This document shows, piece by piece, positions 1 through 64,000 of a DNA stretch of 64,000 nucleotides. This DNA comes from Phytophthora sp. 'mugwort' (Eukaryota; Oomycota; Peronosporomycetes; Peronosporales; Peronosporaceae), in NCBI GenBank assembly GCA_033558025.1, contig JAUCEF010000011.1:1302001-1366000 (forward strand). The letters run 5' to 3'. The notes below the pieces were generated by a model. That model was given only the letters and a program-made list of their open reading frames with translations, ran no database searches and was not told the origin of the DNA. The number at the start of each line of letters is the position of its first letter. Positions within the stretch are counted from its first letter, which is position 1. The position numbers and the translations under genes are program-made.

Positions 1-224
1 TTCGGATCTTATCACGAATTCGCCACCAACGGTGCTCTGTACCGCCGTCAATACCAGCCTGCCGGCCGAAAATGCGCAACAGCACGCGTTGGCATGCCTT
101 CCCCCACGGTTTAAATCCACTGGATCACCTCCTTCTTGCACCCGATGCTGACTGATTGCCACTGCCGACTCGTTTTTGAGGATGAGGCAGTACAGCGGCA
201 CTCACAGCAGAACTGGTGGAATGA

Positions 225-797
225 ATGGTCAGCAGCTTAAGCACTGGTGCTGGAGAGGTTTGTATGGGTCGTTATATTCGGGAGAGGATTTTATTTTTCA
301 GAGGGTACTATTCGGAGGAAGATTTGTTAACGGGCGAGTGCGTTGCGTCTACAATATGTCGCGTGTTGAATTTCGACCTGAATTTGAGCCGGAAAGTGAT
401 GTCTAAACCGGCGCGAAAAGCCGTGCCAGATGAGATCGAAATATTTCGCGCAAAGTTGCGTCCCATCTATTCGTTTGCTGAGCAGCTCGTTTTCCTCGAC
501 GGGACGGCAAAGGACGTGCGTCACGCCTACCATAGGTATAGTTGGTCGAGACGAAACACCAATGCCGTCGTGAAGTTGCCGTTCCGCAGAGGAACGCGGA
601 TGTCTGTCGTGGCAGTGCTGGATGTGAACGATTTTTTGGCTGGGATTGGAGGAGGGCACATTTAGAGAGGGCGGTTCCATATTCCTCAAGTGCGTTGTAC
701 GGCAACTGAACCCGGGGCCTTTGCCTCGGTCAATTGTGATGATGGATAACGCCAAATTAATATGTTTCCCGAATTGGAGGAAGCAGTGCATGCCTGC
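225..797 (+). pseudogene. Mariner-like (DDE) transposase, 5' part, interrupted
   Basis: Two frames joined near 650 read like a Tc1/mariner-type transposase of oomycetes. The first (to 665) holds an HTH-like stretch around STICRVLNFDLNLSRKV and the start of the DDE domain (VFLDGTAKD, then the YSWSRRNTNAVV block, then PFRRGTRMSVV). The second (646-797) carries the second catalytic Asp in SIVMMDNAK. The frame then stops abruptly at 797, where an LTR begins, and resumes after 8930, so the gene is split by a retrotransposon. The frameshift near 650 shows it was already decayed or has decayed since. No intact start is certain; 225 is only the first ATG of the long frame. Family assignment rests on motif order, not on a search. 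Confidence 0.72.
793..797. repeat. Target site duplication, left copy, of element G1
   Basis: CCTGC directly precedes the TGTAAC start of the 5' LTR and is repeated directly after the 3' LTR at 8931-8935. A 5-bp duplication is what Ty3/Gypsy integrases produce. Confidence 0.85.
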
Positions 798-1166
798 TGT
801 AACGGGGCTACATGATGAGTGCCAGGTCACTCTTCGAGCAGGCGTACCCAAGTACGCTAAGTGATGTAGCTAAACATCACTATGACGTCGACGGTGATGA
901 CGTCATGGATAGGTACCACAGATATGGTACAAAGACCTCAGAGCCACTCAATAGGATAACATCTAGGGACCCTTATAGGTGATTAATAGTTAGTATGTAG
1001 ACGCTAATAGGTGGCACCTATATATATATTCAGTCTTAATTCTACCTAGTTTTGGTAACAGCCCCCCCCCCCAGACCAGGGACTTGTGAACTGCCGTTCA
1101 CTGAGCGCTTGCATACTCTCCGGAAGTCACACTTCCTGTGTGCAAGGTGTTGTGTGCCCCGTCACA
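798..1166 (+). repeat. 5' LTR of element G1
   Basis: Direct repeat partner of 8599-8930, with TGT...ACA ends. It contains the palindromic TGACGTCA at 898-905, a TATA-like run (tatatatata) near 1018-1030 and a poly-C run near 1062. The sequence after the LTR (from 1167) should hold the primer-binding site, but I cannot assign the tRNA. Confidence 0.85.
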
Positions 1167-1233
1167 CTTGGAGCAATTGTAGTCAATCCACTCCTACGCG
1201 GGTTACTACCTGAAACCTCTGGGTCTAAGCAAC

Positions 1234-2340
1234 GTGGACCGGAATAAGTTTCCTCATCTGAACGACTCACAGTTCGAGTCCGTTCGTAAGATGAATGGCA
1301 TCTTTAGAATGGATGCTTTGCGCAGCTTGGCGTCGTCAACGCAAGCTGAGTTCGATGAGCGGGGACTCATCGAACATGTTCGGAGCAACCTGCAAGTTCC
1401 GGCCGCAGAGCCGAAACCGGTCTACCCCAAGCCCTTAAGGCTGAAGGTAAACCCTTATGAAGGGAAGGAAGGTGAAAACCTTCACTTCTGGGTGCGAGAA
1501 GTAGAGCTCGCAATGGATGGGACTCTCATGTCTTCGGAGCACCTCCGAGTGGCTTTCGCCCTCTCCAACCTTAGCGGGCGTGCTAAGAGTTGGGCGTACG
1601 CGGGAAGCGACAACGCCTAGATGCTTCGCATCCTGGTTCAGCTGTGTGAACAGCTTAGAGTCGCGTTCCTCCCGGCAAACCATGAGTACAGCCAGCGGTC
1701 ATTTCCTGTCGTGTAAGCAGGGAAGGCGTGAGCTGCACGAGTACATCCAGGAGATGCGGGAGCTCACCGCATCCCTCGTGGGAACCCACTCCATGAACAC
1801 GTCAAGGTGACGGTGTTCACGGACGGCCTAAGAGTAGGCCCGACCCGCACCCAGCTATTTCGGGTGCAGGCCAATACTCTGGAAGAGGCGATCCACGTCG
1901 CTCTTTAAGAGGAGTACAGTTACCGCCAGACACACACGCCGGCGGCGGTGTGGCCAGAGGCAGCGACACCAAGTCGCGGGGCCCCAATCGGGCCAGTTCC
2001 CATTGAACTTGGGCTCGCCTAGCAGCATGATATTCGCTGCTATAGCTGTGGTAAGCTAGGGCACATTGGTACGTGCCTGTAGCGCGGGGGGACAACGGAA
2101 GCATTTCTCCCTCCAAAGCCCATCGCGCTGAAGGGTCGTTGACAAAGGCCGCGACACCACGGACAGGGGAACGCATGACACCAGTAGGGGCGGGGCGCCC
2201 TACTGGGGAAGATCTAAGTCTTCATGAGCGGTGCGCGGGTGGCGCGCACCATGGAGGCTTAGTCCCTGAGGGTCTTTGCACTCTCGAATTGAAGAAGGGC
2301 AGCGTTGGGCTGCTAGTAGTACACATAGGTGTACGGGGGT
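1234..2340 (+). pseudogene. gag-like region of element G1
   Basis: Starts with a 128-codon frame (1234-1620) ending in TAG just after a Gypsy gag motif (PYEGKEGENLHFWVREVELAM, broken here into the GENLHFW core). The gag domain continues through two frame changes (QGRRELHEYIQEM near 1720-1790, then FRVQANTLEEAIHVAL near 1840-1905) to a zinc knuckle at 2038-2076 (CYSCGKLGHIGTC). That knuckle is CX2CX4HX3C, one residue short before the last Cys compared with the usual CX2CX4HX4C. Multiple stops make it non-functional. Confidence 0.75.
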
Positions 2341-2344
2341 ATAC

Positions 2345-2696
2345 TCATCCCTTTCGAGTCTTAAAGACTCCGGGGCGTCGAAGAATTTCGCATACCACCA
2401 GACTGTTGGCGGAGAACAGCAACAAGTAGGCCGATGCTTTACGAGAAAGCAAAGGCAACGGGACACTGTCGGTACAACTGGCCGACGGAACGGTGATTAC
2501 CGTTCCCAAGAACCATGTAGATCTAGCTATGAAGTTCGAGGACTTCGACAGCATGGAGCAATTTACTGTCCTAGAGATGGACAAGTATGACTTGATCCTG
2601 GGCATGCCCTGGCTCGAGAAACATGGCCACAGATCGATTGGCGAAACAAAGCCATCAGGGCCAGCTGGACCGCAGTTATTGGCAAAGCATTGGTGA
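2345..2696 (+). pseudogene. Aspartic protease region of element G1
   Basis: The catalytic DSG is at 2366-2374 within LKDSGASKNFAYH. The C-terminal protease motif DLILGMPWLEKH follows near 2590-2625 in another frame. Both belong to the retropepsin-type protease of Ty3/Gypsy Pol. Frame changes between them show decay. Confidence 0.7.
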
Positions 2697-3599
2697 GTCA
2701 TGTTCCCACCTCTGCCAGGAACTGGGGCGTCCGAAAAAGGCGCCGGGATGCAGGAGCATCCAGTGAAAGTTTTGGAGCCGCCGACGTATTGAGCGACTCC
2801 CTAGAAGCGGCGGCGCAGAAGCCGCACCTGGTCGAGTGCGGCAGTCCGTACAGGATAGCCCTCGACCCCCGCCGGAATCTAGACCGGCGCCAAAGGCTTC
2901 AAAAGTAGCGGTGCGGGTGGCACCGACCAGGTGGGTAATTTAGGTCCACACCAAGTCACCCAGAATGAAACTAGCGAGGAAGACGCGCGGGGCGCTCCCT
3001 GTGTGGGTAACTTTGTTCCACACCGAGTCACCTAGACAGAAACTGGCGAGGAAGGCGCAGAATGCGCTTCCTGTGTGGATAACCTTGTTCCACAGCAGGT
3101 CGCCCAGACCATAACTGAAAAAGAAGTGGCGGAATGCACTTCTTGTGTGAGTAACCATGTTCCACACGAAGTCCTAGAGGCTTTGAACGTCGTTAATGAG
3201 ACGTCCACAGACGTGGGTAACGAAGTACCACGTCGTGGTCGCCGTCGACGACATAATCGACACCCAAGTCGAGTCTGAAGTCATTTCAGACTGGAGTCGC
3301 TTCAAGCGACTCGGAACCCAGGGCCCGGGTTCTTCCGACGCGACCAGTCGAAGGCTGTTATCACATCCTCGACGGCGAGACCGGCCATCGGGTCAAAGCA
3401 GGAGGTATCCAGCTAGAGCCGCTGCCAGAGGTGTCAGAGATCCTGAACCTCGAAGAGTTGACGCCGACAGTTTCCCTGGCCGACCTGAAGGCTGGGGAAA
3501 TCGCGGAGGTGGTACTCTTGAAGCAAGAGTCCACTCCTGAGGAATTTAATTCATCTTCGGTTATGAACGAGGGCGTCCTGGAGGCATTCTCCTCCCAGC

Positions 3600-4500
3600 G
3601 TGCCTCGCGCTTGGGTTCTGAGACTCTCAAGACCCCGAAGGATCCAGTGTATCCTATGATGAAGGAGTTCGAGGACGTGGTGTCCAAGGATTCACCGTCT
3701 CAACTCCTACCGGATCGTGAGATCAGGCACGAGATTGATCTCATGCCGGGCACAAAGTACTGTATCACCAGACAATGGCCACTGCCTCGAGAGCAGTGCA
3801 AGGTCATTGCCTTTTCGCCTCAAAGGTCAAGGCAGGCATGGTTCGAAAATCGAAATCCCCGCTCTCGACGCTAACCTTCTGCGTTCGGAAGCCGAACGGG
3901 AAGTGGCGTCTGGTTCATGCTTTTAATAAGCTGACATGTGAACAGCGCAACGGTGCCGGCCCAGACACCCATCCCGCGAAAGGATATTAAACAACATGGC
4001 CGGTGCGAGTTATACAGCGCCCTGGATCTGGTGGACGGATACTATCAGATCCTGATGCGCGAGAGCGATATCTTGCTCACCGCAGTGATCACCCCGAGCG
4101 GTCTGGTGATGCCACAGGACCTGTCTAATGCCACGGCGATGTTCAATCCCCTGGTCAGCAGTTGTTTAGACCACTGCGTGCGTACGCACAGTCATACTTC
4201 GACGCCATCTTCTTCCATAGCCGTGCCGAGGGAGGCAAGACGGCTGTGGAGGTGCATTTTGAGCACCTTCGTCGAGTATTCGAGGTCATGAGAGCGAACA
4301 AGCTCTATGCCAACATCGACAAGTGCGTCTTCGCGGGACAAGAGATTAAAATTCTCGGTTGCTTCATTAGCAACGTCGGCGTTCAAGCCGACCTGGATAA
4401 GGTCAAGGCCATTTCGGCTTGCCAACGCCAAGGTCCCAGAAGGACCTGAGGAAGTGGCTGGGCTTAGCCAACTACCTCCATAAGTCGAGCGAGGGTACGC
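3600..4500 (+). pseudogene. Reverse transcriptase region of element G1
   Basis: RT blocks appear in order over several frames: FCVRKPNGKWRLVHAFNKL (3868-3930), YSALDLVDGYYQILM (4012-4060), SYFDAIFFHSRA (about 4192-4225), and NKLYANIDKCVFAGQEIKILG (4300-4360). The active site that should read YxDD reads YFDA: the second Asp codon (GCC at 4204-4206) is Ala. With stops in gag and pol this copy cannot make active RT. Confidence 0.78.
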
Positions 4501-4519
4501 GGGTCTGGCTAGACCCTTG

Positions 4520-5020
4520 TCGGATCTTCTGAAGAAGGATACCGACTGGCACTGGGGGCGTGAGCACCAGGAAGCCTTTGACAATATCAAGACAAGCCTA
4601 CAGGAGGCGCCTGTCCTGACACTGCTGGACGAGACGAAGCCGTTCAGAGTCGTCTGCGATGCATCCGATTATGCAATCAGGTGTGATTGCTGCAGCACGA
4701 TGCAGCAGGACGTGAACGAGTGATCTCGTTTCAGGCCAGGCAGCTCAAGGCTGCCGAACGGAACTACCCCATTCATGACAAGGAGCTACTTGCCATGAAG
4801 TACGCCCTTGTCAAGTTCGGAGTGCACCTCCTGGGATCCCAGCCCTTTGTGATTTACACAGATCACGCATCTTTACGGACGGCGACGAATTCGCTCCATC
4901 TGTCCCAAAGAATGGAGGGGTGGCTGTCCTTCCTCGCGGAATATAAATTCCGAGCCGAGTACAAGCCTGGCAAGCTCAACGTGCTTGACGATGCGTTGTC
5001 ACGCAGGCCGGACTATGAGC
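4520..5020 (+). pseudogene. RNase H region of element G1
   Basis: Follows RT: FRVVCDASDYAI (4640-4680) holds the first acidic residue. After a frame change come ERNYPIHDKELLAMKYALV with the second (near 4760-4810) and VIYTDHASLRT with the third (near 4850-4880). YKPGKLNVLDDALSRRPDYE marks the end of the Ty3/Gypsy RNase H. From 4687 to 5478 the frame is open without interruption. Confidence 0.78.
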
Positions 5021-5239
5021 TGGCAAACGTAAGTCGCGCCACGACCGATCTATATGATCAAATACGCATGCCGTATCGGGGCGACGAAGCCCTGGCACCT
5101 TTGGTGCGTTTCCTGGCCGCTGGCAAGGAAGACAAGGCCGAGTGGCTCACGCCACATCAAAGAGCCCGGCTCCATCGATACGAGTTGGCCGATGGCCTGC
5201 TCTACTATCGAGTGGAGCCCCATGAACCCCCTCGGGTAG

Positions 5240-6400
5240 TCGTTCCAAGCGACGAGGATCTCAAGTTTGACATCCTACAGGAGGCGCACGATGCGCCGTC
5301 CAGCGGTAACTTGGGCCGCGAGAAGACCTTCCAATTGGTCTCTCAGTACCTTTGGTGGGCCCACATGTACAAGTGGGTCGCACAGTACGTGAAGACATGT
5401 GAAACATATCAGCGGGTGAAACCCGCCGGGCATGCCTCGGCTCCCTTGCAGAGCTTGTCCGTTCCAGCGGACTTCTGAAAGTCGATGAGTCTGGATTTCA
5501 TCTTCGGACTTCCAGCCACGGCCACGGAAACACCGGCATCTTGGTGTCCTTGTGCCGTCTGAACAAGATGGTGCGTCTTGCTCCGGTCAAGACACAGTGT
5601 CCGGGGAACAGGCTGCGAAGCTGTTCCTGGATGGAGTTTTCCGTCATCATGGTCTGCCGGAGACAATTGTCTCGGATCGTGACCCGCGGTTTACCGCTTC
5701 ATTCTGGCGAACGCTGTTCCAACTACTTGGAACAAGGCTGCACATGTTCACTGCCGATCATCCTCGGACGGATGGGCAGACGGAGCGTATCAACCGAGTG
5801 CTTGAGGACACTCTACGCAGTGTCTGTGCTGAAGCTCCTCGCACTTAATCAGAACGCCTGCCAGTATTTGAGTTTGCACTCAACAATGCGGTTCACGCAT
5901 CGACCGGGTATACCCCGTTCTATCTGAATGGCTTACGCCATCCACACGTGCCGCTCACGTTGCGAGGTAGCACCCCGTCTTCAGTTCTAAGTGGGGGAGA
6001 GGCTCGGGAAGCGCTTCCTTCCAGTTCTCGGACATGAGACCGGTTTCCTCGCGGAAACAAGTGAAGTATTTATAGACACCAGGCTGAACGTAATCAGCCG
6101 TGTCTGTGATGCCATGGCAGCGGCACAGGACAAACAAAAGCAGTACTCTGACAAGAATGGAAGAGGATACTTAAACGTGTTTAATGTTGGGGATTTAGTC
6201 CTACTAGACACTAGGAACTTGCCACTCGCCACGGTAAGTCCCGTTGGGAGCAACAAGCTGAAGCACCGCTTCATTGGACCCTTCGCGGACCTAGCCAGGC
6301 ATGGTGTGTCATATACCATTAAGCTGCTTAAGTCGATGACGACCCACCCGACGTTCTACGTGGGCCGTCTGAAGCGGTACCATGATCCGCAGGGCTCACA
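5240..6400 (+). pseudogene. Integrase region of element G1
   Basis: The HHCC zinc-binding part is in the open frame to 5478 (LQEAHDAPSSGNLGREKTF ... VKTCETYQRVKP). The catalytic core then shifts frame: MSLDFIFGLP near 5485, VSDRDPRFTASFW near 5670-5710, and HPRTDGQTERINRVLEDTL near 5758-5800 (catalytic Glu in TERIN). The C-terminal GPY/F-like part reads KLKHRFIGPFADL near 6255-6295 and YVGRLKRYHDP near 6358-6392. All catalytic positions are recognisable but spread over frames. Confidence 0.75.
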
Positions 6401-6969
6401 GGCCCCAGCTCTACAAAGCGAGGCTGCGACCCTTCTCTCGGAGCGCGCCCAGAGCCAGAAGCCCAGGTCCCTTGCGGGGCCGCGGAAGTGGCTCCATACG
6501 AAAGAACCCCGGCTACATACGCCGAGTATGAGCCATAGTGATATGGCTGGGAGTACGCAGGAGGCGCTCACGCCTGGGACACAGACTGCAGGAGTTCCCG
6601 AACGAGAGACAACTCCCATTGGACTCGGTCCGGGGACGCCCAAAAGGCATCCAGACGTTGGAAAAGCTCGTCCACGTCATTCGTACGACGGTCGACCCAA
6701 CCTTCATGGGTCGACAAGGCATCGGCCAGACGATTCATGTCGTCACGAATCGATCCAAGGACTCCAGCGCCCCTGGCCTGGGCGGCAGCAGCCCCGCCTT
6801 CACCAAGTCCAAGCGCAATCTCAAGCGCAAGGACTCGACGACGAAGAACGGTGTCTTTAACGACCCGAGGTTGGAGCCGAAGGCGGCACACCAGGTCCTG
6901 AGCTGGACCGGAGGGGCGGCGCCTCGTACTCGTTCGAGGACAACACCGCCTCTCCTCGACCGTAATGGG

Positions 6970-7152
6970 GAGACACACTACCACGTGGAGCGTGTGCTCC
7001 AGGAGCGGCGCGTTCACGGAAAGCACCAGCTCCGCGTGAAATGGAGGACGTACTCGGAAGCTGAGTGCTCCTGGAAGCCGTACGAACGGCTCCAGGCTGA
7101 CTGCACGAAGGCTGTCGCGATCTGGGAACAGAAATCGGCGACGGCTTCGTAA
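6970..7152 (+). pseudogene. Chromodomain at the C terminus of element G1 Pol
   Basis: HYHVERVLQERRVHGKH, then LRVKWRTYSEAECSWKPYERL, matches the chromodomain plan (aromatic-V-E-x-I/V-L at the start, V-K-W in the middle, x-SWEP near the end). It ends at a TAA at 7150-7152. In chromoviruses this domain reads histone marks and steers integration; here it is part of a dead copy. Confidence 0.75.
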
Positions 7153-7426
7153 GTAGTCCGGGCTTTCTTACCCGAACGGGCTGTGGTCGTAGAGCCAAAA
7201 CATACCCGCGCTCATCATGAGCGCTAGAAGCGGAATACTTCTGCAGTTCTCGAGAGAGCTGCCGTTTGCCTACCACATGGGCAAACTCAATACGCAGATC
7301 TCGGAGGTCAAGGATGGCCTCCAGGGTGAGATCCTGCCGGAGAACCTCGAGCTGTCGAGCAGCGCGTAGCTGCCCACTTCGAAAAGACGGCCTCGGCCTC
7401 TTGGAAAGGGTCACGGTGTGGGGGCA

Positions 7427-8450
7427 TCACGGCTGGATAGCCCACACAGGTCGCAGTCCCGACCGGAGCTCTGGCTTCTTTCGCCGGCTCGTGAACTCCT
7501 TGAGCGGGATGTTATGCGGTGCCAGGATCACGCACCGAGCGATGCCCATGTGTTGGAACAGGGGATGCTTGGCCACCAGGTGGCGCTCATACGCCCCGAG
7601 AAGAGCGCCCGCCAAGAAGCACGCGAGGCGGCTGGAACTGATCCATGTAGGCGTCGGCGTCGTGGGACTCCTCAGGCGGGAAGTACCCGGGAGCGTAAGG
7701 TGGTCCCCCAAGAACAGGTGAAGAGTACTTCACAGGCGACCGAGTCGCCGGGACCCGCACTCCCTTATGACGAGCATCCTGGTACTCCGACTGCTGCCAG
7801 TCGATATCGTTGGAGATCTCTCGGCCGATTTGGTCCTCTTTCTCCTCGTCGGAAGAAGAACTGAAGAGGCCCTTGTTCGTGAGCGTGAGGGTTCCATATC
7901 CTTCACGGATCGGAGAACTGGAAGCAGCTCACCGCTTACGGCTGGCTTCCGAGGCTGCTGCAGCCTTAGCAGCCTTGACGCGGGCAGTTGCCTCTGCGGG
8001 CGTCAACTTCTTGAGAATGAGGTTTCGCTTCGTCCTCCTTGGGTGAACCTGGGCTCCCCTGGCGCTCGGGCATCTTCGGCGCGTCGCCATCGTCGCCATG
8101 ATGGCTAGACAGCGGGGTACAGGACCCAAGCGGGTCCGACTGACTCGGGTCGCCGTCCGACTTCTTGACGAGCGAGATTTCGTTATCGCCCCAGGATATG
8201 AAAGACTTGTCCGAGTCGTCCTCATAGTCCACGAGGAGCTCCGGTCCTCCTCAGGCGGTTCAGGTGTTTTAGGGGTCACCTTGGATGCCACCTTGGTGGA
8301 TCCTTTAGCGGTCGAGCCTTTGCCAGACAATTTGGAGCTCTTAGCCTGCTGCTTGGAAGCAACAGGCTTGACAGGCGCTTTCGCACTGCTGCCAAACCGA
8401 GTCTTGGTCATGCTTGAGGCTGACATGGAAGCCGATAAGAAGAAGAGCAC
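7427..8450 (-). pseudogene. Antisense ORF between pol and the 3' LTR of element G1
   Basis: On the minus strand, from 8450 towards 7427, a nearly continuous reading frame is visible after allowing one TGA (near 7937) and two or three frameshifts. It opens with a basic, Ala/Ser/Lys-rich head (KTRFGSSAKAPVKPVASKQQ), then an acidic stretch in another frame (DYEDDSDKSFISWGDNEISL), then a Ser/Glu/Asp-rich part (GLFSSSSDEEKEDQIG), a PPYAPGYFPPEESHDADAY segment and GALLGAYERHLVAKHP. It lies in the non-coding interval after the sense chromodomain. I do not recognise a domain. Extra antisense ORFs between pol and the 3' LTR are known from some Gypsy lineages, such as plant Tat elements. Chance open frame remains possible. 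Confidence 0.4.
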
Positions 8451-8585
8451 GCGAAAGTGCTCGGACTCAAAAGGAAATGAACCGGCTGCGGAAACTAACC
8501 GCAGCGAAGTCGATGTAATTCGACTTGGAGAGTGAAAGGCAGCGATTTCCTTTCACTCGCCCTGGATGGTCGGTAAAACGAACCT

Positions 8586-8598
8586 AAGTGGAGGAGGA
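8586..8598 (+). other. Polypurine tract of element G1
   Basis: AAGTGGAGGAGGA, one pyrimidine in 13 bases, directly abuts the 3' LTR, the expected place for plus-strand priming. Confidence 0.75.
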
Positions 8599-8930
8599 TG
8601 TAACGGTTACATAAAGAGTGCCAGGTCACTCTTCAGAGCAGGGGTACCCAAATACACTAAATGATATAGCTAAACATCACTATGAAGTCGACGGTAATGA
8701 CGTCATGGATAGGTACCACAGATATGGTACAAAGACCTCAGAGCCACTCAATAGGATAACATCTAGGAAAATTTATAGGTGACTAATAGTTAGTATGTAG
8801 ACGCATTAATAGGGGTCACCTATAAATATATTCAGTCTTAATTCTACCTAATTTGGTCACAGTCCCACAGGCCAGTATACTCTTCGGAAGTCACACTTCC
8901 TTTGCACAAGGTGTTGTGTGCCCCGTCACA
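8599..8930 (+). repeat. 3' LTR of element G1
   Basis: Direct repeat of 798-1166 with the same TGTAAC start and GTCACA end, including TGACGTCA at 8698-8705. It is 37 bp shorter, mostly from differences after the poly-C position. Confidence 0.85.
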
Positions 8931-9215
8931 CCTGCGGTGCTCGGCAGCTTTTTCTCCCACTATATTATCCGCAGCTCAACCCGATTAGCCCTTGCTTCGG
9001 TCTACTGAAACGGCGGATTCAGAAGCGCGCGGGGGGTTTCCCCCTGCACCCGGAAATGGTGCTGGGTGCCAATGGACTCGTCGTGGGGATAATGGTTGCC
9101 ACGGCACATTCCAGCACTGCGGATATATCGCCGATTCATCAAGAGATGAAACGTTCGATGTCTTAACTCCGCCGCTTTCTGGACTCCTGTCATCATCTTG
9201 CATGTGGTCTCTGCC
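8931..9215 (+). pseudogene. Mariner-like transposase, 3' part
   Basis: Directly after the duplicated CCTGC the transposase frame resumes with CGARQLFLP, then YPQLNPISPCFGLLKRRIQKRA. This is the third catalytic block, normally LNPIE; here the Glu position is Ser. A frame change near 9085 leads to GTFQHCGYIADS, a motif near the end of this transposase family. Together with 225-797 it forms one decayed gene split by element G1. Confidence 0.72.
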
Positions 9216-9260
9216 CTGCTGCTCGGGGTTGCTCCGCGCAGGAACGTGAACGATTGGAAC

Positions 9261-10454
9261 ATGGCAGCAGCAAACACGTTATGGTCGGGAAGACCAACTG
9301 CAGGCCGCAAGGTTGATAAATCCACTAGCACAGGAGTCCAAGCGCCGTTAAACAAACCTAAAAGTATTTTAAAGAGAATTGACGATATATTCCATTGTAG
9401 TTGGTTAGCTAATCGTGGTTACGGTATCGCGTACAAGCACAGTAGATGGTAGTGCCCATGGTGATCGACTTGACGGACGACTAAAGGAACGAGGACGGTC
9501 ACAGCGGACGGTGACAAGATGAGGACAAGAAGGAATACCGGCGACGACGGAAAGGCAGTGGACTGGTGACAAGAGCGAGGGGTGGTATCTAGCTACTTAA
9601 AGTTGCTCATTGACGACCGTAAAAGCTCGCGGGAGGATTGACACGGTGTAAAGGACTTCGGCGAAGTATACGAGGATGATGGACGACGACAGGAAGAGAT
9701 TGCGAGGCCACGGGGCCGTGAGCTGGTGGCTCGTTAAGGGTAATAAGTAGCAAGGGGTTCTCTCGGTAGCTAGGCTAGAGGGTCGCGGGGAGGCTTCGGT
9801 AGGTGAGGACAACGAGCATGCGGTCTGGCTGCTCGACCCTCAGTCAAGATTTAGTGCAGGACGAGCGTTAAGTTAAGACTAAACAGAAAGTTTGGCACCG
9901 GACAAGGTTGTCGTACCTGGGAACGAAGCCCAGACGGTGTAAAGCGTAAGAGGTAAGCTGAACGGCCAGGCAAACACGCGGACGGCCGGATAATAGGGCG
10001 AGGGGACCACAGTTAGCGACCGTGAGGGCTGTGGTGCTTACGGGTAGTGCCTTGACCGAGGGGCTCGTCACGCGAATATACCGCAAAGCCCTGTGGCTCT
10101 TGCTGGGCGACGTGTGCGGGTCCGTTGCATGTTTCATGCAGGTGATAGCAGGGAACAGCTGCGACTGCCCGGTCGTAGTGCCTCATGTTTCGTCCCCAAA
10201 ATTCCTATCCCAAGATACCTTCAGGGTTGAGGGCCGGATCTAGCTGGTGGAAGTTCCAGCTCCGCACCTGACAGCTACCATTACACGTTAGCCTAGTGTC
10301 GCGGGGACTCTACTGTTGAATCAATTGTAAAGCTTTTGGTCACGAAGATGACGATAGCTACACCATTTTCGTTGTTCTTTTTCTATCTCCTCTGTTTATA
10401 CATTTCTAGATGCTTTTTCCTTGATAACGAAAATTTCCCAAGCGATTTCCCAGC
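9261..10454. other. Unassigned DNA
   Basis: No coding region I can support. The composition (many GGACGG and GACAAG-type words, no long frames) resembles retrotransposon LTR or leader DNA, and it precedes a gag region, but I found no repeat partner in the window. Confidence 0.3.
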
Positions 10455-10695
10455 TAGCGTTGTGACATCCAATAAAATACTGACTGGTGTCGTCGTCTTC
10501 TTTTTCGTGAAAGTCATCTTCGTTGTTGGTTCATGCCGCTAAGAGCAACTTAATTTGGCTTCACATGGTGGTCATATAGGGGCAACTTGGCAAGAAGAAG
10601 CCAAATTAAGCTGCTCCTAGCGGCATGAACCAACAACAAAGATGACTTTCATGAGAACGAAGATGACGACACCAGTCAGCACCTCGCTGCGTGTC
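10455..10695. repeat. Imperfect inverted repeat, arms of about 105 bp
   Basis: The left arm (about 10455-10565) is the reverse complement of the right arm (about 10590-10695) at roughly 85% identity by eye, with a spacer of about 25 bp. Shared core words include AGCGGCATGAACCAACAAC and GACGACACCAGTCAG. The right arm runs into the gag region downstream. It may be two diverged copies of a retroelement start placed head to head, or the remains of a fold-back element. Confidence 0.65.
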
Positions 10696-10859
10696 ACAAC
10701 GCGACAGTTCCGAACACCCCCAGTTTCGCAGCCCATTCTACAACAGAAGCAACCAGCAGCGGCAACAGCACATTGAGGCACTGGCACGGGCGCGACAGGA
10801 ACAGCGACAACAAGGATAGCATCGAGAGCGGCAAGCACTGAAGGAAGTCAACCCACAGC

Positions 10860-12330
10860 AGCTACACGTGATGGCGTCGCGGCAGCAGTTCTAACCGACC
10901 GAGTTCCTGCGCTCGGGGCCGTGCTACAACAACTATTAGCGACAGTCACTCATCTAGACGCACATGTAGCCACCATCGAGACAGCCAGTCGGGATGCCGG
11001 ACAACCTGTAGCGGTAGCAAACAGAGGAGACGTACAAGAACCAGTTGCAGCAGCACTAGGTGTCGGTGGAGGCGATCCAAGGTGACAATGGTGGAGATCG
11101 GGTGCCAGTGACGGCAATCCAGACGACAGTGACGGTAGCGAATACGGGAACAGCTCCAACGGTAGCGACGAAAGTGACGAAAGTACCGACCCAGAACAGC
11201 GAGACGCGTGCAGCACCGCAACACAAGGGTCTAGAATTACCGACCTGCACGCCGTCGTCCAAGGTTTCGGTATCCACGTGGATTAAGCGTGTGGACTTGG
11301 CGTTGGAAGGTGCACGAAGTTTAGGACGAGGCAGATGGACTGACCAGGAGCTCTACTATATCCTGGGCAACAAACTACTAAGAGAGTGCGTCAAAGTGGT
11401 GGGTCATGAAGAATAGGAAGGTCACATGAACGACGTTGAAGAAGGCGTTGCTGGAACGCTAAGGTGAACGAGTAGACATGTCAGCAGCAGAGTGGCGTGG
11501 GAACCAGCGACGAAAGATACCAGGAAAAACGTACGCTGATTTCGCCGCTGGCCTGAGAGATGCCACGGCTCGGAACCCCGTAGAAGAACGAGTATTGTTG
11601 GGACAGTTTTACAGGTGCCTGAACACTACAGTGAAGAAACTTGTGCGACAGAGGAACCCGACGACGCTAGAAGAGGCGGTCGATGCGGCTATGAAGATCG
11701 ACGACACCAACTCGAATGTGGCGTAAGCATGCAGAATATTGGCCAGCCATGGGCAACAGCACCCAATCCATGTCTAATCCCGATGGCCCGGCATAATTGG
11801 ACAGACATTGGCCATTTCAGGCATTGGCGGTACGGGACTTCCGCTCGAATCGTTTACAGCAACAAGTATACACAGACAGTAGCAGACGTTGGAGACATGA
11901 GTCAGTTAGCACTTTTCACGAATCCACAAGGTGTGTTCAACAACTACTCCGGTACCTGGGACGTACCTCGAGGTCGATCATGGAACGGTAAGTTCTGGGC
12001 GGAGACGGCCAAGCGAGAGAAGAACACGAAGATTACGAAAACCGAGCGGATGGCGAAACGTCGGCACATGGCCATCAACCCCGGCAGTCGCGGAACAAGA
12101 CCGTCGAGTGGAGAGGACGAGTCTGACGAGCCAGCCGTCCCACCACAAAGAAATGTCAGGAAACATAAGCGTCGGTGAAGAAGGCAGCGGCGGCGGAACG
12201 CCCAAGTCCGGGACCAAATACGCAGAGTAAGTGGAACGCCAGAGGTCAGTACGGACGGCAGTTCGACAACAGGTGCTACGCCTGCGGTAAAGAAGGCCAT
12301 TTCGCGGACAAGTGTACTGATCCCGTCGGA
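10860..12330 (+). pseudogene. Orphan Gypsy gag (element G2)
   Basis: Gag domain pieces in order: VSTWIKRVDLALEGARSLG and WTDQELYYILGNKLL (11265-11385), then PGKTYADFAAGLRDATARN, VEERVLLGQFYRCLN and PTTLEEAVDAAMKIDD in one frame at 11478-11726. A full CX2CX4HX4C zinc knuckle (CYACGKEGHFADKC) lies at about 12271-12312. Stops separate the pieces. No protease, RT or integrase follows on this strand, so only the gag part of the element is present. Confidence 0.72.
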
Positions 12331-13371
12331 AGGCAAGAAACGACGCCTACTTGAAGCAGAGAGCAGCAATCAATACGACGGAAAACGGGAATCGGGTGTA
12401 GTGAGAGGTCCGGTAAGCAAGCCAGATCTCCAGCCGTTGGCAACGGACGGAAAAGTATCGAGAGCGCCTTCCGCGCAGCGAAACGGGAGTGATACAGGTG
12501 TACGAGTATCGCCAGTCGATACATCAGCCACAACAGTCAGACGGGTGGCGAATCAGAGATTGGAAGAAGCGATGGCAGCGAGAGAGGAAGACCGAGCGGC
12601 GCGGTATGTACCGACGGGTGCGGCCGGCGATGGCAATCACGAAGTGTGTGCACAGTGACAGCACGTACAGTGGACAAGATGAACAGCCGAGATTCCAGGA
12701 TGGGAAGGCGGACGCCAAGGACAAAGAGACGTACCGACAACTGAGGAAGCCGGGGCGATAGCATTAGTCGTGACCATATCCTGCGGGCAGATGTTGTGCA
12801 GCGACGGCAAGCTCCACGGCGAAACCCCAGAAGAGGGAACAGTGGCGGAAGTCCGGACGGCGAAGAAGGCGAGGAATCAACCGGCGAAGAACCGAAGACT
12901 CGGGCGACTCTCGATCTCGTCCCTTCGATTCTACGTCGGTCTTCTGTTCGTCGTGGCGCTTGGTCAACAACAAACCTCGCCCCTTCGTCCAAGCTGTCGA
13001 CTTCTGCTGCTTGTTTCATTTTTCATCTTCTCTTCTGGGCTCTTCTCGTCTCCATGGCTAACTCGGTTCTGGCTGTCGACTTCTCCCGTCTGCTGTCACA
13101 TTTAGTATTCAACCAGAGGCGGCCCTTCGCCTTAGATGTCGTCCCGGCGCGATCTTTTGCCAACAGTCGTGCTTGCACATCGTCAGCCTTTCCTGTGACT
13201 TTACGCCGTTCATCTGTCTCCCGCTTCGTTCGTCAGGCTGATGCTCACCTGCTGCCGTTGCCTGTCAGGCACTCGGTCGTTCACTTCGCGTGCGACAGGT
13301 CTGTCAGTCACGTCGTCTTCCTGCTGTTCGCCGGCTAACCCGTTACACGGCTTCCTCAAGCTAACGGTCTT
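12331..13371. other. Unassigned DNA between gag of G2 and an opposite-strand pol tail
   Basis: Open frames here are low-complexity (Arg/Ser-rich) on both strands and I recognise no domain. A rearrangement breakpoint must lie here because coding direction flips between 12330 and 13372. Confidence 0.35.
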
Positions 13372-13868
13372 CCGTGACCCTTCCGTCGTCAATGAGTAGC
13401 TCGTACTCTGCAATCGACATCCACCGTCGATCAATGTCTGTGCCTCCCTCGGACTGTAGTTCATACTCAATGACATATTGTCCCGCTCTGTTCCTTCGTC
13501 TACGCCTTCGTAGCCCTATCATTCGCGTACCCGTGTTTCGTAATGCTTCATCAAACTGCCACTGTGCCTCATTGCCATTTTCTAGTGCCTGCCGGCGCTG
13601 CTGTGTTGATCCGTGTCGGCGTTGGTCGTGTAACCGCCGATCGCGTCGTGACGTCGTTGTCTGGCGTTGCTAAATCTTCATCTCGGTGCTCGATCAACAA
13701 ATCAGCGGCTGCCTGGGCCCCCAAGATGTCTGCCATAGAATGATAAGTGGCGAGGAACGACACGTGAGCTATAAATGTCACAAGTTCTCCCGTCTTATCC
13801 TCTCGTCGCACCAAAAGGTTCTCATAACCAATGGGTTGGATGATTCCCATCGACCCCCGTCCAGCCAT
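13372..13868 (-). pseudogene. Gypsy pol C-terminal fragment, minus strand
   Basis: From 13868 downwards the frame reads GRGSMGIIQPIGYENLLVRR and ETFIAHVSF-like residues (here ELVTFIAHVSFLATYH), the segment after integrase in several oomycete Gypsy elements. After a frame change, QYVIEYELQSEGG and RRWMSIAEYELLIDD follow near 13480-13380, resembling a divergent chromodomain tail. Only this end of the polyprotein is visible. The assignment is by resemblance and is moderate. Confidence 0.5.
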
Positions 13869-16829
13869 GTACGAATTTTAAATATTTATAATTCGAGGCC
13901 GCGTGGCGGCCGGTACAATCATGCTCGATCGCGTGCCCTTCACTCAACCGTTTTTGTCATGCTCGCCTATTATAATATTTTGCCTGCCGGGCTTGCTCCT
14001 TGATGCGAGCCTACTCAGCACACTCACTGCTAATGTTCAACTGCTTCAATAACTTGTCGTGGTATGCGTGGAGCTCGCATCACTCGTACCGTTGCTGTCT
14101 CTTGCTCCGCTTGCTGTGTACGCTGCGCTTCCTGGACCCTGAACAGCTCTCGTTGTCGGTCCAACACCATTGCTTGTGCGGCTGGGTTGTCCTGGGAACC
14201 TCAAACGTAGTGCTGTCGGGTCACCTGGCCTGCATGATTTCGAGGTGATGCACTGTGATAGGTCCAAACGATACAGCATTCTCTGCCTCGTGGGCCATGC
14301 GCTGAATGCGTGCTCGCTTTATTCGTGCAGCTGTAGCACGGTGGAACTGGGCTGGGCTTGTGGGCGCTTCTTGTGTACAGGAACGCCTGAAATCGGAACG
14401 CATTGATCGCCCAAACGGTCCTCGGGTTTCATCATCCGCCAGCGATGTCGGAGTGTTGGGTGAAAGTTGTAAGCAGCCAGCCGTACGCACTTGCATTGAC
14501 CATCTTTCTTGGCCCGCTTCAAGTAAATATCGCTATCACTGTGAAGCTCAATGCGCTTCGTGGCTGCCTCAGAACTTGCTGCAACCTCCGTAAACTTCGC
14601 AAGCATTTCTCGAGAAATACAGCATATCTTTTCAAGGTCGAACGTAATGCCCTTGCGCCATCCTCCTCGCGAGTGTCCAAGCGTTGCTCGTAACAACATA
14701 TGCCTTGTAGCAATATAAGCAACTGACAAGCACAATAAAGCACCAGCAATAGCACAACCCACGTAGCGCACAGAGATACGCCTAAGAGCGCAAACTGTTG
14801 AAAAATCGTCGTAATGCCTCGAGTGTTTTCGCATTTAGCCTAGGTAAGCACAGTAGCATCACGGCACAGCACAATCACAACACAAAGCACAGTTAGCGTC
14901 AGATAGCACAGCGACCCGGGAGATAATGATATACTTAGTCCGTGCTAGTCCATCATTGCGAAGCTAGAGGGCGATAGAAGGAGGCGCTCAGAAGGGGGAG
15001 GGCGGGCGAGGGCATCAGCATCTGCAGAACGTGCTTGCATCTCTATCGCGTACGACAGCAATACAACTAGTAATAAGTACCATGCAGCTAAAAACAAGGA
15101 GCACGCAAAAGAGTCTTACCCTGTCACCGAAGCAGGTAGTCGTCGAGCCATGAGGCGGCTCGCTCAGCACACAAATCCGGCTTGTGGCGTCTTACAATGT
15201 TGCCATCTGCTCTGCTTATGTGTGAGGCCAAGCAGTTGGCGTGACCCAGCTTGGGGATGGGAGTCCGTTTTAGTTGCGACAGTTGGGAGAGGGGGCAAAA
15301 ATCCTTCTGCAGGTTCTCAAAAGATAGGCACCCACAATCCTTTGCCAGCGACGACCTCAATAAAAGCGGGTCCGATATAAGTCTCCAAATCGGAGGGCAT
15401 AATGGCTGCAAACCACAATAGCTTCACGTATCAATAGACACACTACGATGTAAGGTCGCTAACTCCATTTAAATCCATTTAGTAACCGTTTTCGTACGGT
15501 GTCGATTGTTCCATGGAATTGCATTTTTAGCAAAAATAAATCTTAAAACATGCTCGTTACTATGGTATCATTAAAACTAAATATCGTAAAGGTTTTCTAC
15601 ACGGCCTCAAAATCAGCTAAGCTTTAATTTGAGACCCTGTACGCCCCAAAAGCTTTTATATTGACGAAGGTGGTGGCGTCGCTGCTTAAGTTTGAGAGCG
15701 GTCATTTCTTTTGACATGATTGGATAGTACATGTTGCAAATATTTAAATCCGGAGAAAGTAGGACAGAAAAATCATGTTGTTAAACTCACCTAGTCCTAC
15801 GAATATGTCGTCAACAGATCCTAAGCAGATCGAATGTATGCAAAGGAAACAAACGTAGCTGGAGAAGAATACTACACAGCTCGGTGGACTGACCTGGCAG
15901 CCCGCACGCAACTTACTCCAACACATGTTAGCTAATAACATCCGAGAACTTGCGATTGATTGGCTAGCCGACTATCGACAGAACATCCGCCTAGGAGTAG
16001 CTACCAACATACGAGCGGACGGAAGAACAACGAAGTGAACAGCAATACAATCTGAATTTTGGGAAATTTCATTATTGCTTGCTCTTAGATTGGAATGTTA
16101 TTGCGGCAAAGGAGCTTCTAATCCAATAGAGAACTGGATTTTCGGACCTCTGCTCTAATACACCCAAAATCAGGTCGTTGTTGACCGAACTAATTGCTTA
16201 TATGCGTGCACTGTTAGTTGCACAAGGTGTTCTTGTTGGAGCTACCTCTGCTCTCTCTTCTTCTGCCAATTAAGAAGTGCCGCAACATTCAATCCATCAT
16301 CACTACCACCCGAAACGCCAGACTCGTCTTTAGGCCGTTCACGATCTTCCATTGGTTGCACCACACCCTCTGTCTCGACAAACCAATTTCCGAATCCGCA
16401 CCATCCCCATCTAAAACGGAGTTCGTACCACTGACCGATGCGGCAACAGGAGAACATGATCCATCAACGTCCACATCCAACCCCACAGCAGTCTCGTCTT
16501 CCACAGAGTTAGGTGAATCCATAGTTAGACTCCTATTAAACGAACACCAACATATGTCAATATACAACATTCCCAGACAAGACCATGTAATATACATCAT
16601 GTGCGAATCCGTACCTGGCTACACGAGCTCATCTTCGACCCGTTGTGCCTTGGCGCGATGCATCAGTATACTCGCTGTTGCACTAACACACACCATACAA
16701 CACCATGAGTATCAATACATGTCGTATATCTCATGTGGAGAGCTACCCCCCATGTCATAGGTTTAGGGAACAGTCCCAAGCCTACCCCAAAAACTGTAAG
16801 ACCAAAACAATGTGCAAATACATCTATTT
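13869..16829. other. Unassigned DNA
   Basis: Several 70-180-codon frames exist on both strands (for example minus strand 14834-14319, and a Gln/Glu-rich minus frame near 14220-14050 reading RQRELFRVQEAQRTQQAEQE), but none shows a recognisable domain or a gene-like start context. The segment is probably degraded mobile-element sequence. Confidence 0.3.
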
Positions 16830-17363
16830 TTAGTCATAGACAGATTCATCTATGATGTTGTTAATGTCGAAGTCCTGGTCTTCGCCTACGGTGGGGCCTT
16901 CGAATAGAGATAGATTCTCCAAATTCGCAATTAGGTTTGCCGATGCAATGCAGTTGGAGCTTTTCAACAGCCCACTGGCACGAAACCTGCTAGAAATTGC
17001 GTCCGTAAAGATCTGGTTCCACGACTGCATCACTCAGCCACAAATTATTGTGAGATCAGGCTACTTCAGCTTGAACACCTTGCCTGGTGCTCGTGGCGCT
17101 CTAATTTGTGCCTGCATGTCTACGTGCCAGCACTGTTGAAGCCTGATCTTGAGCGGAAAATTCCACGCGACGCAGGCTGTACGACATGTGTAGCGTGGGG
17201 TGGAACGTTTAGAAGCACAACGCTGATTAACGTAAATACGCGGTGACCTTCTCTGTCCAATGCCGACTGAAATCGTCCCACAAGAGCAAGATCGGCTCTT
17301 CTGGGACGCGGCTAGCAAAATGATACTTCAGAAATGCAATGGATAACGTTTCATTCCACCAGC

Positions 17364-17436
17364 CTAAGATAATACAGCAATATGTATTCAGATATAGTTA
17401 ACTTTAACTGACAATATAATAGCTCAGCAAACATAC
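17364..17436 (-). other. Intron 2 of transposase T1
   Basis: On the minus strand it begins GTATGT and ends CTTAG, joining ...VIIK to GWWNETL. Its exact donor is inferred from frame and consensus; GTAATT slightly upstream is an alternative. Confidence 0.5.
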
Positions 17437-17718
17437 CTTTATAATTACCGTAAACTTCGAGCCCGATGGATTGCCGAATACGGCGCACCCCTGCCAGTTT
17501 CGGTAGCCAAAACCATAGCGTCGTAGATTGTTTTCTTCTTAAATCACTGGGTCCTTTGATGGCTTCACTTTAAACACGACAAACGGCGCACAGCGATTGC
17601 CGTCGCTGTCACCCAGCAGCATCACAGTTGCGCGCTCCTTGGGCGCCCCGATGTATTTCACCCACACGGTTCTTTTTGCCACGTTTGTGTTATTTGGCTA
17701 CGTACTCGAAGAACACCG

Positions 17719-17814
17719 CTGCATGTAATAAAACCCAGAGCCAAATAGATGTGTTACTTGCGCGTTAATTTCAATAAAATGCAGTTAAATGACATACATA
17801 CGTAATACATGTAC
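17719..17814 (-). other. Intron 1 of transposase T1
   Basis: On the minus strand it begins GTACATG and ends ACATGCAG. Splicing joins CAAACAG to CGGTGTTC, giving DQTAVFFEY, the expected reading across the first catalytic Asp. Confidence 0.65.
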
Positions 17815-18537
17815 CTGTTTGATCGGCGTTATATACGCGCTTTATTCCGAGATTGCGAATGCTTCCACCGGCGCGGCAAAGTCGGCAGCGATCATATTGA
17901 TGTTGGCGAGGCTGAACTGGCTCTGTCGCGTAGGACAACGCAGACTGAACTTGAAGCGACGCTTAAAGACCACCACCCACTTGTCGGACGCCTGTCCCTT
18001 CAGCCACTTCTAGCGCCTTCTCAGTCAGCATCATCTTGGAGACGGGAATGACGTCACCGCGGAGTTCTCGTACCCATTCTGCTATCTCGAACTCGCTATC
18101 CCGCGATAAGATCGTCCCCACGCCCGCGCAGCGCAACTTCTTATGGTCACCCTTACCTTCTTCTAGAACGGCATTCAAGATGGCACAACTGCGTGCCCAG
18201 CGGTAGATGGTCGAGCGTTTGGAGTTGTAGGCAGAGGAGGCAAGGTTAGGGTAAAAGTGCGATATTGCGTCTCGCATCTGCGCACCTTCGCTAGATAGTC
18301 TATTAGAGCAACCGTCTCATGAACAGACTCTGCGGTGACCTTAAACTGCTGGACATTTCGGCCAGCGCCACCGCGGCTCGATCTTCCCTTCGGGCGCGGC
18401 TGCGCCATTGAAACTGGTGGCTCACCATTTGTGTAAGAATTACCGGTATACTGGTAAAATGTGTGTGTGGCTCTCTACATGCGATTTCTCCGAGTCTAAA
18501 GAATGTATCGTGATTGATTGATAATAAGGTGTGGCTC

Positions 18538-19149
18538 TTAACCAGCTGAGTTCTTTAACATGCGAAATGCGGTATACATCATCGACTCAGTCACATACCT
18601 TCTTTTCCCTTCCAGCGGCGAGCGACGAACCACGGCATCTCCAGCTGCGGAAGACGTACTCTTGCCACCAGCGTTGTCGTCTTCGGCATCCGCTACATGT
18701 GGGCTCGTCTTCTTCTGCTGCTTCCCCTTCGACTGTGTCTTCGAGCTTGATGACGTCTTCTGCTTCCGCGCCGTATACTCACGTGCATTGTAAAATACGA
18801 CAAGTGCTTTCTTGCGAGCCTCAGCATCACTGAGTTTTTCCGTTCCAATTGTTGCGCGTTCTCTTTCCTTCTCCGCGCTCCGGCGGGTAGCTGCAGCTTC
18901 AGCTCGAGCCATTGCCTTGGCTTCCTTGGATTTGTTCCCGCCCTTTGCCTTCTCCGCAACTCTCCTCTTCGTCATCGGTCTTTCACTCGCTGCCTTCGCT
19001 TTCCCCCTTCCTCCCCTACCTACCGATTCACTCTTTGCCGCTGCCGCCTCCTCAGCTGGACGATCAGCCATTTTCTTCTTCGCTGCAGCGAGGTAGGAAG
19101 CGTCCTTGCCCCTTGGAAACGACCGATATGCTTGTTTCTTTGCCAGCAC
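18538..19149 (-). CDS. Basic Ala/Lys-rich hypothetical ORF, 203 aa
   Basis: A 203-codon uninterrupted minus-strand frame, rich in Lys, Arg, Ala and Ser with a predicted helical, coiled-coil-like middle (AMARAEAAATRRSAEKERERATIGTEKL, seen in part). It ends 130 bp upstream of Tigger transposase T1. Sequence before the first Met reads on in other frames (VSGYRATGVDFGDEGVSVG), so the real N terminus may be missing. I recognise no domain. A basic region from a mobile element or a chance low-complexity frame are both possible. Confidence 0.35.
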   Translation of the reverse strand: MLAKKQAYRSFPRGKDASYLAAAKKKMADRPAEEAAAAKSESVGRGGRGKAKAASERPMTKRRVAEKAKGGNKSKEAKAMARAEAAATRRSAEKERERATIGTEKLSDAEARKKALVVFYNAREYTARKQKTSSSSKTQSKGKQQKKTSPHVADAEDDNAGGKSTSSAAGDAVVRRSPLEGKRRYVTESMMYTAFRMLKNSAG

Positions 19150-20485
19150 CGCCTTCTGCGTAGCTCCGCTTTAGTGCACGGCCCCACACTCACCCCTTCA
19201 TCTCCGAAGTCTACGCCAGTCGCTCGGTACCCGCTCACGTACGCCTTGTGTTCCGTAATAATACGCAGCCTATATCTTCTGCGCTTCGGTCAGATATTCG
19301 CGCGAGGAACTGGTCATGATCGCGGCGAGTCTCCCGGACCATCTCTCTCTTTCTTGGCTTTTTCTGGACTAAGAGAGCTGGCAGCCATCAATCACTTGTC
19401 GCAAAAAATCGCGCAAGCTCTTGAAACATCTCTGCGTCTTTTTGTGTAATTGTTAGAACTTTCTTTGCAGTTGTTCGGCCTAGCCACGTGCATTTCAACG
19501 TTTTTAACATGTTACATATACAACCTGTTAAGAAAGAGCCAGTAACTCGCATGCTGTCATATACAACGCGTGAGTGCGGGAGTGGGTTAACATAACATGC
19601 CATTTACCATAACGTTTGAGCTGTTAGTATTGGGCACCGTGTCTTAAATTATGGATGGAATGCTAGCAACTAGCATACCCCCTCGTCGCCCGGTTTTCGC
19701 CAATGTTCAATGACACATTGCTCAGAATAATCCGCACCAGCCATTCGGAAAGATTTTGCGAAGATCGCTGTAAGTAGCGCACCAAATACCTCATCTTGGT
19801 TGTAGCACCCTCGAGCATTTATTCCTCGAAATTCTCGCGATGGTCCACTTGTCCTGGTGCATGCCAAACCCACATCCGCCCCCCACCGTACACTGAATCC
19901 CCTGCACAAGCTGCAGCAACAACGCTTGCTGTCAATCTGCTGAACTGGTACATCGATCGTATCTGGGAAACAGTCAAAGAAAAATGAGATCAGAATAAGC
20001 GAGCAGAGGAAAATGCATCGGTCCACATTCTCATTGTACTGAACCACTTCTGGCTATATTTCGTATCTTTACGTCCGGAAGTGGGACGTTCGAGGTTCCA
20101 GCTGAGCCATCGCGAGCCGATGCCATTGCATATCGGACCTGGAAGCACTTGGAGCTAGCGCTCAAGATGAACAGGTCTGCTAATCCGCGGTCCTTCCCTC
20201 GACCGGCGAAATCCACACGATTAAATCATCCTTGAGGAAGCGGTGGCGATAGCTACGAATATCACACCCCAAAGCTGGTGCTCAATTGCTGTTCATTTCC
20301 TTGATCTGCAATTGTAGAGCCGCTGTCGACGCGTGTACATCTGCATCACACCTGTGGACAGATTCAAATCTCGTTAAGACAACACATTCCATACCCCGAC
20401 ACTAACATAACGCACAGCTTTTCTCAGCGCGGACCACACAAGCGACAACAGCGATTCGATCAGGTGTGCCGTCTATTTCCCCCAC
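19150..20485. other. Unassigned DNA
   Basis: Short minus-strand frames (19603-19388 and 20047-19670) look like pieces of a decayed protein (for example GALLTAIFAKSF and GADYSEQCVIEHWRKPGDE), but I cannot name the family. No other structure seen. Confidence 0.3.
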
Positions 20486-20555
20486 GCCCCTGTAACTCAA
20501 CGGGAGAGCAGGACTCTATGGCTCCAGACCGCTGGCTCGACCCCAGCCGGGGGCA
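20486..20555 (+). tRNA. tRNA-like sequence (SINE head or tRNA pseudogene)
   Basis: The 70-base segment has a 7-bp acceptor stem (GCCCCTG with CGGGGGC), a tRNA-type D arm with box A-like TAACTCAACGGG, and a perfect 5-bp T stem (GCTGG/CCAGC) around CTCGACC, giving a box B-like GGCTCGACCCC. The anticodon arm does not fold (GGACT cannot pair with TCCAG over five positions) and the D stem has an A-C mismatch, so it is not a working tRNA. Such decayed tRNA heads with pol III boxes are the mark of tRNA-derived SINEs, known in Phytophthora. A hairpin (GTGTGCC...GGCACAC) follows at about 20573-20600. Confidence 0.6.
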
Positions 20556-20600
20556 ACTTATTTGATTTTTGTGTGCCGCTTCGTTGCGTGAGGCACACCT

Positions 20601-21186
20601 GAGCAATTATCCGGAATAAGTTTAGAACTTTAATGGGCGCCTATTTTTATCATGGGTGTCAAGACGTATTGTAGCGTCCGGGTATTTGCCTTTTCCCCTG
20701 CATAGTCGTTGTTCTCTGCCCCATCTTACCTTTACGTCAGTCTTAGTCACGGTGGTTGCTTCTGCTGTGCCGCGATGATTGAACGAAGTGAATCCTAAAT
20801 ACTTTTGTTACAGTTACGAAGAGTGCCCAGCGCAACTGGTTTTACCAACCTCATGCTAAATATGATGCGCCATCCCACGTGCTGCGAGTGCATCTTAGCG
20901 ACGTGTCAAATCCCTTTGGACTGGACCATCATGCCTCCAAGAACCGATGCGAGCTGCGTGTTATTGACGGATACAAAACGACTAATGTCTGCGTGGTTTG
21001 CATCTCTCTAGCGAGCCTTCAGATGCCCACCCCACCTGCAGCATTTCGGAACCGACACGACCGACCTAAGTCGTGCATTTGTAGCATACCCACCACCCTA
21101 CAACTCGTTCAAGTACCTAGCAATGTGTGCCCGAGACGTGTTTCTGGTACTAGTGGCCTCTAGTAATTCGTTCAAGTGTATCAGGA
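20601..21186. other. Unassigned DNA with a possible Cys-rich fragment
   Basis: A plus-strand frame near 20879-21163 reads PFGLDHHASKNRCELRVIDG followed by YKTTNVCVVC. It loosely resembles the zinc-binding tail of PiggyBac-like transposases but is too short and isolated to call. Confidence 0.25.
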
Positions 21187-21701
21187 TCACGTCGAACGTG
21201 CGTCGACTACTTCACCAGCGCCGCTATAACGAACGGCAGGGGAGGGGGTAAGAACATGCCGGAACAGCTCGTTGTGCAGTATAATGAGTTGTCCCTTAGG
21301 CATACGACCCTGCAGATCGCAAATTGACGGCGTTACCACCGGTAAATCAACTGCCTCACATCTACCTAATTTTTGACGACGCTCTGACCCTTTTTGGTGT
21401 TGCCCAACGTAGTCAAAGGCTGTCGTCAATGATTTCAGTAGGCATGCATCACGAGTTGATACCCACTGTGTCGCGAGCTTTGGGAACGCATCAGACACCC
21501 TGTACGACAGAAGTCTTGATGCGCGCTATGAGGAGAAAGAGATCGTAATGCAGTTATAGAGAGTTGTTGCTTACGGGCGAAGCAGGTGTCGATCGCCCCG
21601 CCGAACGTCCGCCACATCATGTTCGGGAGCGCGGGGTCGTGGAAGACTTGAGAACTGTCGCCACCTTTGTGTGCAGGATTAGATGCTCGACGCCAACACA
21701 C
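21187..21701 (-). pseudogene. Unrecognised transposon-like ORF pieces, minus strand
   Basis: Two overlapping minus-strand frames (21701-21435 and 21498-21187) read like one decayed protein: SSQVFHDPALPNMMWRTFGG in the first and SDAFPKLATQWVSTRDACLL, then VVTPSICDLQGRMPKGQLI in the second. The wording is protein-like but I do not recognise the family. Confidence 0.3.
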
Positions 21702-21959
21702 CGATCATTGACAGTACTGTGGAGAAGCGTCTAATAAAAATCTCAGACCCTGTGACAACGAGCCGGTCTGCGAGATAGGTGGAGGAGATCAGCCAGAGGA
21801 CAACGAACAGGGGGCGGAAAGCGAGTTTGACGGCGACCCAGGTTGGATGGATATCACGTAAAGGACGCAGGTCAGGCGAAGGACGAAACTTACTGGCGAT
21901 TGGCAGGTCGGGACCGATCTACTCTTTATATGACCACATTCACCCCCACTCGATACTCG

Positions 21960-22384
21960 ATCACGGCCGATCTTAGACCAGATCCGGACAAGGGATGAAG
22001 ATCAAGACCGATCGGCGAGATGCGGATCGGGCCAGATTTAGTCCCGATCGGCTCAGATCGGATCGGCGCCAGACATCAAGACTGGAGTCAAGGGTCGTGG
22101 ATCAAGACCGATCGGTGACATGCAGATCGCGGCCGGCCTGGATCGACCTGATCAATACTCAGCGGACCGTACTCGATCCAGATCAGCCCTCGATCAGATC
22201 GGTACACCCTTTCTGGTAGATCGGGCGGATCGATGTCGGGATCTGACAGATCGGGCCGATCCGGCGCCCGCAGGTCGGGCTACGCCCCGTCATCCGGGAT
22301 CGGGCAGACCGGATCGGCCTTGCAGTCAGGATTGAGCAGATCGGGTCGATCGTTATTCGCCGATCGGGATGTTCCGACATCCTC
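21960..22384. repeat. GATCGG-rich degenerate repeat tract
   Basis: GATCGG, CGATCGG and close variants recur many times in this 420-bp stretch on both strands, much more often than elsewhere in the window. It leads directly into a 36-bp tandem repeat. No coding content is credible. Confidence 0.6.
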
Positions 22385-22480
22385 GATCTGTCAGATCGGC
22401 ATACATGTTTTGACATATGTGATCTGGCAGATTGGCATACCTGTTCTGATATCCGCGATCTGGCAGATCGAGATACGATC
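22385..22480 (+). repeat. 36-bp tandem repeat
   Basis: Two full units (22385-22420, 22421-22456) and a partial third (from 22457) start with GATCTGNCAGAT and continue GGCATAC. The first two agree at most positions. The minus strand translates to a 12-residue periodic peptide, simply from the 36-bp period. Confidence 0.7.
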
Positions 22481-22729
22481 AGCAATCATCTTCGGGGATG
22501 GGCAAGTGTGAGGACGGTACGTGTTGAGTGGTTGAAGAAGGGCAATATTCAGGAGGTTCAGGTGGTACAAGATAGGGTTCAGGATGGGAGGATAGGACAA
22601 GAAAAGGATAAACGAAATCAGAATCGAATTTGCAGTGGATGACTTAGGCGCTTTTAAGAACCGCAAGAAGGGATCTACATTGGCCCTCTAAGGTATCAAA
22701 TAAATCCAAGCTAGCAGATCAAGCGTCAC

Positions 22730-23226
22730 TGTGAGAGGATCGGATCGTATATTGGCCGGCCCTCTCCCACGTTAGCAAACTTCTGCTCAAGCGCATACCC
22801 CAATCAATCGGCATTCAATGCTTGGCCGACGATCGTCTCGACTATCAACTCGCAAGATCCCTCTAAGGAAGCGGCAAGCAACTCAAGGAAAGGAAAGGAA
22901 CAACGCCACGGCAACCTAGGTCTCGGATCAAGTCCAGGCCGCCGATTAAAGATCGAATACCTCAGATCGAACCAATAACTGCAGCAGAGCGAAGACTTCC
23001 GCGCTGCTCCACGTCCCCGCGTCCCGCCAGGACGTTCAAGACTTTACATCGCTGCATCCTTGGACTCCCAAGAGAGCAGATCCAGCCCACCGACGTGTAC
23101 ACAAGGTGAGACCAAGCTTAGCTGATCTCGGACCATTGGGGAACCCCCTCCGTTAGTCGGTGTCAGGGCGCAGTTGGTTAGCGGATCGGGTCTTAATCGT
23201 ATTTTGACCGATCCCGCTACATTACA
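22730..23226 (-). repeat. Possible Gypsy LTR (solo or 3' LTR), minus strand
   Basis: On the minus strand this interval begins TGTAATGTAGCGGG and could end CTCTCACA, LTR-like TG...CA ends. It lies downstream of a minus-strand pol tail at 23640-23880. No partner LTR is in the window, so the limits are a guess. Confidence 0.3.
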
Positions 23227-23639
23227 GTACCGCCTGGAACAACATTTATTTGTACGCTCGTCCATAGGTTGCGTTCTTCAATGTTGCTCGCCACTTTGTC
23301 TCGGATCTTAGCGACGCCCGCTAAGAGTCCGACAACGAACTGGGTTACCGTTCTCTAACCATATTGAGTATCTGAGAAAAGAGCCTAACACCGTCGATTT
23401 AGTCAGTAAGCCACCATCTGAACCTTTTCTTGCATCTTTTTTTTGTTTACATGAATATGGAGTACGCTGTTAGTATTGCATACAAATTCTGAGTAGGCAA
23501 GCTATACGTCGTAGCTCACTTAGATGGATTGTTGGAAAAATGAAAGTGATCGTTTTAGGCTTTGTAATAGCATTATTCGTAGAACGTTCCTGGGTCATCT
23601 CAATTAAATCGCTATCATGGGATATCTCTTTTAGTCATT

Positions 23640-23880
23640 TCACATTAAGACGGAGTCCCTTTCGCCGACGAGACAGAACGAAGACGACGGATATGTAGCG
23701 TTTTCAGATACCGTTTCTTGTTTAATACGTCGTGGCGTTGCTGTCTAGTATCAACCTCGTAAGGTCCGGCAAATGTCGGCTCGAGCTTTGCTCGACGAGG
23801 ATCATTATTTCCCACCATTACCAAATCCTCGGGGATAAACTACGAGTAGTCACTTGCTTTTTTCCCCGGTGCCAGACAAC
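23640..23880 (-). pseudogene. Gypsy pol C-terminal fragment
   Basis: The minus strand reads EDLVMVGNNDPRRAKLEPTF, then AGPYEV, HDVLNKKRYLKTLHIRRLR: the GPY/F-type C-terminal part of a Ty3/Gypsy integrase. No other pol domain is found next to it. Confidence 0.5.
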
Positions 23881-23929
23881 GTCATGATCAATTCCAGGTG
23901 AAGCTCCGCAGATCTGCCGCGATTTCATT

Positions 23930-24945
23930 CAGCTGGCAGAGCACCTGATTGCGACGTACAACATCAAGTTCAGCAATATCCTCAACATGGACCAAGTTCC
24001 TCAGTACTTCGAGACGGAGCCGAAGTCAACGATCACGGCGCGTGGTTCTTAGCAAAGATGGATCAAGTTATCGGCATTTCTCCGCAACCTTCACGACCAC
24101 TGACGGCGAGAGGAATGTGCTGACTCCACACCTGATATTTCCCAAGATTAAACAAACTGTCGTGTCCGCCTTGGGTCATGGTGGATGTCAACCCGGGAAA
24201 CTCGACATTTTCCTTGATCAAGCTCGCCAGGTAGTGTGCAACAGTGTATAGACGCACGAGCCGGTATCGACGCTTGCGGCTGTCATATGAGACTTGCTGA
24301 CTCCGAGCGACTGAAGCGTACAACATTTTTGTACTGGTCGTACAGCCGACATGACCAACAGACTACAAGCCCTCGGCATCGCAATCAACCGAAGATACCA
24401 GGGATGCTACAGATATCCGTTTGATCACTATCTTGGCGAAGCACTGGACGACCCTTTGCTGCAAACGAAGGCTGGTAACCCAAGTGTACCTAGTTACGCT
24501 ACGGCGGCACAATAGACGTTGGACTCTGTTGCAATGAAGGATGCAGCCAGCATCAATCAAACGTTTGCGCTGTTCGGACTGGTCCCCAATATAGACTTCA
24601 ACCTTGAAGCGCTTCACACACCGCTGCGAGACCTGCTCGCTACAGACATCGATATGGATAGCAATACAGTCATTTTAATGATGATAATGACAGGGAGCCC
24701 TTAATCATTGCAGCACCATCGTGGTACCTGCCGGACAACCGCACATCCAGCTTATTTTGTTGCCTTCTACACGGCATTGAGACACCATTGGGCGAGAACG
24801 CGGAGGGGGGGGGGGGTACTGATGGACAACCTGGAGACATTGCGTGACTTGGATGATCTCTTCGACGGTAAATACCCTGCGCAAGAACGAAGAAGCCTAG
24901 AAATTGGAATGTTTGCCGTTCGTTTCAAGCATAATTCGTGAACTG
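23930..24945 (+). pseudogene. Tigger/pogo-like transposase C-terminal part (T3)
   Basis: Over several frames: NMDQVPQYFETEPKSTIT (first catalytic Asp), FTATFTTTDGERNVLTPHL-like residues, GIDACGCHMRLADSERLK (second Asp), then LQALGIAINRRYQGCYR, where the third catalytic Asp of the usual QPLDVAIN is Gly. The C-terminal part (INQTFALFGLVPN, LRDLLATDIDMD, DDLFDGKYPAQERR) follows to about 24941. The N-terminal DNA-binding part is missing. This is a different Tigger lineage from T1 (NMDQ rather than NADQ). Confidence 0.68.
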
Positions 24946-25399
24946 CACGCGATCGGGTTTGAACCCAGACCGTTGAAAGGAGGATGGACGCGTCAGCAAG
25001 TTATTTTCTCACTTTACAATGTTGTTCGATATATAACACATAGGCGGTATAAAGGAATAGAACGCACATATAGCGTTGTACGCGCATAAAACACGTACTG
25101 TAGGCCCAATAAACGGGATAAGACGGTAGGCTTTCCGTTCGTATAGAAGTTGTGATAGGCCTATAAAATAATTCATGATATTTGATTTGTGTTTTTGAGA
25201 ATATATTACGGCATCCTCGCATGCATTATGATAAGTATTTTTTTGTTTACCTGTCATAATACCACGACCAAATGCCTCTGTGGGTAGCGCTTCTTCGTCG
25301 CACACATCTATCGTATTTGGTCGCGCTGATACGTCGATAATCAATGTCTGGCCTGCTCAGCACACACACATCAACTCGCCGCCGTTCACAGAATAAGCC
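24946..25399. other. Unassigned DNA
   Basis: A minus-strand frame (25344-25009) begins with a protein-like stretch (DVSARPNTIDVCDEEALPTE) ending at a possible splice donor (GTAAAC near 25242), but no following exon is recognised. Confidence 0.25.
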
Positions 25400-25860
25400 C
25401 AGGAGGACGAGGCGGCGGCTGGTCCTCGGCGTCCGCGTCGCTCTGACCAGTGCGCGTCAGACAGAACGTAGGTGAGTAATAGCTCGGTTCTCCGCGAGGT
25501 TTAGCTGCTGTGTTGTACCGCTACTGCTAACTTAAGCCTTCGGGTTCTGCATTTGATCTAAGGTGCCGTATTTTGAAAGATGATGTGCGTGGCAGGATGG
25601 TGCTCACCGTGCGCGTCGGACACAATCGAGGTGGGTGTAATAGCTCGGTGCTCCGCGAGGTTCGCTACAATGATTTACCGCTAATGCTATCCAATTGTGC
25701 ATCTTACTAAAAAAATAAAAGCGCCGTGGCTGCTCCTCGGTTCCTAGTCGTAAGGGACCGTGCCTGCTTGGGGTCGTCTAGGTGAGCTTGTTAGTGCGCT
25801 ATGCTGAGGGTCTATTTGATCTAACGCTTAATTGCTGCTGTGTTGACGCAGGTAGACAAT
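25400..25860 (+). repeat. Degenerate direct repeat, period about 159 bp
   Basis: GTGCGCGTC followed by AGGTG and TAATAGCTCGG then CTCCGCGAGGTT occurs at about 25450-25500 and again at about 25609-25660, 159 bp apart. A weaker third copy may start near 25730. No coding content. Confidence 0.5.
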
Positions 25861-26059
25861 CAGCTAGATACAAGAACACACAATGTATTGACCAATTTAT
25901 CTGAACTATCATTGAAAATCTCTAGCATTCATGTTGCTCCCCCAGATAATGTCTGGCGAATGAATACGTGTGCTCCTAACGGACAAAGCTTGTATCGAAA
26001 TCGCTGCAACTGAGGCGAGAAGCGTGCTTACCTCAACCGTCATGCCAGCTTCGTTCTGT

Positions 26060-26743
26060 GTAGCAGGGCGAGTGTCCTTGAGCAAGTCAACATGTTTGAA
26101 CTCGCCAACGATGGTAGCACACTGAGCCTCCTCCAGGCATCAGCTAGCCATGTAGCTATCTCAGATTGTGACGGCGCTTTAAGCTCAAATCCCGCTTTTT
26201 TCTTCTTCGATGTACAGCGCCGTCGCCAAACAGGCTGACCAGCTTCTCTATTGGCGTCCGAAGATGCAGCGCCTAAATCACGGTAAGTCGACCAGTGTAC
26301 GCTTAGCTTTTTGACCGCTGCTGCTCACCACTTCTGCTTCGCTCTGCTCCTCGTCTGGTAGCCTCGTCGCTAGAATTTGTACATCCCCGCCAGCATACAT
26401 CGACTGTTCGCATGCTTGCTCTGTGCTACACTTTGTTTCATGGAAAGCACCCTATCTCCCAACGACCGCAACTCCCACGCCATCGGCACCTTGGTCTGGA
26501 GAAGCTGGCACCTGACCTCCTGTTGCAGCCGGCAGCTCGTCATCCGCAGTTGGCATGCAGCTGTTACCAGACTTTGAACCTGACTCCGGTTTGATTCTTC
26601 TTCCCGCCGCGCTGCATCTACTTGCAGGCTGCTGCGCAATGTCATCTCGATGATACTTGGCTACTTTGAACTTGCATCTGACGTCCCGCGCTCGCCGAAG
26701 TCGTTCATTCAGAGACCAATTCCAGGCAACGTGTGCTGGTTGG
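26060..26743 (-). pseudogene. Tigger/pogo-like transposase T2, 3' part
   Basis: Directly beyond the left LTR of element G3 the minus strand reads QPAHVAWNWSLNERLRRARD: the third catalytic block, with His in place of Asp. Further down (about 26220-26120) GFELKAPSQSEIATWLADAW is the C-terminal block of the same family. The roughly 400 bp between them are longer than expected and hold a Gln/Ser-rich frame of unknown origin, so a further insertion is likely. Confidence 0.6.
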
Positions 26744-27045
26744 TGTAGCATGTTTTGGAACACTACGAGGGAAGCTGGCGCTTCCTGGCAAACCAAAGCT
26801 TTGTTGATGGTTTGGAGGTACAACTTAAAGTGATCTCTTCCTCTAGCTGTGTCGGCGACTTCTGCAGAAGGTCTTCTGCCAAAGCGTCTTCTACCAAAGC
26901 GCCTTCTGCCAACGACCTCTCTGTCTGTTGCGAATTGGTTTCTTTATTTTCTGCCCTATCCTAGTGCCAGCTTGGCGACGTCTGTTCGTGGACGTCGCTC
27001 GGTAAATGGGCTGGGCTTGATTCTTCGACCCCCCCCCCCACTACA
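26744..27045 (-). repeat. 3' LTR of element G3
   Basis: Runs TGTAG...CTACA; near-identical to 31256-31555. It carries internal short repeats (CTTCTGCCAAAGCG-type words three times) and a poly-C run near 27029. Confidence 0.85.
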
Positions 27046-27319
27046 CCGCCCTTCCAAGCCTTGCCCAATCAGTCGGGCCCTGCTCAAAGCCATTCAAGTC
27101 TTTTTGAGCTGTCACTCAGGTCTGTTTGAGTGGGTGTCGAAATTAGTTTGTCGAAATGTCAAAATATCGTATGTGTTGAAATGATGTCGAAAACAAAATC
27201 TGTGACTTTGTGTCGTCATCTCGGTATCAACAGTTGAAGCACGTCGGTCACTCCGTCGCCGACTGCTTCTGGGTCAGTGCCAATACATGTTGCTTGAATC
27301 GAGAATCTCCCCGTCGCTC

Positions 27320-27480
27320 TGTTAACTTTTTAACAGCACCGGTATGTCTTTTGCCAAAGACTTGGTTGATTCCGGGGAGTCCTCAATAGGCTTCAAGCCC
27401 TTCCAGCTCACTAGAACGTCATAGTCTTTCTACTCTGCATTCCATGTACAGTCAAGCAGCCCTTTGACCGCTAACACTTG
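27320..27480 (-). pseudogene. Chromodomain of element G3
   Basis: On the minus strand VKGLLDCTWNAE, a stop, then KDYDVLVSWKGLKPIEDSPE and SLAKDIPVLL fit the chromodomain type of this Gypsy lineage (VSWKG... then E-D-S). One in-frame TAG interrupts it. Confidence 0.6.
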
Positions 27481-28188
27481 ACCTTGGGGGGGCTACATGC
27501 TCACGAATCGCTTCTGAGATCTGCAGCGAGCTGTCAGCATGGAACTTCAACGTAGAGGCGTGGACATCTGTCTCCTCGCCGGTCGCGAGGTGCCACAGTA
27601 CGAAAGAGTGTTTGTCAGCTTCGGATGACTTGGTACGGCCCAATCCAGGTCGCTAGTAATTTGTCTTGGTGTTTATGGTCCACCCTTGACCTCAATACGT
27701 AATCGCCCATGTCGAAGTTGGCTTGCTTTGCATGTTGGTGGCGCCGTTTATTGCGTTCGGTCTGTTGTGCGCGTGCAGTGATCATCGGTTTGTGCACAGA
27801 TCGGACGCTGGTCTTTATTGCTGCAAGCCAAGGCTCGATGTCGCCTGATTGTTCTGGTAGGGATAATATTTTTTCGCTGTTTCAGATTTACGCAAAAACC
27901 CAAAGGTAATGGTAGTGGAAGTCCACAAAACAACTCGACCGGGGCCTTGTTACCCAAAGAGGAAACGGGCGTGTGGTTCAAGTTCCCTTGCAGAATTGGT
28001 ACGAAATACGTCCAATCATGTGTGTCAATTTCGTACTCTAAACATAGAGTCCGCAGAACCTGGATGATATCTCGGTTGGCACGCTCAATGCTGCCATTAA
28101 TCCAGGGGCTGTATGTCACAGTAAATTCTTGCTTTAACTTGAGGCGTCTCATGAGTATGGTTCCCTGCCCAACGGGACACCATGTCAC
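27452..28188 (-). pseudogene. Integrase of element G3, internally deleted
   Basis: Visible parts are the end of the catalytic core (FTVTYSPWINGSIERANRD with the catalytic Glu, IQVLRTLCLEYEIDTHDW) and the C-terminal domain (ANFDMGDYVLRSRVDHKHQD, ATWIGPYQVIRS). The zinc-binding HHCC domain and both catalytic Asp blocks are absent: RNase H sequence ends at about 28100-28190 in the same place where this frame starts. An internal deletion of a few hundred bp is the simplest reading. Confidence 0.68.
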
Positions 28189-28712
28189 TCACATTCGATG
28201 TGACTTCAATGTGCTGGATCTCATACTCATATTCTATCAGGTTAGTTGCCCACCTCAACAATTTACCGCGAATATGTTTATTTACTCCCGCCCCAGGTGC
28301 AAAAACGTAAATCAAGTTTCTGTGGTCGAAGTAAAGCTAGAAACCTTTAGGTCGTAGGAGCAAGTAGCTCAACTTGTCACAAGCGCATACAATCGGATAC
28401 GCTTTTTTCTATAATGCTCCACTGGCACTGCGATCCAGTAAATGTTCCGCTCAGGCATAGAAGCAACTCGTGCTGTTGCTCGTGAACAGGTGCGTCAGCT
28501 CTCCATTTGAGTACCTGGCTTACCACTAAACGCCAACCAACGTCGCTCGCGTCTGTCATCACGCACATGGTCGCGTCCTCTCGTGGAAATGCAGGCTGTA
28601 AGTTATTTGCTAGCGATTCCTTCAATGCGTCGTACGCCGTCCGCTGTTCGTCAGTCAGGTTGATAGCGATTCCAGCTGCTATCCTCTTCGTTCGCTTGCT
28701 TGCATGGGTCAA
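28097..28712 (-). pseudogene. RNase H region of element G3
   Basis: MCVMTDASDVGWRLVVSQVL holds the first acidic residue and IIEKSVSDCMRL the second. After a stop come DHRNLIYVFAPGAG and KLLRWATNLIEYEYEIQHIE, the usual end of Ty3/Gypsy RNase H, then DMVSRWAGN. Confidence 0.68.
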
Positions 28713-28720
28713 TGCATTAT

Positions 28721-29561
28721 CTAGAGCGTCCTGCAGGGACGGGTTATCCTAGCGTAGTCGAGTAGGCTGTCTCTCATCCAGTTTGTCGAGCACAAAAACT
28801 GTTGGAGCTCTCCTGCCGTGGTAGGGTACGGGAGGTTCTGGAGTGTCCGAAGTCGCTCTGGATCATGTCGAACGCCAGAACCCGAAATAATTTTCCCGCA
28901 CCAGCGCACTTCAGGCTTGAACAAACACGACTTCTCCACGCTGAGTTTGAAGCCAAAGAAATCAAACAGTTCAAACAGTCCTTCCATCTTGGCCAAGTAG
29001 GTCTCCACATCATTAGCGAAAAGCAACAAGTCATCTATCCACACGAGCAGGTGCTTATGCATGAGTTCTTCCAAACATTTCTGTATTATAGCTTGGAAGA
29101 GCAATACTGCGTCGGTACAACCCTGAGGGACTAGGTTCGGCGTGTAGACTTAGTTGTGGGTCATATGACAACATCTCTTGGCACTCTTCTGCCAAAGCAA
29201 GCTGCCAGTAGACTTTAATGAAGTCGAACATACCGAAGAAAACGGCACCCTTTACATCTTCGAGATCGGTCTGTACATCATCCCCACAGTTGCTTCGACC
29301 AGTGCGTTCATAGGTTTGTAGTCTGTCGTCTGTCGGAATTCTCCTTGTCCTTTTGCGTACTGGAAGAGCAGGGCATGCCCATCGACTCTCTTGATTTTCG
29401 TACACCCAGCCTAACACCACCAGTTGCCTGTTAAAATCATCCAAGAAGCGACGAACTTCTGGAGGATACTTGCGAGCCTTGCATCTGTATGACTTTGCTC
29501 CCTTCTTGATCCGTACCCGCATTGGTGGCACTCGAGTAGGCGGATCCGCGCCCAAACGCAC
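28721..29561 (-). pseudogene. Reverse transcriptase of element G3
   Basis: Two overlapping minus-strand frames. The first (29561-29055) holds the N-terminal RT (KYPPEVRRFLDDFNRQL, SRWACPALPVRK, FGMFDFIKVYWQLALAEE). The second (29104-28721) holds the active site VWIDDLLLFA, then FFGFKLSVEKSCLF and VRWCGKIISG. The YxDD-type Asp pair is intact (as IDD), unlike in G1 and the LINE. One frameshift separates the halves. Confidence 0.75.
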
Positions 29562-29628
29562 TCTCTATAAGTCGAATTTTTAATGCAATACGGATCAACT
29601 CATCCTTCAGCTCGCACGGAAAGCCGTC

Positions 29629-30199
29629 CTAGATTGCCTTCTCTACCAGTGCTAACACATTTGCTCGCACTTCGTCGTCCTGGATCGCACCAACCCCAAC
29701 GGTTGGTTCGTCCACATCATCAAATTCATCCCCATCCGTGTCGGTCGCGAACGATGCAGCCAATAAATTTAGTTGCCGCTCAACGTCAATTCCCAAGGTA
29801 AACAACACGTCATTACCCAGTAGGACTCGCCAAGTCTCCAGGAATAATAAGACACTCAACTGGTTTAGCAACGTGCACAAAGCCTGCAATTATTCGTAAC
29901 CTCAGATTCAATTTCACCGTCCAGTCCATATAAAGTGTAATACCGTCGGCCGTCGTTCACTCTGTAGGCTCCCGTGACCTATGATGCACGATTCGGGACT
30001 TCACTTCTTTCAGTCGATCAAAAACTGTTTCATCCAAGCAGCAACGATGTGCACCACTATCCGCACAAAGCGGGGCTTCCAGCTTGTCCTCCAGTACGAC
30101 AACCTGGCCCTGCTTCGGGAAACACTGTCGAATCCGTTTCAATCTGGCGGCGCTTCTCTTTGTTGGGGTCGCCGGCTTGGTTGCATGTTTTTCGATCAT
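29629..30199 (-). pseudogene. Protease region of element G3
   Basis: LCADSGAHRCCLD carries the retropepsin Asp-Ser-Gly motif (30199-29957 frame). VLLGNDVLFTLGIDVE in the frame to 29629 is the C-terminal protease motif. They lie between the gag zinc knuckle and RT. Confidence 0.65.
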
Positions 30200-31109
30200 T
30201 GAGGAGTTTGTCGCGCTCGGTTGTTGTCGCTGTGGGCACTTGGGCAGATAAGGTGCTCCGCCACAATGAAAACAACCTTCTTTTGGAGCCCCTTTGAAAG
30301 CTGCACGACCTTGTTGACCTCTATTTTCTGGTGTTGGCCTGCATCAGTCGCTTGTTTCACTTTCTTCACAGATCGGCACTTCTGTTGCTCAGGGCGACGC
30401 TTTTTCTGCTGGGATCCATGCTTTTGTTGATTGTAATGCTGCTTACGGCGTGCGAAATTCTGATCCGTCAAAGCTCGTTCCTCGATCGCCTCTTCCTTGG
30501 CTTTCTGACGGACGAGCTCGTACAGCTTTTGAATGTCGTTCTTTGCTTCACGAACTTGGAAGTCCAATTGGTTTTGGACCTTTTTCTTCAGTACATTTTG
30601 AAGCGAGTTGATAATGAGCTTGCACTTTTCTTTCCTTCTCCTTTCCGACTCGAAGAAGGTCGAGAACTCGTACTTCTTGATCAAGGAGTTGCACATGTGG
30701 AAGTACTCTATTAGCCTCGCGTCGATGTCCCTGTTCGCTAAGCTCATGCACAGTTCCTCGCGAAATATTTCCTTCACATTTGGGCAGCTCTTGGTTCGGA
30801 TGCGACCTCGTGGATTTTCTCCAGCAGGAACTCATCCGTCACGCTGCTTTGCTCCACTCCCCAGCTGATCTCGCACATTGTCGCCAACAAGTTCGAGTCG
30901 AAAACGCTTTTCACACTCTTCATTACTGCTCTGACGTCTTCTTTCCCGTCCTTGCAGCGGTCCTTGGTGTACGCCTCGTACTCCTTACTCAGCTTCAACC
31001 ACCCCACTAACGCTTCGCGTGCCATGGAGGACACCTTGGGCGGGATCACGATGGCAAAAATGGGGTGAGGTACGCGCGCAGTCTGCTGGCTCGTCGTGAT
31101 TTCCGTCAC
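30196..31109 (-). pseudogene. gag of element G3
   Basis: Two frames meet near 30775. The first (31109-30774) has VSSMAREALVGWLKLSKEYE, the second (30777-30196) a long basic helix-rich part (ESERRRKEKCKLIINSL). A zinc-knuckle-like CFHCGGAPYLPKC lies near 30255, with Tyr where the His should be. One frameshift only, so gag is the best preserved part. Confidence 0.65.
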
Positions 31110-31255
31110 TCCATCTCACCGTGTACCCGGTTCGCTCCAGTCACTCCGCGTGTCACGAGGGGGCTATCCTGGCCTTGATCCCCGGTCGTTGGTGAGGTTG
31201 TCATACTTCGTCTCCATTCCGTCGATGTTGCTTAACCTGCAACTAAAGATATCTT

Positions 31256-31555
31256 TGTAGTAGGTTTCGGAACACTACGAGGGAAGCTGGCGCTTCCTGG
31301 CAAACCAAAGCTTTGTTGATGGTTTGGAGGTACAACTTAAAGTGATCTTTTCCTCTAGCTGTGTCGGCGACTTCTGCAGAACGTCTTCTGCCAAAGCATC
31401 TTCTACTAAAGCGCCTTCTGCCAACGACCTCTCTGTCTGTTGCGAATTGGTTTCTTTATTTTCTGCCCTATTCTAGTGCCAGCTTGGCGACGTCTGTTCG
31501 TGGACGTCGCCCGGTGAATGGGCTGCGCTTGCTTTTTCGAACCCCCCCCCCTACA
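31256..31555 (-). repeat. 5' LTR of element G3
   Basis: Pair of 26744-27045, same TGTAG/CTACA ends, about 95% identity by eye. Confidence 0.85.
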
Positions 31556-32560
31556 GTTGACATACATAGGTGTGTGGTTGCACCTTTACGAGGACGACCT
31601 TTATCAACGCTGCGTACTGAATGACTTTCTCGGTACCACGCCCTGAGAAGTCTCCCCACAGTAGTAGAATTGGCTCGTTGCAGTTGACCCGCTCACCAAA
31701 GTGAAACCTCAAAAATTCAAGGGATCCCACCAGCCTTTCGCGTCACCGAAAATTCGTCACCCGACGCTTTTGAAGAGGGACAATCGTTTCCACAGAGCTC
31801 AACCAAATCCATTGAGGAACTATGTGTTCGCGACACGTTCGTCTGGTCTCGCGGATTGACGTGTCTTGAATACCAAGAAATGGGGCAAATTGTTTCCGTC
31901 AGCGTCAGGGTCGGCTAGCATGCTCGCTCCTTATTTTCGCGGGCACATTTTACCCAAACTGTCCTAGCGTTGCGCTTATCGATTGTCTTCTGCGGCAAAT
32001 ACTCGAACTACTCGAAATATTTCGATCGATTGTCTTCCGTGGCGAATACTCGAAATACTTGAAATATTTGCCACAGAAGACAATCGATAAGGACAACGCT
32101 AGGACAGATCGCTAAGCAAACTTAGATGTTGAGGCACTACACATGCAGACATACCTGCTTGATCTGCATTATATACCTGATGAATGACTTGTTTTTGACC
32201 ATTATATATCTTACTGTTGCTGTAAATCTTTTGTAACCTGTGCAGCGTCGTCTGGTATCGTTCGGCCTTGCCTCGTTCGAGCTCGAATCGAAAGCCGATG
32301 CCCGCGGAAGAACCTTCGAGCCCAGGAAGTCGAGGCTCGAAATGATTCAGGGGTCATCCCTCCCTCTTTAACAACTTCTATCGCTTTTTGAGTTGACATT
32401 CCTGACGAGACAGGAATACCTTCCCGTCTGGAGGAACTAAATTCACAAAACTATTTGCACTTCTGTCTCCGCAGAGAGCACAGCACCTTGCCCTCGCTTA
32501 CGGCGCTTGAACTTGTCGTTACCACATATACTTACAATAGATGTGCGCTCTCCTAGCCAT
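31556..32560 (-). pseudogene. Tigger/pogo-like transposase T2, 5' part
   Basis: On the minus strand, from about 32560 down: KRRKRGQGAVLSAETEVQIV, IPVSSGMSTQKAIEVVKEGG, WARRFFRGHRLSIRARTRQG (the CENPB/Tc5-type DNA-binding region), then VYNADQAG, directly followed by GTATGT at 32154, the same intron position as in T1. After a region with a 149-bp palindrome, exon sequence resumes (GNNLPHFLVFKTRQS near 31890-31840, KGWWDPLNF near 31720) and ends at TYVN at the right LTR of G3. The gene continues at 26743. Confidence 0.68.
31959..32107. mobile_element. Fold-back MITE-like palindrome
   Basis: A 149-bp near-perfect palindrome: CTGTCCTAGCGTTG at the left end, CAACGCTAGGACAG at the right end, with matching inner arms (ATCGATTGTCTTCTG and CAGAAGACAATCGAT). 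It lies in the presumed intron 1 of T2. No clear target duplication is visible. It carries no coding capacity. Confidence 0.65.
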
Positions 32561-32972
32561 TTTTGAATGATTTTCTTCTTTTTTTTTTTCTTTTCGAGTC
32601 GCACGATTGCTCACCAAACATAGTATCTACAACTTCATTAACCCCTCTGTTACCGGAAATTAGGGCATCGGACGCCTTAGATTTCGTCGTAACTTACGAC
32701 GCAAATACAACTTGGTTTTTGTAAGGAGGCGTCTTATCCATGATCGGATACATGGGGCTCGGTGTATAAGGTTTGAGGGTTTTCAGTTGTCAACGTCGTA
32801 ACACTTACAATGTATGATTCCAATTGGAGAGCGCCATCCCAACCTTACGACGTTCAGTAAGAAACAGAGTTACGAGATGGCGAGCCGAAGATATAAAAAA
32901 CGCAGCATAGACCGGTCAACGAGGAGGAGTTGCCAGGTAATTTCCCGAAACGCATTTTCGTCTTCACACGTA

Positions 32973-35900
32973 TCAAACTTTCTCTTCCTCAGCTTCTCCG
33001 TCATGTAGGAGATCGCGTCGTGTCTTCTTGCGCAGTCCGACCTTTCCAGGGCGGCGCAACAACACAATTCGTTTGCCAAAACAATCTGGAATTGTCTCAG
33101 CGCACTCGAAATCATCGTGCCAAATCTGGGAACAGGTTTTTAGAGATGCCCTTGTACTTGCGGCGTGCTTTCGGGCAGAGGAAGAGCTTTGCCTCGCCAT
33201 TTGAACAGTCCTCACAAAAGAATGTCGTCTGGAATGACTTCTCACACTGTCCACGAAGAAGTGCACACAGTTTACATGAGCGTTTGCGCCGCTTTTGCAC
33301 GCCGGACACCGTAATCCTGTCGTCAAACTGCGCATGGGTGTCTGTGGAGTGGCGCTGACGCTTTGCTCCGGACCGTACAGCAGCTAACCGGGTGACCGAT
33401 GACTACATGTCACAGTCTTCAGGCTTGAGTTGGAGTAGCTGCTTATGTAGAAGGCACATCCACTCGCCGCGCGACGTTGCACGTATTCTATTGAGTCGGC
33501 TTGCTTCCTTGTGAGTGATGTATGCATTCACTACAGCAATGTCCACGAAGCCTAGGAAAAATGACTTATAATACTTCCGAAATCGAAAGGAAGTTTGAAT
33601 AGAGTAGGATGCAAACGGAGTTGATCGACGCCGCCCATCCAGCGCTGGTAATTCGTCACCAACTTTGGGCATCTGAACGTTATGGGGCCCACTTGCTTCA
33701 GGTTTCGCTGTATACGGTCTTCCGCTATTGATACACTAAAGCCAGCTAATGGACCGGTTTGCGGCAACACCAGTGGCACGCAGCCATGGTGGGAGACGCC
33801 TCGTATCGGGAGAACGTGAATGTTCCTCGCTCAATTGAATGTGGACGAGTCTTCCGCTTCTCAAAATCTCGAGCATCGAACCCGATACGTTTCGTCGTGA
33901 TAGTTCAGATCGACACAGCTAGAAGCACCAGTCTGAGCGCTAGTGATGAGTAAAACCGATATATGACATCCAGCCGAAAGCCATGTGAACGTTCCCCAAG
34001 AATAGCCTTCATGCTGCGGACGACAGCAGCGGCACCCATGTTGTTGTCAACTGTCTGACCTGGCGCGTTGTCTCGCTCCCGTGCTCCAACATAGATTTCG
34101 AAGCTAAACAGCAAGTTCCAACTTTAGCAAGCTAGCAAATCACCAAATGTATAAGTTACGAATTTATCGAGAAGGCGGGAAACAACTACGCACCGGTGGT
34201 AATACGCAGTCTTTGAATCGCACACCATGAACATGTTCGTTCCGTACCGATGAGGCTTGTCGGGTATGGAGATGTGCGTTGTATTCCTACGTGAAGTAGA
34301 CGGTAAGACACCTTCATCGAATGAAAACACAGCTGGGAGGGTCCAAGCCGAAAGGCATCGTTCCAGCACCGCGTCGATCACCTGCCGCAGCTTCCACATC
34401 TTGTCCCGCACACGAAGGGCCTCATTGTCTGTGAAATGCAAGTCACGTAAAAGGATAGTACAACGATCCCGTACCATAAACACTCCGAAGATACCTGTCG
34501 ACTAACCCCCTCGTCGGACATCGCCTAATGCCGCGAGAATTGACGTGTTTTGCGGACAAAATATACGTGCTACGAGCAGTCCGATTACTTGTGAATCTCA
34601 GAGGTTTCATAAGGTGTTCAGCTCGCAGACGTCCGCGTATCTTCTGCAGCGTTTCTGGGCTTTCGTCCGCCTTACGCGCAATGATTTGACCGCACGCGAG
34701 CAGCCCGAGATTCAATTTGCTGTCTTCTGCATCGATTGGTCTCTTCTGCAATGCCAACCGACAGCGACTTTGGCAAGAAGTATAAAACCAAAGCCATTGG
34801 TGAGCCAGTGCTAGCTCTGAGTTAGCGGATATGGGCTGCCACATCTTAGGAAAGATTGGTATAGGTGGCCGGGTTATCCTCAAACACTGTAGACGGTTCC
34901 CTCCGTTTTTGTCGCTCGCAGAGCTTCCTTGTCAGTATCATCAATTGTGAGCGAACCTCCGAGTGATTCAATGAAGCCCTCATCCACGAGAGCCACTTCG
35001 CCGTCGGATAGAGAATCGTCGTAAAAAAAACTACCGACGCTCGGCGTCGTCTGTGTCCTGCTCAGCCTCAGCCTCACTTCCACTGGAGCTTATAGTCTCG
35101 CAATCGTCTGAGTCCTCCTCGTCCTTTAAAATAACCACATCGCCGACTCGACTCGAAAGCTGGGAGAAATGTGAACTCGTATCAGCCTCTTGACCCTTGC
35201 CTTCATCTTCCGATGGATTTACATCCGCTTCAGACGCTACGTTAAATAGCATTCGCTGGAATAGCTCAACGATAACCTCCTCAGCAGAGCCATCCATGGG
35301 CAATGAAGCGCGCAGTGGCGAATCAAGCACCCGAGCATCAGCGCCCCGATGTGAAGCACTGCCTTCATCTTCAGCGCCAACAACTGGTATACAAGGATCG
35401 AAAAGTGCTTCTAGCGTTGGCGTTGAGAGCGCCAACGAACCGTCAATTTGTGATGGCGAAACCGCATGGATCGCATCACCGTCGCAAGCGACAAACCGGA
35501 GCGTCTGCCGCTCCCCGAGCTCTAATATCCGTCGTCGCACGCGACGCCTGAGTGTCCGCCACGCCCCGAGCCCGAGTATCCGCCACACGCCACGCCTGAG
35601 TTGCTACCGTGCTCGACTTTTGCATCGTCATTTCGACCCCCGCTGCCCTCATTTAGGTGAATTAGGCCAGCCATTATGGCGAATATAACCACAGCGTTTT
35701 CTCCTGCAAACAAACTGAGAATATGTTCATAGCAGAGCTTTGGGAATAGGTTACGTACCTTGAACACATTTGTCCCCTCAATGAGCACATCACCACCAGC
35801 GTTTGGCGCGAATTAAGTCAAGTCAGTCGCAAGCCTGATTGGCTTCTTCGACTTCCAGCCAGCCGCTCGCAGTTGGCGCCAGAGATGCCTGAAGTCCACA

Positions 35901-36026
35901 GCGCGAAGCTGAGTAGATTGCTTCGTGCGTGCACTCGACCCAACCCTCGCCATGTAGATCACCTACCAGTTTGCCGTCAAATTTCTGAATGAGCCGGATT
36001 CTCCCCTCACAGCGACCACTCATCAT
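32973..36026 (-). pseudogene. PiggyBac-like transposase
   Basis: Minus-strand pieces in order: N-terminal FRHLWRQLRAAGWKSKKPIR (about 35890-35830), an acidic Ser/Glu/Asp-rich part (35588-35031), then the DDE_Tnp_1_7 domain: LPAVFSFDEGVLPS (first Asp), DNNMGAAAVVRSM after APGQTV (second Asp), WMGGVDQLRL (third Asp; the following Asp of the usual GGVDxxD is missing), FRFRKYYKSFFLGFVDIAVV, and a Cys-rich tail KRRKRSCKLCALL with FFCEDCSNG (33309-33112). About six frame changes and several stops show it is dead. Confidence 0.8.
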
Positions 36027-36320
36027 TGATGACGGCTTCCCGGTAGCCCCATCCCTGCCTCTTTTTTTTTGAAAGTCTGCATTTGGCCTCTCCCAATTTA
36101 TACTTGTTACAGTCCAGAATAAATTTGATCAAAGTATGCAATCGTTTTTTAGTCATTTTCTGTTGGAACGGGGGCATTTTCTAAAAGGTGCGCACGATCC
36201 GTGCCATCTTGCTAAAACATGCTCTCACTTTCAAAAGGTGTGGGTTCAACCTGTTAAATAGCGTAGACCACTGTGGCATGCTAAGGCTTGATTCAACGCA
36301 GCAGCAAGTGCGCAGCAGCG

Positions 36321-38154
36321 ATGGCCTACGTCGCCGCCCCTCGGTTTGTCGCCCCACCGGTCGAAGGTCAATCCTTTCCAGACGGCAACGCTGCTCTTTA
36401 TGCCATTCAGGACTATGCGCTTTCCCTTAAGAAACAAGTCCGCGTCGTGAAGGGAGGCGAGAGACGCAAACACATAGCCTGCTCATCGACAGCATGCACA
36501 ATCTTCGTGCAGATGTACCAAAACAATTCAATCACCTCCTGGCGCATCCCGTCCATGAACCTGGGTCATATCAACTGCACATCCGTAGCAAAACCTACGG
36601 ACCGTCAGCTTGCGGGTCTTCCTGCCTTCGAAGTGCCGGCCTAGCCAACCCTGCATCATCCGGCAAAGCTTTGTCAGATCAAGTCCAGCAACAACATGGA
36701 CTCGTCGTGTCCAACATGAGCACAGTGTACCGTGCGAAGGATATGGTAATCCGGGCAACTGCCCTGGATCGGGTCAACGCATACAAGAAAATTCCACAGT
36801 TACTTGCAGATTTTGAGAAACTCAATCCTGACTCAATCACAGAAACCCAAACCGACGGTGACGGCCGATTTCTAAGAGGAGTTGTCATAAGCAAGCCTCT
36901 CGTTGCCTCAATGCCTTACAACCAAAAAAAAAGCCAACCGATTTTAGGAATCGACTGTGCCCACTTTACCAACAGTAACTACGGCGGTTTTTGAATGGTA
37001 CTAATTGCCCGTGATGGCAGTTTCAAGAACCTTACATTGGCAATCGCCTTGGCGAAAAACTCCGGGGACATCGTTAACTATGAGTGGTTTCTCAACTGTC
37101 TGCTGAAAGCCGAGCTCTCGTTGGCAAATTATCCTCTGTTTTGTGACCGCAGCAAGGCCCTGGTTTCAGTCGGCAAAAAGTATGGTCTCGAGCTCCGGTA
37201 CGTAAAATGTTTTGGGATTATGCTTTATTATTTTATTTGCTAACAAAATGTGCAAACTACAGCCACTGCACAGTACACATAGAATGAAACACTCTAGACC
37301 AGCGCAAATCGTGCATAGCACCCCATAAAAAATATCTGTTGCAGCTTCAGGGTGCCAAATATGAGGAAGAGTACGAAAACGTGCTCACAATGATTAGCAA
37401 AATGGTGGGGAAGAATGTGGAAACGTATTTGCGCAAGATACCTCCACACTGAGTTCTGTACACCGTGATCGGCAAAAAACCGTTGTACGGATGTCGTACA
37501 ACGAACTTCGTTGAAAGTTCCTCGACGAGTTCAACTCGGCCACTTTGATTAAGGGCATCAGGGCGTGCGCCCCGTACTCGTATTTCGACCGAATCATGGC
37601 CACAATGATGGAGGCAGCCTATGTAAGGTCAGAACTGGCCTCGAAGCGGACAAAGGAAGGTCGTCTAGTTATTGTGGGGGCTCAAGCACTCTATGACGAG
37701 CGTTACGACAAAATGGGCAACTATTACGTTGCTAATTTACAAGATCAAGTTACCTTTGGGCCATCGAATCGACAAGCTACCCATATTTCGATACCGTGTA
37801 GAACTGAAAAAGAACACCTGCTCGTGTATTTCCATGGACCAGCACGGGATCCCCTGCAGACACATGATCACCACGTTGGTGAAGCGGAAGAAACTTGATT
37901 CTGTTTTTAGTCGATTTGCACAATGTTATCTCGTCACCAACTATGGCAAAGCCTTTGCCCACGCGAAGGTCGAGATGCCATTGCTGGGAAATGTTGAGGA
38001 TGAGGAGCTGCAGACCGCTCAGTGCTCTAGTGGGCGCGGAAGGAAGCAGAAGAAGCGCATGCCAAGTCGTGGCGAGAACTCTACGAAACTAGTTCGCTAC
38101 TGCAAACTGCCTGGTCATAACATACGGACGTGTCAGAACCCCTCGAGCGAATAG
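36321..38154 (+). pseudogene. MULE transposase (M1) with one intron
   Basis: Starts MAYVAAPRFVAPP at 36321; a frameshift near 36640; then GIDCAHFTN (first Asp), an in-frame TGA at 36992, and LFCDRSKALVSV (second Asp). An intron at 37198-37262 (GTACGT...CTACAG) rejoins the frame as ELRHCTVHI. YGCRTTNFVES holds the catalytic Glu. The C-terminal part has a SWIM zinc finger, CSCISMDQHGIPCRH, and a small CCHC-like knuckle CKLPGHNIRTC near the end. It lies inside the bounds of the PiggyBac element on the opposite strand. I could not find its terminal repeats. Confidence 0.75.
37198..37262 (+). other. Intron of MULE transposase M1
   Basis: 65 bp, GTACGT...CTACAG. Splicing joins GAGCTCCG to CCACTGCAC and gives LRHCTVHI, the reading seen without an intron (LKxCTLHI) in the second MULE at 52640-52680. 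Confidence 0.65.
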
Positions 38155-38287
38155 TTGCATCTATGTAGAAGAAAATAATACTTGTACGGCGAGAAGAAGG
38201 GCCTCATAGCAGCAGTATGACACAGATAGCATGCATAAATCCTGTTTCCAACGTCGTAAGTTACGACATTGGAAACAGAGGGGTTAA

Positions 38288-40208
38288 GACACGCAAAAAT
38301 ATTAAACAGTTCTATCGCACGCAACTTATCTGTATACGAATACGAAACTCGCGCGTACAACTTACGATTCCTTCTTGGCCTCCTTGTCTAGGCCAACCCA
38401 TTTGCGGGCAAACGATGAAATCGTTGGCGTCAAATATTCGCCCTTAAGTTGCTCTACCACTTTTATCCAGTTTTTTAACCAATAAGTTGCGCTACAGGCA
38501 ACTTAACGACTTCCAACCATAGTTAGACTTTCCATTTTTGGAGAATATTTTTTCATGGAAACTTATGACAAAATGGCCCTTATGACAGGTAAATGCCGGT
38601 ATGTTTTGGGTCACGAGCTTGTTTGAACATTATTGACATGGCCATGCGGCCTCTGCTACTAACTGATGTATGTATGCACTCACAACACTAGCAAGAACGA
38701 CGTTTTTTTTTTAGATTAACGGTTCTCCATTTTTCTTCGTCCATCAAGTCACCATCCCATCTACCAGTCAACTCTGCGTGTCTCGAGAAAAATGGTGGAG
38801 TCAAACCAAGTGCAACCGGGTAGCATGTGCACCCGAGACGTATCACGTCACAAAGTGTTTGTCTCTACATTGCTGACTGATAATTGAAGGTGGGTGCCAA
38901 TCGAAACTCGTCCTTGTCTTGATGGCATCAAGTTAACGCGCAGGTTACATGACATGTAGTACATACATGTAGATGAAGACTAATAGCCAATACCATAAGT
39001 AGCGTTTTGTAGTTGCGGCGTAGCTTGTAGTACTGTACAAGCCTTGTACACAGTGAAGTAACGTGGAACGTTTAGCAAGCATACAGCTGCAATCCGGGGA
39101 GATCCAGATAGGCAGACTTAGAATACTGTACCTCATCAGTCATCGTGTCAAGCCATCATCCGCATTAGTTGCTCAGTGACTAAAAGTCCTTCCGAGGGTG
39201 CAAACGCTTTAATCTCTGGCGTTGTTTGACAAAAGCCAACGAGGAGGTTAAAACTTGACGAGCCCCACGACGACAACAGAAGCGGGCAGCCTAAATTGAA
39301 CAACTTGATCCCCCATCTGCAGATACATCCGGACCGCATTGCTGCATTGACCTCGATCACGCCCATCTACGTGTGCATTCACTCGGCAAGCGCTCATCCC
39401 CCGTGTCACGCCTGTCGACGAATGGATGCGGCACCACTCCATTAATCTCATTAATCCTAGTGTATCAGGCAAGCATAGGTATACATGTAGTACTGTACCC
39501 TCCCCTCCCTCTCGCAGCGAGAGTCGCGCAAGACTTGCCAGCATGTGCAGCAACGGCGTCTCGTCCAGTCGTTCAAATGGAGCCGCAATCTCGGGCTTTT
39601 GAATGGCGGTAACCGTTGAAATCGAGCGAGGCTGTTGCGCCAACGTTTCTACATGTAAATGCAATGCTCACGCGTCTTGTCAAATGGGCCCACGCGTTCT
39701 GCTGGTCCAATCCACGTCGGCCTATTCATCGCGTCACCTCCAGGACGTGCGTGGCCCGGTCGGAGTTAATCAAGGCGTGCATGGCCCGCGCGATTAAAAA
39801 AAATGCGTGGCTTGCAGCCGCTTTGTCGCCTGATCAGCGCGGCCTCGTCAACATTAATAACGCATGTAATCCGCTCGACATGTGGTTTAATGAGCTTTAA
39901 GCTCAAATTGAACAGGCTGCTGTCAAGACCCTGACGTGGGTTTCAAGTTTCGAGCCTGTGTTGCCTAAACCCCATCGACTTTGTCCAATGTGTCACGATC
40001 GAGATCTACTCGCGTGCAGGTTCTTCGTCTCAGTCGCACGCAAAACAGACAAGGAGGATGCGTTTTCCTATAAGGTGGTTCGGCTTTGAAGACTGCAACG
40101 CGTCAAGGACAGTGCAAAGACACTCGTTCCCATCCCTCCCGGTCTTTCCTACTGTTGACGTCGAAGGGGTCAAGTCTCTCTCAGGTAAGACTGTCCTAGA
40201 CTCACACC
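38288..40208. other. Intergenic DNA
   Basis: No gene supported. Frames are short and lack domains; the sequence upstream of the transporter has no recognisable mobile element. Confidence 0.45.
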
Positions 40209-40222
40209 TCACTTCCCAATTT
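40209..40222 (+). promoter_or_regulatory. Oomycete-type initiator plus flanking element
   Basis: TCACTTCCCAATTT matches the oomycete core promoter layout (initiator TCAYTYY directly followed by the CAWTTT flanking element), 8 bases before the ATG of the peptide transporter. It implies a very short 5' leader or transcription starting here. Confidence 0.6.
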
Positions 40223-40230
40223 CATTCACG

Positions 40231-42069
40231 ATGCCAACGTCGAAGATAAAGTCGCCGGCCCTCGAATCGCCCAGCACCGCCTACGCGAGCATCTGGGATG
40301 AGCGTCCGCGCAAATACAAGAGTGTGCTATTTCAAGTATGCGTTTTCATCCTCATGATGGAGCTATCCGAGCGTCTGAGTTACTACGGCATTAACCAAGG
40401 ACTCAAGAACTTCATGCAGAAGATCGGCTGGAGCCTTGTGTCTGCCAGTGCACTCAAGAGTACGTGGACGTCCATCTGCTACATCACGCCGCTGTTTGGT
40501 GCCTATCTGGCCGACGAGAAGTGGGGTCGCTTCCGCACGATCCTCACCTTCGGGGTCTGGTACTGCATCGGCGACTTCCTCGTAGCCCTCGCCGCCCATC
40601 CGGACATCATGACCGAGGAGGCTATCGTGAACCCGATCTTTGTGGTTGGCCTGTTCGTGGGCATTGGCGTCGGTACGGGTGCCATCAAGTCAAACGTCAT
40701 CACGTTCGGCGCAGACCAGTTCGACCCTAACGACCCCAGCGAGGTGCAACAGAAGGAGACGTACTTCTCGTACTTTTACTTCTGCATCAACTTTGGTGCC
40801 GCCTTCTCGTACGGATACCTGTCCGTCCTGTGCGTGGAAGGCTCAGCTCAGATCCCGGCTGAGTACGGCTACTTCGCCACTTACATGATTTGCGCAGGAG
40901 TGATGGTCGTCGCCATCTTCTTCTTTATTGTTGGCTCTCCGCGCTATGTGCACATGCCGCCCAAGGACCGCTCCATTTCGACGCTGCTACGCCTGCTCAA
41001 GCAGAGCGCGCGTACGTCGCGCGAAGGTGCCGTCGTGGTCACTGGCGCCTTCCTACTCTTGTTCTCGCTAGTCGTCAACATTGCCTCGGCTTTCAGCGCT
41101 GACGTCGGACGCGTGGGCGAGGTTCTCTCGTACGTCGCTGCTGCCATGGTACTGGCTGGTGTCGTGTGCTGGGTGTACGCTGCCCATGACCAGTCCTTCT
41201 TGGATAGGATGAAGGAAAGCCAGAGTGGAGAGTTTAACGACGTCCAGGTCGACGGCTACAAGAAGCTCGTGAGTGTGCTGCCTTTTGCTGCCTTTACCAT
41301 CATCTGGCAATGTGCGTACGACCAGACCGACGCCAACTTCCAGTCCATTACGCAGCAATGCGACCTGCGTCTGGACCGCAGCGACCCGGACAGCTCCCAG
41401 ATTCCTGGTGCCATGCTTGGCGTATTCGACCCAATCTTCATCGTCATTTGCATCCCCCTCCTTGACTCGGTCGTGTACCCACTGTACGAGAAGCGCTTCG
41501 GCAAGCCGCCTAGCCACTTCGGCCGTGTGTGCGCGGGTCTCATCGTGGCTGCTATCGGCATCTTCTGGTCCGGTATCTTCGAGATCATCCGTCGCAATGC
41601 CGGTGCCCTGCAAGATGTCAATAATAATCCAATCCTCGATGGCGGCAGCAAGCAGCCGATGAACGACATCTCGTGGGCTGCCGCTATCCCCAACTACGTC
41701 TTCATTGCCCTGGCTGAGTGCCTCATTAACGTGACAGCGTTCGACGTGTTCTACTCAGTGGTGCCCCTGGGCCTCAAAAGTACGTCGCAGAGTGTGAATC
41801 TCTTCATGACGTCCGTTGGCAGCGTCATGACGTCGGTTTTCACGGTCATGTTCTCGCCATACCTGCCTTCGGATGACCTGAATGATGGCAACCTCGAGTA
41901 CATGTTCTTCACAGTTGGTGCCGTCAGCGTCGTCAATTTCTTCGCCTTCTACTTCACCATGAAGATGATGAACTTCGGTATGTCGACCAGCGCCGCTGCC
42001 GACGACGAGTTCGGTCTTCAGGGCAAGGAATCCGTCGCCTCCCGCCACAGTATTGCTGCGTCCAAGTAA
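40231..42069 (+). CDS. POT/PTR family proton-coupled peptide transporter
   Basis: An intact 612-residue single-exon gene for a polytopic membrane protein of the proton-dependent oligopeptide transporter family (SLC15/PTR2), which moves di- and tripeptides or related solutes with protons across the plasma membrane. Evidence: the family motif ELSERLSYYG (residues about 46-55; ExxER proton-coupling motif), DEKWGRF after the second membrane segment, FGADQFDP (about 160-167), FYFCINFGAAFSYG (about 180-195; family signature FYxxIN), and about twelve hydrophobic segments. Length fits the family. The start at 40231 sits just after an initiator-like element and has no competing upstream Met in frame. 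Substrate cannot be told from sequence. Confidence 0.93.
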   Translation: MPTSKIKSPALESPSTAYASIWDERPRKYKSVLFQVCVFILMMELSERLSYYGINQGLKNFMQKIGWSLVSASALKSTWTSICYITPLFGAYLADEKWGRFRTILTFGVWYCIGDFLVALAAHPDIMTEEAIVNPIFVVGLFVGIGVGTGAIKSNVITFGADQFDPNDPSEVQQKETYFSYFYFCINFGAAFSYGYLSVLCVEGSAQIPAEYGYFATYMICAGVMVVAIFFFIVGSPRYVHMPPKDRSISTLLRLLKQSARTSREGAVVVTGAFLLLFSLVVNIASAFSADVGRVGEVLSYVAAAMVLAGVVCWVYAAHDQSFLDRMKESQSGEFNDVQVDGYKKLVSVLPFAAFTIIWQCAYDQTDANFQSITQQCDLRLDRSDPDSSQIPGAMLGVFDPIFIVICIPLLDSVVYPLYEKRFGKPPSHFGRVCAGLIVAAIGIFWSGIFEIIRRNAGALQDVNNNPILDGGSKQPMNDISWAAAIPNYVFIALAECLINVTAFDVFYSVVPLGLKSTSQSVNLFMTSVGSVMTSVFTVMFSPYLPSDDLNDGNLEYMFFTVGAVSVVNFFAFYFTMKMMNFGMSTSAAADDEFGLQGKESVASRHSIAASK

Positions 42070-42276
42070 GCAGAGTTTCGGTGTCTCGCACAGTAGTTTA
42101 ACCCCAAATATTAACCTTGGTTCATCAATACCATGGTTATTCATATAATACTTGTATTTTACATGTTTAAACATATATAATAGATTTATCTTCATTATAG
42201 TCTGGTATCCTTGCTACATTTAGCTTTTTAAATGATTTCTAAATGATTTGCAGCCAATCGTTTCGCACTCTTCGAG

Positions 42277-43016
42277 ATGTCTCGCGGCCCGAACATCCTC
42301 GTGACTGGCACGCCCGGCACGGGCAAGACGTCCATGTGCCAGCAGCTCGCGGTGCGTTTCTGTTTGAACCACATATACTCTCATAATCTCCTGCGTCTCG
42401 CGCATCTATTCAGGTCTTTCTCACCCTCAAACACTGCGTACAACCTTTAAAATCCCCCTAGGAGCGTTCGCAACTGCTCACACACCTGAACGTCGGCGAC
42501 TTAGTGCGTTTTATTTCAGCTTCTACTAGGAATCCGAAGCCCTTTTGAGGCTTCTCAAGTAGAATAAAGACCCTAGATGCTGACTGCAATGTGGCGTTGC
42601 TATAGGTCAAGGAGCGCGGCCTGCACCACGGTCGCGACGAGGAGTTCGACTGCTTCGTGCTCGACGAAGATAAGGTATGCGACGAGATGGAGGACATGAT
42701 GGCCGAGGGTGGCAAGGTGGTGGACTTCCACACGTGCGACTTCTTTCCAGAACGCTGGTTCGACCTGGTAGTGGTGTTGCGTGTGGACAACACGACGCTC
42801 TTCGACCGCCTGCAGAAGCGCGGATATACGGTGAAGAAAGTGGCTGAGAACGTCGAGTGCGAGATTATGGAGGTCGTGCTGCAGGAGGCGCGAGAGAGCT
42901 ACGCGCCCGAGATCGTGCAGGAGCTGCCGAGCCGCACAGTGGAAGACATGGAGACCAACATCGAGCGTGTGCTCACCTGGGTGCAGCACTGGATGACGAA
43001 GCACGCGGACGACTGA
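42277..43016 (+). CDS. AK6: Adenylate kinase isoenzyme 6 (AK6/Fap7-type), 3 exons
   Basis: Exons 42277-42351, 42462-42503 and 42606-43016 give 175 residues, the usual AK6 length. The P-loop GTPGTGKT is at residues 10-17. HLNVGDLVKERGLHHGRDEEFD spans the joins between exons 2 and 3 and is the AMP-binding region. FHTCDFFPERWFDLVVVL and LFDRLQKRGYTVKKVAEN are characteristic of AK6/Fap7, a nuclear NTPase that acts in late 40S ribosome maturation and has adenylate kinase activity. Both introns are GT-AG and phase 0. Gene starts 207 bp after the transporter stop, same strand. No defect seen. Confidence 0.92.
42352..42461 (+). other. Intron 1 of the AK6 gene
   Basis: 110 bp, GTGCGT...CCTAG, between QQLA and ERSQLL; phase 0. 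Confidence 0.8.
42504..42605 (+). other. Intron 2 of the AK6 gene
   Basis: 102 bp, GTGCGT...CTATAG, between VGDL and VKERG; phase 0. Confidence 0.8.
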
Positions 43017-43174
43017 ACGATGCAACGCGGAAGATAGAGGGACAGAGGAGAGATAGAAGATTGCTTGGAGGGTGAGGAGGAGGGCAAGCGAACAGCACGC
43101 TTTGTAAATGTATAGAGGGGTCTTTACGGTCCTATGCGGTGCTCATATTGCCTAGAGAATCAAATGTTGTGGGT

Positions 43175-44394
43175 CTACGAGAAGCCACCACAACGGATTG
43201 AGTCTTTGAAAGCACCGCGGCCTCGAGCTAACTCCGATGCAGGCGCGATAGGCGAAAGCGGAGCAGCAGGATTGCCGTCCTTACTGTTGCCATATACTAC
43301 AGAAGGAGAGAGAGTACGAGGCGCGAATAGTTGGCAGCTCTTGAACTGATCGATCAACTCGCGCTGGGACGTGCTCTCCAGGATCAGAAGCTCGATAGCT
43401 CGGCGCGGTGTCTTCTTTTTCTGTATCAATGCAACCACATGTGAGTGGAACTAGAAAAGCTACGTTGGGCTCTCACAGTCTAGCGGACAGACCTTTGCAG
43501 GAACTTTAATCGGCGACACAGGCAGTGACCAAGGCGGTTCAAGACTGGACACTCCCGCCACTCGCTGGTTCATGGCAACAAACAAGAGTTAGATATGATC
43601 AAGCACACGCGACGGTATATTCGCGCTACACACCCGTTCTTGTGGATTGAGATCTAACGCACGAGTAACAACTGCATCACTGTCGAGACGGCCATAGTCC
43701 TCTAGCATTTGGTGCGTGATGTGCGTCACTTTGTCTGTGAGCTGACCCTTCTTTTCTCGTAGGAGTCGTCGCTCGTCGACCGACGCTGCCGAGCGTCTTT
43801 TAGCTGGATCTACCGGGCCAAGCTCCTTGCTGTGACGTGCGAGCTGAAGACGTAGCGATTCTTTATAGAACGCAGCATTTGTAGGGTCTTCTACGTATCC
43901 TGGTGCGGGGCATTTCCACCAGCTTTCAAGCTGGTCGGCCTTAGGGATATCGCAGAGACGTTCAATCTCTAGTGGCTCAAACTTGAGACTCTCCAGTCGT
44001 TGATCATATTGCCTTCGAGCGAACAGTACTGACTTGGTGGGTGCCCCGCTGCACGTCGCGCGAGGATGCCAATGTTGCGGAGGAAGATCAAGTTCTTGCT
44101 GCCTCGGACTACGAACAAACGCCCCGCTGCGACGATAAGAGTCCCGGAAGATGGTTTCTGAGCGCGCAAACTTCTTGTCACACGAGAACGGTGGCTCAAT
44201 AGCGACAGCTAATGCTCGACGGTTCTGCTTCCGCGCATCCAGTAGTTCACTACGCTTGGTGAAGTTTGGCTACAATTCCCACACCACCAGATGCCAACTA
44301 AGTCAGAAACTCTGCATCTCGTGGACAAAAAAGCACCGCAGCTACGCACGGTTCGAAGCCAATCGGGTGGGATCTTGACATCTAGCGTAGCCAT
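43175..44394 (-). CDS. Conserved-looking hypothetical gene, 4 exons
   Basis: On the minus strand, exons 44394-44350, 44269-43634, 43564-43493 and 43420-43175 join in phase 0 with GT-AG introns to a 332-residue protein without stops: MATLDVKIPPDWLRT, then PNFTKRSELLDARKQNRR, a long charged, probably helical middle (DPAKRRSAASVDERRLLREK, THITHQMLEDYGRLD), SLEPPWSLPVSPIKVPAK, and a C terminus rich in small residues. Clean splicing over four exons argues for a real host gene. It is convergent with AK6, stop codons 158 bp apart. I recognise no domain; soluble, coiled-coil-type, no signal peptide or membrane segment. Confidence 0.72.
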
Positions 44395-45425
44395 ATTGTA
44401 ACGCTATGTGAGGCACGATCGGTTGATTTGTGCACGATATCGTTTGAGGAGCTCGACGAGGCTGAAACGTGAGCGTTTGACACTGTGGTCATCTGCACAG
44501 ATCAGTCGCAGTCTCCACTTCTGAGCCGTCATACTGGTATTTAGTGTTGGCGACTTGCATGCCCAGTCCGCGAGGAAACAGAACCAGAAAACCATCAAAC
44601 ATAAAAATAGTTGATTCAGGAACATGAGAGACCTCCAGGTGTGATGCCATGACGGATTGAAGGAAAGGTACTCGACCAGACAGGAGTATATTGATATCTG
44701 ATTCATTACTAGATAGACAGGTCGGGACCTGTATCTCAATACCATTGACAATAAATTCCTCAGTCTAAATTTACCAACAACGTACAATCACATAGCACAT
44801 CGACAAGGATATTTACAAAAATTGGACCAGCGTGACTGAAATTACCAGCTGAGCTCCTCCACAAACCACTGAGCCGAACCCAAGCAACTGTACTCTAGGA
44901 CTCATACGCCTTCAGATTATCAAGAATACGGTAAACGCTCTCACTTCAGGTATCGTGGTCCGACCATATCCTCTGTATTGTTGCATATATTTAAAGACTT
45001 CGAGGCACGTAGAAAATAATTTATTCTACATCTGCGTCTGGCCCATAACTGGAGGCGTTCTTTTCCCTCTCGTCGGCGCCGTTGAACGAAAAAATGATTG
45101 TGATACTGCAATTATGGTATTCTATATTATAATTAGTATTATTGGTCCTCATACAAACAATTATAATAATAATTTGACACAATGATTGCAATACAATGAC
45201 AATCTAGACGGTCTGACCAGTTCTGCGTTCACTTCAGCTCGGCGGGTTAACCCGTATTTTCGGCCTTTTGTAGCGGTCCGGCAGTGTAGCTCAATATATA
45301 TCTGTGGTGAGTGGTCCAGCGAGCTCTACGCGGAGCTCGCATAGAGCCGGTCCTAGTAGCTACCGTCCACCTCTCACTGTCCTACTCACGCCAATGGCAG
45401 CTAATAAGGAACTCTGCGGTTACTT
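44395..45425. other. Intergenic DNA upstream of the four-exon gene
   Basis: Contains a 127-codon minus frame (44787-44404) that is Trp/Leu/Cys-rich and not convincing, AT-rich stretches, and a perfect 8-bp hairpin (GCGAGCTC/GAGCTCGC) near 45325-45346. No gene supported. Confidence 0.35.
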
Positions 45426-46857
45426 TTGAGCGTCAAGGTGAGGCGCTTCATCGGTACACGCTCTACGGTGCGAATCGAAAGCACACTGCCCGGAACGGGC
45501 TACTTCAACCTCGTCTCGCATCTGTCAAGCCGCCACGACGACTTCCGCGCACAGTACGAGGCGCGCCGTCGCGGCGGCGAGCACCCCCTCGAAGGCTTCG
45601 GGTTCGTTTCCGAGTAAACCGACCATCGCTACCATTGACTCCGGTAGCTCGTCGAGCGGGGTATGCCGCTAAGCGAAGTCGACGACGAGCGCACGAGAGC
45701 AATGCCCAAGTGGCAGCCAACCAATTCGAAGGCGGTCGAGGTAGACATGATAACGGTGGCAGAAAAGATGGACGCCTTAATCTTCGACGAGATGGGCGTC
45801 GTGCTTGGTGTGATGTACGACGCATAGACCCACGGCACTATTCACCTCGTCGGGGTCTACGGGATCTACATGTTCGAAGGCCGGCATAGTCGAACTAAGC
45901 CAGGATGCCAATGCACACATCGTCCTTTTCCAGAATGTTCTGGTGGTTTCAAACAAGACCACCTACGTGATCGTGTTCTTGATTGCGGATAACTGCAGTA
46001 CCAACCACAGTGTCTTGGCGTCCGCTGGTCGGTTGTGCATTCCACCGAATAAACATAGCAGTTAAGAAGTTCTTAACTGGACACGAACCACTTTTACAAG
46101 CGGTTAATAACCTGATGATACAGCTGCGCCAGCCAAACAACGCGGCTGAACTCTTCAAACTCACTATCCTTCGTGCGAAAAAACGCAATGCAACACGCTG
46201 GTCATCCATGTACGCGATGCTGCAGCGCTATGTAAAGTTGCGGCGGTAGATTCGGCTGGTGGTAGCCTTCGAAAACCTCGTGCCATCCGCTAGCGAGCAC
46301 AAGCAGTTGGGGGGGGGCTTTAAAGCATTTAGAAAAGTTTGAGAGTGTGTGCAAGCGTTGGCCGTGGGAGGCGATGAGCATTAGCGATATACGTCTTCTT
46401 TTAAATCGGTTGTGGCTGACTTTCCTGGTACGGGTGCGCACCTAAACCAAGATGCCTGAATCGTGCACTCGCCTGCCTTTAAGAGCGGGCTCGTCAAGAT
46501 CTATGGCGGTGCGAAGCTGTTGCCGGCTGAAGCATCGGCGCTGAAAGGGTTTGAGTGCCCGTAACCTGATGGCCAACCGAGCGGGGCTGGGCGCAAGCGT
46601 AAGGAACACGAGAACAGCTACGCTGCACAGATTATTCAGCAAGGGACCCCTAAAAGACGCCATGGAGAGCAACCCAAGTATTCCTCCTTGATGGCATTGG
46701 TCCCGCCTACGTCGAGTGCCTGCGAACGTCCTTTTTTCAGAGTGCGAGATGATTCTCACACCGCAACGCAGCAGTCTGCAACCGGCGCACTTCGAAGTTT
46801 TGCTTTCTTGCGTGCGAACAAGGACATGTGGGACGTCACCAGTCTGACTTAGGTAAG
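45426..46857 (+). pseudogene. hAT-type transposase
   Basis: A BED-finger-like start (STLPGTGYFNLVSHLSSRHDD, 45500-45545) is followed, over frame changes, by DALIFDEMGVVLGVMYDA, IADNCSTNHSVLAS (about 45980-46020; catalytic region), VGCAFHRINIAVKKF, ILRAKKRNATRWSSMYAML, and near the end SLMALVPPTSSACERPFFRV with FLRANKDMWDVTSL, the hAT dimerisation block. Ends at TAG near 46850. At least four frameshifts and a few stops. Clear terminal repeats were not found. Confidence 0.75.
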
Positions 46858-47434
46858 CCGACCAGTTTGTTGGTGCAAGAGCTTAATGAAGACGCCAGTA
46901 CGGCACCGTACTTATTATTGTTTGCTACTGCTTATTATTAAGACGCCGATGCGGAGGTACTCCAGTGTCGTACTGTATTTTCCGAGTGTCACGCTACTTA
47001 TTGTTGTATTTTACAGAAATACGTATATATGATATTTTCGGGTTCCCTGCCAGATGCCTCCAGATTGCTTGCCCCACTGCGTCCCTTGCAATTGGTTGAC
47101 AGCATACACGTCCATCTTGAGCCTTTCTGCGCGTTTTATCTTGTCGTACACCGAGAGGAGTTGCTTCCGCTGAATGGAGTGGTTCGTGATGTGGGTACAT
47201 CGGCGAGTTACAAGGCCATCAACCTCAGTGGCGACGACAGACGAGCTTAGGGAGCAGCTTTTCACCGTTCATTGTCAACTTCGAGTCGTGGCGATGAAAT
47301 CGTTCACGGTTGAAGAGTAGCTGTCTGTTGTCCAAGAAGTGGAGGCTTCGAGCGTCCGGTTGCCAAGAAGTGTAAGCTCCACAGGAAGACATCGATGACG
47401 TGCAGCAGTCGATCTAGGAGTCAACATCCAGCTC
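46858..47434. other. Unassigned DNA with possible Tigger N-terminal piece
   Basis: The minus strand near 47265-47011 reads NHSIQRKQLLSVYDKIKRAE and could be a short transposase N-terminal helix region, but it points away from the plus-strand fragment that follows. No firm call. Confidence 0.25.
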
Positions 47435-47640
47435 TTGAACATTTTTAACATGAATGAGACTGCTGTGTCCCTTGACCACAATCGCAACACGACCATCGAA
47501 TTCCGTGGGGCCAAGGACGTCGACCTGGAGTCGTTGGCGTCGACAATAAACCGTGTTACCGCTGTCCTTGTTGCTTCTGGTTCGGGGCGTAACATGAAGC
47601 TCTCTATGATGACGAAGGGGTAAGATTCAATACACCCCAT
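47435..47640 (+). pseudogene. Tigger/pogo-like transposase fragment (T4)
   Basis: FNMNETAVSLDHNRNTTIEF and GAKDVDLESL match the first catalytic block of Tigger transposases (usually FNMDQTAV ... GAKDV), with Asn-Glu in place of Asp-Gln at the first catalytic Asp. Only this block is preserved; upstream about 150 bp is weakly related. Confidence 0.55.
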
Positions 47641-48494
47641 AACTTAATAGTGTCCCACCCGTAATGGTGCATTAAAATACTGTGGTCCACAAACGACCCA
47701 TGTTTTATAGATTTTGATGATTTAACATTTTTAATAGTCTAATAGGACAATACAACTAGTAGTATTAAGCTAGACTAAATTGCTAATAGGTGAAAGCGAT
47801 AAACAAAAAGCAATATAGTCAATCAATTTATTGCGGACTTTATTAAGTGACCATTGTTAGTCCGCGAGCATTCTCAAAAGCATCTCAACACCAGTTTCAA
47901 CGAAGCAGCTTTAGATTGCAAATGGATAACGCGGAGGGAGTGCTCTACTCGAAATGCGCCGTATCTTGCTTTACTCTACTAGCGTGAATGCATAAAGTGG
48001 CAACTTCTCGTTAGGGATCAGGTGCGGGAGCGCCAGGCGACTTATTATTCGCCGTGACAGTAAATTCTACTAGGAGATGACGGTCTTGAGATGAGCACGT
48101 CAAATGTTTGGTATTTTACCAACAAGTAAGAAGATTGCCACCATCCAGGCGGTGTTCAACCAGTGCCGTACGAAGTCCGGCGTCTCAAGTCCTGCTCGTC
48201 CCATAAGACACAAAGATATTCTTCGTGTCTCTCTCTCCATTCATGGTCGTGCACTTTAAGACTGATAGGTCCGACATGGAAGAGGTTTCTCTTGTAAGCA
48301 GCAATTGGTTGGAAAAGCGGATCCACTTTATCGCGAGTAACGAATTGCGACAAGAACTCCGGATTTTAGCGGTACATGTACTGTATTTCGGCAAAACCGG
48401 TCGTTTAATTACAAGCGTACTCCCATACGAGTCTTGGAACATGCTCTTCAACAAGGGCTTATTTCACGGCCCTTAATCATTAACTTATCAGTAG
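47641..48494. other. Intergenic DNA
   Basis: AT-rich, no gene supported; includes the 3' side of the kinase gene on the minus strand. Confidence 0.45.
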
Positions 48495-50309
48495 TCAGTG
48501 TATCTTCACCAATTGTTGCTGTTCTGCAAGAGCTACCTGAAGCTGGTAAAGCGCTTGAGCTGCTGTCGGGCGAGCTGCCGGATCAATTGCAACGCATGCC
48601 ATGCCCAGTTTCACTATCGTTGGAGGACATGTCTCCGAAAATTCCACGTGAAGCTTTCCTTGCATAACCAGCTGAAGAATTGCTAGGTCAGACGCCTGCC
48701 GATTCTTCCCATTACTTGCATAGGGCAGGGTGTTCGAGTCCAGCTCGGACAGGACCACACCAAACGAAAACATGTCGGTCTTCTCATCGTATTTCTCGCC
48801 TGTCATCATTTCGGGTGCCATCCACAGAGACGTGCCGATTCCGGCTGTCATTGTTCGGTCAACGCGCTCACGAGATGCTCCAAAATCTGTCAGCTTTGCA
48901 TCAAGATCTTCCGTTAGCAGGATGTTTTTAGACTTAAGGTCTCGATGGATTAACGGAGGCTCTAGCGAGTGCATGTACGTGAGTGCATGAGCGACGTGAA
49001 GAGCGATCTTCGCCTTGGTACAGTCAAAGCCGACAGGACGACGCTCCGTCTGGTATCGATTTAATAGTGCTCGCAAGTCACCGCCTTCCATAAACTGCGA
49101 TACGACGCACAAATCCGTGAGAGAATCCCAAGCCACGCCGATAAACTCGACAATGCGTGGGTGATCTAACGATGCCATGAGCTTCACCTCCGCCAGGAAC
49201 TCATTCACACTCTGAATCCTCTTTCGTGTCTCCGGCAGCAGCATCTTCACCGCCACATGTTGCCCATTGAACGTCCCCACATACACTTCGCCGTATCCTC
49301 CTCGACTGATTCTCTTTTGTAGCAGCACTTTCTCCCTCGGGATACGTGCCGCCACGATCGCTTCATCATTCCACAGACCTTCATTGGAGTTGAAGTCTGA
49401 GCTAGTACCTTGCTGCGTCGACGTTGTCTTGCCTTGAGAATCTTGTGCCAGCAATTCCTCCCCATAAGAGTCTTTGCTTCTTCTCCCTGCCACTCCAGAG
49501 CCAGCACGAGACTGTCGTCGTTTCCTTTTCCACCAAGTAACAGCTGTAATGAGCATCACCACTACAACGCAACCGGCCACAATAGCGGCTATCACTCCCC
49601 CTCCAACAGAAGAAGAACTGGATCCATCATTAGAGGCTGATGCCGCAGGCTCGGAGGTCGCTGAAGCACCTTCACTGCTGCTCGTACTTGACCCCACATT
49701 GACAATCGTAAAGTCCGATCCCGTCGTACTACCATTCCCATTCTTACTATTAAACGTCTCGGACGCGGAAGTGTAGAACACGAGTCCATAGTCACGCGAG
49801 TACCCCACGAAACACGTCCACTCTACATCAGTACTAGCAACAGAATAACCGTTCTCTGCTTCAGTACATGCTGCGTCGCTGAATAACTGCAGCTCCACGG
49901 ATAGGTCGGTGTCCACCGAGGCGATAACACTCCCGTAGGTTGTCATGTTTGGTAGGGCCCTACACTTTCCATCCGCATAAAACGCCTGACCGTTGGAGAA
50001 GGTATCGCATGTGTTGGCTGGCGTGTATTGCTCCAGCAGCACATAAGGCGCGTCAGCATCGGCGAAGAGTGCAGCGGTCTCGGTCCGGTCGTTGCCGTAG
50101 CAGTCCACGCGACTGGAATTAGCGGCGTCATCACCGGACAACGCGGTACAGTCCGAGAACTGGCAGCTCTCCACGTCCTCCTCGTAGATAAACTGAGGCG
50201 TCCCGGAGCACGCGTTGTCGGCGAAGTAATTCGTGAACGTGACTGTCCGCGCTTGAGCGGAAGCGAACAGCAACGACGACGCTAATAATGCAGGGCTGGA
50301 GAGCGTCAT
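48495..50309 (-). CDS. Receptor-like protein kinase, TKL type
   Basis: A single-exon minus-strand gene. Parts in order: signal peptide (MTLSSPALLASSLLFASAQA), a Cys-containing Ser/Thr-rich outer part of about 220 residues, one membrane segment (GGGVIAAIVAG...ITAVTWWKRKRR, near 49595-49520), a juxtamembrane linker and a kinase domain with all key motifs: Gly loop ISRGGYGEVYVG, VAVKML (Lys), HRDLKSKN, DFGASR and MAPEM. The TKL type follows from the HRDLKSKN and GTSLWMAPE wording. The frame is open from 50372 (625 codons), but the Met at 50309 starts a proper signal peptide and lies after an initiator-like sequence (50334-50354), so I prefer it (604 residues). Probable cell-surface signalling; ligand unknown. 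Confidence 0.9.
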   Translation of the reverse strand: MTLSSPALLASSLLFASAQARTVTFTNYFADNACSGTPQFIYEEDVESCQFSDCTALSGDDAANSSRVDCYGNDRTETAALFADADAPYVLLEQYTPANTCDTFSNGQAFYADGKCRALPNMTTYGSVIASVDTDLSVELQLFSDAACTEAENGYSVASTDVEWTCFVGYSRDYGLVFYTSASETFNSKNGNGSTTGSDFTIVNVGSSTSSSEGASATSEPAASASNDGSSSSSVGGGVIAAIVAGCVVVVMLITAVTWWKRKRRQSRAGSGVAGRRSKDSYGEELLAQDSQGKTTSTQQGTSSDFNSNEGLWNDEAIVAARIPREKVLLQKRISRGGYGEVYVGTFNGQHVAVKMLLPETRKRIQSVNEFLAEVKLMASLDHPRIVEFIGVAWDSLTDLCVVSQFMEGGDLRALLNRYQTERRPVGFDCTKAKIALHVAHALTYMHSLEPPLIHRDLKSKNILLTEDLDAKLTDFGASRERVDRTMTAGIGTSLWMAPEMMTGEKYDEKTDMFSFGVVLSELDSNTLPYASNGKNRQASDLAILQLVMQGKLHVEFSETCPPTIVKLGMACVAIDPAARPTAAQALYQLQVALAEQQQLVKIH

Positions 50310-50333
50310 GCTTGTGCTGGACGCTCGCAAATA

Positions 50334-50354
50334 GGGAAATGGCTGACTGACTAG
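50334..50354 (-). promoter_or_regulatory. Initiator-like sequence of the kinase gene
   Basis: On the minus strand TCAGTCAGCCATTTCCC resembles the oomycete initiator plus flanking element with two or three mismatches, 25-45 bases before the preferred ATG. It supports 50309 over 50372 as start. Confidence 0.35.
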
Positions 50355-50387
50355 GTTCAGTTTGTGTCTCAATGCCGATGGGGGTGA

Positions 50388-51437
50388 ATGGGTACACTCA
50401 CTTCGTTTTTTATGGGCGACGATAATGTGACCAGATTTTTTAATGACTGTATGAAGGAGGGCACGACACCGGCCACTTTTGTAGAGGCTTTCATTTGCAG
50501 CATTTGCAAGGGGGGAGACACAGGCAACCCGTTAAATTACAAGGCAATTGCCCTGTTAAATACGGACTATAAGATATTACGAGGATACTGACATGGAGGG
50601 TAAGGAGGCACATCAAGAGACTAGTTTAGTTAGTACACGCTACGCAATTTGGTTTCATACCCGGCAGGACAATTCATGCAGCTAGACTTATCCGAGGCGG
50701 CCAAAATCATCTGCAAGAAGGAAGGAAACGATCTGAGTGAAGTTCAGGTTTTGCTCCTGGATTTCGCGAAGGCCTATGATTCCCTGGATAGGGATTTCCG
50801 GCTTTTGGTAGTGAGATGAAAAGGTTTCCCGCCAATTTTCTGCAGAATGGTGGAAGGAATTCACCACAAAACCGAGGTGCGATTCATGGCGAACGGAGTC
50901 TTATCAAGGTCGGTAGGGGTGAACAGAGGAATCCGACAAGGATGTCCTTTAGCGCCCCTGCTTTTATACTGGCGGTGGGCCTACTGTACGACGAGATAGA
51001 GGTGGTGGCGAAGGTTAAGGGCGTAATACTGGATCCGGAATTACCGGACGGAAAGTTGAAGGTGGCGGGATATGCGGTTGGTACGGCTATCTACATAGCA
51101 CATCGAAACATGCCGAAAGAGGCCATAAAAGCGGTGGCTCGGTTTCAGCAGTATCAGGGCTTCTATTAACGTGAGTAAATCATCAGCGATAAGATTGGGA
51201 GCAGAGATGAAAGAGAACAAGGAGGGAGACAGGATACAGCAACAGGAGGGCCACGATGAGGGCATAAATGAAGAGGTTGAAGAAACGGAGTCGGTGCGGT
51301 ATTTAGGTCACATTGCAGGACCGGTAGACACCACAGAGAAAATGTGGGACAAGGCCTTCAGCGCGATAAGAGTACGGCTGCATTAGCGGAGGTCAAGACC
51401 AATAAAGTGGTACAAAGAGCTGCGATCATAATCCCAA
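50388..51437 (+). pseudogene. LINE reverse transcriptase, 5' segment
   Basis: Non-LTR RT motifs over frame changes: NPLNYKAIALLNTDYKIL (50530-50580), LLLDFAKAYDSLDRDF (50750-50800), GIRQGCPLAPLL (50928-50965), and GYAVGTAIY (51066-51092), where the catalytic YADD should stand; both Asp codons are changed (GTT, GGT). RYLGHIAGP follows. The frame is then cut by a MULE at 51438 and continues at 55607. The 5' end of the LINE is missing; it begins about 80 bp from the preferred kinase ATG. Confidence 0.75.
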
Positions 51438-51467
51438 GGGAAAATGTCAACACATGTATGAGGTGAA
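51438..51467 (+). repeat. Left terminal inverted repeat of the MULE
   Basis: Starts GGGAAAATGTCAACACATG; pairs with 55577-55606 with one mismatch. Confidence 0.85.
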
Positions 51468-51757
51468 AACATTTCGCCAAAAGCGGTTAACTTGCGTCAG
51501 AAAGTGTAGTCCAGTTCTTCTCAGTATCGACAGTACGTGTGTACGGGGTAAAGTGCGTCTCCGTGTGTGTGTTTCGCAGAATACAAAGTCACTTAGTGTA
51601 CGCGCAGCAAATCGATGGAGGTCAGTAGCTATGCGGCGGGTCATGCATGACCCGAACCCGTCAAAACCCATTGTTCGAGGGCATTCCACCCACAAGCGCA
51701 CTCTATTTTCGTGTACTTTGAAGGCTCAGTTCGAGATATTCCGGCTGAGGGACAACA

Positions 51758-53584
51758 ATGAACGGCGACGCGGACGATATCGAAGAGTGCTGTATTTCCA
51801 TGGACTTCAAGGCGCTTCGCGTGGGCATGGTGTTTGATTCTGCATCGAATGCATTACATGTTGTCCAAGACTACGCATTTGCTTAAGGACGAGCTGTGAA
51901 GGTCAAGCAGACAAGTGGAATGCACCGCTTCATTGGATGCACTTCGGACGACTGCAAGTTTGGTATTCGTGTCTACCGGAAGCGTCGAGCGGACAAATCT
52001 TACGGTCCTTGGTACATATTTTCGATTGAAGAGGAACACGTAAATTGTGTCTCCAATGTCAACCCTACCAGACGCCAGATTGCTGAACTTCCAACATTTT
52101 CGAGTGCTGTTCGTGCTGATTGCACGATATCGGCAGGGTCTCTGACGGACCAGATCCAAACACGATGTGGAATATCGCTGGCTAAGAAACGGCAAACGCT
52201 TTACCGAGCTCGACAGCACGTTAATGATGTGGGGGATGAAGAACTCGCTCAAGCTTATTAAAAGATTCCTGAGTATCTTGCCCGCTTCGTAGAGCTAAAC
52301 CCGGGTTCGGTGGCATTAACGGAACGAAATTCTGAAGGTCGCTTCAAGCGCGCAATTGTGATTGTGAAGGTGATTGCTGCTGTGGCCGTGGCCCGTCAGT
52401 CTGTCGGTGGGGTTGACTGCAGCCATTTTAAGTGCCTATCTTACAGCGGAATGCAGATGCATTTAGTCGGACGCGATGGCAACCTACGAAACCTAACGAT
52501 TGCGTTTGGGTTAGTGGAGGCTGAAGACATCGAGAACTTCCACTGGGTTTTCTCGAAACTGCTGGAACATGGATACGACCTCGCCGGAGTTCCTATGTTT
52601 TGTGATCGCAGTGGTGCTCTCATATCGGTCGCTCAAGATTTGGGTCTGAACCTGAAGTAGTGCACGTTGCACATTATGTGGAATGTGTTGGCACGATTCC
52701 GGAACTTCACGCACGGTCACAAACGTTTGATGTGGGCTTTACAGAGTGCTGAAACCGAAGATCTCAACACTAGCCGTCTGAACTGGATTGGTATGGAGCT
52801 TGGAGAAGAGGTCAAAACACATTTCAGTGAGATCCCGCCCATTCGCTGGAGTGTCTACGCTAATATTGGCATAGTTTCTCTCTACGGATGGCGAACGTCC
52901 AACTTTGTCGAGAGCGTCTTCGGCACACAGCTCGTGGAAGGTATGAGGCATTTACAACCGTACGGTTTTATTCGAGCCATGTGCAACAGCTTTGTTGACG
53001 AGTGTTTCAAGCGATCGGTCAATGCCGTCCAGTGGACTGAACGTGATTTGGTTCTCGCACCCGCTGCGATAAAGCTTCGTTAGAAGCAAAGTGCTACATT
53101 CGGCCAGTATTCAGTTCTACATGCGTCCGCAGAAGTCAGCTTTGTGTACGCGACGGCAGCTTCGGTAAGGGTTCGTCGCCGAGTGAACACGTGTGAAGGC
53201 ACCTGTACATGTCCGCATTTTGACCAGATGGGAATGCCATGTCGCCACCTCATTGCAGCGCTTGAGAGCATCGTCAAGCTCTCGAATATATTCTCGTACT
53301 TCATGCCTTGTTATAAGGTATCTGAATACGCTTCAGCATTTCTGGGTCAAGCCGTATTCATCCCTCTCGACCATGAACTCACACGCGACTCAACATGGCT
53401 TCCAGCACGTTACGTGAAACAGGCTGGTCGCCGGAAGACGAATCGCATCCGGAGTGTCGGCGAAGAAATAGCAGGATCTCTACACCGATGCTCGCAATGT
53501 CACCAGTGCGGACACAACAAACGTACATGCACCAGTGAGCAAACGAATAATATGAAATCCATACTACACCCCTCAGCGGTTTGA
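51758..53584 (+). pseudogene. MULE transposase (M2)
   Basis: One reading frame of 609 codons runs from ATG 51758 to the stop at 53582, broken only by four stop codons (TAA 51884, TAA 52259, TAG 52658, TAG 53081) and no frameshift. N-terminal zinc-type region (FIGCTSDDCKFGIRVYRKRR), catalytic GGVDCSHFKC (Asp), MFCDRSGALISVA (Asp), WRTSNFVESVFGTQ (Glu), then a SWIM finger CTCPHFDQMGMPCRH and a CCHC-like end CHQCGHNKRTC. All catalytic residues are intact. It shares its plan with M1 but has no intron at the M1 position. Confidence 0.8.
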
Positions 53585-53848
53585 ACACGTCCATCTCGAT
53601 TGTTTCTGAGTTGTCATTGTATTTTACTCCCTCATCTGCAATATTGCCTTTAGATTGCTTTTCATTGTGTTTGAGGTCGCCAATACAGTAACCAATCTGA
53701 TGAATATACGCGATTTTTCACTCCCTCGTCTACAATGTTGACTTCCGCCCCAGAAGCGTTTGAGTTCAAGATCGTCAATATACCCGCTAATCTTGTGCAG
53801 GATCGCGATTTTTATTGAGAGCGTATTATGCATCCTAGGCGTGTCGTT

Positions 53849-55401
53849 CTACTTGTCCCGGCAATTGTCAGCTCCACAAACACAAGTAAACCAGATCTCG
53901 TCTCCGTAGTCCACCGCAATTTCCATGCCAGCCGGGATGTATGCAATGGCAACAGCAGTAACCGCGATAAAGCGTCGGTTTTGCACTTCGAAGAACCTGC
54001 AATTGGCGGCGCAAAAATGATTCAGAAATCTAGCAATCGACCACGCGGGCCTCAATCCAGAGCTTCTCTTTGCGAGATGAACGAATCGCTAGCGCAACGG
54101 TATAATCACTGATTCGCTGCTCGTCCTTGCTGTAGTCGTGTGTCGTCAATACACCAGCGTACTCAGCTACAATCGTACCTTCTGGAGTGTGCTTAGTTGA
54201 AAACACTGAATATCCTTTAACTCCTTCGCCAATTGAAAGCCGCCAACCCTTTGAAGCCTGTTGCCACAACACCTGCCGTTCAGGCAGTTATTCTTTGCGC
54301 AGAAGATGCAACTCAGCGCATTTTGGCATAGCTTGGGATCGCACACAAACTCGCAGCCGCACCAATCCAGGAGCCTAGGTCCGGACCGGCAATCTTGGCG
54401 GGGTTCTCTGTGTGCCGAATTGCAACTACTCCGAGAGGCCAAGATGCAGCGTCAGTCGCAACGAAGACGCGGGAATTAGCTGACGGGACCTCCTTATCCC
54501 CCACATTGATCTGCTGTTTCATGGACTCGTCGCTCGAGTCGTAGTTGCCTTCACTGCTTTTAGGCTGAGTACCCCTGAGATCGCCCTGGTCGTGAAGGTA
54601 ATCGCTTTACAATTGGGACTTTCATTACCGCTTCGGTACCCGCCGGCACGATCGTCGTCGTTATCCGTCACGTTTGCAACCCCACCGAAAAGTGCATACT
54701 TCTGCTCTAACCTTCGCCGGCATGCTCACACTCGCCTTCTTTATTGTCGACACTTGCCTCATCCCTATCTGAAGCTAAGTCATCTTCGCTGGAATCAGTT
54801 AGGCTTACCACCTCTGGTAATGTATGACACGTCTGGCTTCCAAGAAGTCTGATTCCCCACCAGCCGAATCTTCGCTATCGCTAGAATCAATCAAGCTGAT
54901 CACCTCACGTGCAGCTGCAGGCCAGGCATTGTCATTGATGGAGGTGTGCTCGGAATTGCCCTGATCAGCCTGATCACTGCCTGCTTCGTGTGCATCGGTC
55001 TCAACTTGAAATGAGCCGTGTGTATGCTTGTCTGGCTGCGCTGAGACGAGATCGACGAGGTCCACGACGTAGAGCATGTCGTCCGACTCCTTCAGCAACT
55101 CAATCGCTGTTTTGCCAACTCGTATAGTGTTCGGCCCCACGTACTGCTTTCCCATCGACAGCGAGCCAAAATCCTGGTATGGAATGGTCTTCATCACAGC
55201 AGTGCGATATGACCTATCAGAGTCTCGAACAGGAGCGCGACGGTTCATGTACCGCTTAAGGCGAGACTTCGGGTGATGGTAGCCCACCTTCGTGCTTCGG
55301 GCAAAGCGTAAACGGCGCTTTTGCTCCGCGTACAGCTGAAACGCCTGCTTGGCTGACACTCGGGTCATCGGAAACTCTTCCTCAGTCGCAGCAGTGTTCA
55401 C
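53849..55401 (-). pseudogene. SET-domain (histone-lysine methyltransferase-like) gene in the MULE
   Basis: Minus strand. The first 198 codons are open (MNTAATEEEFPMTRVSAKQA to HYQRW) and end in an acidic stretch with EVISLIDSSDSED. After frame changes a second similar motif, EVVSLTDSSEDD, follows. Then come a Cys-rich pre-SET/AWS-like part (DWCGCEFVCDPKLCQNALSC, FCAKNNCLNGRCCGNR), the SET core (GYSVFSTKHTPEGTIVAEYA; RFLNHFCAANCRFFE; VDYGDEIWF) and a post-SET CVCGADNCR just before the stop. The family methylates lysines on histones using S-adenosylmethionine. Frameshifts near 54810, 54440 and 54055, and Phe in the usual NHSC, make it a pseudogene. Confidence 0.78.
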
Positions 55402-55576
55402 GGCACTACCAGTCTAATTTGGGCTTCACAGCCGTCCCCGACACACATCGGCTAACACCAGGTTTCTCCTGAAGCACCGGCTATCTCCAAAACCAGCGCC
55501 AGTATGTGTGTGCGGTACAAACGTAGGCTGTCGGCAGCTTCACTGCAGCTATTGCACCGCTTGTGACCATCTTTTC

Positions 55577-55606
55577 CTCACCTCATACACGTGTTGACAT
55601 TTTCCC
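55577..55606 (-). repeat. Right terminal inverted repeat of the MULE
   Basis: Reverse complement starts GGGAAAATGTCAACACGTG; one mismatch to the left end. Confidence 0.85.
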
Positions 55607-56129
55607 TAATCCCAAAGATGGTATACGTCACAAGACATTCGTGGCCCACACAGAAGCCGGTGAAAAGGGCAGATTGGAGCATCCGACATGTTGTTATGGA
55701 ACGCGATCTTTGCGGAGCCGATGAAAGTGCCTCAAGGCTGGATCAAGGCGGCGCTGGCCGAGCAAACGATGACAAATGGAGGCATAGGGATGCCAAACAT
55801 CACTGCCGAGCTGGTGGCCATGAATGCATCGATGGTAGGAGACTCGGGCTTGACACAGGATCGGATAGCGCAAAAAGCGTCGGTGATATACTGAAGTCCA
55901 TAAGGGGAGATATGCCAACGCACCTAGTGCACAGAGTAGACGTATTCAAAGCAGAGATTAAGGCCACGACCTGGAAGACTGGGTGGGCATGTACTGAAAT
56001 GTGTATTAGAGGAGACGAAGTCGATGCCAGGACACGGAAATCAGAGGCAAAAGCGATACGGGAACAAATGACACCGAGAAACGGCCTGATAATACGATGG
56101 ACTCGCGCTGGGATGGCAATGACATGTAC
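55607..56129 (+). pseudogene. LINE, middle segment
   Basis: Resumes after the 9-bp duplication with IPKMVYVTRHSWPTQKPV, then in another frame LLWNAIFAEPMKVPQGWIKA and GGIGMPNITAELVAMNASMV, the C-terminal part of LINE RT (thumb and following). It ends at GMAMTCT where the PIF/Harbinger element begins. Confidence 0.7.
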
Positions 56130-58118
56130 CAGGGGGTTTCAGATATTTTGCCTTTCAGCGTCATCTTTGGTGTCATCGTTTGCAAACGATGAGCGAGCCG
56201 TTCGAGTATCGCAACAGCGACCAGCTCAGCTGGTACGCTAGCTTTGTTTCTGTTTCCAGTTGCGTCTCTCGGTTACGTTGGATCAGGCTTTACCATCTAA
56301 TCGTACCCCAGCGCCTGGCATTTAATCATCTCGCGCTGCTCCTCAGCATTCTTGGTCGGAGGAGGAGCTACAATGCAGCAAGAATCGTCGCTATCTTCGT
56401 CATCACTTTCACCTTCAGCAGCAGAAAAGTCTTCACGATCTTTGGATCATCCACTTCTAGCGTGATATTGTGGAGAAGGACGCACAGGAGTATGTCGTTG
56501 TTCACTTTTTCAAAGTCTTCTTTATTCGTGATCTGGGTGCGTACACCAAAAAGAGAAGACCAACGGTTCTTCAGCGATCCAATGCATCTCTCATTTACCT
56601 TGTGCTCGACAGAATGGTGTTATAGCACGCGTTTTCGGGTTGAGCGGCTCGTGGCTTCTTGTACGGCGTAACGAAGTGCTCCGAGAGAGCATATCACTGT
56701 CACCAATCAAATATTCACCGTCCGAGAAGTACTGCTCGGGATGTTTAACAACCGACGAGCGAGAGAAGACCATAGCATCGCCACACGAGCCTGGCCATCC
56801 TGCGTAAGCGTGCGGAATGCGTTGATCTTCATCACAGAAAATCTGAACGTTCAGCCCATAACGTTTCTTGCGCGTGAAGAAAAGATGCCCATCGATATGG
56901 GGCTTCTGAGAGAAGTTTACGTAGGCCCCGTCCACAACCCCAACGACGCCACCAAGGCCATATCGCTCACGTTGAAAAGCTGATGAAGCCACCCACTTCG
57001 TCGCCGACGGCCACGCAACAAACCGCGAATAGTGCCGAAGCAAAATGATTTGAGAACGCGATGAACAAACTCGGATACCGTATCCAGCTCTCAGTCCATA
57101 CGAGCGAGCAATTCTCTCACAGGAATTTCCATTTCCAAACGTTCCACACCACTCCAGCGTCACGGCTAGTTGGATCGCTGTATCGGTTTGCGGGTTCTCA
57201 CTGTCGTTGTAGAAAATAGAGTCTCTCACAATCAGGACGAGTACGTAGTCGAACGTCACTTCATCTACACGAACCGATTGTCGGAATTCTTTTGGGGTTT
57301 GGTCGAAAAGATTGTATCTGTGCACAGTAGATCTGGTCTCCTTTCTATGTGGCTCCATGTACCTCGTCTGCGTTAGACCAGTATAATGATCAGCTAGCTC
57401 CGAGACTTTTTCACTCGCTTCTTCATCAGACATCACCCACGCTTCGTTCCTCCACGCAGTTCTTCGTTGTCTCCTTCGTCCCAGCTATCGCTATCACTGC
57501 CGTCGAGCTCTTCGAGCAGAATAGCTTGAAACGGCGCGCTTGATATGGCGCTGACGACTTTACTTTTCTCGGTGGGCAGGCATCTCCTCGCACGAGCTCT
57601 ACAGCTCACATTTACAAGTTGTTGCGGGCAGGCAGCAGGTTAGCAGTTCAAACGAGAACGACGTCGCTGTTCTAATCTTCGTACCTTGCAGCGCACGCAG
57701 ACAATGAATGAAGTGGAACTTTAGTGTAGGAGGGCGTCTTGCAGCAGCGATATCGCTGTCCCCCCGAGAAGACCTGGCCACGGAGAGCCTGAGCGACGAA
57801 ATTTCGGGATGAGGTCGGACTGCCTTTGAGTACATCAGAGCATTGGGTTAGCTGGTAAATAATGTCCTGGGGAGCATCAGCTGCTCTACCTTTTGCTTCT
57901 CAGCGTTCTGACGGGATAGATCCGACGCCAGAGGGCTCTCTGCAGCGTCGTTCAGCAGCGCTGCTGCTGTCAGCACGTGGCGCCGTGCGCTATGCGCTAT
58001 GCCGCTCGACGCGGGAGCAATTTTGAGGTTTCAGAGATGGATACGCTTTTATCGTCTCATTTTTTTAGCCTATTTTTTGCGGTGATTTTTCGCGAGGAAT
58101 GAGATGTCTGAAACCCCC
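56130..58118 (-). mobile_element. PIF/Harbinger-type DNA transposon
   Basis: Inverted ends GGGGGTTTCAGAYAT (left from 56132, right end 58118) flanked by TAC at 56127-56129 and 58119-58121. The left end carries two extra bases (CA) before the G run. Inside is a PIF/Harbinger transposase on the minus strand. Removing the element with one TAC restores the LINE frame (MTCTDTLSEEL). A 3-bp target duplication fits the superfamily, although TWA is the usual target. Confidence 0.78.
56297..57436 (-). pseudogene. PIF/Harbinger transposase (DDE_Tnp_4)
   Basis: A 281-codon frame (57436-56591) with VGVVDGAYVNFSQKPH (first Asp), RKKRYGLNVQIFCDED, HAYAGWPGSCGDAMVF and YFSDGEYLIGDSDM (second Asp). After a frameshift near 56600, ERCIGSLKNRWSSLFG (catalytic Glu) and VNNDILLCVLLHN follow. 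A one-base loss near 56450 shifts into an acidic tail (ESDDEDSDDSCCIVAPPP) ending at 56297. Catalytic residues are all present; two frameshifts only, so it is a rather young wreck. No Myb-like partner ORF is visible in the element. Confidence 0.82.
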
Positions 58119-60166
58119 TACTGATACGCTTTCGGAGGAACTTTACCGTGCAAAACGTCTGCGAAAAGAGCGACATGGGGAATTTCTGCCGGAAGCGGCG
58201 GGGACAATTCAACTAAATAGAGTGTGGCTATGGAACGACGCAGGCAAGGAGACCAAATGGGCAGACTACCGGGCCGCCATACCACACGCCAGAAACAAGC
58301 GCCTTGTGAGGTGGTTTCCATGAAGGTGGCTGATAGTGGTGGCATAGTGTTCACGTATAGTGGGATGGATTTGACAGGTCTTAGGAAAGAAGCAAGGCAG
58401 TTCCGAGAGGCCTGCCTAAACGTGGTCGCAAATTACACTGAATTGATAAGAGGGAGGCGGCAGGATGCAACCCTGAGAGTCCGCCATCAACTTGAGGACC
58501 CACACGACGTTTTCACTATAAAGGGTCCATGATATAGGCACACACAGCATGCATGGGCGTCAAGACAGAGGGTGGTTCTATCAAACGGAGGTGAACGGGT
58601 GGAGAAGCCGTGGCAAGGACACTGGGGGTAAGCAGGAGACGACGTGGGTGGTGCCCCACCCATGGCTAACCAGAACAAGGGCATTATGGGCGGGACACCG
58701 TAGAGGGAGGCAATCGAGGAAGCAGTACAAGAAGATGATCAGAAGCGCAGGTAAAGCAGCGGCGCAAACAATTAAACATGGTAATACAGCCTGTATTATA
58801 CAGGACAAATGGAGGCAGTGTCAGCCACAGCTGGCAGATGTAGTAGATAACTTGGATTGGGGAAGGATTCACAAGATGGAAGGCGTCACAGCCTACCAAG
58901 CACAAAACATCTACAAACTCAAGGTCAACAGACTGCGACTATGGACAGGGAACGATCGGGGTCATCGCTGTATGGTGAGCAGATGCGGAAATAGCAAGGA
59001 CCGGGGAACAGGCCATTTGGGTGGACATGCCCTGACGCGCAGAAGCATAAGATGGCACTGCTTACAAAGTGGGGGCGCCAATTGCAAGCGCAACGATCTG
59101 GATGAAATACCTACTCACATTCAAGCTGAGTGAGGTACCCAATTGTTATGTGCCTGGGCACTGGAGCAAATATCGAGCGCTGGGAACTGCTACATTCGGT
59201 AGCAAGTGAGCTATGGGCGATTGGATGCGCCGTAGTTCTGACATACTTGCGGAGGTGGAATGTGGATCGCCTGCATCCGGATTGCAAGGCGGCAAGGACG
59301 ATATGGGAACAGCTGGAGCACTGCAAAAATCAAGTGACAGACGCTTTACCAGATATCGGATTGGGCTATACCCACTGACAGTATCCAGTAAGCCCAAGCA
59401 GGAGCAATCATTCAGCACTGGAAACGGGGGGGGGAGAGAAACGGATTTCCGTACAGATGAGAGGAGGTGACTCGAGTGGGTTTCTTTGACGGAGGATCGA
59501 GGGGAATCCTGGCTCAGGCGGCAGCGGAAGTTGTATAATCGAAATAGGACGAGGGGGTCAGCCAAACAAGGTGGTATGTGCAGCAGATACTGCGCTCGGG
59601 CGCAAGAACACCACCAACAATGTGGCTGAACTCATCGGGCTGCAACGATTACTAGCGAGAGCGGTGGAGAAGGACTGGAGACAACTGCATGTGGTTGGCG
59701 ATAGTGCCCTGATCTAGGTATGATAGAGAAGAGAAGGGCCCCGAAGGAAAAACGGCTACTCCATTGGTATCAGGTGGCGAGGCGTCTGGCAGACGCGTGT
59801 GAAGTACACCTGGAGTCACCATTACAGACAGCACAACAAAGCGGCGGACTGGTTGGCAAACCAGGCTATGGATCGAAAAGCCAGCATGATGTGGAGACAG
59901 ACCAGCAGAGGATTCGTGAAGGGATACTGCGGCACATGAAGGGAGATATACAAAGCTGGAAGGAAAGCTGCAGACAGATAGGAGGTGCTGTACCCATCCA
60001 GATGGGAAGAAGGCAAATGGGGGACGGAGTAGCAAGGAAAAAAGTGAGGGGTGGAGGCCGAGGTAGACGGGAGGCCTGGCAAAGCTTGGTCGGATGCTTA
60101 CGCCGAGCAGGAATGGTTATTAGAGTTCAACCTCCAATGAGTAACACAATATACCTTACCACATAA
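58119..60166 (+). pseudogene. LINE, 3' segment with RNase H
   Basis: Continues DTLSEELYRAKRLRKERHGE, a Cys/His-poor linker of about 400 codons, then an RNase H domain at about 59476-59870: FFDGGSRG (Asp), NNVAELIGL (Glu), LHVVGDSAL (Asp), and HNKAADWLANQAMD (Asp) in a further frame. All four acidic residues remain. The element ends near 60160-60180 in A-rich sequence. Frameshifts and stops throughout. Confidence 0.72.
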
Positions 60167-60180
60167 AAATAAGATAATAC

Positions 60181-61037
60181 CGTTTTGACCAAACTATGGT
60201 TCAGGCAATTTGTCTACATTTTACTAATAGCTTCTCTTTTTGCAGGCACGATAGATCGAAGTACAAATAGTTCAGCTTCATGGCACACGACACATTCGCA
60301 AAAGGACAAATTATTATTTATATTCCTTCATTTTTTCGAAGACAGCAAAGAACTTTCGTGCGGTTACTTAATCAGTGAAGCAAAACAACGAAAATACGGA
60401 TAGAGAGGCAGTCATGATTGTACGTACTTTGGTTTGGATCTATCTATAATGAATCTCTGTCGAACGATATACTAGATTTGTACGCTCTAGGCCGACAAGG
60501 CTTTTACTGCAATCCATGACGTTGGGTGCCATGATCTCGTGGAGAAAGTTAGATGCCGTCGTGTACCGTCTTGCTGGCGAGGCAACGTAGTACACAAATA
60601 CTGCGATGTCAAATCGTAAGTCGTTGAGAAGGCGAGAAGAGTCCGTGCACTTCGTGTCGGCACCCATTTTTTCTTTCAATCTCACAGTTTTATGCTCCTA
60701 TCGTGCCCATAAACCGTCGACCAATTGTGCTGCACTGAGGTTTTGCTTTCAGCCCACCAAACAGTTCCGAGCTAAGTGACACCGTAATCAGCCATGTCAA
60801 GCAGCGTAACGTGGTAACCAGTAGGTGGTACCGTTGGGAATGGACTGTGTCATACCCCCCTGCCGACGTTAAGGACACGACGGTCTTGTCAGTCTCAGCT
60901 GACCTTATGGTTAAACCGGTTTTTCATGCAGCCGCAAAGGTGCATCATGCTTTTCATCCGACCTCAACAGCATTATTGTACGGGGCTGGGGAAGTCGCAC
61001 CTTTTGAATTACTTGGCAGTGGCATTCTCAATTACTT
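60181..61037. other. Unassigned DNA between LINE and Copia element
   Basis: A minus-strand frame (60685-60440) and a plus frame (60811-61071) are short and unrecognised. Probably intergenic. Confidence 0.35.
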
Positions 61038-61324
61038 TGTTGATGTGTGCGCCGTATATGCGAAGCGGTGACGTCATGCCCATGCGCAGTGATGACACGA
61101 TGCGTGCGGGCACATGCAGCGATGACGCAATGCATGCGAGCTCACGCAATGGCGTTGTGCTGAAAAGGGGGGGGGGGCAGTTGAGAACACGTGGATGGAT
61201 CGGATTGGTCGATATTCCGATTTACTCCTGGGACACAAGGTAAGTAGAAGCAGGTTAGCAAGAGTAAGGAGACAATAGAACTCACTTCGGCATTTGCCCT
61301 CAAACCAACAAGAGCATCTCAACA
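61038..61324 (+). repeat. Probable 5' LTR of a Copia element
   Basis: Starts TGTTGATG and ends CATCTCAACA, perfect TGTTGA/TCAACA ends, 44 bp before the start codon of a Copia polyprotein. Contains TGACGTCA at 61069-61076 and a run of about ten G near 61168. The 3' LTR lies outside the window, so limits cannot be confirmed. Confidence 0.6.
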
Positions 61325-61368
61325 GGTTAACAGCCGCAAGACGCTCAAGACCAAGCTTCAGTACCGCC

Positions 61369-64000
61369 ATGACCACCACGTCCGCCAAGAAAGCTGAAGT
61401 CATCCTGGGAAGCGACAACTACTTCCACTGGGAGTTCGCCATGCGGATGACGCTGGCGAGGAAGGGGCTGTTGGCGCACGTGCAGTTGGTGAAGGACCCG
61501 TCGGAGATGACGGAGGCGTGGCTGCTCAATGACATGAAGGCGCTCGGGCTCATCGCCCAAGGTGTGGCGGTGGAGCACCACACGAAGATCCGCTCGGCGA
61601 CGTCGGCCATCATGGCCTGGAACACGTTGCGCGACTTCTACAACCGGACGACCATGCACAACCGGGTGACGATGACCCGTCGCCTCCACGAGTTCAAGAT
61701 GGAGGGCGGCGTGACCATGGCCAAGCACCTGGACGACTTCGACGAGCTCATCGTGGGTCTGCAGACGCTCGGAGAACCGCTGGACGAGGCTCGTCAGCTG
61801 GTCATCCTGCTGAGCAGTCTGCCCACGGAGTACGAGTTGATCTGCTCGATCGTGGAGAACGTGAAAGACTTCACGTTGATCGAGGTGAAGGAGAAGCTAC
61901 TCAAGGAGTACGAGCGCCTCGACAAGAAGGAAGGCACTGAGCGCGCGCTAAAGGCTACTGCGAACGGCAGTAAGTTCAAAGGCGCGAAAACCTTCAGGGG
62001 CGGCAAGGGCAGCAAGGCCTTCGGTTCAAGGAAGAACGGCGGTTTCAAGGGCAAGTGCTTCAACTGCGGCCAGATGGGCCACATGAAGCGGGACTGCCCG
62101 GACCCGAACGCGGGCAACAACGACGACGACGCGGTCTTCGCCGTTGGGAAGAGTCGGTCGGCTGGGTGGCTGATCGACAGCGGTGCGACGGCGCACATGA
62201 CGCCTCACCGCAACGACTTGTTTGAGTACAAGGACCTCGACTCGGACGTCGAGGTGACCATCGCGGACGGCAAGAAGATCCGGGTGGTGGGAACGGGGTC
62301 GGTGCGCCTGACGGGCATCGACGGCACGCGCATTAAGATGGTTGATGTGATGTACATCCCCGGGCTGGACCGGCAGCTGCTGTCTGTCAGCAGGCTGGCG
62401 GAGCGCGGCATGAGCGTGGAGTTTCAGAAGAAGTCGTGTACGATCTGGAACAAGTCCAAGGCGATCGCGTTGGGCAAGAAGGTCGGCAAGGCCTACGTGC
62501 TCGACTGCGAGAAGGACATGGCGCACTACGTGGAGTACGCCGGAGTCGACAGTGAGTGGGAGTTGTGGCATGCGCGCATGGGCCACTTGAACAAGGACGC
62601 GCTGGCGAAGACGCAGAGCGCCACCACTGGCATGCCCACGTTGGACCGCAAGTCCATGACGCTGTGCGGGGGCTGCATGAAGGGCAAACAGACGGTCGCG
62701 TACTTCCCGTCTCGATCGCTGTCGAAGACGACGAAGGTGTTGCAGTTGGTGCACACGGACGTCATGGGGCCCATGAAGACGAAGTCTAAGGGCGGGGCCC
62801 GGTACGTGCTCACGTTTGTGGATGACTACTCCAAGTACGTGGTGGCGTACTTCATCACCAAGAAGAGTGAGGTGCCCGTCAAGTTCAAGACGTTCATGAA
62901 CTTGTACGAGAACCAGTGGGGAGAGCGCATCAAGTGCCTGCGCTCGGACAACGGCACGGAGTTCGTCAACAAGGAGATGGACAGGTTGTGCGCGTTGAAC
63001 GGGATCGTTCACCAGAAGACCGTGCCTTACAGCCCGCAGCAGAACGGCGTGGCGGAGCGCATGAACCGCACGATCATGGAGAAGGCCCGCAGCATGTTGT
63101 ATTACAAGGCTATCTCAACGATGTGGTGGGCCGAGGCGGTCAGTACGTCGGTGTACCTGATTAACCGGTCCACGACCATTACGCACTCGAGCAGGACGCC
63201 GTACGAGTTGGCGTTCAGGGGCAAGCCGCGACTGGACCACTTGCGCGTGTTCGGCTCGGTCGGGTACGCTCACGTCGACAAGGTAAAGCGCACCAAGTTG
63301 GAGCCGAAGAGCTTCAAGTGCATGTTCTTGGGGTACGCCGAGAACTCGAAGGGCTACCGCGTGTACGACTTGGAGTCGAACAAGGTGAAGGTGACAAGGT
63401 CGATGAAGCTCGACGAGCGCGAGGTAGACGGCATCTACGACTCGGCGCCGACGGAGAGCACGACGGTCATCCATTCGACGGAGGACGTCGATGACGTCGT
63501 GCAGCACGAGCAAGAGCGCCAACCCGCTACTGAAGAGCCGATGGGATCGGTGGAGGAGAGCCATGAGGAAGACACGGAGATGCCCGAGGCTGAGTCGGAC
63601 GAGTTGACGAGGCATGAGCTGGCAAGATACCGAAGGACGCCAGGGGCAGCCTTCAGTGACAATCTTGTATTCCACCCGGAACCCGAACGAGTCCGACGCC
63701 CTCGTGACTCAGTCCTTGCTCTTCAAGACGTTGCAGACGAGTACAAGGTGAACGACGAGGACGACCCGGACAATGACGACCACTTCTGGCCGCCGTCGCC
63801 TAAGCGACCTCGAGTCGACGAGGACGGACTGCTCGCCGAAGCGGTACTGGCTTACGCTGCCAGTGTGGGAGACGCTGACGACGCGCCTACCACGTACCAG
63901 CAGGCCATGAAGAGCAACGAGGCGTCGGAGTGGATCAAGGCCATGAACTCCGAGTTGAAGGCGCACGCGGACAATGGCTCGTGGACGCTGGTTCGACGGA
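61369..64000 (+). CDS. Copia (Ty1) Gag-Pol polyprotein, partial, open to window end
   Basis: From ATG 61369 the frame is open for 877 codons and runs off the window. Gag (residues 1-220), zinc knuckle CFNCGQMGHMKRDC (230-243), protease LIDSGATAHM (Asp 270), integrase with HARMGHLN and CGGCMKGK zinc-binding parts and catalytic Asp 464 (HTDVMGP), Asp 527 (RSDNGTEF) and Glu 563 (NGVAERMN), a D-35-E spacing. The first RT part (SEWIKAMNSELKAHADNGSW) is at the very end. The order with integrase before RT makes it Copia. No stop, no frameshift and high GC at third positions: the only mobile element here that may still be active. Confidence 0.92.
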   Translation, partial: MTTTSAKKAEVILGSDNYFHWEFAMRMTLARKGLLAHVQLVKDPSEMTEAWLLNDMKALGLIAQGVAVEHHTKIRSATSAIMAWNTLRDFYNRTTMHNRVTMTRRLHEFKMEGGVTMAKHLDDFDELIVGLQTLGEPLDEARQLVILLSSLPTEYELICSIVENVKDFTLIEVKEKLLKEYERLDKKEGTERALKATANGSKFKGAKTFRGGKGSKAFGSRKNGGFKGKCFNCGQMGHMKRDCPDPNAGNNDDDAVFAVGKSRSAGWLIDSGATAHMTPHRNDLFEYKDLDSDVEVTIADGKKIRVVGTGSVRLTGIDGTRIKMVDVMYIPGLDRQLLSVSRLAERGMSVEFQKKSCTIWNKSKAIALGKKVGKAYVLDCEKDMAHYVEYAGVDSEWELWHARMGHLNKDALAKTQSATTGMPTLDRKSMTLCGGCMKGKQTVAYFPSRSLSKTTKVLQLVHTDVMGPMKTKSKGGARYVLTFVDDYSKYVVAYFITKKSEVPVKFKTFMNLYENQWGERIKCLRSDNGTEFVNKEMDRLCALNGIVHQKTVPYSPQQNGVAERMNRTIMEKARSMLYYKAISTMWWAEAVSTSVYLINRSTTITHSSRTPYELAFRGKPRLDHLRVFGSVGYAHVDKVKRTKLEPKSFKCMFLGYAENSKGYRVYDLESNKVKVTRSMKLDEREVDGIYDSAPTESTTVIHSTEDVDDVVQHEQERQPATEEPMGSVEESHEEDTEMPEAESDELTRHELARYRRTPGAAFSDNLVFHPEPERVRRPRDSVLALQDVADEYKVNDEDDPDNDDHFWPPSPKRPRVDEDGLLAEAVLAYAASVGDADDAPTTYQQAMKSNEASEWIKAMNSELKAHADNGSWTLVRR

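Follow-up and report, generated by a model that had tools for sequence, protein, structure and literature searches.

Does the SET-domain methyltransferase gene that lies between the ends of a MULE transposon in Phytophthora sp. 'mugwort' belong to the transposon as a working part, or is it a host gene that was caught there? This question is raised by a 4169-bp element, one MULE unit at positions 51438-55606 of the window, which is the whole stretch of 64,000 nucleotides analyzed here (C11:1302001-1366000 of an 86.3-Mb genome in 154 contigs). Over 30 nt, the inverted arms of the element (51437-51466 and 55578-55607) pair at 97% of positions, and the repeat proper was set at 29 nt with 1 mismatch because the outermost arm pair is part of the target duplication. 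This duplication, TAATCCCAA, is present at 51429-51437 and 55607-55615 and flanks the element exactly. The near-identical 30-bp ends and the perfect 9-bp duplication described in an earlier note on this DNA were hence verified, with 29/30 and 9/9 matching positions, respectively, and inverted alignment of the terminal 400 bp on either side scored 77 at best, whereas none of 200 shuffles exceeded 53. Target-site duplications of MULEs are typically of 9 bp (8-11), and the terminal repeats of classical Mu are long; the window element agrees with MULE/MuDR in its duplication and in having terminal inverted repeats, which are shorter than those of Mu. No unoccupied paralogous site was obtained, as a genome-wide search with the left flank (51129-51428) gave no match other than the flank itself. 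Within these ends, a transposase gene on the + strand and the SET gene on the - strand face each other in a convergent layout, as listed below.

51429-51437, no strand: left target-site duplication TAATCCCAA, 9/9 versus the right copy.
51438-51466, + strand: left terminal inverted repeat, from the arm alignment and the shuffle control.
51758-53584, + strand: remnant of the MULE transposase gene, a single frame with in-frame stops, start at 51758 placed by eye.
52262-52660, + strand: MULE domain of the transposase, PF10551.
53084-53584, + strand: SWIM zinc finger of the transposase, PF04434.
53849-55368, - strand: remnant of the SET methyltransferase gene, facing the transposase gene, with an inferred start at 55368, where the first Met of the 54805-55413 frame lies.
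53849-54088, - strand: C-terminal half of the SET domain with NH(F)C, VDYG and the post-SET cysteines, PF00856 at E 6.6e-7, above the cut-off.
54030-54287, - strand: N-terminal half of the SET domain, PF00856 at E 0.0046, below the cut-off.
54167-54451, - strand: pre-SET/AWS-like cysteine segment, from resemblance by eye and a custom profile match, no Pfam match.
54805-55413, - strand: open frame for the N-terminal part of the SET gene, without a match in Pfam.
55578-55606, - strand: right terminal inverted repeat, from the arm alignment and the shuffle control.
55607-55615, no strand: right target-site duplication TAATCCCAA, 9/9 versus the left copy.

The transposase gene was recognized as four stop-separated ORFs in one frame (51887-53584, + strand), so that its breakage consists of in-frame stops. 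The SWIM zinc finger scored above its Pfam cut-off (E 3.6e-8), and the MULE domain gave 23 bits (E 1.1e-4) in this broken copy, below the cut-off of 27.6; the MULE domain in the ORF of the C12 copy was also below it (E 0.0041), and the MuDR DNA-binding domain appeared in the window copy only at E 0.067. Eight protein relatives of the transposase were found, of which P0007 has both PF10551 and PF04434 and P0004, 70% identical, bears the name MULE transposase in P. infestans, and all five with a named organism come from Phytophthora. The gene was hence assigned to MULE/MuDR from its SWIM finger and its MULE domain, the latter with a sub-cut-off score. No Harbinger (DDE_Tnp_4) transposase was detected among the eight ORFs scanned inside 51438-55606. 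A Harbinger-type ORF is located just outside the element (56591-57484, - strand).

The SET gene is approximately 1.5 kb long and is spread over several frames, and is therefore considered to be broken by frameshifts. The earlier reading of a MULE transposase on one strand and a SET gene on the other is thus borne out by SWIM and SET domains above their Pfam cut-offs, both genes being broken. Its further description of pre-SET cysteines, a SET core, and a post-SET CxCG is likewise confirmed: membership in the SET enzymes was supported by PF00856 above the cut-off, by the motifs, and by the fold, and the pre-SET and post-SET cysteines were recognized by eye, including the CxCG(x3)C that terminates the SET piece, but no AWS or pre-SET Pfam match was obtained in any SET protein scanned. 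Among 36 relatives of the SET domain, the named ones are mostly of Phytophthora, with one from Nothophytophthora and one from a tardigrade. GxG is the usual cofactor-binding motif of SET domains. The window family lacks it, as its position is occupied by GYS in the window copy, in C3, and in the protein P0011, and by GCS in C14 (the four readable members of the family), so catalysis was possibly altered or lost, and the SET enzyme of this family could have a changed activity or none. GLG is retained at the cofactor motif in L018 and L035, which belong to lineage B of the two MULE lineages, A and B, distinguished in this genome.

Other copies of the window family were searched by its end repeat, allowing up to 3 mismatches, which gave 8 matches in the genome versus 0 for a control pattern (two each in the window, C3, and C17, and one each in C12 and C14). 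Three further long copies were obtained on C12, C3, and C14, each with MULE and SET pieces between related ends. Between the C3 copy and the window element, an alignment of 4211 columns spans both genes from one end to the other with 91% identity; the C12 copy is 88-90% identical in two blocks, and the C14 copy is 69-73% identical in three. The C12 copy, whose right end retains the outer motif only, is flanked by a separate 9-bp duplication that was read by eye as perfect; the duplications of C3 and C14 match at 7/9 and 2/9 positions, respectively, the latter no better than chance. The expectation that dispersed copies would carry both genes between the same ends was therefore borne out within this genome, but an intact copy was not among them, as all four long copies are broken. 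That the SET piece inserted separately into the MULE, or that a MULE landed next to a host SET gene, is scarcely credible and was refuted for the window family by the C3 alignment through both genes, by the duplication that encloses them both, and by the absence of any convincing inner end pair around SET. The earlier note had proposed that the two genes moved together and had named, as the opposite case, ends that never enclose a SET gene elsewhere; the three long copies, all holding both genes, agree with the former. Most likely, the window element is a defunct member of a MULE family that carries two genes, transposase and SET.

At other loci with related ends, one or both gene cores were not detected. 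C17:1685886-1695471 is flanked by a 9-bp duplication read by eye as perfect, and its two ends hold approximately 0.6 and 0.5 kb of window-family sequence; the core of neither the MULE nor the SET gene was detected between them; C18:3175875 is an apparent deletion derivative that shares the end sequence and is without the gene cores. No SET match was obtained at C18:3873654-3878201, which has both ends and a MULE match, or at C12:875302, a MULE fragment with a single end. These copy searches cover one 86.3-Mb genome; other species were represented in the analysis by single proteins.

Across this genome, 110 SET loci (merged from 67 and 101 matches, ordinary host SET genes included) were compared in position with 215 merged MULE loci, for which 150 of 591 candidates were scored in one search, so that the counts below are lower bounds. 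A MULE match lies within 5 kb of at least 21 of the 110 SET loci, in convergent orientation for 18, on the same strand for 2, and divergent for 1. Within 2.5 kb, at least 18 SET loci have such a match versus approximately 1.4 expected from uniform placement, and 17 of these 18 pairs are convergent with a spacing of 1.1-1.7 kb; at the sole same-strand pair (C6:5020), a second MULE match occupies the convergent position. A profile of transposase lineage B added eight convergent pairs (L015, L018, L019, L021, L027, L030, L034, and L036), of which L018 and L019 scored identically and probably represent a single duplicated locus, and a SET profile added one more at C12:898 with a partial SET domain. 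Convergent SET-MULE pairs are hence present at no fewer than 26 loci. Among the best 30 SET loci (L008-L037, with 1.5 kb on each side), 19 have a MULE match nearby, L013 has one 4.7 kb off, and 10 have none. Conversely, no SET match was obtained within 1.5 kb on each side of the MULE loci C7:5251 and C10:2764, which lie inside SET-bearing clades. A third SET clade was without a detected MULE, and DUF6818 ORFs stand beside two of its seven members.

Another family, more diverged than the long copies above, was recognized from its ends, GGGGAAATGACAAAAGGCGTGGTCAGGGG, whose motif is the same as that of the GGGRAAATGNCA-type ends of the window family. Its C2 member has both ends, a 7/9 duplication, and both genes. 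When eleven loci of 4.6-5.3 kb were inspected, both ends were found in L076, L077, L078, and L080, decayed ones in L081, and the left end only in L079; no end pair was found in the five 5-kb loci of lineage B among them (L083-L087). L081, on C6, gave no in-register match of a 9-bp duplication, and 7/8 positions matched at 8 bp by eye. Transposase profiles of the two lineages gave no significant match to each other (probability 0.2), which is weak evidence of unrelatedness because the profiles are short and shallow.

Pairwise distances of SET and transposase are strongly correlated in lineage A (r = 0.92, 9 loci) and in lineage B (r = 0.88, 13 loci), both with p = 0.0005 in 2000 permutations, values that still include the relatedness among the loci. 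The dN/dS of the SET gene versus the C14 copy was 0.17 for the window, 0.12 for C12, and 0.18 for C3, and that of the transposase was 0.21, 0.16, and 0.17, respectively, the three comparisons not being independent as they share C14. The bootstrap ranges of the two genes overlap, and alternative frames of the same alignments gave 0.90-1.93. The dS of SET versus C14 was 1.09-1.63, and the skipping of stop-bearing codons slightly lowers dN in both genes. A weaker constraint was obtained for the N-terminal part of the SET gene (0.38-0.49 versus C14). Judged by these ratios, the SET gene of the window family is as constrained as its transposase. Together with the co-divergence, this argues that SET was a long-term selected part of the element, not a recent passenger.

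The alternative is that SET is a host gene or fragment carried in the manner of Pack-MULEs, functionless for the element. Gene capture is frequent in MULEs, and SET was not detected in some of the units that have a related MULE transposase or related ends. The dN/dS values among the window, C12, and C3 copies (0.36-1.62 over both genes) would also suit it, and they are as expected for copies drifting after insertion. Such a passenger is, however, very unlikely in view of the low SET ratios versus C14 at high dS, of the co-divergence with the transposase, and of the same convergent layout repeated over the genome. The SET gene was presumably captured from a host originally, and of the two options left by the earlier note, a captured host gene or one that serves the element, the latter is favored by the co-divergence and the signature of purifying selection: a SET gene long resident in the element's service. 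In this identity and long residence we place high confidence.

Lineage A forms one clade (support 97) in the SET tree built only from loci of this genome. When proteins of other species were added and a single tardigrade sequence served as the root, lineage A came apart into its two subfamilies; the split between these has a support of 90 and the placement of the outgroup itself 33, so that SET cannot be taken with confidence to have entered lineage A only once. P0011 (jgi/Phyca11, read as P. capsici) falls inside the SET clade of the window family with a support of 98, and deep supports in SET trees without host SET genes are 27-57. We tentatively propose that in at least two MULE lineages, whose transposases could not be aligned with each other, SET is a permanent second gene that nearly always faces the transposase, co-diverges with it, and is under selection, with a required life-cycle role across Phytophthora. 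This broader proposal may well not hold, and is kept low because the selection test covered the family of the window alone and the ends of lineage B were not found. If true, it would make SET an element-encoded chromatin modifier that is required in the life cycle of a transposon.

As for what the enzyme did, we infer that the transposase moved the whole two-gene unit, and that the SET product would methylate a chromatin lysine to the element's benefit, most likely keeping the element's own DNA transcribable and accessible against silencing. The H3K36 mark of AWS-type enzymes (SETD2, NSD, and ASH1L) counters silencing. This anti-silencing role is favored because relatives in sequence and fold include such enzymes; granted the identity and long residence of the gene, it is a plausible role, although its chance stays somewhat short of even. 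The substrate lysine is ambiguous from sequence and model comparisons, since SETD2, EHMT2, or MLL3/ASH1L/NSD1 is each the best candidate for some member: the nearest solved structure is SETD2 for the L012 protein and EHMT2/G9a (H3K9) for the C14 protein, and the structure model of P0011 (pLDDT 68.6) has a fold nearest to MLL3, ASH1L, and NSD1.

Two other roles were considered. SET may have steered insertion, or methylated the transposase or another non-histone protein, and the tight pairing and co-divergence with the transposase would suit such a direct partnership. SET is also present, however, in the third clade without a detected MULE and in a Helentron, so that no single transposase type appears to be needed, and this role is rather improbable. 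Somewhat better placed, though still unlikely, is a self-restraint or camouflage in which methylation of the H3K9 type would silence the element from one burst to the next and keep its copy number down. It is consistent with the EHMT2/G9a-like structure of the C14 protein and with the SET gene of a Phytophthora Helentron, which is likened to Clr4, an H3 methyltransferase, in the available text of its report (PMC4067079). The L012 and P0011 structures argue against it, as does P0046 of P. nicotianae in the same tree, whose source name is "AWS domain-containing" and which gave no Pfam match.

Epigenetic enzymes that transposons bring with them point directly to a conflict over silencing. A constrained SET gene co-evolving with a transposase would offer a testable oomycete system for chromatin regulation near mobile elements in transposon-rich genomes.

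SET-bearing MuDR families of Phytophthora, as well as HarbingerS, were reportedly described by Kojima and Jurka in Repbase Reports in 2014. In the portion available of a later paper, MuDR and HarbingerS transposons of Phytophthora are stated to carry SET histone methyltransferases (Kojima 2025, PMC12730594, citing 2014 Repbase reports). The novelty of a SET-bearing MULE hinted at by the earlier note does not hold, as this kind of Phytophthora MuDR is already in print (PMC12730594). From their description there, these Repbase elements are like the window element in superfamily, oomycete host, and internal SET gene (PMC12730594). HarbingerS, a clade of DNA transposons, is likewise described as bearing a gene for a SET histone methyltransferase, but it has a Harbinger transposase, and filing the window element under it was rejected as the transposase within its ends is of the MULE type. 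Phytophthora Helentrons including proto-Helentron-Pi also carry a SET-domain ORF according to the accessible text, yet these are rolling-circle Rep/helicase elements, whereas the window element is a MULE (PMC4067079). In the accessible parts of the open-licence literature, no test of selection or co-divergence was found for the SET gene of these MULEs. Plant Vandal MULEs are described in the same portion of the 2025 paper as having an extra protein that regulates their own silencing in a sequence-specific manner (PMC12730594). The likeness is that both are MULEs with an extra gene acting, or proposed to act, on the element's own epigenetic silencing (PMC12730594). What the present analysis adds to these known systems is that SET co-diverges with the transposase, that their convergent layout recurs, and that the SET gene was tested for selection.

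The cofactor-binding motif GxG is replaced by GYS or GCS in all readable members (4/4) of the SET family to which the broken MULE at 51438-55606 belongs, namely its own SET gene (window 54030-54287), the loci L077 and L078 among the related long copies, and P0011, a protein labelled jgi/Phyca11 (read as P. capsici). The altered motif extends to a complete SET protein of another species.

Further transposon remains in the window and one SET frame elsewhere in the genome are as follows.

Window 34124-34501, minus strand: PiggyBac-type DDE_Tnp_1_7 transposase fragment (E 4.5e-13)
Window 36285-38154, plus strand: second MULE transposase remnant in the window (SWIM E 6.6e-8)
Window 56591-57484, minus strand: partial Harbinger-type DDE_Tnp_4 transposase in a 297-aa open frame
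L012:1480-2838, minus strand: 453-aa SET open frame with complete SET domain and post-SET cysteines

The second MULE remnant exhibited 44% identity to the transposase core of the main element; no adjoining SET match was detected in the SET searches of the genome, and no clear terminal repeats were found around it within 33800-41800. It is a SET-less sibling located in the same window. On contig C17, a 9.6-kb unit (C17:1685886-1695471; ends in L045 and L043) has the same ends as the main element and is bounded by a perfect 9-bp duplication, GTGCAGGAT; the SET and MULE searches of the genome gave no match within it.

A genome search with positions 51129-51428 of the main element's left flank returned a single match, which was that stretch itself. 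By eye, the left flank at 50634-51169, plus strand, resembles a decayed non-LTR reverse transcriptase, for which no Pfam match was obtained. The Harbinger-type frame sits outside the main element, 1 kb away.

No transposase profile match was found in the 3.2 kb searched around the L012 SET frame, nor any MULE profile match within the 3-kb loci of a third SET gene clade (L014, L017, L025, L029, L031, L033, and L037). In L033 and L037, a DUF6818 ORF adjoins the SET gene. The third-clade loci are possibly candidates for HarbingerS, a DNA transposon clade that combines a SET histone methyltransferase gene with a Harbinger transposase.
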